Below, in pieces: positions 1-63,635 of a stretch of DNA of 63,635 bases. The position numbers were made by a program, and so were the translations under genes. Numbering within the stretch: the stretch's first letter is position 1; each line of letters starts with the position of its first letter. The notes below the pieces were generated by a model that saw only the letters and a list, made by a program, of their open reading frames with translations, ran no database searches and was not told where the DNA came from. Source of the DNA: Gallionellaceae bacterium (GTDB lineage: Bacteria > Pseudomonadota > Gammaproteobacteria > Burkholderiales > Gallionellaceae); the NCBI GenBank assembly GCA_030834965.1, contig JAUQWW010000095.1:1-63635 (forward strand). The letters are read 5' to 3'.

Positions 1-354
1 GCGCTGGCCATTGCGGTGGGCGATGCGCTGCTGATGCTGCAGTACGCCACCTACTCGGTTATTTCGCCCGAAGGCTGCGCCTCCATCCTGTGGAAAAGCG
101 CGGACAAGGCACCGGACGCGGCAGAAACGCTGGGCATTACCGCCACTCGTCTGAAGACGCTGGGGCTGATCGACAAGATCGTCAACGAGCCGGTGGGCGG
201 CGCACACCGCGATTACCCGGCGATGATGCAGACCCTGAAAAAAACTTTGCAGGATACGCTCAAGCAGGTGCAATCCCAACCCATAGACGCGCTGTTGCAG
301 ACCCGTTTCAACCGCCTGATGGGCTATGGAAAATTCAAGGAAGTCGAACTCTAG
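1..354 (+). CDS. accA: Acetyl-CoA carboxylase carboxyltransferase subunit alpha, C-terminal part
   Basis: This is the 3' end of accA; the 5' part lies before the window. The visible 117 codons read in frame 1 from base 1 and end at TAG. The segment with [20 protein letters not shown] and then ILWK, followed by the helix with [18 protein letters not shown], is the typical C-terminal part of AccA, which binds carboxybiotin on BCCP and transfers the carboxyl group to acetyl-CoA in the cytoplasm as an A2D2 complex with AccD. tilS starts inside its last codons, so the two are probably co-transcribed, an order common in betaproteobacteria. Confidence 0.95.
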
Positions 355-1777
355 GGTTTTGCTTGAGCACGTAGGCGCCGCGCTCCTTCCCGTGGTTCCT
401 GCGGGCAGTTCCATCCTGCTGGGTTTAAGCGGTGGTGTCGATTCTGTCGTGCTGCTGCACTTGTTGCAGCAGCTTTCACCGCGCCATTCCTGGCGCCTCA
501 GCGCCTTACATGTACATCACGGCATCAGCCCGCGCGCTGATGCCTGGGCGGCGTTCTGTGCAGACCTGTGCGCGCGCATAGGCGTTCCGCTGCACATTGA
601 GCATGTGGACATCACGCCGCTGCGCGATCTGGGCATCGAGGCGGCTGCGCGCAAGCTGCGCCATGCCGCGCTGGCCCGGCAGCAGGCGGATTTCGTTGCG
701 CTCGCGCATCACCAGGACGATCAGGTGGAAACCATGCTCCTGCAACTGCTGCGCGGCGCCGGTGTGCGCGGAGCGAGCGCGATGCCATTAGTTAAAAAAA
801 ACACTTCTCAATCGTCATTCCTGCGCAGACGGGAATCCAGTTTAATCAACCGGCTAGATTCCCGCCGGCGCGGGAATGACAACCTTGATTTTCCCGGGGA
901 TAAATCTCACCCCGCTATCTTGCTGCGCCCCCTGCTCGACACCCCCCGCTCTGTCTTGCTGGATTATGCGCAGCGGCATGCGCTGCAATGGGTGGAAGAC
1001 GAGAGCAACGCCGACGACGCCTATCCGCGAAATTTTTTGCGCCATCGCATCCTGCCGTTGCTTGAGCAGCGCTTTCCGGCCTACCGCGACACCTTGTCGC
1101 GCAGCGCACGCCATTTTGCCGAGGCGGCCACGCTGCTGGATGATCTGGCGGAACAGGATGCGGCTGTTGCTTTACAGGGCGAGAGCCTGGATGTCAGCCA
1201 GCTGCATACTTTGGACGCCGCACGCGGCAAAAATCTGTTGCGTTATTTTCTTGCGGCGCAGCGCGCACCCATTCCGGACAGCACGTGCCTGGAAGAAATG
1301 CTGCGCCAGCTGTGCTGCGCGCGCAACGATGCGGCAGTGAATCTCACCTTCGGCGGATGGCAGGTCAGACGCTATCAGGAAAGGGCTTACGCCTTCCCGG
1401 AATTGCCGGGCGACGACGCAGGATTTTGCGTGCAGTGGCGCGGCGAGGCCGTGCTGGAATTGCCCGAGCTGGGCGGTGTGCTGCATTTTGAGTCGTGTGT
1501 CGGGCAGGGCTTGAGCAGCGAGAAATTGCAACAGGCCACCGTCAGCGTGCGGCTGCGCCATGGCGCAGAACGCATCCGTCCGGACAACAAACGCCCAACG
1601 CGCACGCTGAAGAATCTGCTGCAAGAGCAGGGTATGCCGCCCTGGCAACGCGACTCCCTGCCACTGCTGTATTGCGGCGAGGAGCTGGTGTGTGCGCCGG
1701 GCGTGGCGACAGCGTCAGCCTGGCAGGCGCAAGCCGGTGAAGCGGGGCTGCTGGTCAGCTGGCACAGGAGAAAGTGA
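326..1777 (+). CDS. tilS: tRNA(Ile)-lysidine synthase with an in-frame repeat insertion
   Basis: TilS ligates lysine to C34 of the CAU anticodon of tRNA-Ile so that it reads AUA. The PP-loop SGGVDS is at residues 35-40, the conserved [12 protein letters not shown] helix follows near residue 240, and the TilS C-terminal domain fills the end. The start chosen is ATG 326, inside accA; TTG 359 is an alternative and no strong ribosome site decides it. Residues about 157-196, between SAMPLV and ILLRPLL, are not TilS-like: they are the translation of a palindromic repeat (bases 814-880) plus flanks. The frame stays open through it, so the gene may still work. The 3' end overlaps the convergent aldolase-like gene by 63 bases. 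Confidence 0.93.
814..880. repeat. Palindromic intergenic-type repeat inside tilS
   Basis: Left arm 814-836 and right arm 858-880 are inverted copies of the same 23 bases with three mismatches, with outer ends GTCATTCC and GGAATGAC and inner ends GGGAAT and ATTCCC. This is the familiar ATTCCC/GGGAAT style of short repeat that proteobacteria usually carry between genes. Here it lies inside an open reading frame and adds whole codons without a stop. Confidence 0.85.
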
Positions 1778-3007
1778 AGGGGCCGCGCTCGTAGCTCCGT
1801 CTGTCAGGGGGAGAGCTGCGGCGCCGGGTTTGACGCCAACCACGATATAGTCGGCAGTAAAGCGATCGGCGGCAGCCGGGCGGAACAGGCGGTCGGCAAA
1901 GGCGACGTGGGCGGGGTGGTGCTTGTAGTGCTCGATGACCGTGCTTGAAGCAAAGCGGATCAGCCAGCAATGGCGATAACGCGCGCTCTTGTCCGCGACG
2001 CTGCCGACCTCCACCTCGCGCACGCCGGGAATGGCTGCCAGCACACGCTGGCCTTCTGCCATGACGGCGCGCAGTTCGCCCTCCGCAAGATTGGGTGCGT
2101 TGTAAGCCACGACGTGTTCCACATTGAGCCATGGCCGGCAGCAGGCCAGCACTTCGGCGGCGCGGCCGGCAGCCCCCCACAGGCGCATGCAGCGCTCGAC
2201 TTCCCTACTCACCGCATCGCGCACGCCGGCCAGCAACGCGGTGTAGCTCTTGGCTCCAGACTTTGCCGCGGCGCGGATGCTGTTCGTGGCGAGGTCGGAC
2301 AGGGTGCAGCAGTAGTTGATCTTGGCCACGCCAAGCGTGATCAGTTTGCGATAGTGTTCGTCCGTCAGCCCCGTGCAACCGTGGATGACGAGGGGAATGC
2401 CCAGGGCGGCGTTGATTTCCTTGAGACGCCGCCAGTCGAGCTTAGGCTTGTCCTTCGCGCAGCCCGGCACGGTGCCGACGGAAACCGCGAGAAAATCCAC
2501 GCCGGTGCGCTCCACGAAACCCTTGGCTTCGGCCAGCGTGGTGTAGCCCGGCGCGCCGGGATGGCGTTCGGCATTTTCGCCTTCGTCGCCGGGTGTGTGG
2601 CCCAGCTTGCCTTCCACCGCCACCCCGCAGGCGTGGGCCAACTGAACAACGGCGCGGGTGGCATAGAGGTTGTCTCCGAACGGCAGATGCGAGCCATCCA
2701 CCATGACACTGTTGCAGCCGAGGCGGATGGCTTTTGTTGCCGCATCAGGACCGGCGCCGCGATCCAGATGGATGGCCACCGGCACGGTGGCGCGTTGCGC
2801 CGCCGCCTCTACCGCCGGCATTGCCAGATCAAAATTGAAACCGTTGGCATGTGATTCGGTCACGGACAGAATCACCGGTGCGCGCGCGGTCTCCGCTGCC
2901 GCCATGATGGCATCGAGGAAGTCCAGAGTCGCAAGCTCGAAGGCGCCGACCGCATAGCCGTTGCGATGCGCGTGATGCAGCATGTCGTTCATGTTTACAA
3001 GTGCCAT
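1715..3007 (-). CDS. Class II aldolase-like protein fused to a Dabb domain; zinc site altered
   Basis: The 430-residue product has a class II ketose-bisphosphate aldolase barrel (residues about 1-290) and a stress-response A/B barrel (Dabb) domain (about 297-391), then a Pro/Ala-rich tail. It is the last gene of the cbb operon, which suggests sugar-phosphate chemistry. However, the zinc ligand expected in HLDHG is Arg83 (HLDRG), and the expected GTAHG is GTVPG, so two of three zinc histidines are gone. The catalytic-type Asp82 and the third His (His209 in IHGCTG) remain. A normal zinc aldolase activity is therefore doubtful. The start ATG 3007 (MALVNMNDML) follows a GAGGAAC ribosome site; an upstream start at 3061 is possible but weaker. 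No gene symbol is given because cbbA would imply an unproven activity. Confidence 0.8.
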   Translation of the reverse strand: MALVNMNDMLHHAHRNGYAVGAFELATLDFLDAIMAAAETARAPVILSVTESHANGFNFDLAMPAVEAAAQRATVPVAIHLDRGAGPDAATKAIRLGCNSVMVDGSHLPFGDNLYATRAVVQLAHACGVAVEGKLGHTPGDEGENAERHPGAPGYTTLAEAKGFVERTGVDFLAVSVGTVPGCAKDKPKLDWRRLKEINAALGIPLVIHGCTGLTDEHYRKLITLGVAKINYCCTLSDLATNSIRAAAKSGAKSYTALLAGVRDAVSREVERCMRLWGAAGRAAEVLACCRPWLNVEHVVAYNAPNLAEGELRAVMAEGQRVLAAIPGVREVEVGSVADKSARYRHCWLIRFASSTVIEHYKHHPAHVAFADRLFRPAAADRFTADYIVVGVKPGAAALPLTDGATSAAPSLSPVPADQQPRFTGLRLPG

Positions 3008-3062
3008 GATTGTTCCTCGTGTCTCGTTTACCGTGCTTTCCTCGTAGTGAGCTGTCGTCATC

Positions 3063-3365
3063 TCATTCGTCCTCGCCCAGCTCCGCGTCCCATCCCTGGC
3101 TGCGGGCGCTGGTCATGGCTTCTCCATACAGCTTCGCGTGCCGCTCGCGCAAATCATCGGGGAGGCGGCTGGGGAGATGCGCATAGGGTTCCCAGGCGGC
3201 ATAAACCTTCTCGTAGAGGTTCTGCATGCGTGCAGAATCCCAGCCTGCGCAGGTTTCCGTCTCGGGCAGAATGCCGAACACCCAGGCATCGCGCACTATG
3301 CGCCCCAGATGCGTCAGGCCGCCGTTGTGGTCCTTGTCGATTCCGACATAGAGTTGTTGAGTCAT
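3063..3365 (-). CDS. Conserved small protein of unknown function in the cbb operon
   Basis: I do not recognise a named domain in this 100-residue acidic protein. It begins MTQQLYVGIDKDHNGGLTHL and is rich in Trp and aromatic residues (DAWVFG, AGWD, AAWEPYAHLP), which suggests a compact fold. It has no signal peptide or membrane segment. It lies between cbbO and the aldolase-like gene on the same strand, 2 bases from an in-frame upstream extension of the latter, so the three are probably co-transcribed. Its ATG lies inside a copy of the cbbO 3' end (ATGA), which suggests that it once overlapped the cbbO stop codon. Confidence 0.75.
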   Translation of the reverse strand: MTQQLYVGIDKDHNGGLTHLGRIVRDAWVFGILPETETCAGWDSARMQNLYEKVYAAWEPYAHLPSRLPDDLRERHAKLYGEAMTSARSQGWDAELGEDE

Positions 3366-3533
3366 CGTGTCAATCCTGCGTAAAGTAAGGGAAGCTTTTG
3401 CCTCCGGCCGCTACGCTTAACTTCGCTGTGCGAAGTTAGCCTGCGCCGAAAGCTCCGGTTCCCGAAATCAAGCACCTGTATGTCGCGTGCGTTAGTCATC
3501 GCGTCAATCCGGCGTAAAGTAAGGGAAGCTTTT
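3360..3533. repeat. 40-base direct repeat flanking a hairpin: duplicated cbbO 3' end
   Basis: Bases 3360-3399 and 3494-3533 are the same 40 bases with two mismatches, 134 bases apart. On the minus strand both copies encode the last CbbO residues LPLLYAGLTR followed by TGA. One copy is the real end of cbbO; the other overlaps the start of the next gene. The segment between carries an inverted repeat AACTTCGC/GCGAAGTT around 3419-3437. Confidence 0.85.
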
Positions 3534-5904
3534 CCGGCAATCGTTCCACATGATCCACCACCATGTAGTTCTTGGCCCCGAAGATGCGCGAAACATACTG
3601 ATCCGCTCGCGGATCAAGCGACATGCAGAACGTGGTCACGCCGGAGCGCGCGATTTCCTCCACCGCCTTCTTCGTGTCGAAGCGCAAATACTGCGGGTCG
3701 CGCACGTCCACGTCGGCGGGTTCGCCATCGGTGATCACCAGCAGCAGCTTCTTGGACGACTTCTGCTGTTTCAGGTAATGCCCGGCGTGGCGGATGGCCG
3801 CACCCATGCGCGTGGAAAGCTGGCCGCTCATGCCTGCGAGGCGCGACTTCGGTACATCATTGTAGGGCTGATCGAAGTCCTTGAAGCGGAAATATTCGAC
3901 ATTGTGCCGGCCATCCGATGCAAAGCCGTGGATCGCAAACGGATCGCCGATCTTGTGGATGGCATCCGCCAGCAGCACCGTGGCCTGGCGCGTCAAGTCG
4001 AGCACGCTGTAGTCCTGCCCGCTGACTTTTTCGTTGGTGGATTCCGACAAGTCCAGCAGCACCATGACCGAGATGTCGCGCACCTTGCGCACTGAGCGCA
4101 TCATGATGCGCGGGTCGGGCTGTTGCGCCATGCGCATGTCGACCATCGCGCGGATGGCGGCGTTGACGTCCACTTCGTCGCCGTCTTCCAGCTTGCGGAT
4201 GCGCGTCACGCCCTGCGGTTGCAGCGCGTCCAGCAGAAACTTCAGGCGGCCGATGGTGCGCTTGTGCTGCGCGACAATGTCGTCGATGAGCTGCAGGTCC
4301 CCTGCCTTCGCGCGCTTTTCCAGCACGGTGGCCCAGGCCGGACGCTCAAGCTGAATCTGGTAGTCCCATTCGGCATAGTGGTAGGGCTCGGATACCGGCT
4401 CTTTTCCTTCCGTCTCGTTGTAGGATTTTCCGGTGTCCTCATACGGGAACAGTTCCGTTCCAAGCACCCAGATTTCTTCCGCATCGTCGCCCGCGGTCTC
4501 GACGTCGATTTCGTTGATGAACTCCATCAGGTTGACGTACTTGCGCACTTGCCTGGGCGTTTCATACCCGGCCGCCACGGCCTTGTCGAAATCGAATTCC
4601 TCGAATTCCCAGAAGTAGCGGTTGTCGTCGCGGTACGGCGCGGTGAGTATATCGGTGCGCGGATTGAAGGGAATGCGCTTGCTGATGAATTCGTGCGCGA
4701 GTTGCACGCCTATGTCCCATGAAACCTGATTCGTATCCAGCCTGTCAGCCGACTGCTTGAACAACACGCGCCCCTGGGCGATCCACGGATCGTGGTCCTG
4801 GTAGCCGTCATCCAGCAGGGCCCGCGCCAGGCGGTTGAGATAGTCGCCTGCGGAGTTGCCCTGACCGGCGTCAATGGTATGCAGTTGCGCCCACAGGTGC
4901 TTGAGGCCGGGGAACTTGCGCACTGCCAGTGTTTCCACACGCGCGTCCTCGATCACGCTGATGACGGCCATCTGGAACGGATTGAGCGCTTCGGCCGAGA
5001 TCGGGTCGCGGGTGTACACGATGTGTGCGGCGCAGTGTGCAGCGGCGGCGCGGTACATCTCCAGGCCGGGCACGCGAATTTCGTTTTGCGGCGATCTGGA
5101 AGTCGCTCCCTCTCCCGGGGGGAGAGGGGCCGAACGTTGCCCGCTTGCCGCGGGCAGGATGAAATCATCAAACGCATCGGGCAGATGGATGAAATATCCT
5201 TCCACGAACGGCCGGTAGCCCTCGCGCGTCTCAAAGTCCCCAGACGTCGGCTTCATGAAAAAATCCCGCGCCCACAAGGCGCGCAGGTACATATTGATGC
5301 GGCGCTGCACGTCGATGAACAGCGTGCCCTTGCGTTCCTTCTGCAGCATGGCCAGCGATTCTTTGGACTGCAGGCTGAAGTAGCTGGCCTGCTCGGGATA
5401 ATTGGTGCGGTGTGCGTGGGCGCCCCACAACGCCCAGCGGCGCAAGCCGCCCAGGGTAAGCTGGCTGAAAAGCTTTTCCAGATTTTCCAGCATCGGGCGC
5501 ACGCCGCGCGGCGCCTGGGATATCAGGGTGTTCAGGAATTGCAGGTAGGCGCGAAACAGCGCTTCGTCGCCCAGGCGATTGGCCGCTGTGGGCGCGGTGG
5601 CGAGCACCAGTTCGATCACGCCGCCCGAGGTTTTCGAGGCCAGCGACAGCGCGGTGTGCACCAAGTCCGTCACAATATCTTCGCCGATTTCCTTGGCCAC
5701 CTGAGGTGCGTGATCGATCCAGGTTGCGACCAGGCTGTCTCCCTTGCCCAGGCTCTTCAGCGCGGCGATGCCCTTGAGATAGTTGTCCAGACCGCGCGCA
5801 CTGAAGACACGGGGCGCCTCGACCCATGCAGCGCGCAAGCTTTCATCCAGTTCCGGAGAAAGCGAGGCGAGCAGTTCCTGATAGTCTTCAAGATTGATTG
5901 ACAT
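3496..5904 (-). CDS. cbbO: CbbO, RuBisCO activase adaptor with von Willebrand A domain
   Basis: CbbO works with the AAA+ protein CbbQ to remove inhibitory sugar phosphates from RuBisCO; the VWA domain docks on the large subunit. The 802-residue product has a long helical N-terminal part and a C-terminal VWA domain with a MIDAS signature: DLSES near residue 615, a TRMG threonine loop, and TDGEPAD near 725. ATG 5904 is preferred over GTG 5910 because GGAG lies five bases before it. Residues about 250-272 (including APLPPGEGATSRSP) are the translation of a GC-rich palindromic repeat and look inserted, just before the normal GLEMYRAAAAH segment. The gene lies between cbbQ and the small cbb protein. 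Confidence 0.93.
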   Translation of the reverse strand: MSINLEDYQELLASLSPELDESLRAAWVEAPRVFSARGLDNYLKGIAALKSLGKGDSLVATWIDHAPQVAKEIGEDIVTDLVHTALSLASKTSGGVIELVLATAPTAANRLGDEALFRAYLQFLNTLISQAPRGVRPMLENLEKLFSQLTLGGLRRWALWGAHAHRTNYPEQASYFSLQSKESLAMLQKERKGTLFIDVQRRINMYLRALWARDFFMKPTSGDFETREGYRPFVEGYFIHLPDAFDDFILPAASGQRSAPLPPGEGATSRSPQNEIRVPGLEMYRAAAAHCAAHIVYTRDPISAEALNPFQMAVISVIEDARVETLAVRKFPGLKHLWAQLHTIDAGQGNSAGDYLNRLARALLDDGYQDHDPWIAQGRVLFKQSADRLDTNQVSWDIGVQLAHEFISKRIPFNPRTDILTAPYRDDNRYFWEFEEFDFDKAVAAGYETPRQVRKYVNLMEFINEIDVETAGDDAEEIWVLGTELFPYEDTGKSYNETEGKEPVSEPYHYAEWDYQIQLERPAWATVLEKRAKAGDLQLIDDIVAQHKRTIGRLKFLLDALQPQGVTRIRKLEDGDEVDVNAAIRAMVDMRMAQQPDPRIMMRSVRKVRDISVMVLLDLSESTNEKVSGQDYSVLDLTRQATVLLADAIHKIGDPFAIHGFASDGRHNVEYFRFKDFDQPYNDVPKSRLAGMSGQLSTRMGAAIRHAGHYLKQQKSSKKLLLVITDGEPADVDVRDPQYLRFDTKKAVEEIARSGVTTFCMSLDPRADQYVSRIFGAKNYMVVDHVERLPEKLPLLYAGLTR
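5108..5155. repeat. GC-rich palindromic repeat inside cbbO
   Basis: CCCTCTCCC (5108-5116) and GGGAGAGGG (5120-5128) form a perfect palindrome with three bases between. A second hairpin, GCCCGC/GCGGGC (5139-5144 and 5150-5155), follows. This is the CTCTCCC...GGGAGAG class of intergenic repeat, and a degenerate relative lies at 17682-17710 before der. Here it is translated in frame as part of cbbO. Confidence 0.75.
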
Positions 5905-5955
5905 GGTCACTCCACCAGCAAAGCCACAGCAGGGCGCATCGGCCGTCCTGCTGAA

Positions 5956-6759
5956 TCAGAAATACGTGGTTACTGCCGCGTCCAGCGCATCGCGCATGTC
6001 GGGGTCGTCGGTGATCGGGCGCACCAGCGCCACGCGACAGGCCTTGGCCGGATCGATGCCGGTGGCGATGAGGCTGCCGGCATGAATCAGCATGCGCGTC
6101 GAAATGCCTTCGTCCAGCCCGTGCCCCTTCAGGTTGCGCGCGCGCTCCGCGATGGAAACCAGCTTGTCGGCCACTTCGGCGCTGACGCCGGTTTCGTGCG
6201 TGACGATCTCGGCTTCGATGGCATGTTCGGGATAGTTGAAATCGAGGCAGCCGAAGCGTTGCTTGGTCGACTGCTTCAGGTCCTTCATCAGGCTCTGGTA
6301 GCCGGGGTTGTAGGAGATCACCAGCTGGAAGTCGGGGTGGGCGTGCACCAGTTCTCCCTTCTTTTCCAGCGGCAATGCGCGACGGGTATCGGTCAGCGGG
6401 TGGATCACCACGGTGGTGTCCTGGCGTGCTTCCACCACTTCATCGAGGTAGCAGATCGCGCCGTAGCGGGCCGCCAGCGCAAGCGGGCCATCCTGCCAGC
6501 GCGTGCCGTTGGCGTCGAGCAGGAAGCGCCCGACCAGATCGGAGGCGGTCATGTCCTCGTTGCAGGCCACGGTGATCAGCGGCTTGCCCAGCTTCCACGC
6601 CATGTGCTCGACGAAGCGTGTCTTGCCGCAGCCGGTCGGTCCCTTGAGCATCATGGGCATGCGTACCGCGTAGGTGGCCTCGTAGACTTCCACCTCGTCG
6701 GCGACGGGGCGATAGTAGGGTTCTTGTTCGATCAGATATTGCTTGACGATGTCGCTCAT
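5956..6759 (-). CDS. cbbQ: CbbQ, MoxR-type AAA+ RuBisCO activase
   Basis: CbbQ is the hexameric ATPase motor of the CbbQO activase. The 267-residue product has Walker A GPTGCGKT (residues 40-47), Walker B ICYLDE (about 102-107) and the MoxR-family sensor region after it. The start ATG 6759 (MSDIVKQYLIEQ) is chosen because GGAGAAC lies just before it; the ORF could extend four codons to 6771. It is followed by cbbO after about 50 bases and preceded by cbbS after a 143-base gap that holds a strong hairpin. Confidence 0.95.
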   Translation of the reverse strand: MSDIVKQYLIEQEPYYRPVADEVEVYEATYAVRMPMMLKGPTGCGKTRFVEHMAWKLGKPLITVACNEDMTASDLVGRFLLDANGTRWQDGPLALAARYGAICYLDEVVEARQDTTVVIHPLTDTRRALPLEKKGELVHAHPDFQLVISYNPGYQSLMKDLKQSTKQRFGCLDFNYPEHAIEAEIVTHETGVSAEVADKLVSIAERARNLKGHGLDEGISTRMLIHAGSLIATGIDPAKACRVALVRPITDDPDMRDALDAAVTTYF

Positions 6760-6861
6760 GATGTTCTCCATCTACGTGCTCAACACAGGGGCGCAAGTGC
6801 CCGGGCTAGGCAGGCGCTTGTGTCCATGTGCGGAACTCTCATTCCAGCACAGCCGGAAACT

Positions 6862-6890
6862 CCCGCCGCCACGGAAAGTTGGGCGGCGGG
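6862..6890 (-). promoter_or_regulatory. Strong hairpin between cbbS and cbbQ
   Basis: CCCGCCGCC (6862-6870) pairs perfectly with GGCGGCGGG (6882-6890) across an 11-base loop, starting 12 bases after the cbbS stop. No run of U follows in the direction of transcription. It may act as a leaky terminator or mRNA 3'-end stabiliser so that cbbLS message exceeds cbbQO message; this role is inferred. Confidence 0.6.
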
Positions 6891-6902
6891 AAAGAGGCTG
6901 CG

Positions 6903-7259
6903 TCAGACGGTCTTGCCGCGGAAAATCACCATCGATGCGCCCTGCGATTGCTTGAAGTTGTCGTAACCGATCAAGCGCACGTGGTTGTTGGGGTTGGCCT
7001 TGTGACAGGCTTCTGCTTCAGCCAGGATGCGGTCCACGTCGGTTTCGCCGAACATCGGTAGCTTCCACATATACCAGTACGAGTCCATCAGATGCTCGGG
7101 CTCGGTATGCTCGATGGCCGGGTTCCAGCCATTGCTCACCAGGTATACCACCTGCTTGCGGATACTGGCCGCATCCATCGCGGGCAGGTATGAGAAGGTT
7201 TCGAATTTGCGGCTGGCCGGGTCGGACAGGCGCGATTTGTAGTCCATTACTTCACTCAT
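6903..7259 (-). CDS. cbbS: RuBisCO small subunit, form I
   Basis: The 118-residue product has the form I small-subunit pattern ([30 protein letters not shown]; the C-terminal [14 protein letters not shown]). Eight copies cap the L8S8 enzyme and are needed for full activity. Two tandem ATG codons occur at 7262 and 7259; the second is preferred because of its spacing to the AGGAG site. It follows cbbL by 68 bases on the same strand. Confidence 0.97.
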
Positions 7260-7327
7260 CATTTTCTCCTTAAATGTGTTGGTTAACCGCAGGGGAAAGC
7301 GCTATGCCTCCCCCATTGCCGGCATCG

Positions 7328-8746
7328 TTACTTGTGCGCCACGTCCAGCTTGTCCACGGTGTCGAACTCGAATTTGATCTCTTTCCAGGTTTCGAGAGCG
7401 ATCTTCAGTTCGGGGCTGGATTCGGCGGCCTTCTGCAGCACGGCCTTGCCGTCCTTCTCCACGGCGATGCCCTTGTTGCGCGCTTCCACGCAGGCTTCCA
7501 GCGCGACGCGGTTGGCCGCTGCACCAGCGGCATTGCCCCAGGGGTGGCCCAGCGTGCCCCCGCCGAATTGCAGCACCGAGTCATCGCCGAAGATGTTGAC
7601 CAGCGCGGGCATGTGCCATACGTGAATGCCGCCGGATGCCACCGGCATCACGCCCGGCATGGAGCCGAAATCCTGATCGAAGAAGATGCCGCGCGCACGG
7701 TCTTCCTTGATGAACTCGTCACGCATGATGTCGATCCAGCCCAGGGTCGCCTCACGGTCGCCTTCGAGCTTGCCCACGACGGTGCCGGAGTGCAGGTGGT
7801 CACCACCTGACAGACGCAGCACTTTGGTCAGCACGCGGAAGTGGATGCCGTGGTGCGGGTTGCGGTCGAGCACGGCGTGCATGGCGCGGTGAATGTGCAG
7901 CAGCATGCCGTTGTTGCGGCACCAGTTGGCCAGACCCGTGTTGGCGGTCAGGCCGCCGGTCAGGTAGTCATGCATAATGATCGGTGCGCCGATTTCCTTG
8001 GCGTACTCGGCGCGCTTGTACATCTCTTCCGGAGTCGGGGCGGTCACGTTCAGGTAGTGGCCCTTGCGCTCGCCGGTCTCGCGCTGTGCCTTTTCAGTGG
8101 CTTCGTGCACGAAGGTGAAACGATCGCGCCAACGCATGAAAGGCTGGCTGTTGACGTTCTCGTCGTCCTTGGTGAAGTCCAGACCGCCGCGCAGGCATTC
8201 GTACACGGCGCGACCGTAGTTTTTGGCGGACAGACCCAATTTAGGCTTAATCGTGCAGCCCAGCAATGGACGGCCATACTTGTTCATGATGTCGCGCTCG
8301 ACCTGAATACCTTGAGGCGGGCCGCCGCAGGTCTTCACGTAGGCGATGGGGAAGCGCACGTCTTCCAGGCGCAGGGCACGCAGGGCCTTGAAGCCAAACA
8401 CGTTGCCGACCAGCGAGGTCAGTACGTTGACCATCGAGCCTTCTTCAAACAGGTCGATGGGGTAAGCCACGAAAGCGTAGAAGCAGGTGTCGTCGCCGGG
8501 TACATCTTCGATGCGGTAGGCGCGACCCTTGTAGTAATCCAGGTCGGTCAGCAGATCGGTCCAGACCGTGGTCCAGGTGCCGGTGGACGACTCGGCCGCC
8601 ACGGCGGCGGCGACTTCCTCGCGCGGCACGCCCGGCTGCGGTGTGATCTTGAAGCAGGCGAGGATGTCGGTATCCAGTGGTGTATATTCCGGCATCCAGT
8701 AGGTTTCGCGGTATTCCTTTACACCCGCGTTGTATATTTTGGCCAT
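7328..8746 (-). CDS. cbbL: RuBisCO large subunit, form IA
   Basis: This enzyme carboxylates ribulose-1,5-bisphosphate in the Calvin cycle. The 472-residue product carries the catalytic TIKPKLGLS segment (residues 165-173), the carbamylated-lysine site FTKDDEN (Lys193, Asp195, Glu196, matching K201/D203/E204 of spinach) and loop 6 [11 protein letters not shown] near 326. The N-terminus [20 protein letters not shown] and the partner genes cbbQO indicate the form IAq, non-carboxysomal type; no carboxysome genes are seen. The start at 8746 follows TGAGGAGTCGACAA. An upstream ATG at 8812 is rejected because it lies in the leader. Divergent cbbR probably controls it. Confidence 0.98.
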
Positions 8747-8912
8747 TTGTCGACTCCTCAATAGTAAAGTAACAGTCATGAAAGTTGGCATGCAGGTCAT
8801 GCCCCACCGCATGCAGACCGCCCCCGCGGGTGTCTTGCATGGGGTTGACTATAGTGATTGTTCGTAGTAAATAAAACTTAATGTTGTTAACACCTAGAAT
8901 ATACTTTTGTAA
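8747..8912. promoter_or_regulatory. cbbL-cbbR divergent control region with a CbbR-type box
   Basis: The dyad TTAATGTTGTTAA at 8878-8890 fits the LysR-family T-N11-A pattern with TTAA on both sides. On the minus strand, TTTTAT and TATAGT spaced by 17 bases, just downstream of the box, are a weak candidate for the cbbL promoter. The leader also holds two direct copies of GCATGCAG. The assignment to CbbR is from position and pattern only. Confidence 0.5.
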
Positions 8913-9827
8913 ATGATTTATCACTGCACGCTGCAACAGCTCCGCATCTTCGAGGCCGTGGCCCGGCTCCGCAGCTATACGCGCGCGGCGGAAGAGCTTT
9001 ATCTGACGCAGCCGGCCGTCCATATCCAGATCAAGCGCCTGGAGGAGAACATGGGCTTGCCGCTGATCGAGCAGGTGGGCAAGAAACTCCTGCTGACCCG
9101 GGCCGGGGAGGAGGTCTACGACGCTGCGCTGGGCGTGATCACCCGCCTCAAGACCCTCTCGGGCAGGCTGTCGGACATGAAGGGCAAGGTGGCCGGGCCG
9201 CTGAAAGTGGCGGTGGTCACTTCTGCCAAATTTTTCATGCCGCATTTGCTCGGGAATTTCCTGCGCGAGTACCCGGATGTTCATCCGCAACTCACCGTCA
9301 CCAACCGCGCGCGTGCGGTCGAGCGTTTGCAGAACAACCTGGACGATTTTGTGGTCATGGGTCAGGTGCCGGATCATATGGCGCTGACGGTTCAGCCATT
9401 CATGGAAAACATTCTGGTGCCCATTGCGCATCCGGATCATCCTCTGGCGAAAGAAAAGGCGATCCCGCTGGAAAAGTTTGCGGCCGAGAGATTTCTGATG
9501 CGCGAGAGCGGATCCGGTACGCGCGCCGTAACCGAGCGCCTGTTTGCCGAGCATGGATTGGCGCCGGTAAACACGTATATGGAGCTCGGGTCGAGCGAGG
9601 CCGTCAAGCAGGGTGTCATGGCCGGGCTTGGGGTGTCAGTCCTTTCCACCAGCAGCATTGCCCTGGAGACAGAGACCGGCCGCATCGCCATACTGGATGT
9701 GCAGCACTTTCCCTTGCGCCGGATGTGGTATGCGGCGCATCTGAAAGGCAAGCAGCTCGGGCTGACCGCGAGTGTGTTTCTGGATTATCTGATGCAGGTG
9801 GGAAGCCGCGAACCTTCACCGAAATGA
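8913..9827 (+). CDS. cbbR: CbbR, LysR-type regulator of the cbb operon
   Basis: The 304-residue product has an N-terminal winged helix (LQQLRIFEAVARLRSYTRAA; LTQPAVHIQIKRLEE, residues about 5-60) and a periplasmic-binding-like effector domain with GSGTRAVTERLF near residue 195. LysR regulators divergent from cbbL normally activate the Calvin operon and sense metabolites such as RuBP or NADPH. The ATG at 8913 has no clear ribosome site. It is transcribed away from cbbL across a 166-base intergenic region that holds the proposed operator. Confidence 0.92.
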   Translation: MIYHCTLQQLRIFEAVARLRSYTRAAEELYLTQPAVHIQIKRLEENMGLPLIEQVGKKLLLTRAGEEVYDAALGVITRLKTLSGRLSDMKGKVAGPLKVAVVTSAKFFMPHLLGNFLREYPDVHPQLTVTNRARAVERLQNNLDDFVVMGQVPDHMALTVQPFMENILVPIAHPDHPLAKEKAIPLEKFAAERFLMRESGSGTRAVTERLFAEHGLAPVNTYMELGSSEAVKQGVMAGLGVSVLSTSSIALETETGRIAILDVQHFPLRRMWYAAHLKGKQLGLTASVFLDYLMQVGSREPSPK

Positions 9828-9947
9828 CAACGGGTGCGATGCTGCCGCGGAATATTGGGCTCATGCAGTGCGACATCTGTTGCAAAGCCTGATAAAATAA
9901 CGGGCTGTTTCCTTTGATTAACTTAATTTACGTTTGGAGAAAGTAGC

Positions 9948-10373
9948 ATGGCCGTTGAGCGCACCCTGTCCATTATCAAACCCGATGCTGTCGCCAAGAA
10001 TGTGATCGGTCAGATTTATACCCGTTTTGAGAACGCCGGCCTGAAAGTCGTGGCTGCACGCATGGTGCAATTGTCGCGTGCCGATGCAGAAGGTTTTTAT
10101 GCGGTTCACCGCGCACGCCCGTTCTTCAACGATCTGGTGAATTTCATGATTTCCGGCCCGGTGATGGTGCAGGTGCTGGAAGGCGAAGGCGCGGTTTTGA
10201 AGAATCGCGACCTGATGGGCGCCACCGACCCGAAGAAGGCTGACAAGGGCACCATCCGCGCCGACTTTGCCGACAGCATTGACGCGAATGCCGTGCATGG
10301 CTCCGACGCGGCAGAGACCGCTGCGGTGGAGATCGCCTATTTCTTCCCGAGCATGAACGTCTATTCGCGCTAA
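9948..10373 (+). CDS. ndk: Nucleoside diphosphate kinase
   Basis: Ndk transfers the gamma phosphate of ATP to NDPs through a phospho-histidine. The 141-residue length is normal, and the catalytic His117 lies in [12 protein letters not shown]. The start ATG follows GGAGAAAGTAGC. Its TAA overlaps the rlmN ATG by one base, so translation is probably coupled; ndk-rlmN-pilF is a conserved order in this group. Confidence 0.98.
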
Positions 10374-11455
10374 TGGCCGAGAACCTCCTCAATTTTGATG
10401 CCGAGCAGTTGACTGCCTGGTTCGCGCAGCAGGGCGAAAAGCCCTTTCGCGCGCGCCAGGTGCTGCGCTGGATATACAAGAACGGGGAGTCCGATTTTGA
10501 TGCGATGAGCGACCTGGCTCAATCGCTGCGTAGCAAACTCAAGGAAACCGCCTGCATCGTCGCGCCCAAAGTCATGCGCGAGGAGCTGTCGGAGGACGGC
10601 ACGCGCAAATGGCTGCTCGACGTGGGCACCGGCAATGCGGTGGAAACGGTGTTCATTCCCGAAACAGACCGGGGCACGCTGTGCGTCTCGACGCAGGCCG
10701 GCTGCGCGCTTGACTGCGCATTCTGTTCGACTGGCAAGCAGGGTTTTAGCCGCAACCTGTCAACCGCAGAAATCATCGGCCAGCTATGGTGGGCCAACCG
10801 CGAAATAGGGCGCGCATCCGACGGCAACTGGCCAATTACCAACGTGGTGCTGATGGGCATGGGCGAGCCGCTGGCGAATTTCGACAACACTGTGAGTGCG
10901 CTGCGCCTGATGCTGGATGACAATGCCTATGGCCTGTCGCGCCGCCGCGTGACGGTATCCACTTCCGGCATTGTGCCCGCCATGGACCGTCTGCGCGACG
11001 AATGCCCGGTGGCGCTGGCCGTGTCGCTGCATGCGCCCAACGATGCGCTGCGCGATGTGCTGGTACCGATCAATCGCAAGTATCCGCTGCGCGAGCTGAT
11101 GGCGGCGTGCCTGCGTTATCTGGAACGTGCGCCGCGCGATTTCGTGACCTTCGAGTATGTGATGCTGGAAGGCGTGAACGATAGCCTGCAACACGCGCGT
11201 GAGCTGATCGCGCTGGTGCGCGACGTGCCGTGCAAATTCAACCTGATTCCGTACAACCCCATTCCGCAGGCGCCATACCGGCGTTCCAGCGCGGAAGCGG
11301 TGCGCCGTTTCCGCGATGTGCTGATGGAGGCCGGCATTGTTACCACCATACGCAAGACTCGCGGTGACGACATTGCCGCAGCCTGTGGGCAGCTGGCGGG
11401 GCAGGTTCAGGACAAAACGCGGAGAACACACCGGTTGATGGAGGTCGGCACATGA
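10373..11455 (+). CDS. rlmN: Dual-specificity RNA methyltransferase RlmN
   Basis: This radical SAM enzyme methylates C2 of A2503 in 23S rRNA and of A37 in some tRNAs. The 4Fe-4S motif CALDCAFC gives Cys111, Cys115 and Cys118; the methyl-carrying catalytic Cys lies near residue 338 in AAACGQLAG. The 360-residue length is typical. It overlaps ndk by one base at the start and pilF by four bases (ATGA) at the end. Confidence 0.97.
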
Positions 11456-12231
11456 GGTTGCTTGCGCATATGACATTACCGGCTGTTGTTCTGCTTGTTG
11501 CGGGCCTGGGCGGATGCGCTACGCAACCGGGCAATTCAAGCAGTCAACTGTCCCTGACGCGTTCGCAGGCCAGCGCGAAGGTGCACACCGAACTGGCCGC
11601 GCAATATTATGAGCGCGCCCAGCTTGGCATAGCGCTGCAGGAACTGAATCTGGCGTTACAGGCTGAGCCCAACTACGCACCGGCCTATAACGTGCGTGGC
11701 TTGGTGCATATGGCGTTGCGCGAGGACAAGGAGGCGGATGCGGACTTCAGACACAGCCTGCAGCTCGATGCCAACGATTCGGAGGCGCATAACAATTACG
11801 GCTGGTTCCTGTGCCAGCGCGGACGTGAGCGTGAGTCTGCCAGGCATTTTCTGGCGGCATTGAAAAACCCGCTCTATGCCACACCGGGAAAGGCTTACCT
11901 GAATGCGGGCGTGTGTTCGAGAAAAGCGGGCGAACTGAAAGACGCCGAAGAGTTTTTTCAAAAAGCTTTGCTCTTTCAGCCTGACATGCCGGAGGCGCTG
12001 ATCGGGTTGGCGGATTTGAGCTTTGCCAACGGTGATTATGCGGGTGCAAAATCCTATTTCACACGCTTTGTGCAGAACACCCCAACTCCTTTGAGCGCAG
12101 AGAATCTGTGGCTGGCGGTGCGCATCGAGCGCAGGCTGGGCGATAAGAATGCCGAAGATAGCTATGCGTTGCAACTGAGCAAGCGCTTTCCGGACTCGCG
12201 TGAAACCCAACTGATGCTGCAAGGAAAATGA
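11452..12231 (+). CDS. pilF: Type IV pilus biogenesis lipoprotein PilF/PilW, TPR protein
   Basis: A lipoprotein signal peptide ends at the lipobox LGGC (Cys22). The mature part holds about five to six TPR-like repeats (for example [20 protein letters not shown], and [20 protein letters not shown]). PilF/PilW is the outer-membrane pilotin that helps the PilQ secretin assemble. Position between rlmN and rodZ is the usual one for pilF in beta- and gammaproteobacteria. It overlaps both neighbours by four bases. Confidence 0.9.
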
Positions 12232-13193
12232 TGGCTGACGATCAAGATAATACTACCGACAATGTTCCGAGCGAGGCACTTGGCAATGCCGAGGCGCAGC
12301 CTGTCAGCGTAGGCACCGTGCTGCGTGAAGCACGGGAGCGACAAGGCCTGAGCGTAGACGAAGTGGTCAGCCGCATCAAGTTCGCGCCGCGCCAAATTGC
12401 GGCGCTGGAGGCAGACGATTTTGCTCAGTTGCCGGAAATTGCTTTCGTGCGCGGTTTCGTGCGCAGCTATGCCAGATTATTGCAGCTTGACTCAGCACCC
12501 TTGCTGGCGGCATTGCCTCATGCGCCCGCGCAGACCGTGCTGGCCGCAGCGGAAAATGCTTTGCCTGAGGTGCCTTTCCCAACTGACTATTCTTCGCGCA
12601 AGCCCAATATCATCTGGCTGGCGGCGGCGCTTGTGGTGGCGGTCGCTCTGGCGTTATTCATGTTGCTGAACGGCAGCGGGTCGAATGCGCCGAGTCCCCC
12701 AGTTGAGCCGCAGGTCAAGGTAGAAACGCTGGAGCTTACATCTGTGGAAGTGCTGCCCGATTCCGCGGTGCTACCTGTCTCGCCTTCCGGTGTGAGCGCT
12801 GTGCCGGCTCAGGCATCCGTTACTCCGGCAAGTTCAGTCGCGGCGGTTATTTCGCCAGAGGTTAAAGCATCTGTGGAATTGTCAGCCCCGTCGCTGCGCA
12901 TCGACCATTCCGCTGTCCAGGCGATGCAGAAGAAGCCGGAAGCCGTGCCCGGCTCTGCTGGCGCCATACGCATGACGTTTGATGATGATTCGTGGGTAGA
13001 GGTAACGGACAAGGATGGCAAAATATTGCTGTCACAAATCAACCCGCGTGGCAGCGAACAGAATCTCGATGGCAAGGCGCCATTCTCGTTGGTGATTGGC
13101 CGTGCCACGGCGGTGCGCCTGTATTACAAGGGCAAGCAAATCGATTTGGTGCCCCATACCAAAATCTCGACCGCCCGTGTGACCCTGGAGTAA
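12228..13193 (+). CDS. rodZ: RodZ-like cytoskeleton/cell-shape protein
   Basis: The 321-residue product has an N-terminal helix-turn-helix of the RodZ type (VLREARERQGLSVDEVVSRI, residues about 27-46), a single membrane helix near residues 127-148 (IIWLAAALVVAVALALFMLL), a Pro/Val/Ser-rich periplasmic linker, and a C-terminal DUF4115 domain (DDDSWVEVTDKDGKILLSQ). RodZ links MreB filaments to the inner membrane. The start at 12228 overlaps the pilF stop; the next codon, ATG 12231, is equally possible. Confidence 0.9.
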   Translation: MMADDQDNTTDNVPSEALGNAEAQPVSVGTVLREARERQGLSVDEVVSRIKFAPRQIAALEADDFAQLPEIAFVRGFVRSYARLLQLDSAPLLAALPHAPAQTVLAAAENALPEVPFPTDYSSRKPNIIWLAAALVVAVALALFMLLNGSGSNAPSPPVEPQVKVETLELTSVEVLPDSAVLPVSPSGVSAVPAQASVTPASSVAAVISPEVKASVELSAPSLRIDHSAVQAMQKKPEAVPGSAGAIRMTFDDDSWVEVTDKDGKILLSQINPRGSEQNLDGKAPFSLVIGRATAVRLYYKGKQIDLVPHTKISTARVTLE

Positions 13194-13196
13194 TCG

Positions 13197-14429
13197 ATGG
13201 GCATTCCTGTGCAACGCCGTAAGGCGCAACGTGTCATGGTCGGCAATGTCGCCATCGGCGGGGTTTCGCCCATCGTGGTGCAATCCATGACCAACACTGA
13301 TACGGCGGATGCCGCAGGCACTGCGCGTCAAGTGTTCGAGCTGGCAGAAGCCGGTTCCGAGCTGGTGCGCATCACCGTGAATACCCCCGAGGCTGCCGCA
13401 CAAGTGGCGCGCATTCGTGAGCAACTGGATAGTCTGGGTTGCAACGTGCCGCTGATCGGAGATTTTCATTACAACGGCCACCGCTTGCTGACCGACTTCC
13501 CTGATTGTGCGCAGGCCTTGGCGAAATATCGCATCAATCCGGGCAATGTCGGGCGCAATCGTAAGGAAGAAGACCCGTTTTCGATCATGATAGAAGCGGC
13601 TTGCCGCTACGATAAGCCGGTGCGCATCGGCGTGAACTGGGGCAGTCTCGACCAGAATCTGGTGGTGCGCATGATGGACGAGAATGCCAGACTGCCGCAG
13701 CCGCAAGAAGCTGCCGCAGTGACGCGCGAGGCGCTGATCGTGTCTGCGTTGAATAGCGCGAAGCGCGCCGAGGAGCTGGGTTTGCCGCACGACCGTATCG
13801 TGCTTTCCTGCAAGGTGAGCGAGGTGCAGGATTTGATCGCGGTATACCGCGAACTGGCCCGGCGCTGTGATTATGCGCTGCACCTTGGGCTGACCGAGGC
13901 CGGCATGGGCTCCAAGGGGATTGTTGCTTCCACCGCCGCACTGGCTGTGCTGCTGCAGGAGGGAATCGGCGACACGATCCGCGTTTCGCTTACGCCCGAA
14001 CCAGGCGGCGACCGCACCCAGGAAGTGATTGTTGCGCAGGAAATTCTGCAAACCATGGGGCTGCGCGCGTTCACGCCGATGGTCATTGCCTGCCCCGGCT
14101 GCGGGCGCACCACCAGCACGGTGTTCCAGGAACTGGCGCAGAGCATCCAGAATTATCTGCGTGCGCAGATGCCGATCTGGCGCGGCCAATATGCCGGCGT
14201 GGAGGATATGAACGTGGCGGTCATGGGCTGCATCGTCAATGGTCCCGGCGAAAGCAAGCTTGCCAACATCGGCATCAGCCTGCCGGGTACCGGCGAGAAT
14301 CCTGCCGCGCCTGTGTACGTGGACGGCGAGAAAGTGACGACCTTGCGCGGCGACAATATCGCGCAGGAATTCCAGAAGATCGTGGATGAGTATGTTGCCC
14401 GGAAGTATGTGAAGCGGATTGAGAGTTAA
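13197..14429 (+). CDS. ispG: 4-hydroxy-3-methylbut-2-enyl diphosphate synthase
   Basis: IspG (GcpE) reduces MEcPP to HMBPP in the MEP isoprenoid route using a 4Fe-4S cluster. Cluster cysteines are in CPGCGRT (about residues 298 and 301) and [10 protein letters not shown] (about 344). The 410-residue length is normal. It starts four bases after rodZ in the same operon. Confidence 0.97.
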
Positions 14430-14538
14430 GAGGTACAAAACCATTCGCCCCAGAGAAAACCGAGAGGAAGAACGTAAATATTTTTCGGGTTTTTTTATTT
14501 TTGATTTTCCTCTGTGTCTCTGTGGTTAGATTTCGAAT
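14430..14538. repeat. ispG-hisS gap with a CTCTGTG-type short repeat
   Basis: Bases 14511-14528 read CCTCTGTGTCTCTGTGGT, a wording often dispersed in proteobacterial intergenic DNA. A related CGTGGTCTCTGTGGCTT lies before fumC at 48494-48510. Upstream, CAGAGAAAACCGAGAGGAAG at 14452-14471 is an imperfect inverted partner, so a weak hairpin with a U-rich middle is possible. The hisS start follows directly. Confidence 0.45.
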
Positions 14539-15807
14539 ATGACTGACAACAAAACCTTGCAAGCCGTGCGCGGCATGAATGACATCCTGCCGGACGAGGC
14601 GGGCCTCTGGCTGTGGTTCGAGGACGTGGTGCGGGAGTGGCTGGAAAGCTACGGTTACCGCAATATCCGCATGCCGCTGTTGGAGCCGACTGCGTTGTTC
14701 AAGCGCGCTATCGGTGAGGTGACCGACATCGTCGAGAAGGAGATGTACAGCTTTGAGGACAGCCTCAACGGCGACCAACTCACGCTGCGCCCGGAAGGCA
14801 CGGCTTCCTGCGTGCGCGCCGCGCTGCAGCACAACCTGCTGTACAATGCGCCGCAGCGTTTGTACTACAGCGGGCCGATGTTCCGCCATGAACGGCCGCA
14901 GAAGGGGCGTTACCGCCAGTTTCACCAGATCGGCGTGGAAGCCTTGGGCTTTGCCGGCCCCGACATTGATGCCGAGCAGATACTGATGTGCGCGCGCCTT
15001 TGGCACAAGCTGGGATTGCCGGATGTCACTCTGCAGATCAATACACTGGGCGATGTGGCGGCACGGCAGCGTCATCGTGACAAGCTGATTGCGTTTTTCG
15101 GGCAGCACAGCGCCGATCTGGATGCCGATGCAACGCGGCGCCTGCACAGCAATCCGCTGCGCATCCTCGACAGCAAGAATCCGGCAATGCAGGAACTGAT
15201 TGGCGGCGCACCCAGACTGATGGATGAGCTGGAAGACGACGCGCTCAGTCATTTCGAGGGGGTGCAGGCTGTTTTGACACGCCACGAGGTGCCGTTCGAA
15301 ATCAATACGCGCCTGGTACGCGGCCTGGATTACTACAACCGCACCGTGTTCGAATGGGTTACCACGCGCCTCGGCGCGCAGGGCACCATCTGCGCCGGCG
15401 GGCGCTTTGACGGTCTGATCGAACAGATCGGCGGCAAACCTCAGCCTGCCTGCGGATTTGCCATGGGCATCGAACGCCTGCTGGCGCTGTTGCAGGAAGA
15501 GGGCATGGAGAGCCCTCCTGTGCCGCTGGACGTGTACCTGGTGCACCAGGGCGAATTGGCGGACAGCATGGCGAGTATGGTGGCGGAGCAGTTGCGCGAT
15601 GCGGGCTTGCGCGTGCTGCTGCATTGCGGCGGCGGCAGCTTCAAGTCGCAGATGAAAAAGGCGGATGCCAGCAGCGCAAGCTACGCGGTCATCATCGGCG
15701 ATGACGAGGCACGGGCAGGAATGGCCACACTCAAGCCGCTGCGTGGCGGTGAGCAGGTGAAAGTGGTGCTCGGCGAATTGCCGGGAAGAATTGCCGCGAA
15801 GAATTGA
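14539..15807 (+). CDS. hisS: Histidyl-tRNA synthetase
   Basis: A class II synthetase of 422 residues. Class II motif 1 lies around [15 protein letters not shown], motif 2 in the [16 protein letters not shown] loop, and the histidine-specific motifs [12 protein letters not shown] and GGRFDGL follow. The C-terminal anticodon-binding domain has the VYLVHQGE start. It belongs to the ispG-hisS-yfgM-bamB-der run. Confidence 0.97.
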
Positions 15808-15858
15808 TGGTCATTTCAGGAAAAATTTCGGTTAAACATTAGGGCAAGGATACAAAAA

Positions 15859-16497
15859 ATGGCAACACTCGATTTGCAGGAACAGGAACAGGTAGATGCA
15901 TTCAAGGCGTGGTGGAAAGACAATGGCAGAACGGTGTTGTGGACGCTGGCACTGGTGATAGGCGGGATCATTGGAACGCAAGCGTGGCAATCTTACAAAG
16001 TGACCAAGCGAACCGAGGCCGCCATGATGTTTTCCGAATTGATGAAACAGGCTGCCAGCAACGATCCAAAGCGCATCAACGATGCAGCAGCGGCAGTAAT
16101 CGATAAGTACGGTTCCAGCGCTTACGCACCGCGGGCTGCACTGGTGGCGGCGCAGGCCAATATCCAGGCCAGGGATGCGGCGCGTGCCAAGACGCAATTG
16201 CAATGGGTGATCGACCATGCCGATGAGGACGGGTTAAAAAATGTGGCCAGGCTCAAGCTGGCCAGCGTGCTGCTGGACGAGAAAAATTATGCCGATGCGC
16301 TCAAGCTGCTTGATGCGACCCATGCGGACGCATACACCGGCCTGTATGTCGATCTCAAGGGGGATGTGCTGAATGCGCAGGGCAAGACCGAGGAAGCGCG
16401 CGCCGCATACCAGGATGCGTTCAACAGGCTCGATGCCAAGAGCATGTACCGCAGCCTGATCCAGATGAAACTGGATGCGCTCGGAGGCGCGAAGTGA
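15859..16497 (+). CDS. yfgM: YfgM-like ancillary SecYEG translocon/periplasmic chaperone protein
   Basis: The 212-residue product has a cytoplasmic N-terminus, one membrane helix (TVLWTLALVIGGIIGTQAW, residues about 30-48) and a periplasmic TPR-like domain (DUF2133 type). YfgM sits at SecYEG with PpiD and is placed before bamB in many proteobacteria, as here. Its stop overlaps the bamB start by four bases. Confidence 0.88.
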   Translation: MATLDLQEQEQVDAFKAWWKDNGRTVLWTLALVIGGIIGTQAWQSYKVTKRTEAAMMFSELMKQAASNDPKRINDAAAAVIDKYGSSAYAPRAALVAAQANIQARDAARAKTQLQWVIDHADEDGLKNVARLKLASVLLDEKNYADALKLLDATHADAYTGLYVDLKGDVLNAQGKTEEARAAYQDAFNRLDAKSMYRSLIQMKLDALGGAK

Positions 16498-17639
16498 CAT
16501 TCCGCACCCCTGCCATAGCTGCGCTGCTGATTGTGTTGCTGGCTGGTTGCTCGACTTTTCTGGACAACATATCCGGCACAAAGCCAAAGGTGCCGGCCAA
16601 GCTTGTTGAATTCAAGCAGACCGCCACGCTTCAACTGCGCTGGAGCAGCGACATCGGCAAGTCGGGCAGCAATGCGTTGCAGCCGGCAGTAATGGGCGGC
16701 GCGGTCTATGCTGCAAATGCGAAGGGCGATGTGTTCCGCCTGGAGGGCACGACGGGCAAGCAGTTGTGGCGTGCCAATGCGGGATTTGCCGTTACCGCCG
16801 GGGTAGGAACGGGTGATGGTCTGGTTCTGGCCGGTGGTGAAAAAGGTGACCTAGCGGCATTTGAAGAGGATGGCAAGCTGCGCTGGAAGGTCAAGGTTTC
16901 GAGCGAAATATTGAGCGCGCCGCGGGTAGCCAATGGGATTGTGGTGGTGCGCACCGGGGACGGACGCATTGCCGGGTTGAGTGCGCTGGATGGCAGGCGC
17001 CAGTGGCTCTATGAGCGTGCCACGCCCTCGCTGATTGTGCGCAGCCATGGCGGCGTCAGCATTGCGAACGGCACCGTATACGCCGGTTTTGCCGCGGGCA
17101 AGCTGGCGGCAATCGGACTGAATAATGGCATTGTCATATGGGAGGCGGCGGTGTCGCAGCCGCGCGGCAATACCGAACTGGAGCGCATCAGTGACATTAC
17201 CAGCGCGCCGGTGGTGGATGATGACCAGGTTTGCGCCGTGGCCTTCCAGGGGCGTGCGGCATGCTTCGACCTGAAGCGGGGCAGCCTGCTGTGGAGCCGG
17301 GAACTGTCCAGCGACAAGGGCATGGCCTTGCAGGGAAAGTATCTCTATGTGACCGATGCCAACGGCGTGGTGTCCGCGCTGGACAAGAGCAGCGGCAGTT
17401 CGCTGTGGAAGAATGACCAACTGTCCTTGCGATCCGTTTCTGCACCTTATGTGCCCGGCAAGCATGTGGTGGTAGGCGATTTTGAAGGCTATCTGCATGC
17501 TCTGGGCCTCGAGGATGGCAGCCTGGCGGCCCGCATCAGGGCCGATAGCAGCGCCATCCTGGCGGCACCTGTAGAACTCGACGGCGGCGTGCTGGTGCAG
17601 ACCAGCGGCGGCGGTTTGTACTCGGTGGCGATCCACTAA
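16494..17639 (+). CDS. bamB: BamB, outer membrane assembly lipoprotein
   Basis: A lipobox LLAGC marks Cys19 as the lipidated residue. The mature part is an eight-bladed PQQ-like beta-propeller, with repeated G-K-x-L-W blades (GKQLWRANAG; GRRQWLYERA; GSSLWKNDQL). BamB supports BamA during beta-barrel insertion. The 381-residue length is normal, and the order yfgM-bamB-der is the conserved one. Confidence 0.95.
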   Translation: MTFRTPAIAALLIVLLAGCSTFLDNISGTKPKVPAKLVEFKQTATLQLRWSSDIGKSGSNALQPAVMGGAVYAANAKGDVFRLEGTTGKQLWRANAGFAVTAGVGTGDGLVLAGGEKGDLAAFEEDGKLRWKVKVSSEILSAPRVANGIVVVRTGDGRIAGLSALDGRRQWLYERATPSLIVRSHGGVSIANGTVYAGFAAGKLAAIGLNNGIVIWEAAVSQPRGNTELERISDITSAPVVDDDQVCAVAFQGRAACFDLKRGSLLWSRELSSDKGMALQGKYLYVTDANGVVSALDKSSGSSLWKNDQLSLRSVSAPYVPGKHVVVGDFEGYLHALGLEDGSLAARIRADSSAILAAPVELDGGVLVQTSGGGLYSVAIH

Positions 17640-17732
17640 CTATTTTCAGCCTTCTTCCGCGCTTTAGCGCAACCCATCTTCTGCTTGCGGGAGAAGGGCC
17701 GGGGGAGAGGGATTCATAACCGGAAGCCTGAT
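17640..17732. repeat. bamB-der gap with a degenerate GC-rich palindromic repeat
   Basis: The segment around 17682-17710 (GCTTGCGGGAGAAGG then GGGGGAGAGGG) resembles the right half of the palindromic repeat class inserted in cbbO at 5108-5155. The left half seems decayed. It ends 22 bases before the der start. Confidence 0.5.
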
Positions 17733-19133
17733 ATGTTGCCCACCCTGGTTTTAGTCGGACGTCCCAACGTCGGCAAATCCACATTGTTCAATCGCCTCAC
17801 GCGCAGCCGCGACGCCCTGGTGGCAGACCAGCCTGGGCTGACGCGCGACCGCCACTATGGACGCGGACGCGTCGGCGAACGGCCTTTTCTGGTGGTGGAC
17901 ACCGGTGGCCTGGAGCCTGTTGCCAAGGAAGGCATACTGTTCGAGATGGCCAAGCAGACGCGCCAAGCGGTGGACGAAGCAGACATCGTGCTGTTTCTGG
18001 TGGATGGCCGCCAGGGACTGACCCCGCAGGACAAAATCATCGCCGAGCAATTGCGCAAAACCGGGCGCCCCGTGCTGCTGCTGGTCAACAAGGCAGAGGG
18101 CATGCAGCGCGTTGCCGTCACCAACGAATTTTTCGAGCTGGGCCTGGGCGAACCGCTGCCGATCTCCTCGGCGCATGGCGATAATGTGAGCGAGATGGTA
18201 GAACTCGCGCTGGAAGAATTGCCGCCGCAGGAAGAGATTGAAGAGAAAGAATCCGATCATCCCAAGCTGGCCATCGTCGGCCGACCCAACGTCGGTAAGT
18301 CCACGCTGGTGAATGCGATCCTGGGCGAAGAGCGGGTCATTGCGTACGACCAGCCCGGCACGACGCGCGACAGCATTTACATCGACTTTGAGCGCGCAGG
18401 AAAGCACTACACCATCATCGACACTGCCGGCGTGCGCCGGCGCGGCAAGATCGACGAAGCCATCGAAAAATTTTCCGTGATAAAAACCCTGCAAGCGGTG
18501 GAAGACGCCAACGTAGTGGTGCTGGTAGTGGATGCGCAGCAGGCCATTACCGAGCAGGATGCGCACATCGCCGACTTTGTGCTGCAAGCGGGAAGGGCCC
18601 TGGTGCTGGCAGTGAACAAGTGGGATGGCCTGGACGATTACCAGCGCGACACCGTCAAGCGCGACATCGACCGCAAGCTGCATTTCCTCAGCTTCGCCAA
18701 GCTGCATTTCATCTCGGCACTGCACGGCAACGGCGTGCCCGGCGTGCTGAAGTCGGTGGATCAGGCGTATGCCGCCGCGATGGCCAAGATGCCCACTCCA
18801 AAGCTGACGCGGGTGCTCATCGACGCAGTGGAAAAGCAGCAGCCCCCGCGTGGGCAGTTCCGCCCCAAGATGCGCTATGCCCATCAGGGCGGCAGCAACC
18901 CGCCGCTGATTGTGATTCACGGCAGCGCGCTGGACAAAATTCCGGATAGCTACCGGCGCTATCTGGAACGCACTTTCTGCGAAGCATTCAACCTGCAAGG
19001 TACGCCGCTCAGGATCGAATTCAAGGCGGGCAAGAATCCGTTTGCCAACAAGGCGCCCAAGCCGCTCACCGAAAGCGAGGAGCGCGCCGCCCATCGCGCG
19101 CGCATTCGCGGGCGCAGGCTGTACGGCCGCTGA
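17733..19133 (+). CDS. der: Ribosome-assembly GTPase Der (EngA)
   Basis: Der has two tandem GTPase domains and a KH-like C-terminal domain and acts in 50S maturation. GRPNVGKST occurs at residues 9-17 and again near 183, with DTAG/DTGG and NKWD/NKAE motifs after each. The start chosen is ATG 17733 ([11 protein letters not shown]) with GGAAG upstream, giving 466 residues; the ORF could extend upstream but only into repeat sequence. Confidence 0.97.
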
Positions 19134-19170
19134 GGAGATTTATCGGCTGTTGGTCGTGAGCGCGGGACGG

Positions 19171-20154
19171 CTAGCCGATCAAATGCTGCACATGCGCACG
19201 CTCATCCAGTAATTCGCGGTAGCTTTCCTGCATGTGCTGGCGGCCAAGCTCGCTGATCGGCAGGCCTTGCACAATTTTGTAATGGCCGTTGCGGCAGGTC
19301 ACAGGGAAGCCGTACACCACGCCGGCAGGTATGCCGTAGCTGCCATCCGAAGGTACGCTCATCGTTACCCAATCGTTATGGTGTGAGCCAAGCATCCAGT
19401 CATGCACGTGACCGATCGCCGCATTGGCCGCGCTGGCTGCACTGCTCAGGCCGCGCGCGTTAATGACCTCCGCGCCACGCTTCTGCACGGTGGGGATAAA
19501 CTCGCTTTCGATCCAGGCGTGATCCGCCAGGATGTCGAGCACCTTGCGTCCGCGGATTTCAGCATGGGACAGATCAGGGTATTGCGTGCCTGAATGATTT
19601 CCCCATACCACCATTTTCATGATGTCACGAATCGGCTGGAACAGCTTGATCGCCACCTGCGCGATGGCGCGGTTGTGGTCCAGGCGCATCATCGCGGTGA
19701 AGTTTCTGGGGTCGAGGTCGGGCGCGTTGCTCATGGCGATCAGTGCATTGGTGTTGGCCGGGTTGCCCACCACCAGAACCTTCACGTGGCGCGCCGCAAC
19801 TTCGTTCAGGATTTTGCCCTGTTCCGAAAAGATCACCCCGTTGGCCTCGATCAGGTCTTTGCGCTCCATGCCCTTGCTGCGCGGACGCGCGCCGACCATC
19901 AATACCACCTCGGCATCGCGAAAGGCGACCCGGGGGTCATCGGTGACGATGACCTGCTGCAACATGGGATACACGCAATCTTCCAGTTCCATCGCCACGC
20001 CGCGCAGTGCCTGCTGCGCCTGGGGCATGTCGAGCAATTGCAGGATGATAGGCTGCTCGCGCCCCAGCATGTCGCCGTTGGCAATGCGAAACAACAGGCT
20101 GTAACCGATCTGGCCGGCAGCGCCAGTGATGGCAACACGGATGGGGGCTTTCAT
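19171..20154 (-). CDS. mdh: Malate dehydrogenase
   Basis: The 327-residue product has the NAD-binding [10 protein letters not shown] (residues 11-20), the ARPR substrate-loop arginines ([11 protein letters not shown]), NPANTNA and the catalytic histidine in WGNHSGTQ. It is the group-2 type usual in betaproteobacteria. ATG 20154 follows CAGGAGACACC; the longer ORF upstream to 20355 is not needed. It is convergent with der; the 37-base gap plus the mdh end carries the inverted repeat ATCGGCT/AGCCGAT (19142-19148, 19173-19179). Confidence 0.97.
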
Positions 20155-20332
20155 GGTGTCTCCTGAGCGTGATTGAAGTGCGGGTATTCTGCCAGTGTTC
20201 GGAGCTGAGGCAAAGGGGAGGACCAAGGATTTATCCCGGATTACCCAACTCAAGTTGAAACCACGCACTCGACATGGAGATTTGCCATGCGTATTCTCAG
20301 CACCGATTTCATTATTCAAGGAGCAATGTGAA

Positions 20333-20662
20333 ATGACCGATATAAACAAAATCACCAGAGCGCTACGCGAGTTTCGCGATGAGAGAGACTGGGCGCAGTT
20401 TCATAATCCCAAGGATCTTGTGATTGCATTGAGCGTTGAAGCCAACGAGCTGCTTGAGGTTTTTCTGTGGAAGTCTGCGGAAGAAGCAGAGTTAAGCCGG
20501 GTAAAGGAGGAGCTCGCTGATGTCTTTGCCTTTGCGTTCCTGATTGCGGATAAGTATGGCCTGGATGTTCAGCAAATCATCAATGAAAAAATCGTGAAAA
20601 ACAAATTGAAGTACCCCGTCGAAAAAGCCAGGGGTTCCGCGAAGAAATATAACGAGCTGTAA
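20333..20662 (+). CDS. MazG-like nucleotide pyrophosphohydrolase
   Basis: The 109-residue product matches small MazG/RS21-C6 type proteins that hydrolyse (d)NTPs to monophosphates. Visible are the metal-binding ExxE and ExxD pattern ([35 protein letters not shown]) and the C-terminal [14 protein letters not shown]. The start ATG 20333 has AAGGAG eleven bases upstream. It stands alone after divergent mdh and may be a house-cleaning enzyme; its exact substrate cannot be read from sequence. Confidence 0.85.
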
Positions 20663-20825
20663 CCCCGGTCCGGTTTGGAATCATTGCGGTGCGGGATTGA
20701 TAATCGGGTTGACGTGCAGTCGGATGCCGGGTAGATTTCTGTAAAACGAGGCGCTGAGATTCTTGGGTCGTAGCAGCCACCATGGAACATCGCAATTTGA
20801 TTTTGCTTTATTACGTACTTATCTC

Positions 20826-21710
20826 ATGCCTCCAAGCAACGCCAAAGCCATTCTTCTGATCGAGCTGCTGGAAACAGAGCGGCCTTATCACATCGCGGAA
20901 GTCATCGAAAGTTTCTACGCCATCATCAACGCGCATGGCGGAAGCCATGTTAACACTGCCGGTAGAAAAATTGTTTGCACACTCACCAGCCCCGATATGG
21001 CGGCGGAAACCGCTTGCGAACTGATGGCATGCAACTTTCCCGGAAGATCGCCGTTGCATCCGGTTGCGCGCATGTGCATCTGCCAATTGCCGGGCGTGGC
21101 CGATCCCAAGGAGGCACACGCCCAGGCCATTGCCGCGGCGGTGCGCGAACTGGTCAAAGCCAGCCCCGGCCAGATCGTCGCTACTCAGGAAACCGCAGAA
21201 AACCTTTCTGACGAATACGAAGTCAAGTTTGGCGCATCTGGCATCAATGCAGGCATGCGCGTGTTTGAAATTACGCGGTCATCCAGTTCGATGGATTATG
21301 ATACGACACGGATAGTGACACCGGCTGACCGTTCCCGTGCGGCGCTGGCAGAATCCCCTGGTAAACAGGTCCACCTGCGCTGGCGCGGGAAGGACCAGAC
21401 AAAGCGCGAGTTTGTGCTGAACAACGTGCATCCGGTTGCCACCTTCGGGCGCGAGGAGGGGAACGATATCGTGATTGAGAGTACGACGGCATCGCGCCGG
21501 CATGGGAAGATCGAGTGCCATCGCGACAATATTTTGATCATCGATGAAAGCACCAACGGCACTTTTGTTTTTCCGAATACTGGCGACAAATTCTTGGTGC
21601 ACCGAGACAAGAAAATCCTGCCGCTACGCGGCTATATCAGTCTCGGCGAGAAATTGAATGCCGATCATCCATCTACCATCCACTTCGTTATCGGGTTCTC
21701 GGTGGGCTGA
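20826..21710 (+). CDS. FHA-domain protein with a cyclase-like N-terminal domain
   Basis: The C-terminal third is a forkhead-associated domain (FGREEGNDIVIE..SRRHGKIE..DESTNGTFV), which binds phosphothreonine. The N-terminal 170 residues look like a class III adenylate/guanylate cyclase fold (ILLIELLETE; FYAIINAHGGSHVNTAGRKI; ARMCICQLPG), but I see no clear paired metal aspartates, so it is probably degenerate. The start ATG 20826 (MPPSNAK) lacks a clear ribosome site; a TTG start at 20763 is possible. It is convergent with the HD-GYP gene, with which it shares a signalling theme but not a strand. Confidence 0.75.
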   Translation: MPPSNAKAILLIELLETERPYHIAEVIESFYAIINAHGGSHVNTAGRKIVCTLTSPDMAAETACELMACNFPGRSPLHPVARMCICQLPGVADPKEAHAQAIAAAVRELVKASPGQIVATQETAENLSDEYEVKFGASGINAGMRVFEITRSSSSMDYDTTRIVTPADRSRAALAESPGKQVHLRWRGKDQTKREFVLNNVHPVATFGREEGNDIVIESTTASRRHGKIECHRDNILIIDESTNGTFVFPNTGDKFLVHRDKKILPLRGYISLGEKLNADHPSTIHFVIGFSVG

Positions 21711-21725
21711 CCGACCTTTGCGGGA

Positions 21726-22919
21726 TTAAATTCCGGTCATCGCCTTTACGTCAAGCTTCCAATTGTCCGGGTTCTCGACGCTTGCAATTGAATCCGGCAA
21801 CTTGGAAAGATCAACCAGCTCCGGAAAAATGGGCTCGTTGACTTTTGTTGAAAAGAACACCTTTACGATCGGCGTGGTCAGACTTTTTGCCGTCTGTTCC
21901 GCCACGACTGCCAAGCGCCCCGATTTCAGCTTAACCAGAGTCCCGGTCGGATATATTCCAATGGCTTTGACGAATGCATGAAACACCGTCTGGTCGAAAT
22001 ACCTGCTCTGCAACTCGGCGATTTTGCGGATCGCATCAGCAGGCGATATCGCTTTCTTGTAGCAGCTGTCAGAGGTCATTGCGTCATATACATCACATAT
22101 TGCGCCCATTCGGGCAAATACTGATATCGCCTCGCCGGACAGTTTTCTCGGATACCCTGTGCCATCCATGCGCTCGTGATGGTGCAGGCAAACATCCAGC
22201 ATGATGTCGTCCACGTCATGACATGGTTTGAGAATTTCCCATCCGCGCTGTGAATGGGTCTTGATGATTTCAAACTCAACATCGGTAAGCTTGCCCGGTT
22301 TGTTGAGCACATCGTCGGGAACCATCATCTTTCCGATGTCGTGCAGCAAACCAGCCATTCCCAGGCTTCTCAGGGTGTCCTTCTCCATGCCCATCTGTTT
22401 GCCCAAGGCAATCATCAGGGTACTCACGGCCACAGAATGCATGTAGGCATGGTCGTCCCTGCTCTTCAAGCGCGACAGGCTGAGTAAGGCGCTCGAGTTG
22501 CGCGAAACAGACTGGGTAATTTCTTCCACCAGCGAAATCGCCTCCTCGACTTGCAGCGCATTGCCCAGACGTGCCTCCCTGAAAATGAAGGAAACTATTT
22601 TTTTGGATTTGGCATGCAATTTTCGGGCGTTATGAATTTCTTCCTGGAACGGGATGCGAGGCTCGGCCTTTTTTTGGCTTTCCGCAGTCGGGATTGCCGC
22701 TTCCTTCTTATTTGATGCGGTGGGAGCAGCCTCGACATCCAGGCCCTTTGCAGTGTCAATCGTGACTTCTGCAATGCCGCACTCCTGCAGTGCCTTCAGG
22801 TCTTTTTGGTCAATCAGCTCAAATGCTTTTTTCCAGAATGGATGATAGATCCAGCTTCCGCAGAGTTCATGAATGAACATCCCGAGCCTTACATCCTGGA
22901 CTTTGATTTTCTTCAACAT
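21726..22919 (-). CDS. HD-GYP cyclic-di-GMP phosphodiesterase
   Basis: The 397-residue product has a DUF3391-type N-terminal domain (residues about 1-100) and an HD-GYP domain with HDIGK at 193-197, the HHHERMDGTGYP block at 247-257 (GYP 255-257), and the conserved KPGKLTDVEFEIIKTHS segment. All signature residues are present, so it should degrade cyclic di-GMP to GMP or pGpG. It has no membrane segment. It ends 16 bases from the convergent FHA gene. Confidence 0.9.
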   Translation of the reverse strand: MLKKIKVQDVRLGMFIHELCGSWIYHPFWKKAFELIDQKDLKALQECGIAEVTIDTAKGLDVEAAPTASNKKEAAIPTAESQKKAEPRIPFQEEIHNARKLHAKSKKIVSFIFREARLGNALQVEEAISLVEEITQSVSRNSSALLSLSRLKSRDDHAYMHSVAVSTLMIALGKQMGMEKDTLRSLGMAGLLHDIGKMMVPDDVLNKPGKLTDVEFEIIKTHSQRGWEILKPCHDVDDIMLDVCLHHHERMDGTGYPRKLSGEAISVFARMGAICDVYDAMTSDSCYKKAISPADAIRKIAELQSRYFDQTVFHAFVKAIGIYPTGTLVKLKSGRLAVVAEQTAKSLTTPIVKVFFSTKVNEPIFPELVDLSKLPDSIASVENPDNWKLDVKAMTGI

Positions 22920-23180
22920 GTCTTACCTGCGGTGCCTTGGAAGCATAAGAGGGGGCAGTTTTGAGTTTTTCGCACTTTCCATTCGCTTAACGGAAATATC
23001 GGCATGCCGCTGGGAAAGTTAAGGATTGATTACTGAATATAATTCTATACCTCATATAACGCTTATTGCACACCTCATGCTTACGGCTTGTAGTATTCAC
23101 ACAGCAATCGGGGTGAATTTACCGGAGGGGGCCGGTGAACTGAGCCGGCAAATAGGCTGAAGTTGTTCTTGGCAGACTGA
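22920..23180. other. Intergenic region between pgi and the HD-GYP gene
   Basis: 261 bases with no credible gene. It is AT-rich at 23020-23070 and holds a perfect short hairpin ACCGG/CCGGT near 23121-23136 followed by another CCGG pair, located just after the pgi stop; these could end the pgi message, but no U-run is present. The HD-GYP promoter should lie here, but I cannot place it. Confidence 0.4.
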
Positions 23181-24818
23181 TCAATGCGCAAGGAAGCGCT
23201 TGATCAGGCCATTGGTCGAAGCGTCATGGGAGGATGCGTCTTGTTTGCCCTGAAGCTCGGGCAGCAATTTTCCGGCAAGCTGTTTGCCGAATTCAACGCC
23301 CCATTGGTCAAATGCATTGATGTTCCAAACCACGCTTTGCACGAACACTTTGTGTTCGTAAAGGGCGACCAGCATTCCCATGGTGTACGGATCGAGCCGG
23401 TCAAACAACAGGGTGTTACTTGGGCGATTGCCCGGGAAGACTTTGTAGGGAAGCAGTGTTTCCAGCGCTTCGCCACTGAGTCCTTGCGCCACGAGTTCGG
23501 CACGCGCTTCCTCCTCCGTTTTGCCCAGCATCAATGCCTCGGTCTGCGCGAAGCAGTTCGCCAGCAACATGGCATGGTGCTCACCCAACGGGTTGTGGCT
23601 GGTTATTGGCGCCAGGAAATCGGCTGGCACCATGCGCGTTCCCTGGTGTATCAGCTGGTAGAAGGAATGCTGGCCGTTTGTGCCGGGTTCACCCCATACC
23701 ACCATGTGCGTCGCATAATCCACATCGTGGCCGTCGCGATCCACGCGCTTGCCATTGCTTTCCATTTCCAGCTGTTGCAGGTAGGCAGGAAAGTGCTGCA
23801 GATATTGGTCGTAGGGCAGGATGGCATACGATGCCGCGTCAAAGAAATTGGCGTACCAGATGCCGAGCAGGCCGAGTATCACCGGCATGTTTTTTTCGAA
23901 GGGCGTTTCACGGAAGTGCTGGTCCATGGCATGTCCTCCTGCAAGCAGGCGTTCAAAATTATCCATGCCAATATAAAGCGCGATGGGCAGGCCTATTGCC
24001 GACCACACCGAATAGCGTCCTCCGACCCAGTCCCAGAACTCGAACACGTTGTCCGGGTTGATGCCGAATTTGGAGGTTTCGGCGAGATTGGTCGAGACGG
24101 CAGCGAAATGTTTGGCGACTGCATCTTCGGAACCCAAGTGATTAACCAGCCAAGTTCGTGCGGACCGGGCGTTGGTAAGCGTCTCCTGGGTGGTGAAAGT
24201 CTTTGAGCTGATGATAAACAGCGTGGTCTCAGGATCGAGGGGCCTGAGCGTTTCTATCAGGTCAGTGGCGTCGACATTGGAAACGAAATGCGCATTCAGT
24301 TGCGTGCTGGCATAAGGCTTGAGCGCCTCGCTGATCATCTGTGGTCCCAGCGAAGAGCCGCCGATGCCGATGTTGACCACATCCCGGAGTGGCTTGCCGG
24401 TGTGCCCACGCAGCGAGCCATCGCGTACCGCGCCGCAGAAACGCCGCATATGATCGCGGACACGCAGCACATCAGGCACCACATCTTTGCCATCCGTATA
24501 AACCGAAGCGCCGTGCGGTGCGCGCAATGCTGTATGTAATACCGCACGCTGTTCAGTGGTGTTGATTTTATCGCCATTGAACATGCGTGTGATCCAGTCA
24601 TCCAGTTTCGACTGGCGCACCAGGCTCAGCAGCAGCCGGAGCGTTTCTTCGCTGGCGACATTTTTTGAGTAATCCAGCAGCAGGCCGTCCAGCTGCAGCG
24701 AAAACTTGTCGAAGCGCGCCGGGTCGGCGGCAAACATCCCGCGCATGGTTTGTTTGCTGATGGCTGCGTGATGGGCCGTTAGAGCTTGCCAGGCAGGGGA
24801 GCGCGTCAGGTTCGACAT
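23181..24818 (-). CDS. pgi: Glucose-6-phosphate isomerase
   Basis: Pgi interconverts glucose-6-phosphate and fructose-6-phosphate. The 545-residue length is normal. The sugar-phosphate binding [32 protein letters not shown] and the C-terminal [16 protein letters not shown] signature are present. It links Calvin-cycle fructose phosphate to the glycogen and pentose-phosphate genes that follow, though it is not in one operon with them. Confidence 0.97.
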
Positions 24819-24903
24819 AATTTATTCAATACAAGTGCAGGATGGGTGAGAAACGGTGAGGGCTCTGCGCTACTTTAGTTATTGCCCACCCGGGAAATGC
24901 AAA

Positions 24904-25299
24904 TCACGCTTGCGCGTCGAGCATCGCATCAATATCCGCTTCGGCGCATAGCCAGTCCTGCATTTCATAGCCCCCGTGGAAACCACGCTGTTCTGCGCGA
25001 AAATACGCTGCCGTTGCGATCATGTGATAGCGCTCTTCTGGCGATGCGGTTGTCTTCTTGGTGCTCTTCCGGACCGGGCTCTTGCGGGTTGCGGGAGCCT
25101 TGGTTGCCCCGACCTCAGCCGGCGCCGGCTTTGCGGCTTTGGGTGTGCTGGCTTTCTTTAGCGTAGTTGCAGCAGTTTTTGCTTTTGCCGCAGGTTTTTT
25201 AACGGCAGTGGCTTCTGCAACGGTTTTCTTGGCGGCTGGCTTTTTTGCCGTTGTGCCGGTTGCCGTCTTGGTAGTGGTTTTCTTGCTGGTTGTGACCAT
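24904..25299 (-). CDS. Lysine/alanine-rich H1-like protein with DUF2934-type tail
   Basis: The first 90 residues are almost only Lys, Ala, Thr and Pro (TKTATGTTAKKPAAKKTVAE), like the C-terminal tails of histone H1 and bacterial H1-like DNA-binding proteins. The last 45 residues form a short conserved helix module with ERYHMIATAAYFRAEQRGFH and DWLCAEADID, typical of DUF2934. The ATG 25299 follows AAGAGGCGAATC and gives 131 residues. A nucleoid-associated role is likely but inferred; the DUF2934 role is unknown. Confidence 0.75.
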   Translation of the reverse strand: MVTTSKKTTTKTATGTTAKKPAAKKTVAEATAVKKPAAKAKTAATTLKKASTPKAAKPAPAEVGATKAPATRKSPVRKSTKKTTASPEERYHMIATAAYFRAEQRGFHGGYEMQDWLCAEADIDAMLDAQA

Positions 25300-25352
25300 G
25301 ATTCGCCTCTTCTTGAAAATTGGTGTTTGTATGTTTGTTATTATAATTGGGG

Positions 25353-27551
25353 TTAAGCCGGTGCCAGCATTATACCCGCCAGCGGCGGCAATTCGATCTC
25401 GGCGGAAAAAGGCTGACCCATCCATGGCACCTGCTCGGCATGTATTTCGCCGGCATTACCCATGTTGGTGCCGCCATAATATTGGGAATCGCTATTGAAG
25501 ATTTCCCGGTATGCGCAATTGAACGGCAGCCCGATGCGATAGCGATTGCGCGGCACCGGTGTGAAATTCAGGGCGACGATAACAGTTTCGCCATGACGCC
25601 CACGGCGCAGGAACGAGAGCAGCGAGCGTTCGGCATCCTGGCAGTCCAGCCACGAAAAACCGCTTTGCATGAAATCTTGCTCGTATAGCGCCGGCAGGTC
25701 GCGGTAAAGATGATTCAGGTCGTGTGCCAGGCTGTGTATGCCGCGATGGAACTCAATGCCAAGCTGGTGCCAGTCCACTTCCCAGCTCGAGCGCCATTCG
25801 GGGCCTTGGCCGAATTCGTTACCCATGAAGTTGAGCTTCTTGCCCGGGCTGGCCATCTGATAGGTCAGCAACAGACGCAAATTCGCAAATTTCTGCCAAG
25901 TATCGCCAGGCATCTTGTCGAGCAGCGAGCCCTTGCCATGCACTACTTCGTCATGCGAGAACGGCAGTATGAAATTTTCGGTGTAGGCATAAAGCTGGCT
26001 GAAGGTGAGCTGGTTGAGATGATAGCAGCGGTGCACCGGATCAAGTTTCATGAAGCTGAGCGTGTCGTTCATCCAGCCCATGTTCCACTTTATGGAAAAG
26101 CCCAGACCGCCGAGATATACCGGGCGCGACACAGCAGGCCATGACGTGGATTCCTCGGCCAGCGTCAGCGCACCCGGGAATACATCATGCACCATGATGT
26201 TGAGCTCGTGCAGGAATGTGATGGCATCCAGGTTTTCACGCCCGCCGTATTGGTTCGGTATCCATTCGCCTTCCTTGCGCGAATAGTCGAGGTACAGCAT
26301 GGACGCCACTGCATCCACACGCAGGCCGTCGAAGTGGAATTGCGACAGCCAATAGTGCGCGCTCGACAGCAGGAAGCTTTTTACCTCGTTGCGCCCGTAG
26401 TTGAATATGTGCGTGCCCCAGTCCTGGTGAAAACCCAGGCGCGGATCCTCATGTTCATAAAGCGCTGTGCCATCAAAGTGTGCCAGCGCAAATGAGTCCT
26501 GCGGGAAATGCGCCGGCACCCAGTCAAGCAACACGCCGATACCGGCCTGGTGGCAGCTGTCGACAAAGTAACTGAGGTCATCCGGTGAACCAAAACGGCT
26601 GCTGGCAGCGAAATAGCCGGTGGTCTGATACCCCCACGATTCATCGAGCGGGTGTTCCGAAACGGGCATCAGTTCGACATGGGTGTAGCCCATGTCCTTG
26701 ATGTAGGGAATCAGATGCTCAGCCAGCTGGCGGTAGGTATAGAAGCTTCCGTCGGGATGGCGTTTCCACGAACCTGCATGCATTTCATAGACATTGAGCG
26801 GGGCATGCAGCCAGTCCCAGCTGCCGCGTTGCGCCATCCATTCCGCATCCTGCCAGGCGTGATTAATGGTCGGGGCAGCGCGCGCAGCAGTGCCGGGGCG
26901 CACTTCGAATGCGTTGGCATAGGGGTCAGTCTTGACCAGCAACGCGCCCGCGCGGTTGCGGATTTCGAACTTGTACAGTGCGCCTTGTGCAACCCCGGGA
27001 ATGAACAATTCCCACACGCCGCTGGAGCCGTGCACACCCATCAGGGAGATGCGCCCATCCCAGCGGTTGAATTCCCCCACCACGCTGACTCGCTCGGCAT
27101 TCGGCGCCCATACTGCAAAACGTACACCGGATATGCCGTCAATCTGCATCGCATGGGAGCCGAGTATGCGATAACCCTGATGCAGTCTGCCTTCGTTGAA
27201 CAGGTGCAGATCGAAACTGGAGATTTGCGGAGCAAAGGCATAGGGATCGTGCATAACCCGTTCGACATTGTCCGCCATGCCGGGGCTGTGTTCAGTAACG
27301 AGCAACCGGTAGGGGCGGGGCGGTTTGTCACTGCCATGCCATTCAAACAGGCCGTCCGGATGCACACGCTGAAGTGCCTCGCTGCCGCGTACAGTCTCAA
27401 GACTGATCGCGCTCGCATAGGGCTGGAATACGCGCACCACGTACCCGTCTTTTTCCCGGTGCAAACCGAGATAGGCGAAGGGGTCATGCAGCCGCCCCTG
27501 CAAAAGCAAATCGGTGCGCGAATCGGTTTTTGTATGATGATTTTTTTTCAT
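25353..27551 (-). CDS. glgB: 1,4-alpha-glucan branching enzyme (GH13)
   Basis: GlgB cuts alpha-1,4 chains and re-attaches them in alpha-1,6 linkage in glycogen. The 732-residue product has the CBM48 N-terminal modules and the GH13 barrel with nucleophile in [10 protein letters not shown], acid/base Glu in LAEEST and the [10 protein letters not shown] motif. It is close in length to E. coli GlgB (728). The start is ATG 27551, followed at once by a run of eight A. glgC is divergent, 92 bases away. Confidence 0.97.
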
Positions 27552-27643
27552 GATTGTTATTTAATTATAACCACAATTTCTACCAGACTATAACCGCAAT
27601 CTGATACAGTATGTAAACATTCATCAAGATTGGTGCCCAAGTT
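27552..27643. promoter_or_regulatory. glgB-glgC divergent control region with direct repeats
   Basis: Two copies of TATAACC[A/G]CAAT lie at 27566-27577 and 27589-27600, starting 23 bases apart, about two helical turns. Their position between the divergent glycogen genes fits an operator for a regulator that reads one DNA face. The regulator is not identifiable from this window. Confidence 0.45.
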
Positions 27644-28924
27644 ATGACTCAGAATAACAAATCCCGTTTGGTGAGTTGGATGACCAAGAACACCTACGCC
27701 ATGGTTTTGGCGGGGGGGCGCGGTAGCCGGCTGCATCAACTGACAAACTGGCGGGCCAAGCCGGCAGTACCGTTTGGCGGGAAATTCCGCATCATCGATT
27801 TCGTGCTGTCGAATTGCGTCAATTCAGGTATCCGCCGCATCGGCGTGGCCACTCAGTACAAATCGCACAGCCTGATCCAGCATGTCCAGCGCGGCTGGAG
27901 TTTCCTGAATGGTAAATTTGGCGAGTTCATCGACGTGCTGCCCGCGCAGCAATGGATCGAGGAATCCTGGTACCAAGGGACTGCCGATGCCGTGTTCCAG
28001 AATCTGGATATTTTGAAAGAGACCCGGCCCGACTATGTCCTGATTCTTGCGGGCGATCATGTCTACAAAATGGATTATGGCAAGATGCTGGCTTTCCATG
28101 TGGAACGCAGGGCTGATATGACTGTTGCCTGCATCGAAGTGCCGATCGACGATGCCAGAAGCTTTGGTGTCATGAGCGTGGATGAAAAATCGAGAGTGGT
28201 GGATTTCAACGAGAAACCTGATCAGCCGACGCATATCCCCGGCAAGCCGGACCGGGCGCTGGCCAGCATGGGCATTTATATATTCAATACGAAATTTCTA
28301 ACGGAGCAATTGACGCGTGATGCGGGTAGTGCGCATTCCAGCCATGATTTTGGCAAGGACATCATCCCGTATCTGGTATCAGAAAAATTCCGCGTATTTG
28401 CCCAGAGCTTTGAAGACAGCTGCATAAAATTTGATGGTGGCGTGCCATACTGGCGCGACGTGGGAACAATTGATTCCTACTGGGAGGCAAACATGGAGCT
28501 CACCAAGGTGACGCCCGACCTCAATATGTACGATCAGGAATGGCCGATCTGGACATACCAGGAGCAATTGCCCCCGGCCAAGTTTGTGTTCGATGACGAC
28601 GAGCGCCGTGGTATGGCGGTGGACTCCTTGGTTTCCGGTGGTTGCATCATCAGTGGCGCGGAAGTGCGCCGCTCGCTGCTTTACTCCAACGTGCATGTCC
28701 ACAGTTATTGCAACATCGAAGACTCCGTGCTCCTGCCCAATGTGAAGGTGGCGCGTCATGCCGTACTGAAGCGTGCCGTGGTGGACAAGAACTGCATCAT
28801 CCCGGAAGGGTTGACCGTCGGCGTCGATCCAGAGGAAGACAAAAAGCGGTTTTTTGTAACGGATAACGGCATTACGCTGATCACCCCTGAAATGCTGGGG
28901 CAGGATGTGCACGGCACATATTGA
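27644..28924 (+). CDS. glgC: Glucose-1-phosphate adenylyltransferase
   Basis: GlgC makes ADP-glucose from ATP and glucose-1-phosphate, the committed step of glycogen synthesis. The 426-residue product has the nucleotidyl-transferase [11 protein letters not shown] (residues about 24-34), [15 protein letters not shown], the DHVYKMDY site and a C-terminal left-handed beta-helix. It is followed by the GH57 gene 54 bases later. Confidence 0.96.
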
Positions 28925-28978
28925 TCTCTGCCATGGCAATTTGCCGTGTGTAATGCTCGCTGATTCAACAGGATTTTC

Positions 28979-30697
28979 ATGACTAAACCCCTCGATCTGG
29001 TTTTTCTCTGGCACATGCACCAGCCGGACTACCGCGATTACGCAACAGGTGAGTTCCTGTTGCCGTGGGTGTATCTGCACGCCATCAAGGATTACACCGA
29101 CATGGCCTACCACCTGGAGCAGTATCCGCGCATCAAGGCGGTCGTAAATTTTGTGCCGGTGCTGCTTGATCAACTGGAAGATTATGAGCAACAGTTCGCC
29201 ACCGGCCAGATACGTGACCCGTTGTTGCGGCTGCTGGCGAGTGAAAATCTCGATAACCTGAGCGATGCCGAGCGCGACCTCGTGCTGGATAGCTGCTTCC
29301 GCAGCAATCACAACAAGATGGTCGCGCCGTATCCTTCCTACAAGCGCCTGTTCGACCTGTTCAAGACACTTGAACCGGGCGGCGAGACCGCGCTTTCCTA
29401 TTTGTCGGGCCAGTATTTTGCCGACTTGCTGGTCTGGTACCACCTGGTGTGGTGTGGCGAAAGCGTGCGCCGTGAACATGATCTGGTCATCCGCATGATG
29501 AGCCAGAATGAAAACTTCGACTATGCGGACCGCAAGCAGTTGTTCGACCTGATTGGCCAGCTTATTACCGGCGTCATTCCGCGTTACCGCAAGCTGGCCA
29601 ACAGCGGGCAAATCGAAATCTCCGCTACGCCGCATTATCATCCGCTTGCGCCGCTGCTGCTGGATATCAGGAGCGCGCGCGAAAGCATGCCAGACAGCAG
29701 TTTGCCAAAGTCACAGTGTTATCCCGGCGGCAGGCGGCGTGTGCAGGCGCACCTTGTTTCCGCCCAGGAAAGCCACCGCATCCGCTTTGGTGTTACCCCG
29801 CAAGGCATCTGGCCGGCGGAAGGTGCGGTATCAACCGCTCTGCTGGAAGTGCTGGCAGAGCAACAGTGCCGCTGGGCGGCGAGCGGACAAACTGTGCTGC
29901 TCAACAGCCTGCGTGCAGCCGGCGATGCTGCGCCCAATTTTGCAGAATACCTGTATCGTCCCTATCACCTGCAAGGCACGCCAAGTGATGTGCATTGTTT
30001 TTTCCGAGATGATCATCTTTCCGATTTGATCGGCTTTGAATATTCGAGCTGGTTTGGCAAGGATGCCGCACTGCATTTTGTCGCCCAACTCGATGCGATT
30101 GCGCGAAGGGCGCCAGAGGGGGAAACGCCGCTGGTCAGCATCATTCTGGATGGCGAAAATGCCTGGGAATATTATCCGTATAACGGCTATCACTTCTTGC
30201 AGGATATGTATTCTGCGTTGCAGGAGCATGCCGGGATTCGTACTTCGACCTATTCTGACTATCTGGATCGGCGCAAAGCGGAGGGCGAGGTAGGATATGC
30301 CAAGGAAGGGGAGTTGCCGCGCCTGGTTGCGGGTAGCTGGGTCTATGGCACGTTCTCCACCTGGATCGGCTCTTCCGACAAAAACCACGCATGGGATTTG
30401 CTGTGCATGGCGAAGCAGAATTATGACCTGGTGATGGCGAGCGGGCATCTGACTGAAGCGGAACAGCAGGCTGCGGAAAGGCAGTTGTCTTCATGTGAAA
30501 GCTCCGACTGGTTCTGGTGGTTTGGCGACTACAATCCTTCTCACGCAGTAGAGAGCTTCGACCGGCTGTATCGGCACAACCTGATGCAGCTATACCGGCT
30601 GTTGAAGCTCCCTGTTCCGGCCAACCTGAACTATCCGATCAGCCACGGCGGTGCTGGCATGCCTGAAGCGGGTGGTGCGATGCGGCGTAGCACCTGA
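28979..30697 (+). CDS. GH57 alpha-glucan hydrolase/transferase
   Basis: The 572-residue product is a family GH57 (beta/alpha)7-barrel enzyme. The N-terminal LVFLWHMHQPDYRD signature, the nucleophile Glu280 in GIWPAEGAVS and the acid Asp near 390 in LDGENAWEYY are all present. GH57 includes alpha-amylases, 4-alpha-glucanotransferases, pullulanases and branching enzymes; the sequence does not decide which. In this cluster it probably trims or debranches glycogen. Its TGA overlaps the malQ ATG by one base. GTG-free ATG start with AGGATTTTC upstream. Confidence 0.88.
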   Translation: MTKPLDLVFLWHMHQPDYRDYATGEFLLPWVYLHAIKDYTDMAYHLEQYPRIKAVVNFVPVLLDQLEDYEQQFATGQIRDPLLRLLASENLDNLSDAERDLVLDSCFRSNHNKMVAPYPSYKRLFDLFKTLEPGGETALSYLSGQYFADLLVWYHLVWCGESVRREHDLVIRMMSQNENFDYADRKQLFDLIGQLITGVIPRYRKLANSGQIEISATPHYHPLAPLLLDIRSARESMPDSSLPKSQCYPGGRRRVQAHLVSAQESHRIRFGVTPQGIWPAEGAVSTALLEVLAEQQCRWAASGQTVLLNSLRAAGDAAPNFAEYLYRPYHLQGTPSDVHCFFRDDHLSDLIGFEYSSWFGKDAALHFVAQLDAIARRAPEGETPLVSIILDGENAWEYYPYNGYHFLQDMYSALQEHAGIRTSTYSDYLDRRKAEGEVGYAKEGELPRLVAGSWVYGTFSTWIGSSDKNHAWDLLCMAKQNYDLVMASGHLTEAEQQAAERQLSSCESSDWFWWFGDYNPSHAVESFDRLYRHNLMQLYRLLKLPVPANLNYPISHGGAGMPEAGGAMRRST

Positions 30698-32202
30698 TGG
30701 ACTTGACGAAACGCGGCAGCGGCATATTGCTCCACCCAACGTCGCTTCCAGGCGCGTTCGGTGGAGGCGTGTTTGGCGCAGACGCATGCAAGTTTGTCGA
30801 CTGGCTGGTAAGCGCTGGTCAAACGTATTGGCAAGTCCTGCCGCTGGGCGAAATCGGTCCGGGGAACTCTCCATACATGAGCAGTTCGGCGTTCGCTGGC
30901 AGCCTGCTTCTGATTGATCTCTCCGAATTGGCTAGCCAAGGCTGGCTCAGCCACGAGGATCTGGCCCCTCATCAGGAATTTCGCACCGACCGGATAGATT
31001 TTGCACTTATCCAGCCATATCGCATGGAACGGCTGCGTCGAGCAGCCAGGAATTTTTTTGCGAATCGTAATGAACATGTGTTCTGGCTATATGAAGAGTA
31101 TTGCAGCGCCGAAAGCGTCTGGCTGGAAGACTACGCATTATTCATGACGATAGCCGAGTATGAACATTGGCGAGATTGGGATCAATGGCCGAAAAATCTG
31201 GCGCTCAGAGATCCGCAAGCGCTGCTCAATGTAAAAATGTCATACCCTGATGAAATCGGCTTCTGGAAATTTTGCCAATGGTGCTTTTCGCGCCAATGGA
31301 CCAAATTGAAACAATATGCCAACGAGCGCGGAGTGCGGATTATCGGCGATGTTCCGATATTTGTGGCTTATCAGAGTGCCGACGTATGGGCGCATCAGGG
31401 CCTGTTCGAGCTGGATGCAAACGGACGTCCCTCCGTTGTTGCAGGTGTTCCGCCCGATTACTTCAGTGAAACCGGACAGCTCTGGGGTAATCCGCTCTAT
31501 CGCTGGGACATCCATGAAGAGACGGGATTTGCGTGGTGGATCGCGCGCCTGCGACATGCACTGCAGATTGCCGATCTGGTGCGCATCGATCATTTCCGGG
31601 GTTTTGCCGCTTACTGGGAAGTACCTGCAGATGCTCCCAATGCCATCACCGGAAAGTGGGTGCCCGGCCCAGGGGAAAAACTGTTCGAAGCTTTCGAAAA
31701 AACTTTTCCGACCCTCCCTGTTATCGCCGAAGATCTGGGATTGATTACGCCCGACGTGATAGAACTGCGCGACAGATTCAAGCTGCCGGGCATGCGCATC
31801 CTGCAGTTTGCCTTTGGTGATGGAGATATCAACCACTTTTTGCCGCACCACTATGTGCAAAACACCGTCGCCTATACAGGAACTCACGACAATGACACAT
31901 CCATCGGATGGTGGAGCACTCTGTCCGATCATGAAAGAGCTTTTGCCCAGCACTATCTTGCCAGCGATGGACGTGCGATTAATTGGGACATGATGCGCGC
32001 TCTTTCCAAATCGCTGGCAAACCTAGTCGTGTTCCCCATGCAGGATGTGCTTGGCCTTTCCAGCGAACATCGCATGAACTTTCCCGGCCAGCCAACTGGA
32101 AACTGGGAGTGGAGATTTTCATGGGATCAGGTTCGGCCAGAGCATACGATGGCACTGGCGATGATGTCGGCGGAAAATGGGCGTGGTCCGGCAGGGGGGT
32201 AA
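30697..32202 (+). CDS. malQ: 4-alpha-glucanotransferase (GH77)
   Basis: MalQ transfers alpha-1,4-glucan segments between maltodextrins, making chains long enough for phosphorylase. The 501-residue product has GH77 catalytic residues: Asp near 298 in LVRIDHFRGF, Glu near 345 in VIAEDLG, and Asp near 398 in GTHDNDTS. The length is that of the short plant/bacterial amylomaltase type. Start overlaps the GH57 stop. Confidence 0.96.
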   Translation: MDLTKRGSGILLHPTSLPGAFGGGVFGADACKFVDWLVSAGQTYWQVLPLGEIGPGNSPYMSSSAFAGSLLLIDLSELASQGWLSHEDLAPHQEFRTDRIDFALIQPYRMERLRRAARNFFANRNEHVFWLYEEYCSAESVWLEDYALFMTIAEYEHWRDWDQWPKNLALRDPQALLNVKMSYPDEIGFWKFCQWCFSRQWTKLKQYANERGVRIIGDVPIFVAYQSADVWAHQGLFELDANGRPSVVAGVPPDYFSETGQLWGNPLYRWDIHEETGFAWWIARLRHALQIADLVRIDHFRGFAAYWEVPADAPNAITGKWVPGPGEKLFEAFEKTFPTLPVIAEDLGLITPDVIELRDRFKLPGMRILQFAFGDGDINHFLPHHYVQNTVAYTGTHDNDTSIGWWSTLSDHERAFAQHYLASDGRAINWDMMRALSKSLANLVVFPMQDVLGLSSEHRMNFPGQPTGNWEWRFSWDQVRPEHTMALAMMSAENGRGPAGG

Positions 32203-32301
32203 TCGCTTCGCTCACATGCGCGCGATGTTATGCCAGAACTGAAAACTACTGCTGGCTAAAGACAACTTCGCCGGGAGTGGCCCGGCAACCATGCATATCT
32301 C

Positions 32302-33015
32302 TCAACTTTCCAGTAACGCCGCTTCCAGATAAACATCTACCGCGCTCACCGGAGCAATAGCCGCAGCCGGAATGGCCACGCCATTGCGCCAATCCCTGAC
32401 TGCCTGCCGCTTTGCCTCCCCCGTCACCAGAAACATGACCTGACGCGCCGCACTCAAGCGGCGTGCGCTGAGCGAGACACGCTCGGGCGGAGGCTTGGGT
32501 GCGTCGAACACGGCAATAGCAGCTGGCGCATTCGGTGCGTTACCCAGTTCATGGCCGGGAAACAGGCTGGCGGTATGTCCATCTTCGCCCAAGCCCAGCA
32601 AGACCAGATCGAACAGTTCGATTCCTGCCAGCGTTTGCGCATAATTGTTGGCTGCAATTTCAGCGCCCCTCTGTGCAGGAATGAGATGAATCTGCTCGCG
32701 CGGGATGGCGACATGATCCAGCCAGACCAGCGCGGCCATGCGGCTGTTGCGCTCGGCGTGATCGGGTGGCAGGCAGCGCTCGTCGCCGAAATACACATGC
32801 CATGCTGTCCATTCCGTTTTAGTCCCGCGCAGCGACTCATAAATACGGCGCGGCGTCGTGCCGCCGGCCAGCACGATATGGAATGCTCCGTGCAGATCGA
32901 TTGCCTGCCGCGCGGCAAGGAGTATCGTCTGTACTGCTGCCTGCTCCAGTTCGCCGGTCGTGCTGTACGCATGCCAGCGGCATTGCTGTGCAGAAATATT
33001 TTCTAAAGAAGGCAC
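32302..33015 (-). CDS. pgl: 6-phosphogluconolactonase
   Basis: Pgl (DevB/SOL type) hydrolyses 6-phosphogluconolactone, step two of the oxidative pentose phosphate route. The 237-residue product has IVLAGGTTPRRIYESL and the YFGDERCLPPDHAERNSRM block, plus LLGLGEDGHTASLFPG. It is on the opposite strand to the other genes of the route, divergent from gnd by 94 bases, and convergent with malQ. Confidence 0.95.
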   Translation of the reverse strand: MPSLENISAQQCRWHAYSTTGELEQAAVQTILLAARQAIDLHGAFHIVLAGGTTPRRIYESLRGTKTEWTAWHVYFGDERCLPPDHAERNSRMAALVWLDHVAIPREQIHLIPAQRGAEIAANNYAQTLAGIELFDLVLLGLGEDGHTASLFPGHELGNAPNAPAAIAVFDAPKPPPERVSLSARRLSAARQVMFLVTGEAKRQAVRDWRNGVAIPAAAIAPVSAVDVYLEAALLES

Positions 33016-33109
33016 GTATTCTTCCGATAGTATTGCGTTGACCTATGTTATTTTACGGCTGCTCAAGTCAGTTTGCGCAGTTAATTATTTATCTAGTGGG
33101 AGGGGCGTT

Positions 33110-34024
<915 letters not shown>

Positions 34025-34026
34025 AC

Positions 34027-35532
<1,506 letters not shown>

Positions 35533-35537
35533 CAACC

Positions 35538-36518
35538 GTGAGCTATTTTCTGGCGGGCGACATCGGCGGTACCAAGACGCTGTTGCAGATCGGAGCGGCA
35601 GACGGGACGTGCGCGCCGCTGCTGCAAAAATCCTACCCCAGCGCCGGATATGCCGGGCTGTCCGAGATGATGGATGAATTCTTGCGTGAGGCGGGCACAA
35701 CTGACATTACTTCTGCCTGCTTTGCGCTGGCCGGCCCTGTTTCCGGCAGGCGGGTGAAGCTGACCAATTTGCCGTGGGAAGTGGATGCAGACGCGCTTGC
35801 CGCGCGCTTTGCGATTGGCCGCGTTGCGCTGATCAATGATTTCGAGGCAGTGGGCCTGGGCATCGCGGCGCTGCAGCCAGACGACCTGCTCACCTTGCAG
35901 GCTGGTGAGCCGCAAGCGCACGGGGTGCGCGTGGCGGTGGGCGCGGGCACCGGCCTGGGCGTGGCGTGGCTATCCTGGCAAAACGGAGGCTATGCGGTGC
36001 ATCCATCGGAAGGCGGTCACATGGATTTCGCTCCGGCGGATGCCACCCAATATGAGCTGTTGCGCTATTTGCAGCAACGTCACGGCCATGTCTCCTATGA
36101 GCGCATCGTTTCAGGCCCCGGGCTGGTGGCGATTTTTGAGTTTCTGCGCGACAGTGGCCACGCCATTCCTTCGGCGCCACTGGTTGCAGCGATGCAGGAG
36201 GGGGATGTTGCTGCGGTGATTGCGCAATTCGCCAGTCACGGCGAAACTGCCGCCTGCATGGCGCTTGAATTATTCATTTCGATTTACGGCGCTTTCACCG
36301 GCAATCTGGCACTGCTCGCGCTGCCACGTGGCGGAATATTTATCGCCGGCGGGATCGCTGCAAAAATTGCCGCACAGATGCAGGCCGGCGATTTTCTACG
36401 CGCCTTCAGGGATAAAGGCCGTTTTGCGGGATTGCTCCAAACCTTGCCCGTGCATATCGTGATTAATCCGCAGGTCGGGCTGCTGGGAGCCGGCTTGTGC
36501 GCACGGCGCACCGGTTAA
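35538..36518 (+). CDS. glk: Glucokinase
   Basis: Glk phosphorylates free glucose with ATP, which would recover glucose released by MalQ or GH57 action on glycogen. The 326-residue product belongs to the bacterial Glk family: FLAGDIGGTKTLLQIG, TNLPWEVD, LINDFEAVGLGI, GAGTGLGVAWL and EGGHMDF are all there. The start is GTG 35538, five bases after zwf; no strong ribosome site, so translation is probably coupled. Confidence 0.94.
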   Translation: MSYFLAGDIGGTKTLLQIGAADGTCAPLLQKSYPSAGYAGLSEMMDEFLREAGTTDITSACFALAGPVSGRRVKLTNLPWEVDADALAARFAIGRVALINDFEAVGLGIAALQPDDLLTLQAGEPQAHGVRVAVGAGTGLGVAWLSWQNGGYAVHPSEGGHMDFAPADATQYELLRYLQQRHGHVSYERIVSGPGLVAIFEFLRDSGHAIPSAPLVAAMQEGDVAAVIAQFASHGETAACMALELFISIYGAFTGNLALLALPRGGIFIAGGIAAKIAAQMQAGDFLRAFRDKGRFAGLLQTLPVHIVINPQVGLLGAGLCARRTG

Positions 36519-36521
36519 ATT

Positions 36522-36541
36522 CGCACTGCATTTGCAGTGCG
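36522..36541 (+). promoter_or_regulatory. Perfect hairpin between glk and glgP
   Basis: CGCACTGC and GCAGTGCG form a perfect 8-base stem with a 4-base loop ATTT, three bases after the glk stop. No U-run follows, so it is not a typical terminator. It could be an mRNA processing or stability element between the pentose-phosphate and phosphorylase genes. Confidence 0.55.
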
Positions 36542-36601
36542 CGTGGATAAATTCCAAAAGCACCCGAATTGATATCGACCATTTATGAGATTGGAAAGAA
36601 G

Positions 36602-39079
36602 ATGCCTAAACCTTTGAAAAAATCTTCCATCGTGCACAAGAAACTCGCTTCCGATGCGGGCTCCATCCGGCAGTCTCTTGCCGACCGCTTGACCTATTCT
36701 GTTGGCAAGGATTCCATTACTGCCACGGATCGCGACTGGTTCTTTACCGCCGCATATGTGGCGCGTGATCGCTTGATCGACCGCTGGATGGAAACCATGC
36801 GCAGCTATTACGACAAGGATGCCAAGCGGGTTTACTATTTTTCCATGGAATTCCTGATGGGGCGCACGCTGATGAACAGCCTGCACAACTTGGGCTTTGA
36901 GCAGGAATACCGCCAGGCGCTGCGTGAATTAGGCGTCGACCTGGAAAAGGTGCGGGAAATGGAGCATGACGCTGCGCTTGGGAATGGCGGCTTGGGGCGG
37001 CTTGCGGCCTGCTTCCTGGATTCCATGGCGACGCTCAATCTGCCTGGCTACGGCTATGGCATCCGTTATGAGTATGGCATGTTCTCGCAGCGCATCGAAG
37101 ACGGAAAGCAGGTCGAGCATCCGGACAACTGGCTGCGGTACGGCAACCCGTGGGAATTTCCGCGTCCCGAGGTGCTGTATCAGGTCAAGTTCCATGGACG
37201 CGTCATTCAATACGCCGACGAACAGGGCGAAGTGCGCCACCATTGGGTGGATTCGGACGATGTGATGGCGATGGCCTACGATACCCCCATTCCCGGCTAT
37301 GCCACCAATACGGTCAACAATATGCGCCTGTGGGCGGCCAAGGCAACGCGCGATTTTGAGCTGCGCTATTTCAATGAGGGCAATTACATCAAGGCGGTCG
37401 AAGACAAGAACGAATCCGAGAACCTGTCCAAGGTGCTTTATCCCGATGACACCACGATGATGGGAAGGGAGCTGCGCTTGAAGCAGCAATATTTCTTCGT
37501 GTGTGCGTCATTGCAGGATGTGCTCTACCGTTATGGCAAATACAACGACAATTTTGATGCCTTGCCCGATAAAGTCGCCATCCAGCTGAACGACACGCAT
37601 CCCACCATCGCCGTTGCCGAACTGATGCGCATCCTGGTCGACATGCACCACCTGGAGTGGGACAGGGCATGGGATATCACCACCCGCACGTTTTCCTACA
37701 CCAACCACACCCTGATGCCGGAAGCGCTCGAAACCTGGCCGGTCGCGATGTTCGAGAACATCCTGCCGCGCCACATGCAAATCATTTATGAGATCAACCA
37801 CCTGTTCCTGAGAGACGTGATGCACCGCTATCCCGGGGATACCGAGATATTGCGCCGCATGTCCATTATCAGTGAGACCGGGGAGAAGAGAATACGCATG
37901 GCGCATCTGGCCATCGTCGGCAGCCACAAGGTGAACGGCGTGGCGGAACTCCACACCGAGCTGATGAAGCAGACCATTTTCTCCGACTTCAACCGCTTTT
38001 ATCCCGGCAAGATCGTCAACATGACGAATGGCATCACGCCGCGCCGCTGGCTGAATCAGGCCAATCCGCGCCTGGCCGAGCTTATTTCATCGCAGATCGG
38101 TGCGGGCTGGATCAAGGATCTGAGTCAGTTGAAACGCCTGGCTCCGCTGGCCGACGATATTGCATTTCGCCAGGCATTTGCGGCGATCAAGCGCGCGAAC
38201 AAGCAGCGCTTTGCAGCATTGCTCAAAGCCAGACTCGATATCAGCGTGGACGTCGATTCCATGTTCGATGTGCAGATCAAGCGCATTCATGAATACAAGC
38301 GGCAACTGCTTAATCTGCTGCACGTGATCACGCTGTACAACCGCATCAGGAACGGTGCGGAAACCGTGCCGCGCACGGTGATTTTCGGTGGCAAGGCAGC
38401 GCCCGGATACGCGATGGCCAAGCTCATCATCAAGCTCATCAACGATGTCGCCGATATCGTCAACAACGATCCGCAGGCGGCAGGCCGCCTGAAAATTGTG
38501 TTCGTGCCCAATTACGATGTGTCGACGGCAGAAGACATGATTCCGGCCGCAGATTTGTCCGAGCAGATTTCCACAGCGGGAACCGAGGCTTCGGGCACGG
38601 GCAACATGAAACTGGCGTTGAACGGCGCGCTCACCATAGGTACGCTGGACGGCGCCAATATCGAGATACTCAAGGAAGTCGGCGAGGAAAATATTTTCAT
38701 CTTCGGGCTTACCGCGGAGGAAGTTGCCCGTGCCAGGGCACACGGCTACCAGCCATGGAATTACTATCATGCCAATGAAGAGTTGCGCGCCGTCCTCGAT
38801 ATGATCGGTACGGGTTTTTTCTCGCCCGATGAGCCTGAGCGATTCAAACCCATCGTGAATACGCTGCTGCAACATGGGGATCATTATTTGCTGCTGGCCG
38901 ACTATGCCGCTTACATTGCATGCCAGGGTGAGGTCGAGAAGGCGTACAGGGACCAGGAGCTATGGGTGAAGAAGGCAATCCTGAATGTTGCCAACATGGG
39001 AAAGTTTTCCAGCGACCGTACCATCATGCAGTATGCTGAGGAAATCTGGCAGGCTGAGCCGGTCGCGCCATCCAAGTAG
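36602..39079 (+). CDS. glgP: Glycogen phosphorylase, GlgP/MalP type (GT35)
   Basis: This phosphorylase releases glucose-1-phosphate from glycogen chain ends. The 825-residue product has the PLP lysine Lys670 in SGTGNMKLALNGALTIGTLD, AALGNGGLGRLAACFLDS near the N-terminus and VNMTNGITPRRW. It is the classic E. coli-like form. ATG 36602 (MPKPLKK) follows TTGGAAAGAAG; the ORF could begin at 36569. It is one of three phosphorylase genes in this cluster. Confidence 0.96.
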   Translation: MPKPLKKSSIVHKKLASDAGSIRQSLADRLTYSVGKDSITATDRDWFFTAAYVARDRLIDRWMETMRSYYDKDAKRVYYFSMEFLMGRTLMNSLHNLGFEQEYRQALRELGVDLEKVREMEHDAALGNGGLGRLAACFLDSMATLNLPGYGYGIRYEYGMFSQRIEDGKQVEHPDNWLRYGNPWEFPRPEVLYQVKFHGRVIQYADEQGEVRHHWVDSDDVMAMAYDTPIPGYATNTVNNMRLWAAKATRDFELRYFNEGNYIKAVEDKNESENLSKVLYPDDTTMMGRELRLKQQYFFVCASLQDVLYRYGKYNDNFDALPDKVAIQLNDTHPTIAVAELMRILVDMHHLEWDRAWDITTRTFSYTNHTLMPEALETWPVAMFENILPRHMQIIYEINHLFLRDVMHRYPGDTEILRRMSIISETGEKRIRMAHLAIVGSHKVNGVAELHTELMKQTIFSDFNRFYPGKIVNMTNGITPRRWLNQANPRLAELISSQIGAGWIKDLSQLKRLAPLADDIAFRQAFAAIKRANKQRFAALLKARLDISVDVDSMFDVQIKRIHEYKRQLLNLLHVITLYNRIRNGAETVPRTVIFGGKAAPGYAMAKLIIKLINDVADIVNNDPQAAGRLKIVFVPNYDVSTAEDMIPAADLSEQISTAGTEASGTGNMKLALNGALTIGTLDGANIEILKEVGEENIFIFGLTAEEVARARAHGYQPWNYYHANEELRAVLDMIGTGFFSPDEPERFKPIVNTLLQHGDHYLLLADYAAYIACQGEVEKAYRDQELWVKKAILNVANMGKFSSDRTIMQYAEEIWQAEPVAPSK

Positions 39080-39098
39080 GGGAGGCGTGCAGCACGGC

Positions 39099-42000
39099 TT
39101 ATATGGACGGCTGCGCAGCTTGCAGTAACAATTCAAACTCTTCCGGCGGTACCGGCCTGGAGAAATAATAGCCCTGTGCATAGTCGCATCCCGCAGCGAT
39201 CAGCAAGTCCCGCTGTTCTGCAGTCTCTACCCCTTCGGCGATCACCTTGAGGCCGAGTTTGTGCGCCATGACAATGATGGCCTCTGATAGCGCCATGTCG
39301 TTGCTGTCTGTCGCCAGATTGCGCACGAATGACTGATCGATCTTCAGGTAGTCAATATCAAACTTCTTGAGATAGGACAGCGACGAATAGCCCGTGCCAA
39401 AATCATCAATCGATATTTGAATTCCCGCATCGCGGAATATGAGCAGTTTGTCAGTGATGCCGGATTCTGCATCAAGCAACAAGTGTTCGGTAATTTCGAT
39501 GGCCATGCTTTTCCCCGGCAGACACAGTTCCTGTAAATAAGTGAGCCATGTCTTGTATGGGTCGCCAATATGGCGAAATTGCACGGGTGACTTGTTCACG
39601 CTGATCTGAAACTGGGAGCCATACAATGCTCGCCAGCGCTTTACCTGGCGTGCAGCTTCCATGAACACCCAGTCGCCGATGGTGACGATCAGCCCGGTTT
39701 CTTCTGCCAGCGGAATAAATTCGGCAGGGCTGACCAAGCCACGCGTTGGATGTTGCCATCGGATCAGCGCTTCTGCCTTGTCGATGCAACCTGTAGCCAG
39801 ATTCACGATAGGCTGGTAATAAACCCTGAACTGGCCGGCGGCCACGGCGCTGCGCAAATCCTTGATCAGTCGCAGTCTGCTCTGTACGACTTCCTGCATG
39901 GAGTTGGTAAAGAAGCCAAAACGGTTTCGCCCCGCGCTCTTGGCGGCGTACATCGCCTGATCGGCGTTCATCAGCAGATTTTCCGCATCGGTGGCATCGT
40001 CCGGATACAGCGTGATGCCGATGCTGGCCGATATATGCGCTGTTTCATCCCTCAGTTGGAACGGCTCGGCCAGTTTCTGCCGGATTTTACCGGCTACCCG
40101 CTCAATGCTGTCGATGTCGTCAATTTCTGACAGAATGGCAATGAACTCATCCCCTCCCAGGCGCGCCACCGTATCGGTCTCGCGCACGCAATCGGTAATG
40201 CGGTGCGCCGCTTCCACCAGAAGCAGATCGCCCATGCTGTGCCCCAGCGCATCATTGACTTCCTTGAAGTGGTCGAGATCAATGAACAGCAATGCCATGG
40301 TCAGGCCGGCGCGATGGGCCTTCTTGATTTCCTGCTCCGTGCGGTCGTGGAACATGCGGCGGTTGGGCAGGCCGGTCAACGTGTCGAAGTTGGCCTGTTT
40401 CCAGATGACTTCTTCGGACTCTTTCTTCTTGGTGATGTCACGGATAAAAGCATTGAATTCGAGCTCACCTCCTATCTGGACCGAGGTGACGGACAATTCT
40501 ATTGGGAACTCGTGGCCGTTGCGATGCATGCCCAGCGTTTCGGTCCGCGAATTAAGGATGGATTTGTTGCCTGTGCCCCCGGAGGCCAGGAATTGTTTCA
40601 GGCCATATGCATGCGCTTCACGATGCTGTGGGGGAATGATGGTTTCATGCAACAGCCGTCCGACTGCTTCCTCGCGTGCCCAGCCAAAAATATGGGCAGC
40701 CTGATTGTTCCAGCCGGTGATGACCCCTTGGGAATCCATCTTGATCACGGCATCCAGGGCAGTGTCGACGATTGCGCGCAGGCGTGCCTCGTCTTCAAGG
40801 CGCGTTGCATGCAGGGCCCTGTCTTTATCGGCTTTTTGCAGTTCCTCCTCAATCCGCCGCCGCTCGGTGATGTCTTCCTTGACGGCCACAAAATGGGTGA
40901 TGACCCCATGCTCGTCACGTATTGGCGAGATGTAAGCATGCTCCAGATACATCTCGCCATTCTTTTTCCTGTTGTGTATCTCTCCCTTCCATTCGTTTCC
41001 GGCCAGAATGGTGCTCCACATTTCCTGATAAAACGCCTTCGACTGGATGCCGGAGCTGAGTATGCTCGGATTTTTCCCGATGACTTCCTCGGATGAATAT
41101 CCGGTAACTTTGCAGAATTTTGGATTGACGTATTCGATCGTTCCGTCCACATTGGTGATGACCACGCTGGCCGGGCTGTTTTCCACGGCGCGGGAAAGCT
41201 TGAGCAGTTTTTCCTGGGCCAGCGTGCGCGCGGTGATGTCCAGAAAAGTGACCACGGCGCCAACGACCGCACCGTCACGCAGTTGCGGATGCGACCAGTA
41301 TTCGGCAGGGAAACTTGAATCGTCGGCCCGCCACAACACTTCGTCGTCCACATGGGTGGGCTCCCCTTTGCGGAATGCCTGGTAAATCCGGCATTCATGC
41401 TCCGGGTAGGGCGCACCATCCGGACGCTTGTGGTGGATCAACTCATGCATGTTCTTACCGATCAACTCTTCAGTGCGCTGATAGCCAAGCAAGCGGAGGC
41501 ACGCAGGGTTGCAGAAGGTGCAATTGCCCTGCAGGTCGATCCCGTATATTGCTTCGGCGGCGGAATCAAGCAGCAGGCGCAGTCGGGTTTCGCTTTGGTA
41601 AAGCGCCTCCGTGACCAGGGTCAGTTTCTGGGTGCGCTCGACAACGCGCTCCTCCAGATGCTCGTTGAGTTCGCGCAGCCGTGTTTCGTCCTGACGACGC
41701 GCGGCAAGCAGCGCGTTAAACCCATCAGCCATTTCGTTGAAGCTGTCGCCCACTTGGCTCAGCTCATCACGCGTGCCGAGATCAATTCGCTCGCGCATGT
41801 CGCCAGCGGCAAAAACACGTGCGGAACGGGCGAGCGACTGGATGCTGCCGATCGTGGCGTAGTAAATGCCAATCGCGAAATAGGCTACTACCAGCAGCAT
41901 CAGCAGGGCGATGCCGATGCTCGTACGCAGCACGTTTTCCGCCCTGTGAATGCGCGCCTTGATGAGAGCTTCGGCGGTTGGCAGGAGTGATTCATACATC

Positions 42001-42884
42001 TGTGCGTAGCCCTTGTCGATCGCCTCGGTAGCCATCATGTAGAAATCGTCAGGTGAGGTCGCGAACTGGCCGGTAATGATGTCCGACTTCACAACCTCTA
42101 CGATCTGCTGTGCCGAATTCGTAATGTTCCTGGAAGCGGCGGAGAGCGTGCCCTGTCTCTCCGGGCTGAGCCGGCCGGTCTTGTTGATGTTGATGCTGAG
42201 AAGCTTGAGTGCATTGTCGAGCTGGGCAGCCAGCGTATTTATCGTCACCTTCTGGTGCTCGGTGGCTTGTTTTCCGGACAGAATGCCAATGCCGTAGGCA
42301 CGGATCTGCCCAAGATACTCCAGCGCGTCGGGCAGCTTGCCGATGGAGATGTCGATCATGTAGTACGAACCGGCCTCGAAGTCCACGGTCAGTGCGTATT
42401 CATCGGCGGTGAGCATCTCGAAATGCCTGATCTGGCTGATCAGACGAGTATGCGCGGCGAAGTTTTCGTCTATCGTCCGGTTGTGCGCCTGTTGCCGCAG
42501 TTGCTCCCAATTTGTCTGGATATCTCGCCAGCCTTCGCGCGACGCGAGATCGGGAGGCAGTTTTTCCTCGATCATCTTGAAAGTGCCGGCAATATCTTTT
42601 TCATTGGCGACACGCTTTTCATCCAGGCTGTGGCTGCCACCGAGTAGCGTGGCTGTATGCGCGCGGTGCTGCTGCATAAGCTGTACAGCGCGGGAAATCG
42701 GCTTGATCAGCGCGAGGCCTTCCAGTTCACGCTTCGAGGTGCGGATCTCTTTATCAAGATTGACATACAGGCTGCACACCACCACTGCAAAGGCGACCAG
42801 GGAAATCAGCGCAAGCAGCGCAAATTTCTTGGTATAGCCCAGACGATTCATCAGGGCCATGGCAGGGGAAAATAATGCACGCAT
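39099..42884 (-). CDS. Membrane sensor with PAS, GGDEF and EAL domains
   Basis: The 1261-residue product has an N-terminal membrane helix (residues about 22-45), a periplasmic helical sensor of the NIT-like kind, a second helix near 325-345, HAMP, at least three PAS/PAC units (about 430-810), then GGDEF and EAL. RLGGDEF with an inhibitory-site RETD five residues before it, and an intact EALIRW plus DDFGTGYSSL and EGVET, suggest that both cyclic-di-GMP synthesis and breakdown are possible. It lies, antisense, between two glucan phosphorylase genes and divergent from the second. Confidence 0.92.
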   Translation of the reverse strand: MRALFSPAMALMNRLGYTKKFALLALISLVAFAVVVCSLYVNLDKEIRTSKRELEGLALIKPISRAVQLMQQHRAHTATLLGGSHSLDEKRVANEKDIAGTFKMIEEKLPPDLASREGWRDIQTNWEQLRQQAHNRTIDENFAAHTRLISQIRHFEMLTADEYALTVDFEAGSYYMIDISIGKLPDALEYLGQIRAYGIGILSGKQATEHQKVTINTLAAQLDNALKLLSININKTGRLSPERQGTLSAASRNITNSAQQIVEVVKSDIITGQFATSPDDFYMMATEAIDKGYAQMYESLLPTAEALIKARIHRAENVLRTSIGIALLMLLVVAYFAIGIYYATIGSIQSLARSARVFAAGDMRERIDLGTRDELSQVGDSFNEMADGFNALLAARRQDETRLRELNEHLEERVVERTQKLTLVTEALYQSETRLRLLLDSAAEAIYGIDLQGNCTFCNPACLRLLGYQRTEELIGKNMHELIHHKRPDGAPYPEHECRIYQAFRKGEPTHVDDEVLWRADDSSFPAEYWSHPQLRDGAVVGAVVTFLDITARTLAQEKLLKLSRAVENSPASVVITNVDGTIEYVNPKFCKVTGYSSEEVIGKNPSILSSGIQSKAFYQEMWSTILAGNEWKGEIHNRKKNGEMYLEHAYISPIRDEHGVITHFVAVKEDITERRRIEEELQKADKDRALHATRLEDEARLRAIVDTALDAVIKMDSQGVITGWNNQAAHIFGWAREEAVGRLLHETIIPPQHREAHAYGLKQFLASGGTGNKSILNSRTETLGMHRNGHEFPIELSVTSVQIGGELEFNAFIRDITKKKESEEVIWKQANFDTLTGLPNRRMFHDRTEQEIKKAHRAGLTMALLFIDLDHFKEVNDALGHSMGDLLLVEAAHRITDCVRETDTVARLGGDEFIAILSEIDDIDSIERVAGKIRQKLAEPFQLRDETAHISASIGITLYPDDATDAENLLMNADQAMYAAKSAGRNRFGFFTNSMQEVVQSRLRLIKDLRSAVAAGQFRVYYQPIVNLATGCIDKAEALIRWQHPTRGLVSPAEFIPLAEETGLIVTIGDWVFMEAARQVKRWRALYGSQFQISVNKSPVQFRHIGDPYKTWLTYLQELCLPGKSMAIEITEHLLLDAESGITDKLLIFRDAGIQISIDDFGTGYSSLSYLKKFDIDYLKIDQSFVRNLATDSNDMALSEAIIVMAHKLGLKVIAEGVETAEQRDLLIAAGCDYAQGYYFSRPVPPEEFELLLQAAQPSI

Positions 42885-43081
42885 CTAATCTTAAATATTT
42901 ATATGGAAAGCAGAATTCATTTTAACTCCAGGCAATAACCCAGTGCGATGTTTGATATAATAAACAAAAAGTTTTCAGCGGCAGCTTTATTGAATAGAGG
43001 CACTGTTCAATAGTTTGCGGTACATCCGTGACCGTAACGGGCCTTTCGCCTAACCCTTAATGAATAAGTTAACAGGAAATC
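42885..43081. promoter_or_regulatory. Divergent intergenic region, GGDEF-EAL gene and second phosphorylase
   Basis: 197 bases with no gene. GATATAATAAAC at 42954-42965 is a plausible -10 for the rightward phosphorylase gene, and GTTAACAGGAAATC gives its AGGA ribosome site. No clear operator was found. Confidence 0.4.
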
Positions 43082-45640
43082 ATGCATAAAAGTACGCCGT
43101 TTGTCCTCGAAGTCAGACCCAGGATTCCCGCCCGCTTGGCCCGGCTGGAAGAACTGGCAAATAACTTGTGGTATAGCTGGGATTTGCCCACACGTGACCT
43201 GTTCTCGCATATTCACCGCAGTTTATGGGATGCGGTGGGTCAGAACCCGAAAGCTTTTCTGCGGCGTGTTGATGAGAAGCGCCTGATAGAAGCATCGGAA
43301 GATCATATCTTTATGGCCAGCTACAACCGGACCCTGGCTGCCTACGATAGTTATCACTCCAAGCCGGCGCGCAACACCCACACCAACGGGTTTACAGAAA
43401 ACGACCTGGTGGCTTATTTTTGCGCAGAGTTCGGGTTTCACGAAAGTTTTCCGATTTATTCGGGCGGCCTGGGCATACTGGCAGGCGACCACTGCAAGTC
43501 TGCCAGCGACATGCACTTGCCATTTGTCGGTGTCGGCCTGCTGTATCGCCAGGGTTATTTTCATCAGACCATAGACGGCAATGGCAACCAGAATGCCATC
43601 TATACCGACTCGGAATTCGAGAGCCTGCCGATCTCGCCGGTCCTGCGCGAAGATGGAACGGAAGTGCACGTGAGCGTGGAGTTGCCGGGGCGCAGCGTGG
43701 CCATCAAAGTCTGGCAGGCGCGTGTCGGCAATGTCACGATCTATCTGATGGATACCGATCTCGATGAAAATTCCCAGCATGACCGCGCGATTACCCACCA
43801 CCTGTATGGTGGCGACAAGTCCATGCGAATCGAGCAGGAAATCGTGCTCGGCATCGGCGGCACACGTGCGCTCGGAGCAATGGGCTTCAAGCCAACCGCA
43901 TGGCACATCAATGAAGGGCACGCCGCATTCATGCTGCTGGAACGCATGCGCACCCTGACCGAACAGGGCATGGACTTTTCAGAAGCGCTCGAGGCGGTTG
44001 CCGCCAACACCATTTTCACCACGCATACGCCGGTGCCGGCTGGGCATGACCATTTTACCCACGGCATGATGATGTCCTATTTCGAGGACTATATTCCACA
44101 GCTGAAAATCAGCCGCGAAAAATTTCTCGCGCTGGGGCATGCGCCCGACACGCCGGATTTCAACATGACCGCGCTGGCGATTCGCGGCTCGCGTCACCAG
44201 AATGGCGTGTCACGTATCCACGGCAGGGTTTCCTCTGAAATCTGCTCGGAAATGTGGCCGGAAATCGAGAAAGAGGAAAACCCCATGACTTATGTCACCA
44301 ACGGGGTGCATATGCCAACCTTCCTGGCCAAGGAATGGCCGGAAGTGTTTGCGCGCTTCCTCGGATGGGACTGGCACCAGCACTTGAGCGATGTTGACTT
44401 CTGGAAGCAGATCGACAATATCCCCGATCATCAATTCTGGAGCGTGCGCGAGTCGCTCAAGTCGAGAATGCTGCAACTGATCCGTCATCTCGTCAGCCAG
44501 CAACACTTCCGCAACCACGGATCGGAGGCGCACCTTGACCGTATCCTGAAATACGCTGATCCGGCCAATCCGAATGTGCTTACCATCGGCTTTGCACGCC
44601 GTTTTGCAACTTACAAGCGTGCCACGCTGCTGTTCGAAAACATGGATTGGCTGCGCGAGATCATGAATGATTCCGAGCGCCCGGTACTGTTCATTTTTGC
44701 CGGCAAGGCGCATCCGGCAGACATTCCGGGGCAGGACCTGATCCGCCGCATCACCCAGATTTCGCGCACGCCCGAATTCGAGGGCAAGATCCTGATGCTC
44801 GAAGGCTATGACCTGCGCCTGGGGCGCCGCCTGGTTTCAGGCGTGGATGTATGGCTGAACAATCCGCTGTATCCGCTCGAGGCGAGCGGCACATCCGGCA
44901 TGAAGGCGGCGATGAATGGCGTACTCAATCTCTCCGTGCTGGATGGCTGGTGGGACGAGGGCTACGATGGCAAGAATGGCTGGGCGATCAAGCCGGTTTC
45001 GGAGTTGCTGCCTGAGTTGCAGCGCAACCGTGAGGAAAGCCAGACCCTGTATGAGTTGCTGCAGGACCAAATCATTCCTTCCTATTACAACCGCAACAAA
45101 ATGGGCTACTCGCCGGAATGGGTGAAGATGTCCAAGGCGTCCGTTGCGACCCTGTTGCCGCGTTTCAATTCTGCACGCATGGTGAGTGAATACGTGGTTA
45201 ATTCCTATATGCCTGCGACCCGGCAGTATCGCAAATTTTGCGATAACCAGTTTGAGGGCGCACGCAAGATTGCGGCCTGGAAAGATGCCATCCGCCAGGC
45301 ATGGCCGGGTGTGACGATACGTCGTCTGGGCACGCCCAGGACCAGCATCGCATTCAACGAAAACGTGCACCTTGAAGTGGCCGTCAAGCTGAATGGCCTG
45401 AAGCCTGCCGATGTCGTTGTGGAAATGCTGATCGGGCACCAGTCCAACAGGGACAAGCTCAAACAGTCGATACGGCATCGCTTTGTGGCGCAAGGTGAAC
45501 CCAATGAAATGGGCGAGCAGGTTTTTGTGCTGGAAATGGCGCCGGAAAAATGTGGCAAGCTCGAATATCGCATACGGGTTTATCCGCGCCACGAGATGCT
45601 GACGCATCGGCTCGAGATGGGCTGCATGCGCTGGCTGTAA
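43082..45640 (+). CDS. Alpha-glucan phosphorylase, DUF3417-containing type (GT35)
   Basis: The 852-residue product belongs to the second phosphorylase family (TIGR02094 type), with the N-terminal DUF3417 (RLARLEELANNLWYSWD). The PLP lysine is Lys608 in [15 protein letters not shown], and [18 protein letters not shown] and HINEGHAAF are conserved. It cleaves alpha-1,4 glucans or maltodextrins to glucose-1-phosphate. It lies three bases before glgA, so degradation and synthesis enzymes may be co-transcribed. Confidence 0.93.
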   Translation: MHKSTPFVLEVRPRIPARLARLEELANNLWYSWDLPTRDLFSHIHRSLWDAVGQNPKAFLRRVDEKRLIEASEDHIFMASYNRTLAAYDSYHSKPARNTHTNGFTENDLVAYFCAEFGFHESFPIYSGGLGILAGDHCKSASDMHLPFVGVGLLYRQGYFHQTIDGNGNQNAIYTDSEFESLPISPVLREDGTEVHVSVELPGRSVAIKVWQARVGNVTIYLMDTDLDENSQHDRAITHHLYGGDKSMRIEQEIVLGIGGTRALGAMGFKPTAWHINEGHAAFMLLERMRTLTEQGMDFSEALEAVAANTIFTTHTPVPAGHDHFTHGMMMSYFEDYIPQLKISREKFLALGHAPDTPDFNMTALAIRGSRHQNGVSRIHGRVSSEICSEMWPEIEKEENPMTYVTNGVHMPTFLAKEWPEVFARFLGWDWHQHLSDVDFWKQIDNIPDHQFWSVRESLKSRMLQLIRHLVSQQHFRNHGSEAHLDRILKYADPANPNVLTIGFARRFATYKRATLLFENMDWLREIMNDSERPVLFIFAGKAHPADIPGQDLIRRITQISRTPEFEGKILMLEGYDLRLGRRLVSGVDVWLNNPLYPLEASGTSGMKAAMNGVLNLSVLDGWWDEGYDGKNGWAIKPVSELLPELQRNREESQTLYELLQDQIIPSYYNRNKMGYSPEWVKMSKASVATLLPRFNSARMVSEYVVNSYMPATRQYRKFCDNQFEGARKIAAWKDAIRQAWPGVTIRRLGTPRTSIAFNENVHLEVAVKLNGLKPADVVVEMLIGHQSNRDKLKQSIRHRFVAQGEPNEMGEQVFVLEMAPEKCGKLEYRIRVYPRHEMLTHRLEMGCMRWL

Positions 45641-45642
45641 CG

Positions 45643-47088
45643 ATGCGCGTCCTGTTTGCAGCTTCCGAAGCCGCACCGCTGATCAAGACCGGCGGTCTGG
45701 CCGATGTCAGCGGCGCTCTTCCGGCGGCATTGCATCGGATGGGCGTGGATGTGCGCGTGCTGCTGCCCGGTTATCCGCAAGTGCTGAAAGCATTGTCCTC
45801 CCTCCAGCAGATTGCTCGCTTCACCGGCCTGCCAGGCTATCCTGATGCAAACCTGTTGCGCGGCGCATTCCCAAATGGCGTGCCGGTTTTGCTGGTCGAA
45901 TGCCCCGAGCTGTACCAGCGCGGTGGCGGCATCTATCAGGATGAGCATGGCGTTGACTGGACTGATAACGCGCAGCGCTTCGGGCTGCTGTCAAAAATCG
46001 CGGCAGTGCTGGGCAGCGCAGATTCTCCGCTCGAGTGGAAGCCCGATGTAGTGCATTGCAATGACTGGCAGACTGGGCTGGCTCCGGCTTACCTGCATTT
46101 TGCCAACGATGCGGCGCCTTGCGTGATGACCGTGCACAATCTGGCGTTCCAGGGCATATTTCCGCCACAGACGACGGTGGAGCTGGGATTGCCGGCGCAA
46201 TGTTTTCAAATGGAGGGCGTGGAGTTTTACGGCAGCCTGTCGTTTTTGAAGGCAGGTTTGTATTACGCCAACCACATCACCACCGTGAGCCCTTCTTATG
46301 CCAAAGAAATCCAGATGGACGCGCTGGGATCCGGCCTGCAGGGTCTGCTTGCCTCGCGGCGCGGGATTTTGACCGGCATTCTGAATGGCATTGATACCGA
46401 CGAATGGAATCCTGCCGCCGACCCCCACCTCGCATATTCATACAACGCAGCGGATCTACGCGGGAAGTCCCCCAACAAACGCGAGTTGCAAAGGCGCATG
46501 GGATTGCATATTGATCCCGAGGTGCCGCTGATCGGCCTGGTGTGCCGCTTCACACATCAGAAGGGCATGGACGTGGTGCTTGAGGCCGTGCCGCAATTGC
46601 TTGCGTTGCCGGCACAGATGGCGCTGCTGGGTAGCGGCGATGCAACCATGCAGCGTGCAGTGCTGGAACTCTCGCATCATTATTCCGGACGCATGGGCGC
46701 TTTCGTGGGTTTCGACGAGGCGCTGTCGCACCTGATCGAAGCCGGCGCAGATATGTTTCTGATGCCGTCGCGTTTCGAGCCTTGCGGCCTCAATCAGATG
46801 TACAGCCAGCGCTATGGCACGCCGCCAATCGTGCATGCGACCGGTGGCCTGATTGACACAGTCATGGATTGTAACGACGCCTCATTGGCATGCGGCGATG
46901 CCTGCGGTTTCGTGTTCGACCGCATGGATGCGACGGGTCTGCTGGATGCCGCGCGACGCGCCGTCGCGACCTATCATGACAAGAAAACCTGGCGCCAAGT
47001 GCAGTTGAATGGCATGGCCAAGGACTTTGGCTGGAGCCAGAGCGCTGCAGCCTATCATCGTATCTATTCGAGCCTGCTGCGGCGATAG
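45643..47088 (+). CDS. glgA: Glycogen synthase (GT5)
   Basis: GlgA extends glycogen with ADP-glucose. The 481-residue product starts MRVLFAASEAAPLIKTGGLA, with the ADP-binding KTGGL at 15-19, and has VCRFTHQKGMDVV and the C-terminal SRFEPCGLNQMYSQRYGTPP. ATG 45643 is chosen because it lies two bases after the phosphorylase stop and gives the family N-terminus; the ORF itself is longer. No glgB or glgC is adjacent; those lie about 17 kb upstream. Confidence 0.97.
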   Translation: MRVLFAASEAAPLIKTGGLADVSGALPAALHRMGVDVRVLLPGYPQVLKALSSLQQIARFTGLPGYPDANLLRGAFPNGVPVLLVECPELYQRGGGIYQDEHGVDWTDNAQRFGLLSKIAAVLGSADSPLEWKPDVVHCNDWQTGLAPAYLHFANDAAPCVMTVHNLAFQGIFPPQTTVELGLPAQCFQMEGVEFYGSLSFLKAGLYYANHITTVSPSYAKEIQMDALGSGLQGLLASRRGILTGILNGIDTDEWNPAADPHLAYSYNAADLRGKSPNKRELQRRMGLHIDPEVPLIGLVCRFTHQKGMDVVLEAVPQLLALPAQMALLGSGDATMQRAVLELSHHYSGRMGAFVGFDEALSHLIEAGADMFLMPSRFEPCGLNQMYSQRYGTPPIVHATGGLIDTVMDCNDASLACGDACGFVFDRMDATGLLDAARRAVATYHDKKTWRQVQLNGMAKDFGWSQSAAAYHRIYSSLLRR

Positions 47089-47090
47089 CT

Positions 47091-48479
47091 CTACCCCGGG
47101 CGGGTCATGTCTGCCGGCCGCACCCAAAGGTCAAATTCGCTTTCCGTAACATACCCCAGCGCCAGTGCCGCTTGCTTCAGCGTGCTGCCATCATGGTGCG
47201 CCCGTTTGGCGATCTCGGCAGCACGGTCGTAACCGATATGCGGGGTGAGCGCTGTCACCAGCATCAGGGAGCGTTCCATCAGTTCCGCAATGCGTTCGCG
47301 GTTGGCCTCGATACCGCGCACGCAGTGTTCCTCGAAACTCGCCATTCCATCCGCAAGCAGCCGCACGCTCTGCGAAAAATTATGGGCAATGAGCGGCTTG
47401 AATACATTCAATTCGAAATTGCCTGACGCGCCGCCGAAGTTGATGGCGACGTCGTTGCCGAAGACCTGGCAGCACAGCATGGTCAGCGCTTCGCACTGCG
47501 TGGGGTTGACCTTTCCCGGCATGATCGAGCTGCCCGGCTCGTTCTCCGGAATGCTGATTTCCCCCAGTCCCGAGCGCGGTCCCGAGGCCAGCCACCGTAC
47601 ATCGTTCGCAATTTTCATCAGCGCAGCGGCAAGCGTCTTGAGCGCGCCGTGCGCGGCCACCAGTGCATCGTGCGCAGCAAGTGCTGAAAATTTGTTGGCG
47701 GCGCTCTTGAACGGCAGGCCGGTGCTGTGCGTCAATTCTTTGGCTACGCGCTCACCAAATTCGGCATGGGTGTTGAGTCCGGTCCCAACGGCTGTTCCGC
47801 CAACCGCCAGCTGATGCAGCGCGGGAAGGGCAGATGTGATCATTGATTCCGCAAAATCCAGCTGCGCCACATAGCCAGAAAATTCCTGGCCCAGCGTCAG
47901 CGGGGTCGCGTCCTGCAAATGCGTGCGTCCAATTTTTACAATGTCGACGAATGCGGCGGATTTCATTTTCAGCGTCGCGCGCAGCGTGCGCAAAGAGAGG
48001 AGGAGTTTTTGTGAGATTCCCAGGCTGGCGGCCACGTGCATCGCGGTGGGAAAAATATCGTTGGACGACTGCCCCAGGTTGACCTCATCGTTGGGATGCA
48101 CCAGACGGGCCGTGCCTCGTTCGCTACCGAGCAGTTCCGAGGCGCGGTTGGAGAGTACCTCATTCATGTTCATGTTGCTTTGCGTGCCCGATCCGGTCTG
48201 CCACACAGATAGCGTGAACTCCTGTGCATGTCGGCCGGCCAGCACTTCATCCGCCGCTTCCACGATGGCCTTTGCTTTCCTGTCCGGCAGCAGGCCCAGA
48301 TCGCGGTTGACGCTTGCGCACGCACGTTTGACCATCGCAAGTGCGAGGACGATTTCTTCCGGCATGTGTTCGGACGATATATGGAAATGTTCGAGCGAGC
48401 GTTGTGTCTGCGCGCCCCAAAGCCTCTCGGCAGGAACCTCGATGTCGCCGAACGAGTCATGTTCTATTCTGGTAGTCAT
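47091..48479 (-). CDS. fumC: Fumarate hydratase, class II
   Basis: FumC interconverts fumarate and malate. The 462-residue product has the family signature [31 protein letters not shown] and [14 protein letters not shown]. The ATG 48479 ([14 protein letters not shown]) follows GGGGGAAAGCAG. It is convergent with glgA, two bases apart. Confidence 0.96.
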
Positions 48480-48522
48480 CTGCTTTCCCCCTTCGTGGTC
48501 TCTGTGGCTTGAATTGCAGTTC

Positions 48523-50355
48523 CTATGCGGCTTCACGTAAATCCCGCAGCACTCCCAGAAACTCGTCGCCGTACCGCGCCAGCTTGGCCTGACCCACCCC
48601 GCTGATCTGGCTCATCTCGGCCAGGCTCTCCGGACGGCGCTGCAGGATCTCCAGCAGCGTGCTGTCGTGGAAGATCACATAGGGCGGCACGCCCTGCTCA
48701 CGGGCGAGCTCAAGGCGTTTGGCCTTGAGCGCCTGCCATAGCGGGTCATCGTTGGCGCCGGCGAAAGCTTCGCGCAGGCGCGACCCGCGCTCGGCTTTGC
48801 TGGTTTTGCGCTTCGCCGGCTCGGCATCGCGCCGCAGCCACACTTCGGTTTCTCCACGCAGCACCGGGCGGGCCTCTTCGGTCAGGCGCAGGCCGCCATA
48901 GGCTTCCATGTCCACGTTCAGCAGCCCGGCGGCGACGAGCTGGCGATAGATGCTGCTCCATTGTGCTTGTCCCAATTCCTTGCCGATGCCGAAGGTGGAG
49001 AGTTGCGCATGGCGGAATTGCTCGATTTTTGCGGTGGCCTTGCCCAGCAGCACGTCGATCAGGTGCCCTACGCCAAAGCGCTGACCGGTGCGGTAGACGC
49101 ACGACAGCGCCATCTGCGCGGCTTGGGTTGCGTTCCAGGTTTCTATGGGTTCGAGGCAGTTGTCGCACTGGCCGCAGCTGCCCGGATGCTCCTCGCCGAA
49201 GTAGCGCAGAATCGCCTGGTGGCGGCAGGCGGTGGATTCGCAGTAGCCGAGGAGGGCGTCGAGCTTGCGCAGCTCCAGCCGCTTGCGTTCCTCGGAAGCA
49301 TCGCCGGAAGCCAGCATCTGGCGCATCGACACCACATCGCCCAGGCCGTATGTCATCCAGGCATTGGCGGGCAGGCCGTCGCGCCCTGCGCGGCCGGTTT
49401 CCTGGTAATAGCCTTCCATGCTCTTGGGCAGATCGAGATGCGCGACAAAGCGCACGTTGGGCTTGTCGATGCCCATGCCGAACGCGACGGTGGCTACCAT
49501 GATGACGCCTTCCTCGCGCAGAAATCGTTTCTGGTTCGCGTTGCGCGTGGCGGCGTCGAGCCCGGCGTGATAGGGCAGTGCGTCCCAGCCTTTTTCCTTG
49601 AGCCACGCGGCAGTCTCTTCGACCTTGTTGCGCGACAGGCAATATACGATGCCCGCGTCGTTGGCATGCTCGGCTTCCAGAAAAGCCTGCAACTGCTGCC
49701 GCGCATTCGCTTTCTGCGTGACGCGGTAGCGGATGTTGGGGCGGTCGAAGCTCGAGACGAACTGGCGTGCCTGCTCCAGCGCCAGCCGTTCGACGATTTC
49801 GCGCCGCGTCGGCGCATCCGCGGTGGCGGTGAGCGCGATGCGCGGCACCGCCGGGAAGCGCTCGTGCAGCACTGTCAGTTCGCGGTACTCGGGGCGGAAA
49901 TCATGCCCCCATTGGGATACACAGTGTGCTTCATCTATCGCGAACAGCGCCAGCCCCGGCCCGTCCTGCACCTGTTCCAGCGCATTCAGAAACCCCGCTG
50001 CCAGCAAGCGCTCCGGCGCCACGTAGAGCAAATCCAGCTCGCCGCGCATTAGCTGCCCGAACACGGCGCGGGCCGTGTCGGCATCCAGGCTGGAATTGAG
50101 GAAGGCCGCCTTGACGCCGAGTTGCCTGAGGGCGTCCACCTGGTCCTGCATGAGCGCGATCAGCGGCGACACCACAATGCCGACGCCGCGCCGCAGCAGC
50201 GCGGGAATCTGGTAGCACAGCGACTTGCCGCCGCCGGTGGGCATCAGCACCAGCGCATCGCCGCCTGCCGCGACGTGCTCGACAATGGCGCGCTGCTCGC
50301 CGCGAAAAGCGGAGTAGCCGAATATGTCGTGGAGAATTTCCTGAGGCGAGGACAT
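48523..50355 (-). CDS. recQ: ATP-dependent DNA helicase RecQ
   Basis: RecQ is a 3'-5' helicase for fork repair and recombination. The 610-residue product has Walker [12 protein letters not shown] (about 39-49), DEAH box [12 protein letters not shown] near 138-149, the zinc-binding cysteines around YCESTACR and CGQCDNC, RQC and C-terminal HRDC domains. ATG 50355 ([10 protein letters not shown]) is preferred over the TTG at 50379. It ends 43 bases before fumC. Confidence 0.96.
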
Positions 50356-50389
50356 GGGCGATCGGCGGACAAAACGCAATTCTACCGGA

Positions 50390-52132
50390 TCACTTGAAAT
50401 ATGCTTTGGTGATGTATTGGGTCAACATCCGTTCCGAGTTGAAGAAAGATGCATTGAGCGCGATCGAATGGCGCATGACTTCGGCATAGCGATCCGGTTC
50501 GTTGCAGAACATCGGCAGGATGATCATCTCCAGCTTGTTGTACAGCGCGTGAGCATCTTCGGCACGGGTGTCGCGGCTTTCCATGCTGGCATCCTTGTCT
50601 CCGCCGATCGCCCAGCCGGTCACGCCTTCAATGCATCCTTCGCCCCACCATCCGTCCAGTATGCTGAATGAAGGCACGCCATTGACGGCGGCCTTCATGC
50701 CGCTTGTACCTGAGGCTTCAAGGGGAGGCTGCGGAGTATTGAGCCAGAGGTCCACGCCGGACGTGATCAATTTCGCAAGATCGATGCCGTAGTCTTCGAG
50801 GTAAACCATTTTGATTTTTTCGCTGAGCGCATTCTTTATTTCGTGGATGCGGCGTATGACCTCTTTCCCTGCGGTATCCTGCGGATGTGCCTTGCCTGCG
50901 TAGACGAGCTGGAACGGGCCAACACGCTTGGCTATTTCGATGAGTCTTGCGGTGTCCCAGAAAAGCAGCTCGGCGCGTTTGTACATCGCTGCCCGGCGCG
51001 CGAAACCGATCGTGAAGACGTCGGGCGCGAGGGCAATGCCGGTGAGCTGGTTTACTCGGTCTATGAGCGCTTGTTTCGCCTCGCGGTGGGCTGCCCAGAC
51101 ATTCCGTTTGGAGATGTTGAGCGCATAACGCAGGCTTGGGTTGTCTTCACGCCAGCCCGGAATATGCTCGTCAAACATTCTGGCGAGGGGAGGGGCGGCC
51201 CAGGTCGCCGCATGCACGCCGTTGGTGATGGAATGAATGTCATACTTGGCGAACATCAGTTGTGCGACCTGTTCATGGCTTTTCGCCACGCCGTTGATGT
51301 AGTGGCTGTTGTCGAGCGCAAGGTAAGTCATGTTCAGCATGCAGTCGGGACAGAATTCCTTTTCACGCTCTGAAAATGCTCCGTGATAACCGGTTATCAC
51401 CTGATGCACCAGATCCAGTGGAAACTTGTCATGGCCGGCAGGCACCGGAGTATGGGTCGTGAAGATGCACTTGGGTCTGACCAGATGCACCACCTCCGGC
51501 GTGATTGTATGCATTGTCGGCTCGTAGGCCATATCCCATGCTTGCCTGGAAATCTCATGCGCCAGTTCCAGGGTCAACAGCGCGGCATGGCCTTCGTTCA
51601 TGTGAAAGCGCTTGATGTCGCCGTAGCGCCCATTTCCGCCATAACCCAGCGCGCGCAGCATTCTGACCCCGCCTATGCCCAGCACCGCCTCCTGGCAGAG
51701 TCGGTACCGCATGTCACCGCCGTAGAGATGATCCGTGATGGCTCGATCCTGTGCAGCATTCTGATCGAGGTCCGTGTCCAGGAAATATACCGGCACGCTG
51801 GAGCCGGTCACGCCTTTGACTTCGTATTTCCATGCGCGTATCTGAACTGTCCGCCCTTCGATCTCGATGGAACAGCGCGGCTCCATTTCCCGAAGCAGGT
51901 CCGCCACCGGCCAGGCGGCATCCTCTTCGCTTTGCCAACCGGAGGCATCTATTTTCTGGCGGAAATATCCCTTGCGATGAAGCAGGGTTACGGCCAGCAT
52001 CGGGATGCCGAGGTCTGCAGCAGAATGCACGGTATCCCCGGCAAGAATGCCCAAACCGCCCGCATAGGTCGGGATGGCCTCGGCCAACCCGATCTCCATG
52101 GTGAAATACGCGATGTAATCTTTTCCGTCCAT
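50390..52132 (-). CDS. Alpha-glucan phosphorylase, short type (GT35)
   Basis: The 580-residue product is a third phosphorylase, from the short TIGR02094 group without DUF3417. The PLP lysine is Lys480 in [36 protein letters not shown] and [11 protein letters not shown] are conserved. It probably acts on glucans or maltodextrins, but the substrate cannot be told apart from sequence. Its neighbours wrbA and recQ are unrelated in function. It is transcribed opposite to the other two phosphorylases. Confidence 0.9.
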
Positions 52133-52165
52133 CGCAGCCTTCGTGTTCAGAAAAAGATAAACGCT

Positions 52166-52771
52166 CTATTGGGCTGCCAGGCGTTTTGCGATCTGGGTGA
52201 CATGCTTGCCCTGAAAACGGGCGATGTCCAATTCATTTTCGCTTGGCATGCGCTTGCCGTCGCCACCGGCCAGGGTAGAAGAGCCGTAAGGCGAGCCACC
52301 GGTGATTTCCGTCATCACCGTGAGCCCTTTGCAGGAATACGGAACGCCGCTAATCAGCATCCCGTGATGCAGCAATGTTGAGTGAAAAGAGGTGATGGTC
52401 GTTTCCTGTCCGCCATGTTGAGTGCCGGTGCTGGTAAATACGCTTGCAACCTTGCCGATCAAGGCGCCTTCCATCCACAGCTTGCCCGTCTGGTCCAGAA
52501 AATTGCGCATCTGGGCAGTCATGTTGCCGAATCGGGTCGGAGTGCCGAAGATGATTGCATCGTAACCTGCAAGTTCATCAACGGTTGCAACAGGAGCCTT
52601 CTGGTCCAATTTGACCCCCATTGCCCGCGCCCGATCCTCCGGAATGATTTCCGGAACGCGCCTGACCGCCACCTCCACGCCCTCCACAGTGCGCGCGCCC
52701 TCGGCAACGGCCTCTGCCATTCTTTCAATATGGCCATACATGCTGTAATAAAGAACGAGTACTTTTGTCAT
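52166..52771 (-). CDS. wrbA: NAD(P)H:quinone oxidoreductase, WrbA type
   Basis: WrbA is a flavodoxin-like FMN enzyme that reduces quinones by two electrons. The 201-residue product has the FMN phosphate loop [15 protein letters not shown] and the [21 protein letters not shown] segment typical of WrbA. The ATG follows AGGAGACAAACC. It is close upstream of the third phosphorylase gene on the same strand. Confidence 0.95.
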
Positions 52772-53005
52772 GGTTTGTCTCCTGTGTTCCAGAATGATTG
52801 TGCATCGACGGATAATGATGGTAATGCAGCAATTATTGGAGTCATATAAGCAAACGGCTTAATTTTGCCATTGAGATCAGGCAGCCCGGCTGGTGATTTT
52901 TTGAGGCTAATGTAGAACAGGGGATGGAAGAAAAAAGCGATGAATTTGGAGGTGAGCCGAAGCATGGAAGCTTTGCTGCACTCCAATAATAATGCTATAT
53001 GGAAG
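52772..53005. other. wrbA to tRNA-Glu gap
   Basis: 234 bases between wrbA and the tRNA pair. The only ORF here (72 codons, minus strand) runs against the wrbA promoter and has no ribosome site or recognisable motif, so I see no gene. The wrbA promoter should be here. Confidence 0.4.
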
Positions 53006-53081
53006 TGGCGTCCCCAACGAGATTCGAACTCGTGTTATCGCCGTGAAAGGGCGGTGTCCTAGGCCTCTAGACGATGGGGAC
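53006..53081 (-). tRNA. tRNA-Glu (TTC)
   Basis: The minus strand folds into a 76-base tRNA with acceptor GTCCCCA/TGGGGAC, anticodon TTC in CCCTTTCACGG and the T-loop GTTCGAATC. The 3' CCA is encoded (53006-53008). It is downstream of tRNA-Ala in one transcript. Confidence 0.97.
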
Positions 53082-53112
53082 TAAAGGGCTTTGTGCTGCG
53101 TGCTGCTTCTTT

Positions 53113-53188
<76 letters not shown>

Positions 53189-53200
53189 AAAAGAGCGCGC

Positions 53201-53229
53201 ATTATAATGATCGAGCCTACCCTTGTAAA
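53201..53229 (-). promoter_or_regulatory. Promoter of the tRNA-Ala/tRNA-Glu unit
   Basis: On the minus strand TTTACA (53224-53229), a 17-base spacer and TATAAT (53201-53206) form a near-consensus sigma-70 promoter. The following GCGCGCTC is the GC-rich discriminator usual for stringently controlled stable RNA genes. The start point would be about six bases before tRNA-Ala. Confidence 0.85.
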
Positions 53230-53327
53230 GCTGATTAACTGGAAAAAATAAATCGCGCGCTGGATTAAATCGCGCGCTGAAAATTGAGTCCCGCACAGGT
53301 GCATCGGGTGCGCGCGTCACTTGAATA

Positions 53328-53355
53328 TTGACTGGTGGCCGGATTCCGCTATAAT
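53328..53355 (+). promoter_or_regulatory. Promoter of the rpsF ribosomal operon
   Basis: TTGACT (53328-53333), a 16-base spacer and TATAAT (53350-53355), followed by GC-rich CGCGCTCCC, are a strong sigma-70 promoter. It drives rpsF-priB-rpsR-rplI, about 115 bases before the rpsF start. Confidence 0.85.
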
Positions 53356-53397
53356 CGCGCTCCCTTAAACCTTGCTCCACCGTTACGCAGTGTTAAT

Positions 53398-53424
53398 TCC
53401 ACGTCCTCTTCAGAGGACAGTGGA
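53398..53424 (+). promoter_or_regulatory. Hairpin in the rpsF leader
   Basis: TCCAC, GTCCTCT, loop TC, AGAGGAC, A and GTGGA form a long stem with one bulged base in the untranslated leader of rpsF. Its location suggests a site for autogenous control by S6:S18, as known in other bacteria, but I cannot match the known consensus with certainty. Confidence 0.5.
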
Positions 53425-53471
53425 TTACCTGACTTAGTTATGACGGGGGGCTATATCCAAAAGGAGAAACA

Positions 53472-53864
53472 ATGCGACATTACGAGATTGTATTTATCGT
53501 ACATCCCGACCAGAGCGAGCAGGTGCCCGCGATGGTCGAGCGTTACCGTACCTTGGTGACGTCCAAGAACGGCCTGATCCACCGCCTGGAAGACTGGGGC
53601 CGCCGCCAGCTGGCATACCCGATCCAGAAAATCCACAAAGCGCATTATGTGCTGATGAATATCGAGTGCAACCAAGAGGTTCTGGAAGAGCTGGAACATG
53701 CATTCAAGTTCAACGACGCTGTGTTGCGCCATCTGATCATCAAGACCAAAGCTGCGGTAACGACTCCTTCGGCGATGATGCGGGAAGAGAAATCGCGTTC
53801 GATGACAGGCGATACGCCTCCCGAGGCTGCGCCGTCTGTACCGTCTGAAGTTGCGGCTGCTTGA
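53472..53864 (+). CDS. rpsF: 30S ribosomal protein S6
   Basis: S6 binds 16S rRNA together with S18. The 130-residue product has the S6 fold start [19 protein letters not shown] and the [21 protein letters not shown] core, then a variable acidic/Ala-rich tail. AAAAGGAGAAACA precedes the ATG. Confidence 0.98.
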
Positions 53865-54166
53865 TTGAATCAGGATGCAACCGGTTCGTCGTTGATGGCG
53901 AACTCGTTGAGCTGGAGAGTTTGCGGTACACCCCGGCGGGAGTAGCGCGAATCGCATTAAAGATCCGCCATGTTTCAACGCAACAGGAAGCAGGAATTGC
54001 GCGTCAGTTACAGTGTGAAATTCCGGCCTTGGCACTGGGTGCCGCCGCTAAGCAGGCAAGCGGTTTGCAGCTCGGGCAGCGAGTGAAGCTGGAAGGATTC
54101 TTGGCTCAGCGCAGTTTGCGCAATACGCAACTGGTAATGCACATCGATAACATTACATTGGAATAA
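53861..54166 (+). CDS. priB: Primosomal replication protein PriB
   Basis: PriB is an OB-fold single-strand DNA binding protein of the replication-restart primosome. The 101-residue product ([21 protein letters not shown]; HRSxx-like [27 protein letters not shown]) matches betaproteobacterial PriB in place between rpsF and rpsR. The start is TTG 53861, overlapping the rpsF stop by four bases (TTGA); no in-frame ATG is nearby. Confidence 0.88.
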
Positions 54167-54176
54167 GGAGTACAGC

Positions 54177-54443
54177 ATGGCCCGTGTATTTAAGAAAAAA
54201 GATGACAAGAAGAATCCTTCGCGTCAATTGTTCAAGCGCCGCAAGTTCTGCCGTTTTACTGCAGAAAAAATTGCGGAAGTGGATTACAAGGATTTGAACA
54301 TCCTCAAGGAGTTTATCGGTGAAAACGGTAAGCTGATCCCGGCGCGCATTACTGGCACCAAATCGCGTTATCAGCGCCAATTGAGCACCGCAGTGAAGCG
54401 CGCGCGGTTTTTGGCATTGATGCCTTACACCGATTTGCATTAA
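54177..54443 (+). CDS. rpsR: 30S ribosomal protein S18
   Basis: The 88-residue basic product has the S18 core [20 protein letters not shown] and the end [22 protein letters not shown] lies before the ATG. It is third in rpsF-priB-rpsR-rplI. Confidence 0.98.
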
Positions 54444-54453
54444 GGAGCAGAGC

Positions 54454-54903
54454 ATGCAAGTGATACTGATGGAAAGAATGTCCAATCTCGGCCAATTGGG
54501 CGATGTGGTCAAGGTAAAGAATGGTTATGCACGTAACTTCCTGATCCCGCAAGGCAAGGCCAAGCGCGCGACAGAGGGTAACAAGGCTGAATTTGCGGCT
54601 CGCCGCGTTGAACTGGAAGCCGCAGAGCAGGCAAAATTTGCGGATGCGCAGGCACGCGCCGAGAAGCTCAACGGGCTGACTGTGCAAATCGTGCAGAAGG
54701 CCGGCGTGGATGGCAAACTGTTCGGTTCCGTAACCAATGCAGACATCGTTGCTGCGCTCGCTCAGCAAGGTTTTGCCGCAGAAAAATCGCAAGTACGCAT
54801 GCCGACGGGGCATCTCAAGCAAATTGGTGATTACTCGGTCAGCATTGCGCTGCATACCGATGTGGTGGCCAATATCACCGTCTCGGTGCTGGGCGAACAC
54901 TAA
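54454..54903 (+). CDS. rplI: 50S ribosomal protein L9
   Basis: The 149-residue product begins [20 protein letters not shown], with the L9 signature [13 protein letters not shown] and a long connecting helix to the C-terminal domain. It is the last gene before a terminator. Confidence 0.98.
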
Positions 54904-54983
54904 CCAGCGACTTGGTTGGCGTTGTTTGCCAACCTGGTCGATTGGCTATGCAGAGCTAAGAATTTGCACCTGCTGTGATTCTC

Positions 54984-55016
54984 AAAAAAGGGCTGGCAAC
55001 AGTCCTTTTTTGTTTT
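54984..55016 (+). terminator. Rho-independent terminator of the rpsF-rplI operon
   Basis: AAAAAAGGGCTG, loop GCAA and CAGTCCTTTTTT form a stable stem ending in a run of T, 80 bases after rplI. Confidence 0.9.
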
Positions 55017-55074
55017 CCCCAGTGGTAGAATTACAAGGCCAGATAATGGCCACCTGTTTAATCACTCCGGCATC

Positions 55075-56478
55075 ATGCAAACCTTTTCCATTCCTGTTAC
55101 GGACTCCCAGCTTGAGGCGATCAAGCTCCCCCCGCATTCCGTCGAGGCCGAGCAGTCGGTGCTGGGCGGAATCCTGCTGGATACCAGTGCATGGGACAAA
55201 GTCACCGATCTGATAGGCGAGTCTGACTTCTACCGTTTCGAGCATCGCCTGATATTTCGGCATATTGCGCGACTGACCGAACATGCCAAACCGGTGGACG
55301 TGATTACCGTGGCCGAGTCGCTGGAAAGCAATGCTGAACTCGACAAGGCGGGTGGACTAGCGTATCTGGGTTCGCTGGCGCAGAACGTACCCTCCGCGGC
55401 CAACATTCGGCGCTATGCCGAAATCGTCCGTGAGCGCGCCATCATGCGCCAACTGGCCGAGGTCGGCAGCGAGATCGCCTCGAGCGCCTACAATCCGGCC
55501 GGGCGCGATGCACGGCAATTGCTGGATGAAGCGGAAAGCCGGGTGTTTGAAATTTCCGAAGCCGGCGAACGTGGCAGCCAGGGATTTGTGCATATTCCGC
55601 CGTTACTGACCCAGGTGGTCGAGCGCATCGAGACGCTCTATGGCCGCGATAATGCCAGCGATGTGACCGGCATTGCGACCGGATTTACCGATCTGGATAC
55701 CATGACTTCCGGCCTGCAGCCGGGCGATCTGGTGATCGTTGCCGGACGCCCCAGCATGGGCAAGACTGCCTTCTCCATCAACATCGCCGAGCACGTGGCA
55801 CTGGAAGTAAATAAACCGGTGGCGATTTTCAGCATGGAAATGGGCGGTACCCAGTTGGCCATGCGCATGATAGGTTCGGTTGGAAAGCTCAATCAGCATA
55901 CGCTGCGAACCGGCAAGCTGGAAGACGATGACTGGTCGCGCATGACCCATGCGCTGGGGCGTCTGAACGATGCACCTATCTTCATCGATGAGACGGCCGC
56001 GCTGAATGCGCTGGAATTGCGTTCCCGCGCACGCCGCCTGCATCGGCAGAATGATGGTCTGGGACTCATCGTTATCGACTATTTGCAGCTGATGTCTTCC
56101 GTTTCCGGCAAGGGCAGCGAAAACCGCGCCACCGAAATCTCGGAAATCTCCCGTTCGCTAAAAGCATTGGCCAAGGAACTGCATGTTCCGGTGATCGCGC
56201 TGTCACAGCTCAACCGCAGCCTGGAGCAGCGCCCCAACAAACGCCCGGTCATGTCCGACCTGCGCGAGTCCGGCGCTATTGAGCAAGACGCCGACCTGAT
56301 CCTGTTCATCTATCGCGACGAAGTTTACAACCCCGACACACAGGACAAAGGCATAGCCGAAATCATTATCGGCAAGCAGCGTAACGGCCCGATAGGCAAA
56401 GTCGAACTGGTGTTCCGCGGCGAATACACGCGCTTTGATAATTCCGCGCGTACCGGGCAGTACCGGTCCGACGAGTAG
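55075..56478 (+). CDS. dnaB: Replicative DNA helicase DnaB
   Basis: DnaB is the hexameric 5'-3' helicase of the replication fork. The 467-residue product has an N-terminal domain with PPHSVEAEQSVLGG, a linker helix, and a RecA-like domain with Walker A GRPSMGKT near residue 225, Walker B VIDYLQLMS and the SQLNRSLEQR arginine region. No intein is present. The order rplI-dnaB is the usual one. Confidence 0.98.
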   Translation: MQTFSIPVTDSQLEAIKLPPHSVEAEQSVLGGILLDTSAWDKVTDLIGESDFYRFEHRLIFRHIARLTEHAKPVDVITVAESLESNAELDKAGGLAYLGSLAQNVPSAANIRRYAEIVRERAIMRQLAEVGSEIASSAYNPAGRDARQLLDEAESRVFEISEAGERGSQGFVHIPPLLTQVVERIETLYGRDNASDVTGIATGFTDLDTMTSGLQPGDLVIVAGRPSMGKTAFSINIAEHVALEVNKPVAIFSMEMGGTQLAMRMIGSVGKLNQHTLRTGKLEDDDWSRMTHALGRLNDAPIFIDETAALNALELRSRARRLHRQNDGLGLIVIDYLQLMSSVSGKGSENRATEISEISRSLKALAKELHVPVIALSQLNRSLEQRPNKRPVMSDLRESGAIEQDADLILFIYRDEVYNPDTQDKGIAEIIIGKQRNGPIGKVELVFRGEYTRFDNSARTGQYRSDE

Positions 56479-56539
56479 CCGAGTTGTTTTTAAGTTTGAA
56501 CCCGGACCGAAGTTCGGTTACAATGCGCGGCCTTCTTAC

Positions 56540-56616
56540 AGGCGCGTAGCTCAGCTGGTTAGAGCACCACCTTGACATGGTGGGGGTCGTTGGTTCGAGT
56601 CCAATCGCGCCTACCA
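56540..56616 (+). tRNA. tRNA-Val (GAC)
   Basis: A 77-base tRNA with acceptor AGGCGCG/CGCGCCT, anticodon GAC in CCACCTTGACATGGTGG, T-loop GTTCGAGTC and encoded CCA. A tyrosine integrase gene ends 38 bases downstream pointing back to the tRNA, so this tRNA is the likely attachment site of the accessory region. Confidence 0.97.
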
Positions 56617-56653
56617 ATAAATCAAAATCAAAAACAACAGGATGCAACTTTGA

Positions 56654-57787
56654 TTAAGCCGCTACGTTAGCGGCTTTTTTCTTTACTCTGACCAAATTGT
56701 GCCCTGGTGCGTCAGACATCGTGCCATTGTCCACTAATAGTTGCAGTTCAGGTTTGTCCATCCGCTGAACCCACTCGCGTAAGTGCTCCCAAGATAAATG
56801 AGCATATCGTTGCACCATCTTCAAACTAGACCACCCGCCTAACTCCTGTAATACATGGAGTGGCGTTCCATTCTGGACATGCCAGCTTGCCCAAGTGTGG
56901 CGTAAGTCATGCCAGCGAAAGTCAGTTATTCCAACCACCGATAGTATGCTACGCCATGCCTTTGTGCTTGTTTGATGCACTGGCTCGTTACGAAAAGTAA
57001 ATACCCAACGAGGGTGCACATCACGCCACTTTTCAAGCAACTGAAGAGCTATGTCTGTCAATGGAATCGCCAACGCTTTTTTGTTCTTGGTTTTATCGCC
57101 TGTGACCCATGCTGTTTTACGTTTAAGGTCAATTTGATTCCATTCCAAGTGTGTTACGTTCGCGCGGCGCAAACCAGTCTGCAAGGAAAATTCAGCCATC
57201 TCTGCAAGATGCTCAGGCAAAGCGGCAATCAATTTGTTTGCATCTTCCCGCGTTATCCAGCGTATCCGGCTTTTTGATCCTTTGAGTGATCTTATTTTAG
57301 GAACACGGTCTATCCATTCCCATTCATGGCATGCCCGGTTCAGCAAGGCACGAAATGAGGTTAGAAACCGATTAACCGTTTCCACCCGGGGAATAGCCTT
57401 GCGCTTTTGGCCGTTTTTATAAACCATGTTATACGGTTTAATGCGCGCTGCAATTATGAAATCCACAAGTTGACGATCAATTTCATCAAGGCACTTGTCG
57501 CGCAGGTACGGATCAAGCCACTTGAACGTACTGATGTCCTGTGCAATGGATTTCTTGCCACTTAATTGCTCTTCTCGGATATAGCGAACGACAGCATCTA
57601 TCCATTTATAGCGAGGCTTCTCGCCCAGATTTTTTTGCTTCCACGGTTCGGATTTCAGCCTGTCGTGATATTCTTGGGCGAGTCGCCGATCGTTAGTCCC
57701 AGCACTGTGGCGTATTCGTTTACCGTTAATGGTGAAATCGATCTACCAGAACGGCGAACCTTGTTTTCGGGTGTGTTCTCCTTTTCA
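56654..57787 (-). pseudogene. Tyrosine recombinase (phage integrase), broken by an in-frame stop
   Basis: The C-terminal catalytic domain is complete: Arg in TGLRRANVTHLEW, HDLRHTWASW and the GGWSSLKMVQRYAHL block with the nucleophile Tyr. Reading the same frame upstream, the normal N-terminal arm-type sequence appears (IDFTINGKRIRHSAGTNDRR at about 57683-57742, then LAQEYHDRLKSEPWKQKNL), but a TAG at 57743-57745 separates it from GSPFW, where family members have an aromatic residue. The first start codon after the stop is GTG 57466, which would remove most of the core-binding domain. I therefore call it a pseudogene. It lies next to tRNA-Val, the usual place for an integrase. Confidence 0.75.
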
Positions 57788-57861
57788 TGGTATTCGCCCG
57801 ACGTTTGCCGGGTGTAAATGCCCCTATAATCGCTCAGGTTGCAATCAATACGTTTGCCGAT

Positions 57862-58719
57862 ATGTTCCATCGCCTATACCTTGTCGCGCTATTACTCATT
57901 GCGCAATCAGCTACTGCTAGCCAGCAGGATTACCCGTTCAAGTTGATCAATAAACCTGAATCGGGTGGGCTAATTGTAATGGCGCAAAATAACGGCCCTG
58001 CTCCAATACTGCTGAACTTGAAACTTACCTCCGCTAACGCCATTATCGAGCCACCTTCACCTGTAGCGGCCGTCGTTAAACCAACCGAGACTATTCAGGT
58101 TGCAACAATACGAAGCGAAGTTACTGGTAAGGGTTATCGCGTTGCCAGATCGTATCAATTTTCGATCGGCGACCCGAATGCGGTTCATGATCCATCAGCA
58201 CTATACCGGCTGCCATTCAAGGACGGGCAGGCAGTAACTATCGGGCAGGTTTGGGGCGGCAAGATCATCACACATACGACCCCTGCTTCACGATACGCGG
58301 TCGATTTTGTCGTGCCGATTGGCACACCGCTAGTGGCGGCGAGAAAAGGCAGGGTGGTGGACGTAGACCAGAATTTTACCGACGGTGGCACGGATCCCCT
58401 GCTTAAAGCCAATCATGTGATGATTCTCCATGAGGATGGGACATTGGGACTGTATTCTCATCTTGCGGCCAATCGGATTGCTGTGTCTTTCGGGCAATGG
58501 GTTGATGCAGGAACGCTCATCGGGTATTCAGGGAATACCGGATATTCATCTGGGCCGCATTTGCATTTTGCGGTATTGACCAATACCTCAACTACTAATG
58601 GCGCAGCAAGATACCTGTCACATACGGTCAAGTTTATTAACTTTGTACCCGCACACGAGATAGAGTTGATTCAGGGCGCAAAGTGGTTGGTTAATGATCC
58701 CGGACATGTTAACCCGTAG
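57862..58719 (+). CDS. Secreted M23-family peptidase
   Basis: A signal peptide (MFHRLYLVALLLIAQSATAS) is followed by a beta-rich domain and a C-terminal LytM/M23 domain of about 130 residues. The zinc-site pattern is the ITH...RYAVDFVVPIGTP form with the His some ten residues before the Asp, and GPHLHFAV at the end. It probably cuts peptidoglycan peptides in the periplasm. ATG 57862 is chosen because it opens the signal peptide. It is divergent from the integrase remnant and convergent with the acyltransferase. Confidence 0.82.
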   Translation: MFHRLYLVALLLIAQSATASQQDYPFKLINKPESGGLIVMAQNNGPAPILLNLKLTSANAIIEPPSPVAAVVKPTETIQVATIRSEVTGKGYRVARSYQFSIGDPNAVHDPSALYRLPFKDGQAVTIGQVWGGKIITHTTPASRYAVDFVVPIGTPLVAARKGRVVDVDQNFTDGGTDPLLKANHVMILHEDGTLGLYSHLAANRIAVSFGQWVDAGTLIGYSGNTGYSSGPHLHFAVLTNTSTTNGAARYLSHTVKFINFVPAHEIELIQGAKWLVNDPGHVNP

Positions 58720-58723
58720 GCGT

Positions 58724-60730
58724 TTATCTTGAAGCTATACCACTAAGTAAATCTTCAGAAATATGGTTGATAAGGTAACGTGAGGCTTGCGGACTCAGAT
58801 GTCCATTATCAAAAGTTGTAAAGTTATAGCTATCTTCTCCCACTCGCGTTAAACAGCCATCACTGCCACACATGATGTTATAAGCAGAAATAAAATCCAC
58901 ACCAACCGATGCAGCCGCTGCGCGGATATATTGATCTTCCAGAAGTCTGTATTCTTCGAGACCAAAGCGTATATATTGGGGCGGCGGGCGTTTGGATGGA
59001 TCCTTCATATATTGTATAAAAAGTTGTCGTTTCAGTGAGCCTATCCATAATGGAGTTGGCCCAAGCAACACGATTTTCTTGATACCAATTTTTTGCAGCT
59101 CAGCAATAGTATAGAAAAGTGATCTTCTACCTACCTTACTTCCCAAGGCCTTCCAATTAGAATGTAATAGAACAATGTCTGGTCTAAATGTATCAATCAG
59201 AATTAAATTGCTGTCATTAATATCTTTGCAGAGTGTATTTTCTTCGGTTGCGAGATTAAGTAATGGCGGGCAGTCGGAAGCTGTATATTGAGCGATACCA
59301 ACACCGTGCGTTTCCTTTAATACTTTAAGACCTGGATATAACGCTGCAGCGTGTGAATCCCCCCACAAAAATATTAATGGTTTATTATTACGATCCAAGC
59401 AGTCACCAGCAAATTTAGATTTATCTTCTTTCAAATCCAAGAAGCATTGATGCTTACGCCATTCATCGGATGTATTAAACTCGCCAACAATATCAAAAGG
59501 TTTTGGAAGCCTAGAGCCGTACCCATTATGCGTGTACGTATTGAAACCCACATAACCAATCGCAAGTATTAATAAGCAGGAAGCGGTAACCTTGTTCTTG
59601 CTGTGATTGCCAAATCGGACTGGCCTCTCAATGAATTTATATGTCAGCCACGCAAGGGCTATTGCAATAAAAATAGTGGCAATGCGGATTTTTAATGTGG
59701 GTATGCCAGGTTCAACGATACGGGCAAATGACAAGAGGGGCCAATGCCATAAATAGATCGGATAGCTAATCAGCCCAAACCAAACCACCACACGATGCGA
59801 CAGCACTACACGATTTAACCACGCTTGCGGCCCTGCGCAGATAACCAGAAAAGTACCCAGTGTGGGAAGCAACACCCACCAACCGGGAAACGCCTTTTCC
59901 CTATCGATCACAAGTACTGCAACAGCAATTAGCAGAGCACCAAATAATGACAGGACGTTTCGCAGAGCCGGGCTGTCCTGGGCAGGCGTGCTGCCGGAGG
60001 TAATACCTCCCAATGAGGCGCCCATTTTTTGCTTTATACCATCCCAAAGACTTATCTTCTGTAACGCGAGATAGGCCAACAAGCTACCGAGCATTAACTC
60101 CCAAAAACGTGAAACAGGAGAGTAGAACGCTTGAACGGCATCGCCATGAACCTTAACGATATTGATGGCAAAAGAAATGGCAATGATTGTGACAGTAAGG
60201 AGCAGAAGATTGAACCGCCTTTTCCATGTCAAATAAAGCAATAGTGGCCAAACGATATAAAACTGCTCTTCTATGCCCAGTGACCAAAGGTGCAGCAGGG
60301 GCTTGGTTTCAGCAGCATTATCGAAATAGCCTGCTTCCTGCCAGAAAAATAAATTGGATACAAAGCCTGTGCCTGCGGCAATGTGTTTGCCCAGTTGTTT
60401 GTATTCATCGGGGAGCAGCACAAACCAGCCCAATGCATAGCAGGCCGCCATTACTAGAATCAATGCGGGGAAGATGCGTTTGATGCGGCGGGAATAGAAT
60501 TCCTTGAAACTAAAGACCCCCTTGTCCAAGCTGCCCAAAATAATGGTGGAGATAAGAAAGCCTGAGATGACGAAGAATATATCCACCCCGACAAAACCGC
60601 CCTTAATCCAGCTTGGGAAAGCGTGATAACCGACGACAGCGAAGATAGCCACAGCCCGCAAACCATCAATGTCTGCGCGGTATTGTGGGTGGGTTAGGTG
60701 ATGATATTTGTTTGGGTGAGAACGATTCAT
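58724..60730 (-). CDS. Membrane acyltransferase with C-terminal SGNH domain (OafA/OatA type)
   Basis: The 668-residue product has an acyltransferase-3 membrane domain with about ten helices (residues about 15-390), with YRADIDGLRAVAIFAVVGYH and FVGVDIFFVISGF at the start, and a C-terminal SGNH hydrolase-like domain starting FLWGDSHAAALYPGL. Such proteins O-acetylate O-antigen, exopolysaccharide or peptidoglycan. The DNA is clearly more AT-rich than the neighbours, which suggests horizontal transfer. It ends four bases after the convergent M23 gene. Confidence 0.88.
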   Translation of the reverse strand: MNRSHPNKYHHLTHPQYRADIDGLRAVAIFAVVGYHAFPSWIKGGFVGVDIFFVISGFLISTIILGSLDKGVFSFKEFYSRRIKRIFPALILVMAACYALGWFVLLPDEYKQLGKHIAAGTGFVSNLFFWQEAGYFDNAAETKPLLHLWSLGIEEQFYIVWPLLLYLTWKRRFNLLLLTVTIIAISFAINIVKVHGDAVQAFYSPVSRFWELMLGSLLAYLALQKISLWDGIKQKMGASLGGITSGSTPAQDSPALRNVLSLFGALLIAVAVLVIDREKAFPGWWVLLPTLGTFLVICAGPQAWLNRVVLSHRVVVWFGLISYPIYLWHWPLLSFARIVEPGIPTLKIRIATIFIAIALAWLTYKFIERPVRFGNHSKNKVTASCLLILAIGYVGFNTYTHNGYGSRLPKPFDIVGEFNTSDEWRKHQCFLDLKEDKSKFAGDCLDRNNKPLIFLWGDSHAAALYPGLKVLKETHGVGIAQYTASDCPPLLNLATEENTLCKDINDSNLILIDTFRPDIVLLHSNWKALGSKVGRRSLFYTIAELQKIGIKKIVLLGPTPLWIGSLKRQLFIQYMKDPSKRPPPQYIRFGLEEYRLLEDQYIRAAAASVGVDFISAYNIMCGSDGCLTRVGEDSYNFTTFDNGHLSPQASRYLINHISEDLLSGIASR

Positions 60731-60769
60731 TCAGCTTTCATTTTAGTCGAAAAAGACCGCATAGACACA

Positions 60770-61220
60770 CTCTGTTCAAATACGGCGGTCATGGGTATGT
60801 TCCCTGCACGAGTGGCTCTGCATGGCTTGATGTCACGCGAGGAATACCTAGCCTCACACGCCGAAGTAGACATGCTGCTGGATATGTTTCCGTTCCCGGG
60901 CGGCACGACCACCTGCGAAGCACTGTGGATGGGTGCCGGCGCTGACACTGGCCGGTGACAATCTGCTGGCAAGACAAGGTGCGAGCCCGCTTACGGCAGC
61001 GGGGCTGGAGAATTGTGTTGCAACGAGTGCAGTGGACTATGTTGAAAAGGCAATTGCGCTAGCAGGCGACTTGCCCAGGCTGACGAGTTTGCGGGCCGTG
61101 TTGCGCGAGCAGGTGAGAACTTCGCCGCTGTTTGACGCAACACGCTTTGCCCGCAATCTGGAAACTGTGCTGTGGGGGATGTGGCAGGCGCGAGCCCAAC
61201 AACGAAAGATTTCACAGTAG
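60770..61220 (+). pseudogene. Remnant of a GT41 (SPINDLY/OGT-like) glycosyltransferase
   Basis: Frame one reads ARVALHGLMSREEYLASHAE, then VDMLLDMFPFPGGTTTCEAL and WMG, the UDP-GlcNAc binding part of bacterial O-GlcNAc-transferase-like proteins. Near 60931-60935 the frame breaks, and a second frame continues PALTLAGDNLLARQGASPLT and on through SPLFDATRFARNLETVLWGMW to the end at 61220. Restoring two bases at GGTG/CCG would give the usual GVPALTLAGD. The N-terminal TPR part is missing; the acyltransferase start lies where it would begin. Confidence 0.75.
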
Positions 61221-61298
61221 CAATGCCTCCACGCTTCCCCTATGGTCGGAATACTGGATTGTCAGTCGTCCGTTTTCTCTTCTACGTTTTCGGAATGA

Positions 61299-61438
61299 TC
61301 TAAAGAAGCGCTGAATAAGCCCCAACTGTGGTTCAATACATTTCCCGTTCGTCCTGAGTGCCGCGCGTAGCGCGGTGTATCGAAGGAGTGAACGGGAAAC
61401 ACTCACCACGAATGGACTTATTCAGCGCTTCCTTAAAC
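61299..61438. mobile_element. MITE-like element with nested palindromes
   Basis: Outer inverted repeats GAAGCGCTGAATAAG (61305-61319) and CTTATTCAGCGCTTC (61417-61431) are perfect over 15 bases and continue imperfectly on both sides. Inside, TTTCCCGTTC (61341-61350) pairs with GAACGGGAAA (61390-61399), enclosing a smaller GCGCG/CGCGC hairpin. The inner part is the CGTTCGTCCTGAG...CGAAGGA kind of repeat. It has no ORF. The outer right end lies at the stop codon of the Fic gene. Confidence 0.65.
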
Positions 61439-62584
61439 GGTCAATTTGCCTTCTGACTCGAACAAGTTGAGATAGCCCACAAACTTGAAGAGCCGGTTTC
61501 GTTTTTGGCCTGTCACTTCAGCAACACAACCATCCTTTGCAAGGTTCTGTAATGCGGTTGACGCAGTAACGTAAGTGCAATTCAGCAGTCGCTCTGCTGT
61601 TCGGATGTCCATTATTGGATACTTGAACAGCAGGTCAATCAATGCCAACTCGTTCCTCCCAAAAGCCCGTGCCTTGATCATCGTATTCTCACGGAATTCG
61701 ACAATTCGCTGGGCTGTAACAGCGGCTTCGTTGCTTACCTGTGTAATACCGGTCAGAAAGAATTTAATCCACCCCTCCCAATTGCCGTTCTTCCGAACGT
61801 CCATGAGCCGGTCGTAATATTCTGTCCTGTTTTCCTTTAAAAAAAGGCTGATATAGAGCAACGGCTGCCTGAGCACGCTGCGCTCATGAAGCAGCAATGA
61901 AACCATCAATCGCCCAATCCGCCCGTTACCATCAAGGAAGGGGTGTACGGTCTCGAATTGAGCATGAATGAGCGCACATTGAACAGTCAGTGGCATGCTC
62001 GCCCTGTCGTGTAAAAACAACTCAAGGTTTGCCAGTGATTCCATCATCTCTGGCACAGGCGGCGGGACAAAGGTTGCAGTGGACAAAGTGCAACCTTGTG
62101 GCCCAATCCAGTTTTGGGTGCGGCGAAATTCGCCTGGGTCTTTATTCTCGCCTCGCACCCCATGAAGTAGGTGGCTATGGATTTCACGTATGAGGCGTAA
62201 TGAAAGCGGTAAGGTTTCGAGGCGCTTGATACCGTGATTCATGGCGTTCACATAATTGACAACCTCACCGATAGCTTTGGTGCGCACCCCCTCGTCATCC
62301 CTTTCGTGCTGCAACACCTCGTCAAGCGTGCATTGAATCCCCTCGATTTGTGAGCTAAGCACCGCTTCCTTCTTGACATACATCGCCACAAAAAGATCCG
62401 GGTTGGGCAGCAAGGATGCGATACCAGATAATTGCCCCAATGCAAGATCGGCCTCAGACAGAACCCTTATCATCTCGGCATCGAATACAATTGGCGGATC
62501 AGGCGGCAAGGGGGCTGGCACATAGGCTAGATACCCGGTGCCTTGCGGAACTGTTTTGCCAGCTCTTGAATTAAAGGGTTTCAT
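61433..62584 (-). CDS. Fic-family protein with inhibitory motif and winged-helix C-terminus
   Basis: Fic proteins transfer AMP (or a related group) to target proteins. The 383-residue product has the active site HPFLDGNGRIGR at residues 214-225 and, near residue 77-82, SSQIEG, which fits the (S/T)xxxE(G/N) inhibitory helix of class II Fic proteins. The last 70 residues look like a winged-helix DNA-binding domain (IMDIRTAERLLNCTYVTAST). The stop codon overlaps the right end of the MITE-like element. It stands alone; no antitoxin gene is needed because the inhibitor is internal. Confidence 0.92.
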   Translation of the reverse strand: MKPFNSRAGKTVPQGTGYLAYVPAPLPPDPPIVFDAEMIRVLSEADLALGQLSGIASLLPNPDLFVAMYVKKEAVLSSQIEGIQCTLDEVLQHERDDEGVRTKAIGEVVNYVNAMNHGIKRLETLPLSLRLIREIHSHLLHGVRGENKDPGEFRRTQNWIGPQGCTLSTATFVPPPVPEMMESLANLELFLHDRASMPLTVQCALIHAQFETVHPFLDGNGRIGRLMVSLLLHERSVLRQPLLYISLFLKENRTEYYDRLMDVRKNGNWEGWIKFFLTGITQVSNEAAVTAQRIVEFRENTMIKARAFGRNELALIDLLFKYPIMDIRTAERLLNCTYVTASTALQNLAKDGCVAEVTGQKRNRLFKFVGYLNLFESEGKLTV

Positions 62585-63107
62585 AATTTAGCGCCTTCCT
62601 ATCTATTTTATTATAATAATATTCCGTATTTTATAATAAGCAAGCGATGCCGCGTCCGTTATTAAAAAATTCTAAGGTAATCTGGCCACTACCCATGGTG
62701 AGCATTCCGCCTCAACGTGCCCTGAGGTAGATGTGTTAATGGGCCGCCGGAACGACAAAATTGATTAAATCAGTGGTTTTTCAAGTCCAGTAGTACCTTA
62801 GTACAATTGCCCGGATGTCGCGAACATAATAATATCCATATGAAATATATAATTAAAAAGTTGCTGGCATAAACAAGAAAAGAATGGCATTGGGCTCAAC
62901 AAACTTGAGCCGTGCAGGGCAGGCAGATTCGCGATCACTCAGATACGCAAATCAATAATAAGCAGTGAAAAATAACAAGGGTGGATATGCCGTTACGTTT
63001 GCCAGACAAAGGGTTAGTCTCGCGTTTATTTTCAAAATCGGTTGCCCCCTGCCTGAATCTGATTCCTGCACGCGCCCTCAATAATCATGCATCGAAGGGG
63101 AGCGCAA
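62585..63107. other. 523-base non-coding stretch between Fic and HlyD-like genes
   Basis: No credible ORF. It holds an inverted repeat TTATTATAA (62608-62616) and TTATAATAA (62631-62639) in the Fic promoter, and a perfect hairpin GGCTCAA/TTGAGCC (62893-62911) with a 5-base loop, without a T-run. It is AT-rich near the Fic start and more balanced later. The HlyD gene promoter should lie near 62950-63090. Confidence 0.5.
62608..62639. promoter_or_regulatory. Inverted repeat in the Fic promoter
   Basis: TTATTATAA and TTATAATAA are exact inverted copies with a 14-base spacer, 24-55 bases before the Fic start codon. TATAAT inside one arm would serve as a -10 on the minus strand. Such overlap of promoter and dyad suggests an operator, perhaps for the winged-helix domain of Fic itself. 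Confidence 0.5.
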
Positions 63108-63635
63108 GTGTCTGCAAAGCCTAAGCACCTCTGGAAAAAGCGCACCGGCGAGCGTTCAATGCGGCAGCGCATGGCGGTCGATCCGCTCGACTTCTCGTCC
63201 GCGCTGCTGCGCATACAAGGGCAACCGCCCGCGCCGCTTGCGCGCACCATGCTCTACCTACTGCTGGCGCTGCTCTTCCTGCTCATCCTCTGGTCTATAT
63301 TCGGGCACCTGGACGTCGTCGCCACCGCCGAAGGCAAACTCCTGCCGCAGAGCTACCTCAAAATCGTCCAGCCATCCGAACAAGGCGTCATCCGTGACAT
63401 CCTGGTATCCGAAGGCGAAGCCGTGAAGGCAGGGCAAGTGCTCATGCGCCTCGATGCCACCCTCTCCGAAGCCGACGGCAAAGCACTCGGCGCTGACCAG
63501 CAAGGCAAAAAACTCACCCTGCGCCGCATCGCCGCCGAACTGGCCGGCAAACCCTTCACCCGTCAGCCCGGTGAACCGGAAGACCTCTACCAGCAAACGC
63601 TGGCCCAATACCAGGCCAACCGCACAGCCTACGAA
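63108..63635 (+). CDS. HlyD-family type I secretion membrane fusion protein, N-terminal part
   Basis: The frame opens at GTG 63108 with GGGGAG six bases before it and runs open through the window end, 176 codons. The N-terminus is basic and cytoplasmic, with a membrane helix near residues 46-64 (TMLYLLLALLFLLILWSIFG), then the periplasmic HlyD start VVATAEGKLLPQSYLKIVQP with the lipoyl-like hairpin GVIRDILVSEGEAVKAGQVL and the alpha-helical coiled-coil segment. It would form the adaptor of a type I secretion system with an ABC transporter encoded further on. Confidence 0.88.
   Translation, partial: MSAKPKHLWKKRTGERSMRQRMAVDPLDFSSALLRIQGQPPAPLARTMLYLLLALLFLLILWSIFGHLDVVATAEGKLLPQSYLKIVQPSEQGVIRDILVSEGEAVKAGQVLMRLDATLSEADGKALGADQQGKKLTLRRIAAELAGKPFTRQPGEPEDLYQQTLAQYQANRTAYE

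Follow-up and report, generated by a model that had tools for sequence, protein, structure and literature searches.

A candidate pseudo-aldolase fused to a Dabb domain at the end of a RuBisCO operon in a Gallionellaceae bacterium

When an aldolase gene stands in a Calvin operon, its product is taken for a Calvin-cycle enzyme. Class II fructose-bisphosphate aldolases hold their zinc by three histidines and use a catalytic aspartate, Asp82. The window, i.e. the whole stretch of 63,635 nucleotides analysed here from contig JAUQWW010000095.1 of a Gallionellaceae bacterium, carries as the last gene of a cbb operon an aldolase homologue in which two of these histidines are replaced. This raises the question of whether the gene still encodes an enzyme, is on its way to loss, or persists through another role. 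The features on which the analysis is based are the following.

1715-3007, minus strand: candidate pseudo-aldolase/Dabb protein, 430 aa, final gene of the cbb operon (ORF, Pfam, AlphaFold2 model)
2162-2998, minus strand: class II aldolase barrel, residues 4-282 (PF01116, 262 bits; closest solved folds)
1841-2122, minus strand: Dabb domain, residues 296-389 (PF07876, 48 bits; conserved columns)
2759-2764, minus strand: D82, kept, and R83, replacing the first zinc His (alignment to relatives)
2606-2608, minus strand: K134, replacing the conserved Glu of VEGELG (alignment to relatives)
2459-2467, minus strand: P181, replacing the second zinc His, and new C183 (alignment to relatives)
2375-2383, minus strand: H209, the third zinc His, kept, and C211, replacing a Gly of 71/71 intact relatives (alignment)
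2306-2311, minus strand: new C233 and C234; residue 234 is Thr in 70/71 intact relatives (alignment)
3063-3365, minus strand: ORF100, a conserved reading frame of 100 aa lying between the cbbO and aldolase genes (counterparts in many cbb operons)
3496-5910, minus strand: cbbO-like VWA protein (Pfam), which we presume from operon position to be cbbO
5956-6771, minus strand: cbbQ (CbbQ_C and AAA_5)
6903-7262, minus strand: cbbS (ORF, matches in relatives), a name we assume from sequence and position
7328-8812, minus strand: cbbL, RuBisCO large subunit, start codon provisional (sequence match), which we take to be form I
8913-9827, plus strand: LysR regulator, cbbR-like, divergent (sequence match)

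The aldolase/Dabb frame was complete, running from an ATG at 3007 to a stop codon at 1717-1715. Its residue 1 coincided with the start of most of the tblastn alignments to homologues, and a candidate ribosome-binding site (GAGGA) was read from the sequence six bases 5' of the ATG. Gene order was cbbL-cbbS-cbbQ-cbbO-ORF100-aldolase, the place behind cbbQ-cbbO being that of a CbbA-type fusion, and the 3' end of the gene overlapped that of tilS tail to tail. The description of an intact aldolase/Dabb ORF ending the operon, given in an earlier sequence-only reading, was thus borne out by the frame, Pfam and gene order. An artefact of the gene was rejected, as the frame is intact, the start matches the homologues and several separate codons are changed; because the active-site changes are spread across several codons, a single sequencing error is excluded.

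Some side observations concern the neighbouring sequence. At the cut-offs applied, neither Pfam nor NCBIfam recognized ORF100, which was up to 85% identical to its counterparts in other cbb operons. Within cbbO, a low-complexity SAPLPPGEG-like stretch (around 5050-5140) was variable, with differing stretches in five of six compared relatives and a very short one in L149. In tilS, an in-frame stretch (791-900) contained two ATTCCCGC-N4-GCGGGAAT-like palindromes, one of them exact, which looks like a small repeat element within a coding gene; two such palindromes were found allowing up to 3 mismatches, against a mean of 0.69 in shuffles, and two or more occurred in 16/100 shuffles. Scans of window positions 1-9900 returned 2 promoter-like sites (2.5 in shuffles) and 10 terminator-like sites (9.0 in shuffles).

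Alignment to relatives confirmed the HLDRG and GTVPG changes with Asp82 and the third histidine kept, as first noticed. H83 is replaced by Arg (HLDR) and H181 by Pro (GTVPG), so that the three zinc histidines of an active class II aldolase are not all present, whereas H209, the catalytic D82, K229 and N231 remain. By the chemistry of the family, no zinc enolate should form without H83 and H181, and the protein would presumably be unable to run the zinc-enolate aldol reaction. The loss goes beyond the two ligands that had been recognized. Among 71 intact relatives, defined as those with the full signature D82-H83-E134-H181-H209-N231, 69 columns were at least 95% conserved (for H83, E134 and H181 this holds by definition, since the signature columns chose the 71), and the window protein departed at nine of them: H83R, E134K, Y137H, V138T, H181P, G186D, G211C, Q218H and T234C. 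The sequence-only reading was right about the two zinc ligands and had missed E134K (VEGE to VEGK), G211C (HGG to HGC) and T234C, together with the changes at Y137, V138 and Q218. Presumably, G211 and T234 lie near the substrate-phosphate end. G186D is common to the window protein and the intact L033 and L035.

Leaving G186D aside, seven of the eight changes fell in presumed active-site segments, to which 35 of the 69 columns belong (P = 0.027). For H83, E134 and H181 this value is partly circular, because these residues serve to define the set and first called attention to the gene. Once the six signature columns and G186 were removed, four of five changes lay in these segments (P = 0.12), which weakens any strong claim of an active-site focus; as read from the alignment, the concentration of changes there is suggestive, not firm. 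The same test applied to zinc-less relatives gave 6/8 for L034 (P = 0.075), 6/7 for L081 (P = 0.029) and 3/5 for L137 (P = 0.41).

The nature of the replacements could be taken to indicate an aldolase or epimerase that remains active without the canonical ligands, the positive charge of the zinc being provided by Arg83 and Lys134 instead. Basic residues at ligand positions recur, as R83/K134 in the window protein and L137, R83/R209 in L034, K134/R209 in L081 and L082, R209 in L040 and R181 in L160, R83 being present in L034 and L137 as well as here. However, a single base suffices to turn His into Arg or Glu into Lys, K134 is also found in a protein that keeps the three histidines (L110), and G211 and T234 are lost as well, so that on sequence grounds we regard such an enzyme as very unlikely.

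Pfam recognized F_bP_aldolase in residues 4-282, with 262 bits against a curated cut-off of 25.5 for PF01116, and Dabb in residues 296-389 with 48 bits, i.e. the aldolase barrel with C-terminal Dabb of a CbbA-type fusion. AlphaFold2, with a 48-sequence alignment, predicted a barrel and a strand-helix Dabb unit (pLDDT 87.4, pTM 0.85), with low confidence from about residue 393 onward and pLDDT below 50 for residues 181-184, C183 included. The closest solved folds were YdjI (6ofu, Z 38.7) and SqiA (8q57, Z 37.5); the listed structural alignments cover mostly residues 1-289, and the Dabb part was therefore barely tested by the fold search. Its sequence is nevertheless well kept: beyond residue 290, 12 columns reach 85% conservation or more among 66 intact Dabb-bearing relatives, and the window protein retains every one of them. 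The best NCBIfam aldolase equivalog score was 247 bits, below the 406 demanded. Four intact relatives (L033, L035, L084, L108) also stayed below every equivalog cut-off, L108 passing the subfamily model TIGR00167, and therefore the shortfall marks the subfamily and not the window's copy. Judged by these sequence models, the aldolase/Dabb group is a subfamily distinct from the aldolases with named functions.

Ten cysteines were counted in the window protein, five of them absent from near relatives, and four of these five (C183, C211, C233 and C234) lie in three loops around the old metal site. It is conceivable that H209 and these cysteines form a re-made site binding zinc or iron, for a changed reaction or for metal or redox sensing, and the retention of D82, K229 and N231 would suit such a site. 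Nevertheless, among 111 rows of the alignment C183, C211 and C234 were found in the window protein only and C233 elsewhere only in L136, so that no conserved new site was seen; C183 belongs to the stretch modelled with low confidence, and relaxed active-site loops could acquire cysteines by chance. On the sequences at hand we hold a re-made metal site to be quite unlikely.

An alternative is a recently inactivated gene whose frame is still open for want of time. On a fixed tree with codon positions fitted separately, the window branch showed rates of 0.135, 0.078 and 0.649 at first, second and third positions, as compared to 0.140, 0.100 and 1.003 for the intact L033 and 0.126, 0.090 and 1.99 for the intact L035; as some branches come close to saturation at third positions, the ratios are rough. 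First- and second-position rates were low in both the aldolase and the Dabb parts of the gene, and the end branch in the protein tree equalled that of L033 (0.26 in both). The window gene does not look like a decaying gene, and its codon-position rates match those of intact relatives; the earlier statement to this effect stood. Some points do fit a recent inactivation: the genome carries a full aldolase gene elsewhere, branches are long in some of the other zinc-less members (L151 1.04, L040 0.67, L160 0.59), and the window genome is the sole one of its genus in the sample, so that the selection estimate averages over the time before and after the loss. Against it stand the intact frame, start and ribosome-binding site, the end branch, the retention of nearly all columns conserved away from the active-site segments and of the 12 Dabb columns, and the persistence of zinc-less members elsewhere across genera under constraint. 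Where calculable, dN/dS (YN00) in zinc-less clades was 0.036-0.20, inside the range of two intact groups (0.028-0.226). By group, values were 0.07-0.19 (L156), 0.04-0.07 (L154) and 0.10-0.16 (L151), and 0.20 for L081/L082 with a dS of only 0.04; YN00 gave values for part of the pairs and none for the L109 group, where NG86 gave dN of about 0.21-0.23 and dS of about 1.0-1.3. All in all, a gene en route to loss seems unlikely. The traits of a pseudoenzyme (catalytic residues lost, fold conserved, a signal of purifying selection) were found together, the rates being averages over the branch.

A normal class II aldolase was found elsewhere in the genome, at G000:C5:88915-89889 (354 aa, all six signature residues). 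A pyruvate kinase gene precedes it, and nearby lies a gene for a second RuBisCO large subunit, accompanied by cbbQ and a VWA cbbO-like gene. The possibility that the window gene is the only aldolase of the genome was thus rejected. All 17 genomes in which the family match was stronger than 1e-60 also had another class II aldolase match. Since 76/108 rows keep all three zinc histidines, L033 and L035 from the same clade as the window protein among them, and a normal aldolase occurs elsewhere in the genome, we read the window protein as a derived pseudo-aldolase rather than the Calvin-cycle aldolase. It probably descends, though we say so with reserve, from the class II aldolase/Dabb fusion that serves as an accessory aldolase in proteobacterial cbb operons, and has taken on a non-catalytic role. 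The protein may persist as a partner with a structural or regulatory task, or as a ligand-binding subunit, possibly alongside RuBisCO or its CbbQO activase, with the Dabb domain as a putative dimerising or docking module.

Family matches with E values no higher than 1e-40 occurred in 24/158 genomes of the family, 34/399 of the order, 56/369 of the class and 19/398 of the phylum, each count including the window genome and the taxon samples overlapping. In the phylum sample 14 of the 19 were weaker matches, and those that were read had about 280-293 aa and no Dabb. A search of plasmids for named aldolase/Dabb relatives matched 85 records, none with 80% of the query. The rows compared here, with each species represented by one genome, were gathered by similarity to the window protein and are therefore a biased sample; L036, L037, L038 and L042 were dropped as duplicates and identical proteins were merged. 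The first tree was built without L112, L138, L139, L140 and L159, and the masked tree without L138, L139, L039 and the enterobacterial-type aldolases L180-L204; 18 of the 108 masked-tree rows had no neighbourhood stretch.

This wider comparison supported the earlier interpretation only in part. The Dabb fusion, regarded as the mark of something special, belongs to a common cbb-operon aldolase that mostly keeps its histidines. A tie of the altered protein to cbbO was not apparent either, since cbbO lay on the same strand within 7 kb in 19/35 signature-departing rows vs. 35/58 intact ones; in the stretches examined, cbbO, cbbQ or cbbL lay on the same strand within 9 kb in 42/58 intact and 21/35 other rows. 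Nor did the Arg/Pro pair define a set of homologues: among 111 rows it recurred only in L139, which is very divergent and unsurely aligned. The lost zinc site, the lack of signs of decay and the presence of another aldolase are the points of the overall reading that were supported.

Loss of zinc histidines is itself recurrent. In a quick tree for which the key columns were masked, seven changes were needed to account for it, at least five on supported branches, some long branches making the details unsure. The window protein belongs to a clade of 12 rows (support 100), together with the intact L033 and L035 and nine further zinc-less rows; ligands were lost in differing combinations, several times to Arg or Lys; the differing combinations therefore point to repeated loss, or to drift of the sites after one loss.

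Carboxysome-type genes (ParA and a small acRAF-like protein, as at L205, labels that we presume for these neighbours) or DabA (Pfam PF10070; the context of L034 was assigned by hand) were present near 20/27 zinc-less rows vs. 2/63 others. Counted as independent pairs, however, there were four at best (median p 0.5, lowest 0.125), and a clear link between zinc loss and CO2-concentrating loci was not accepted as proven for lack of significance. Neither DabA nor a BMC shell gene was matched in the window genome, and a further six zinc-less rows, likewise without carboxysome-type or DabA neighbours, fall outside the pattern. A survey covering microcompartment loci (PMC4207490) reports CbbO, CbbQ, bacterioferritin, ParA and UPF0753 for more than half of 20 carboxysome loci from chemoautotrophs, and PMC7895386 states that aldolase genes often adjoin RuBisCO.

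Further variation was seen among the collected loci. Eleven Dabb-less aldolase homologues (L104, L105, L156-L158, L205-L210) have D82, H83, E134 and H181 replaced and H209 and N231 kept, and have dN/dS of 0.07-0.19 across four genus codes; in 9/11 stretches a cbbO gene of the same strand is no more than about 5.2 kb away. In the clade of L109, L113, L130 and L135 the second zinc ligand is changed to Gln (GTVQG), together with VVGE, and in three of these rows the gene follows cbbO at a distance of 0.4-0.7 kb. The solved structures include an H180Q variant of the Helicobacter pylori aldolase (5ud1-5ud3), which alters what we take to be the same position; no paper on this variant was found among open-licence papers. 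Among the same-family loci L083-L103, a PurE-like gene lies near the aldolase in 17/21 (of the AIR carboxylase family in L084, 9252-9797), placed between ORF100 and the aldolase in the inspected loci L084 and L087; such a gene had no match within the window.

That a single operon-linked family has lost its active site repeatedly argues for a second function, possibly common to intact members, and taken with the place in the operon it suggests that the family may have a non-catalytic function in RuBisCO operons, which would become visible once catalysis is lost. More tentatively, RuBisCO operons may repeatedly have turned an accessory aldolase non-catalytic, to serve RuBisCO activation or the CO2-concentrating machinery, and the His/Cys cluster of the window protein may bind a different metal. 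Among the matches listed in open-licence papers, no description of such an inactive aldolase or pseudoenzyme class was found. If about three in ten members lack zinc ligands (at least one of H83, H181 and H209 is missing in 32/108 rows of this biased sample), annotations as Calvin-cycle enzymes mislead, and the RuBisCO operon also contains a conserved protein without an assigned function.

The nearest described system is the cbb1 operon of Acidithiobacillus ferrooxidans. PMC2942843 lists, with cbbQ1 and cbbO1, a CbbA carrying Pfam01116 and Pfam07876 (Dabb), reports one transcript by RT-PCR and gives a second cbbA without Dabb in the same genome. The domain pair and the cbb operon are shared with the window, as compared by domains, whereas the cbb1 operon, as described there, includes carboxysome genes and the window's operon has none. 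The fusion and its place were therefore already known, and a unique fusion was rejected since relatives have it too. Thus, L033, L035, L084 and L108 have the same domain order and 55-68% identity, with L035 and L084 also behind cbbQ-cbbO, but all four keep every zinc ligand. Within the window's clade, L034, L081 and L082 share the Dabb tail, the loss of at least one zinc ligand and basic residues in place of ligands; they differ in which ligands are lost and lie near DabA genes (L034 via a contig-end piece), outside a form I cbb operon. L205 and its relatives (11 rows), near cbbQ-cbbO, resemble the window protein in being a Pfam class II aldolase (L205) with ligands lost under constraint, but lack the Dabb tail and occupy a separate position in the tree. 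Finally, YdjI (6ofu), SqiA (8q57), the Bacillus methanolicus FBAP (7ncc) and tagatose-bisphosphate aldolase (1gvf) have the same barrel as the window protein (Z 35.7-38.7); these solved class II aldolases are metal-dependent, and the window protein differs from them in having given up two of the histidine ligands.
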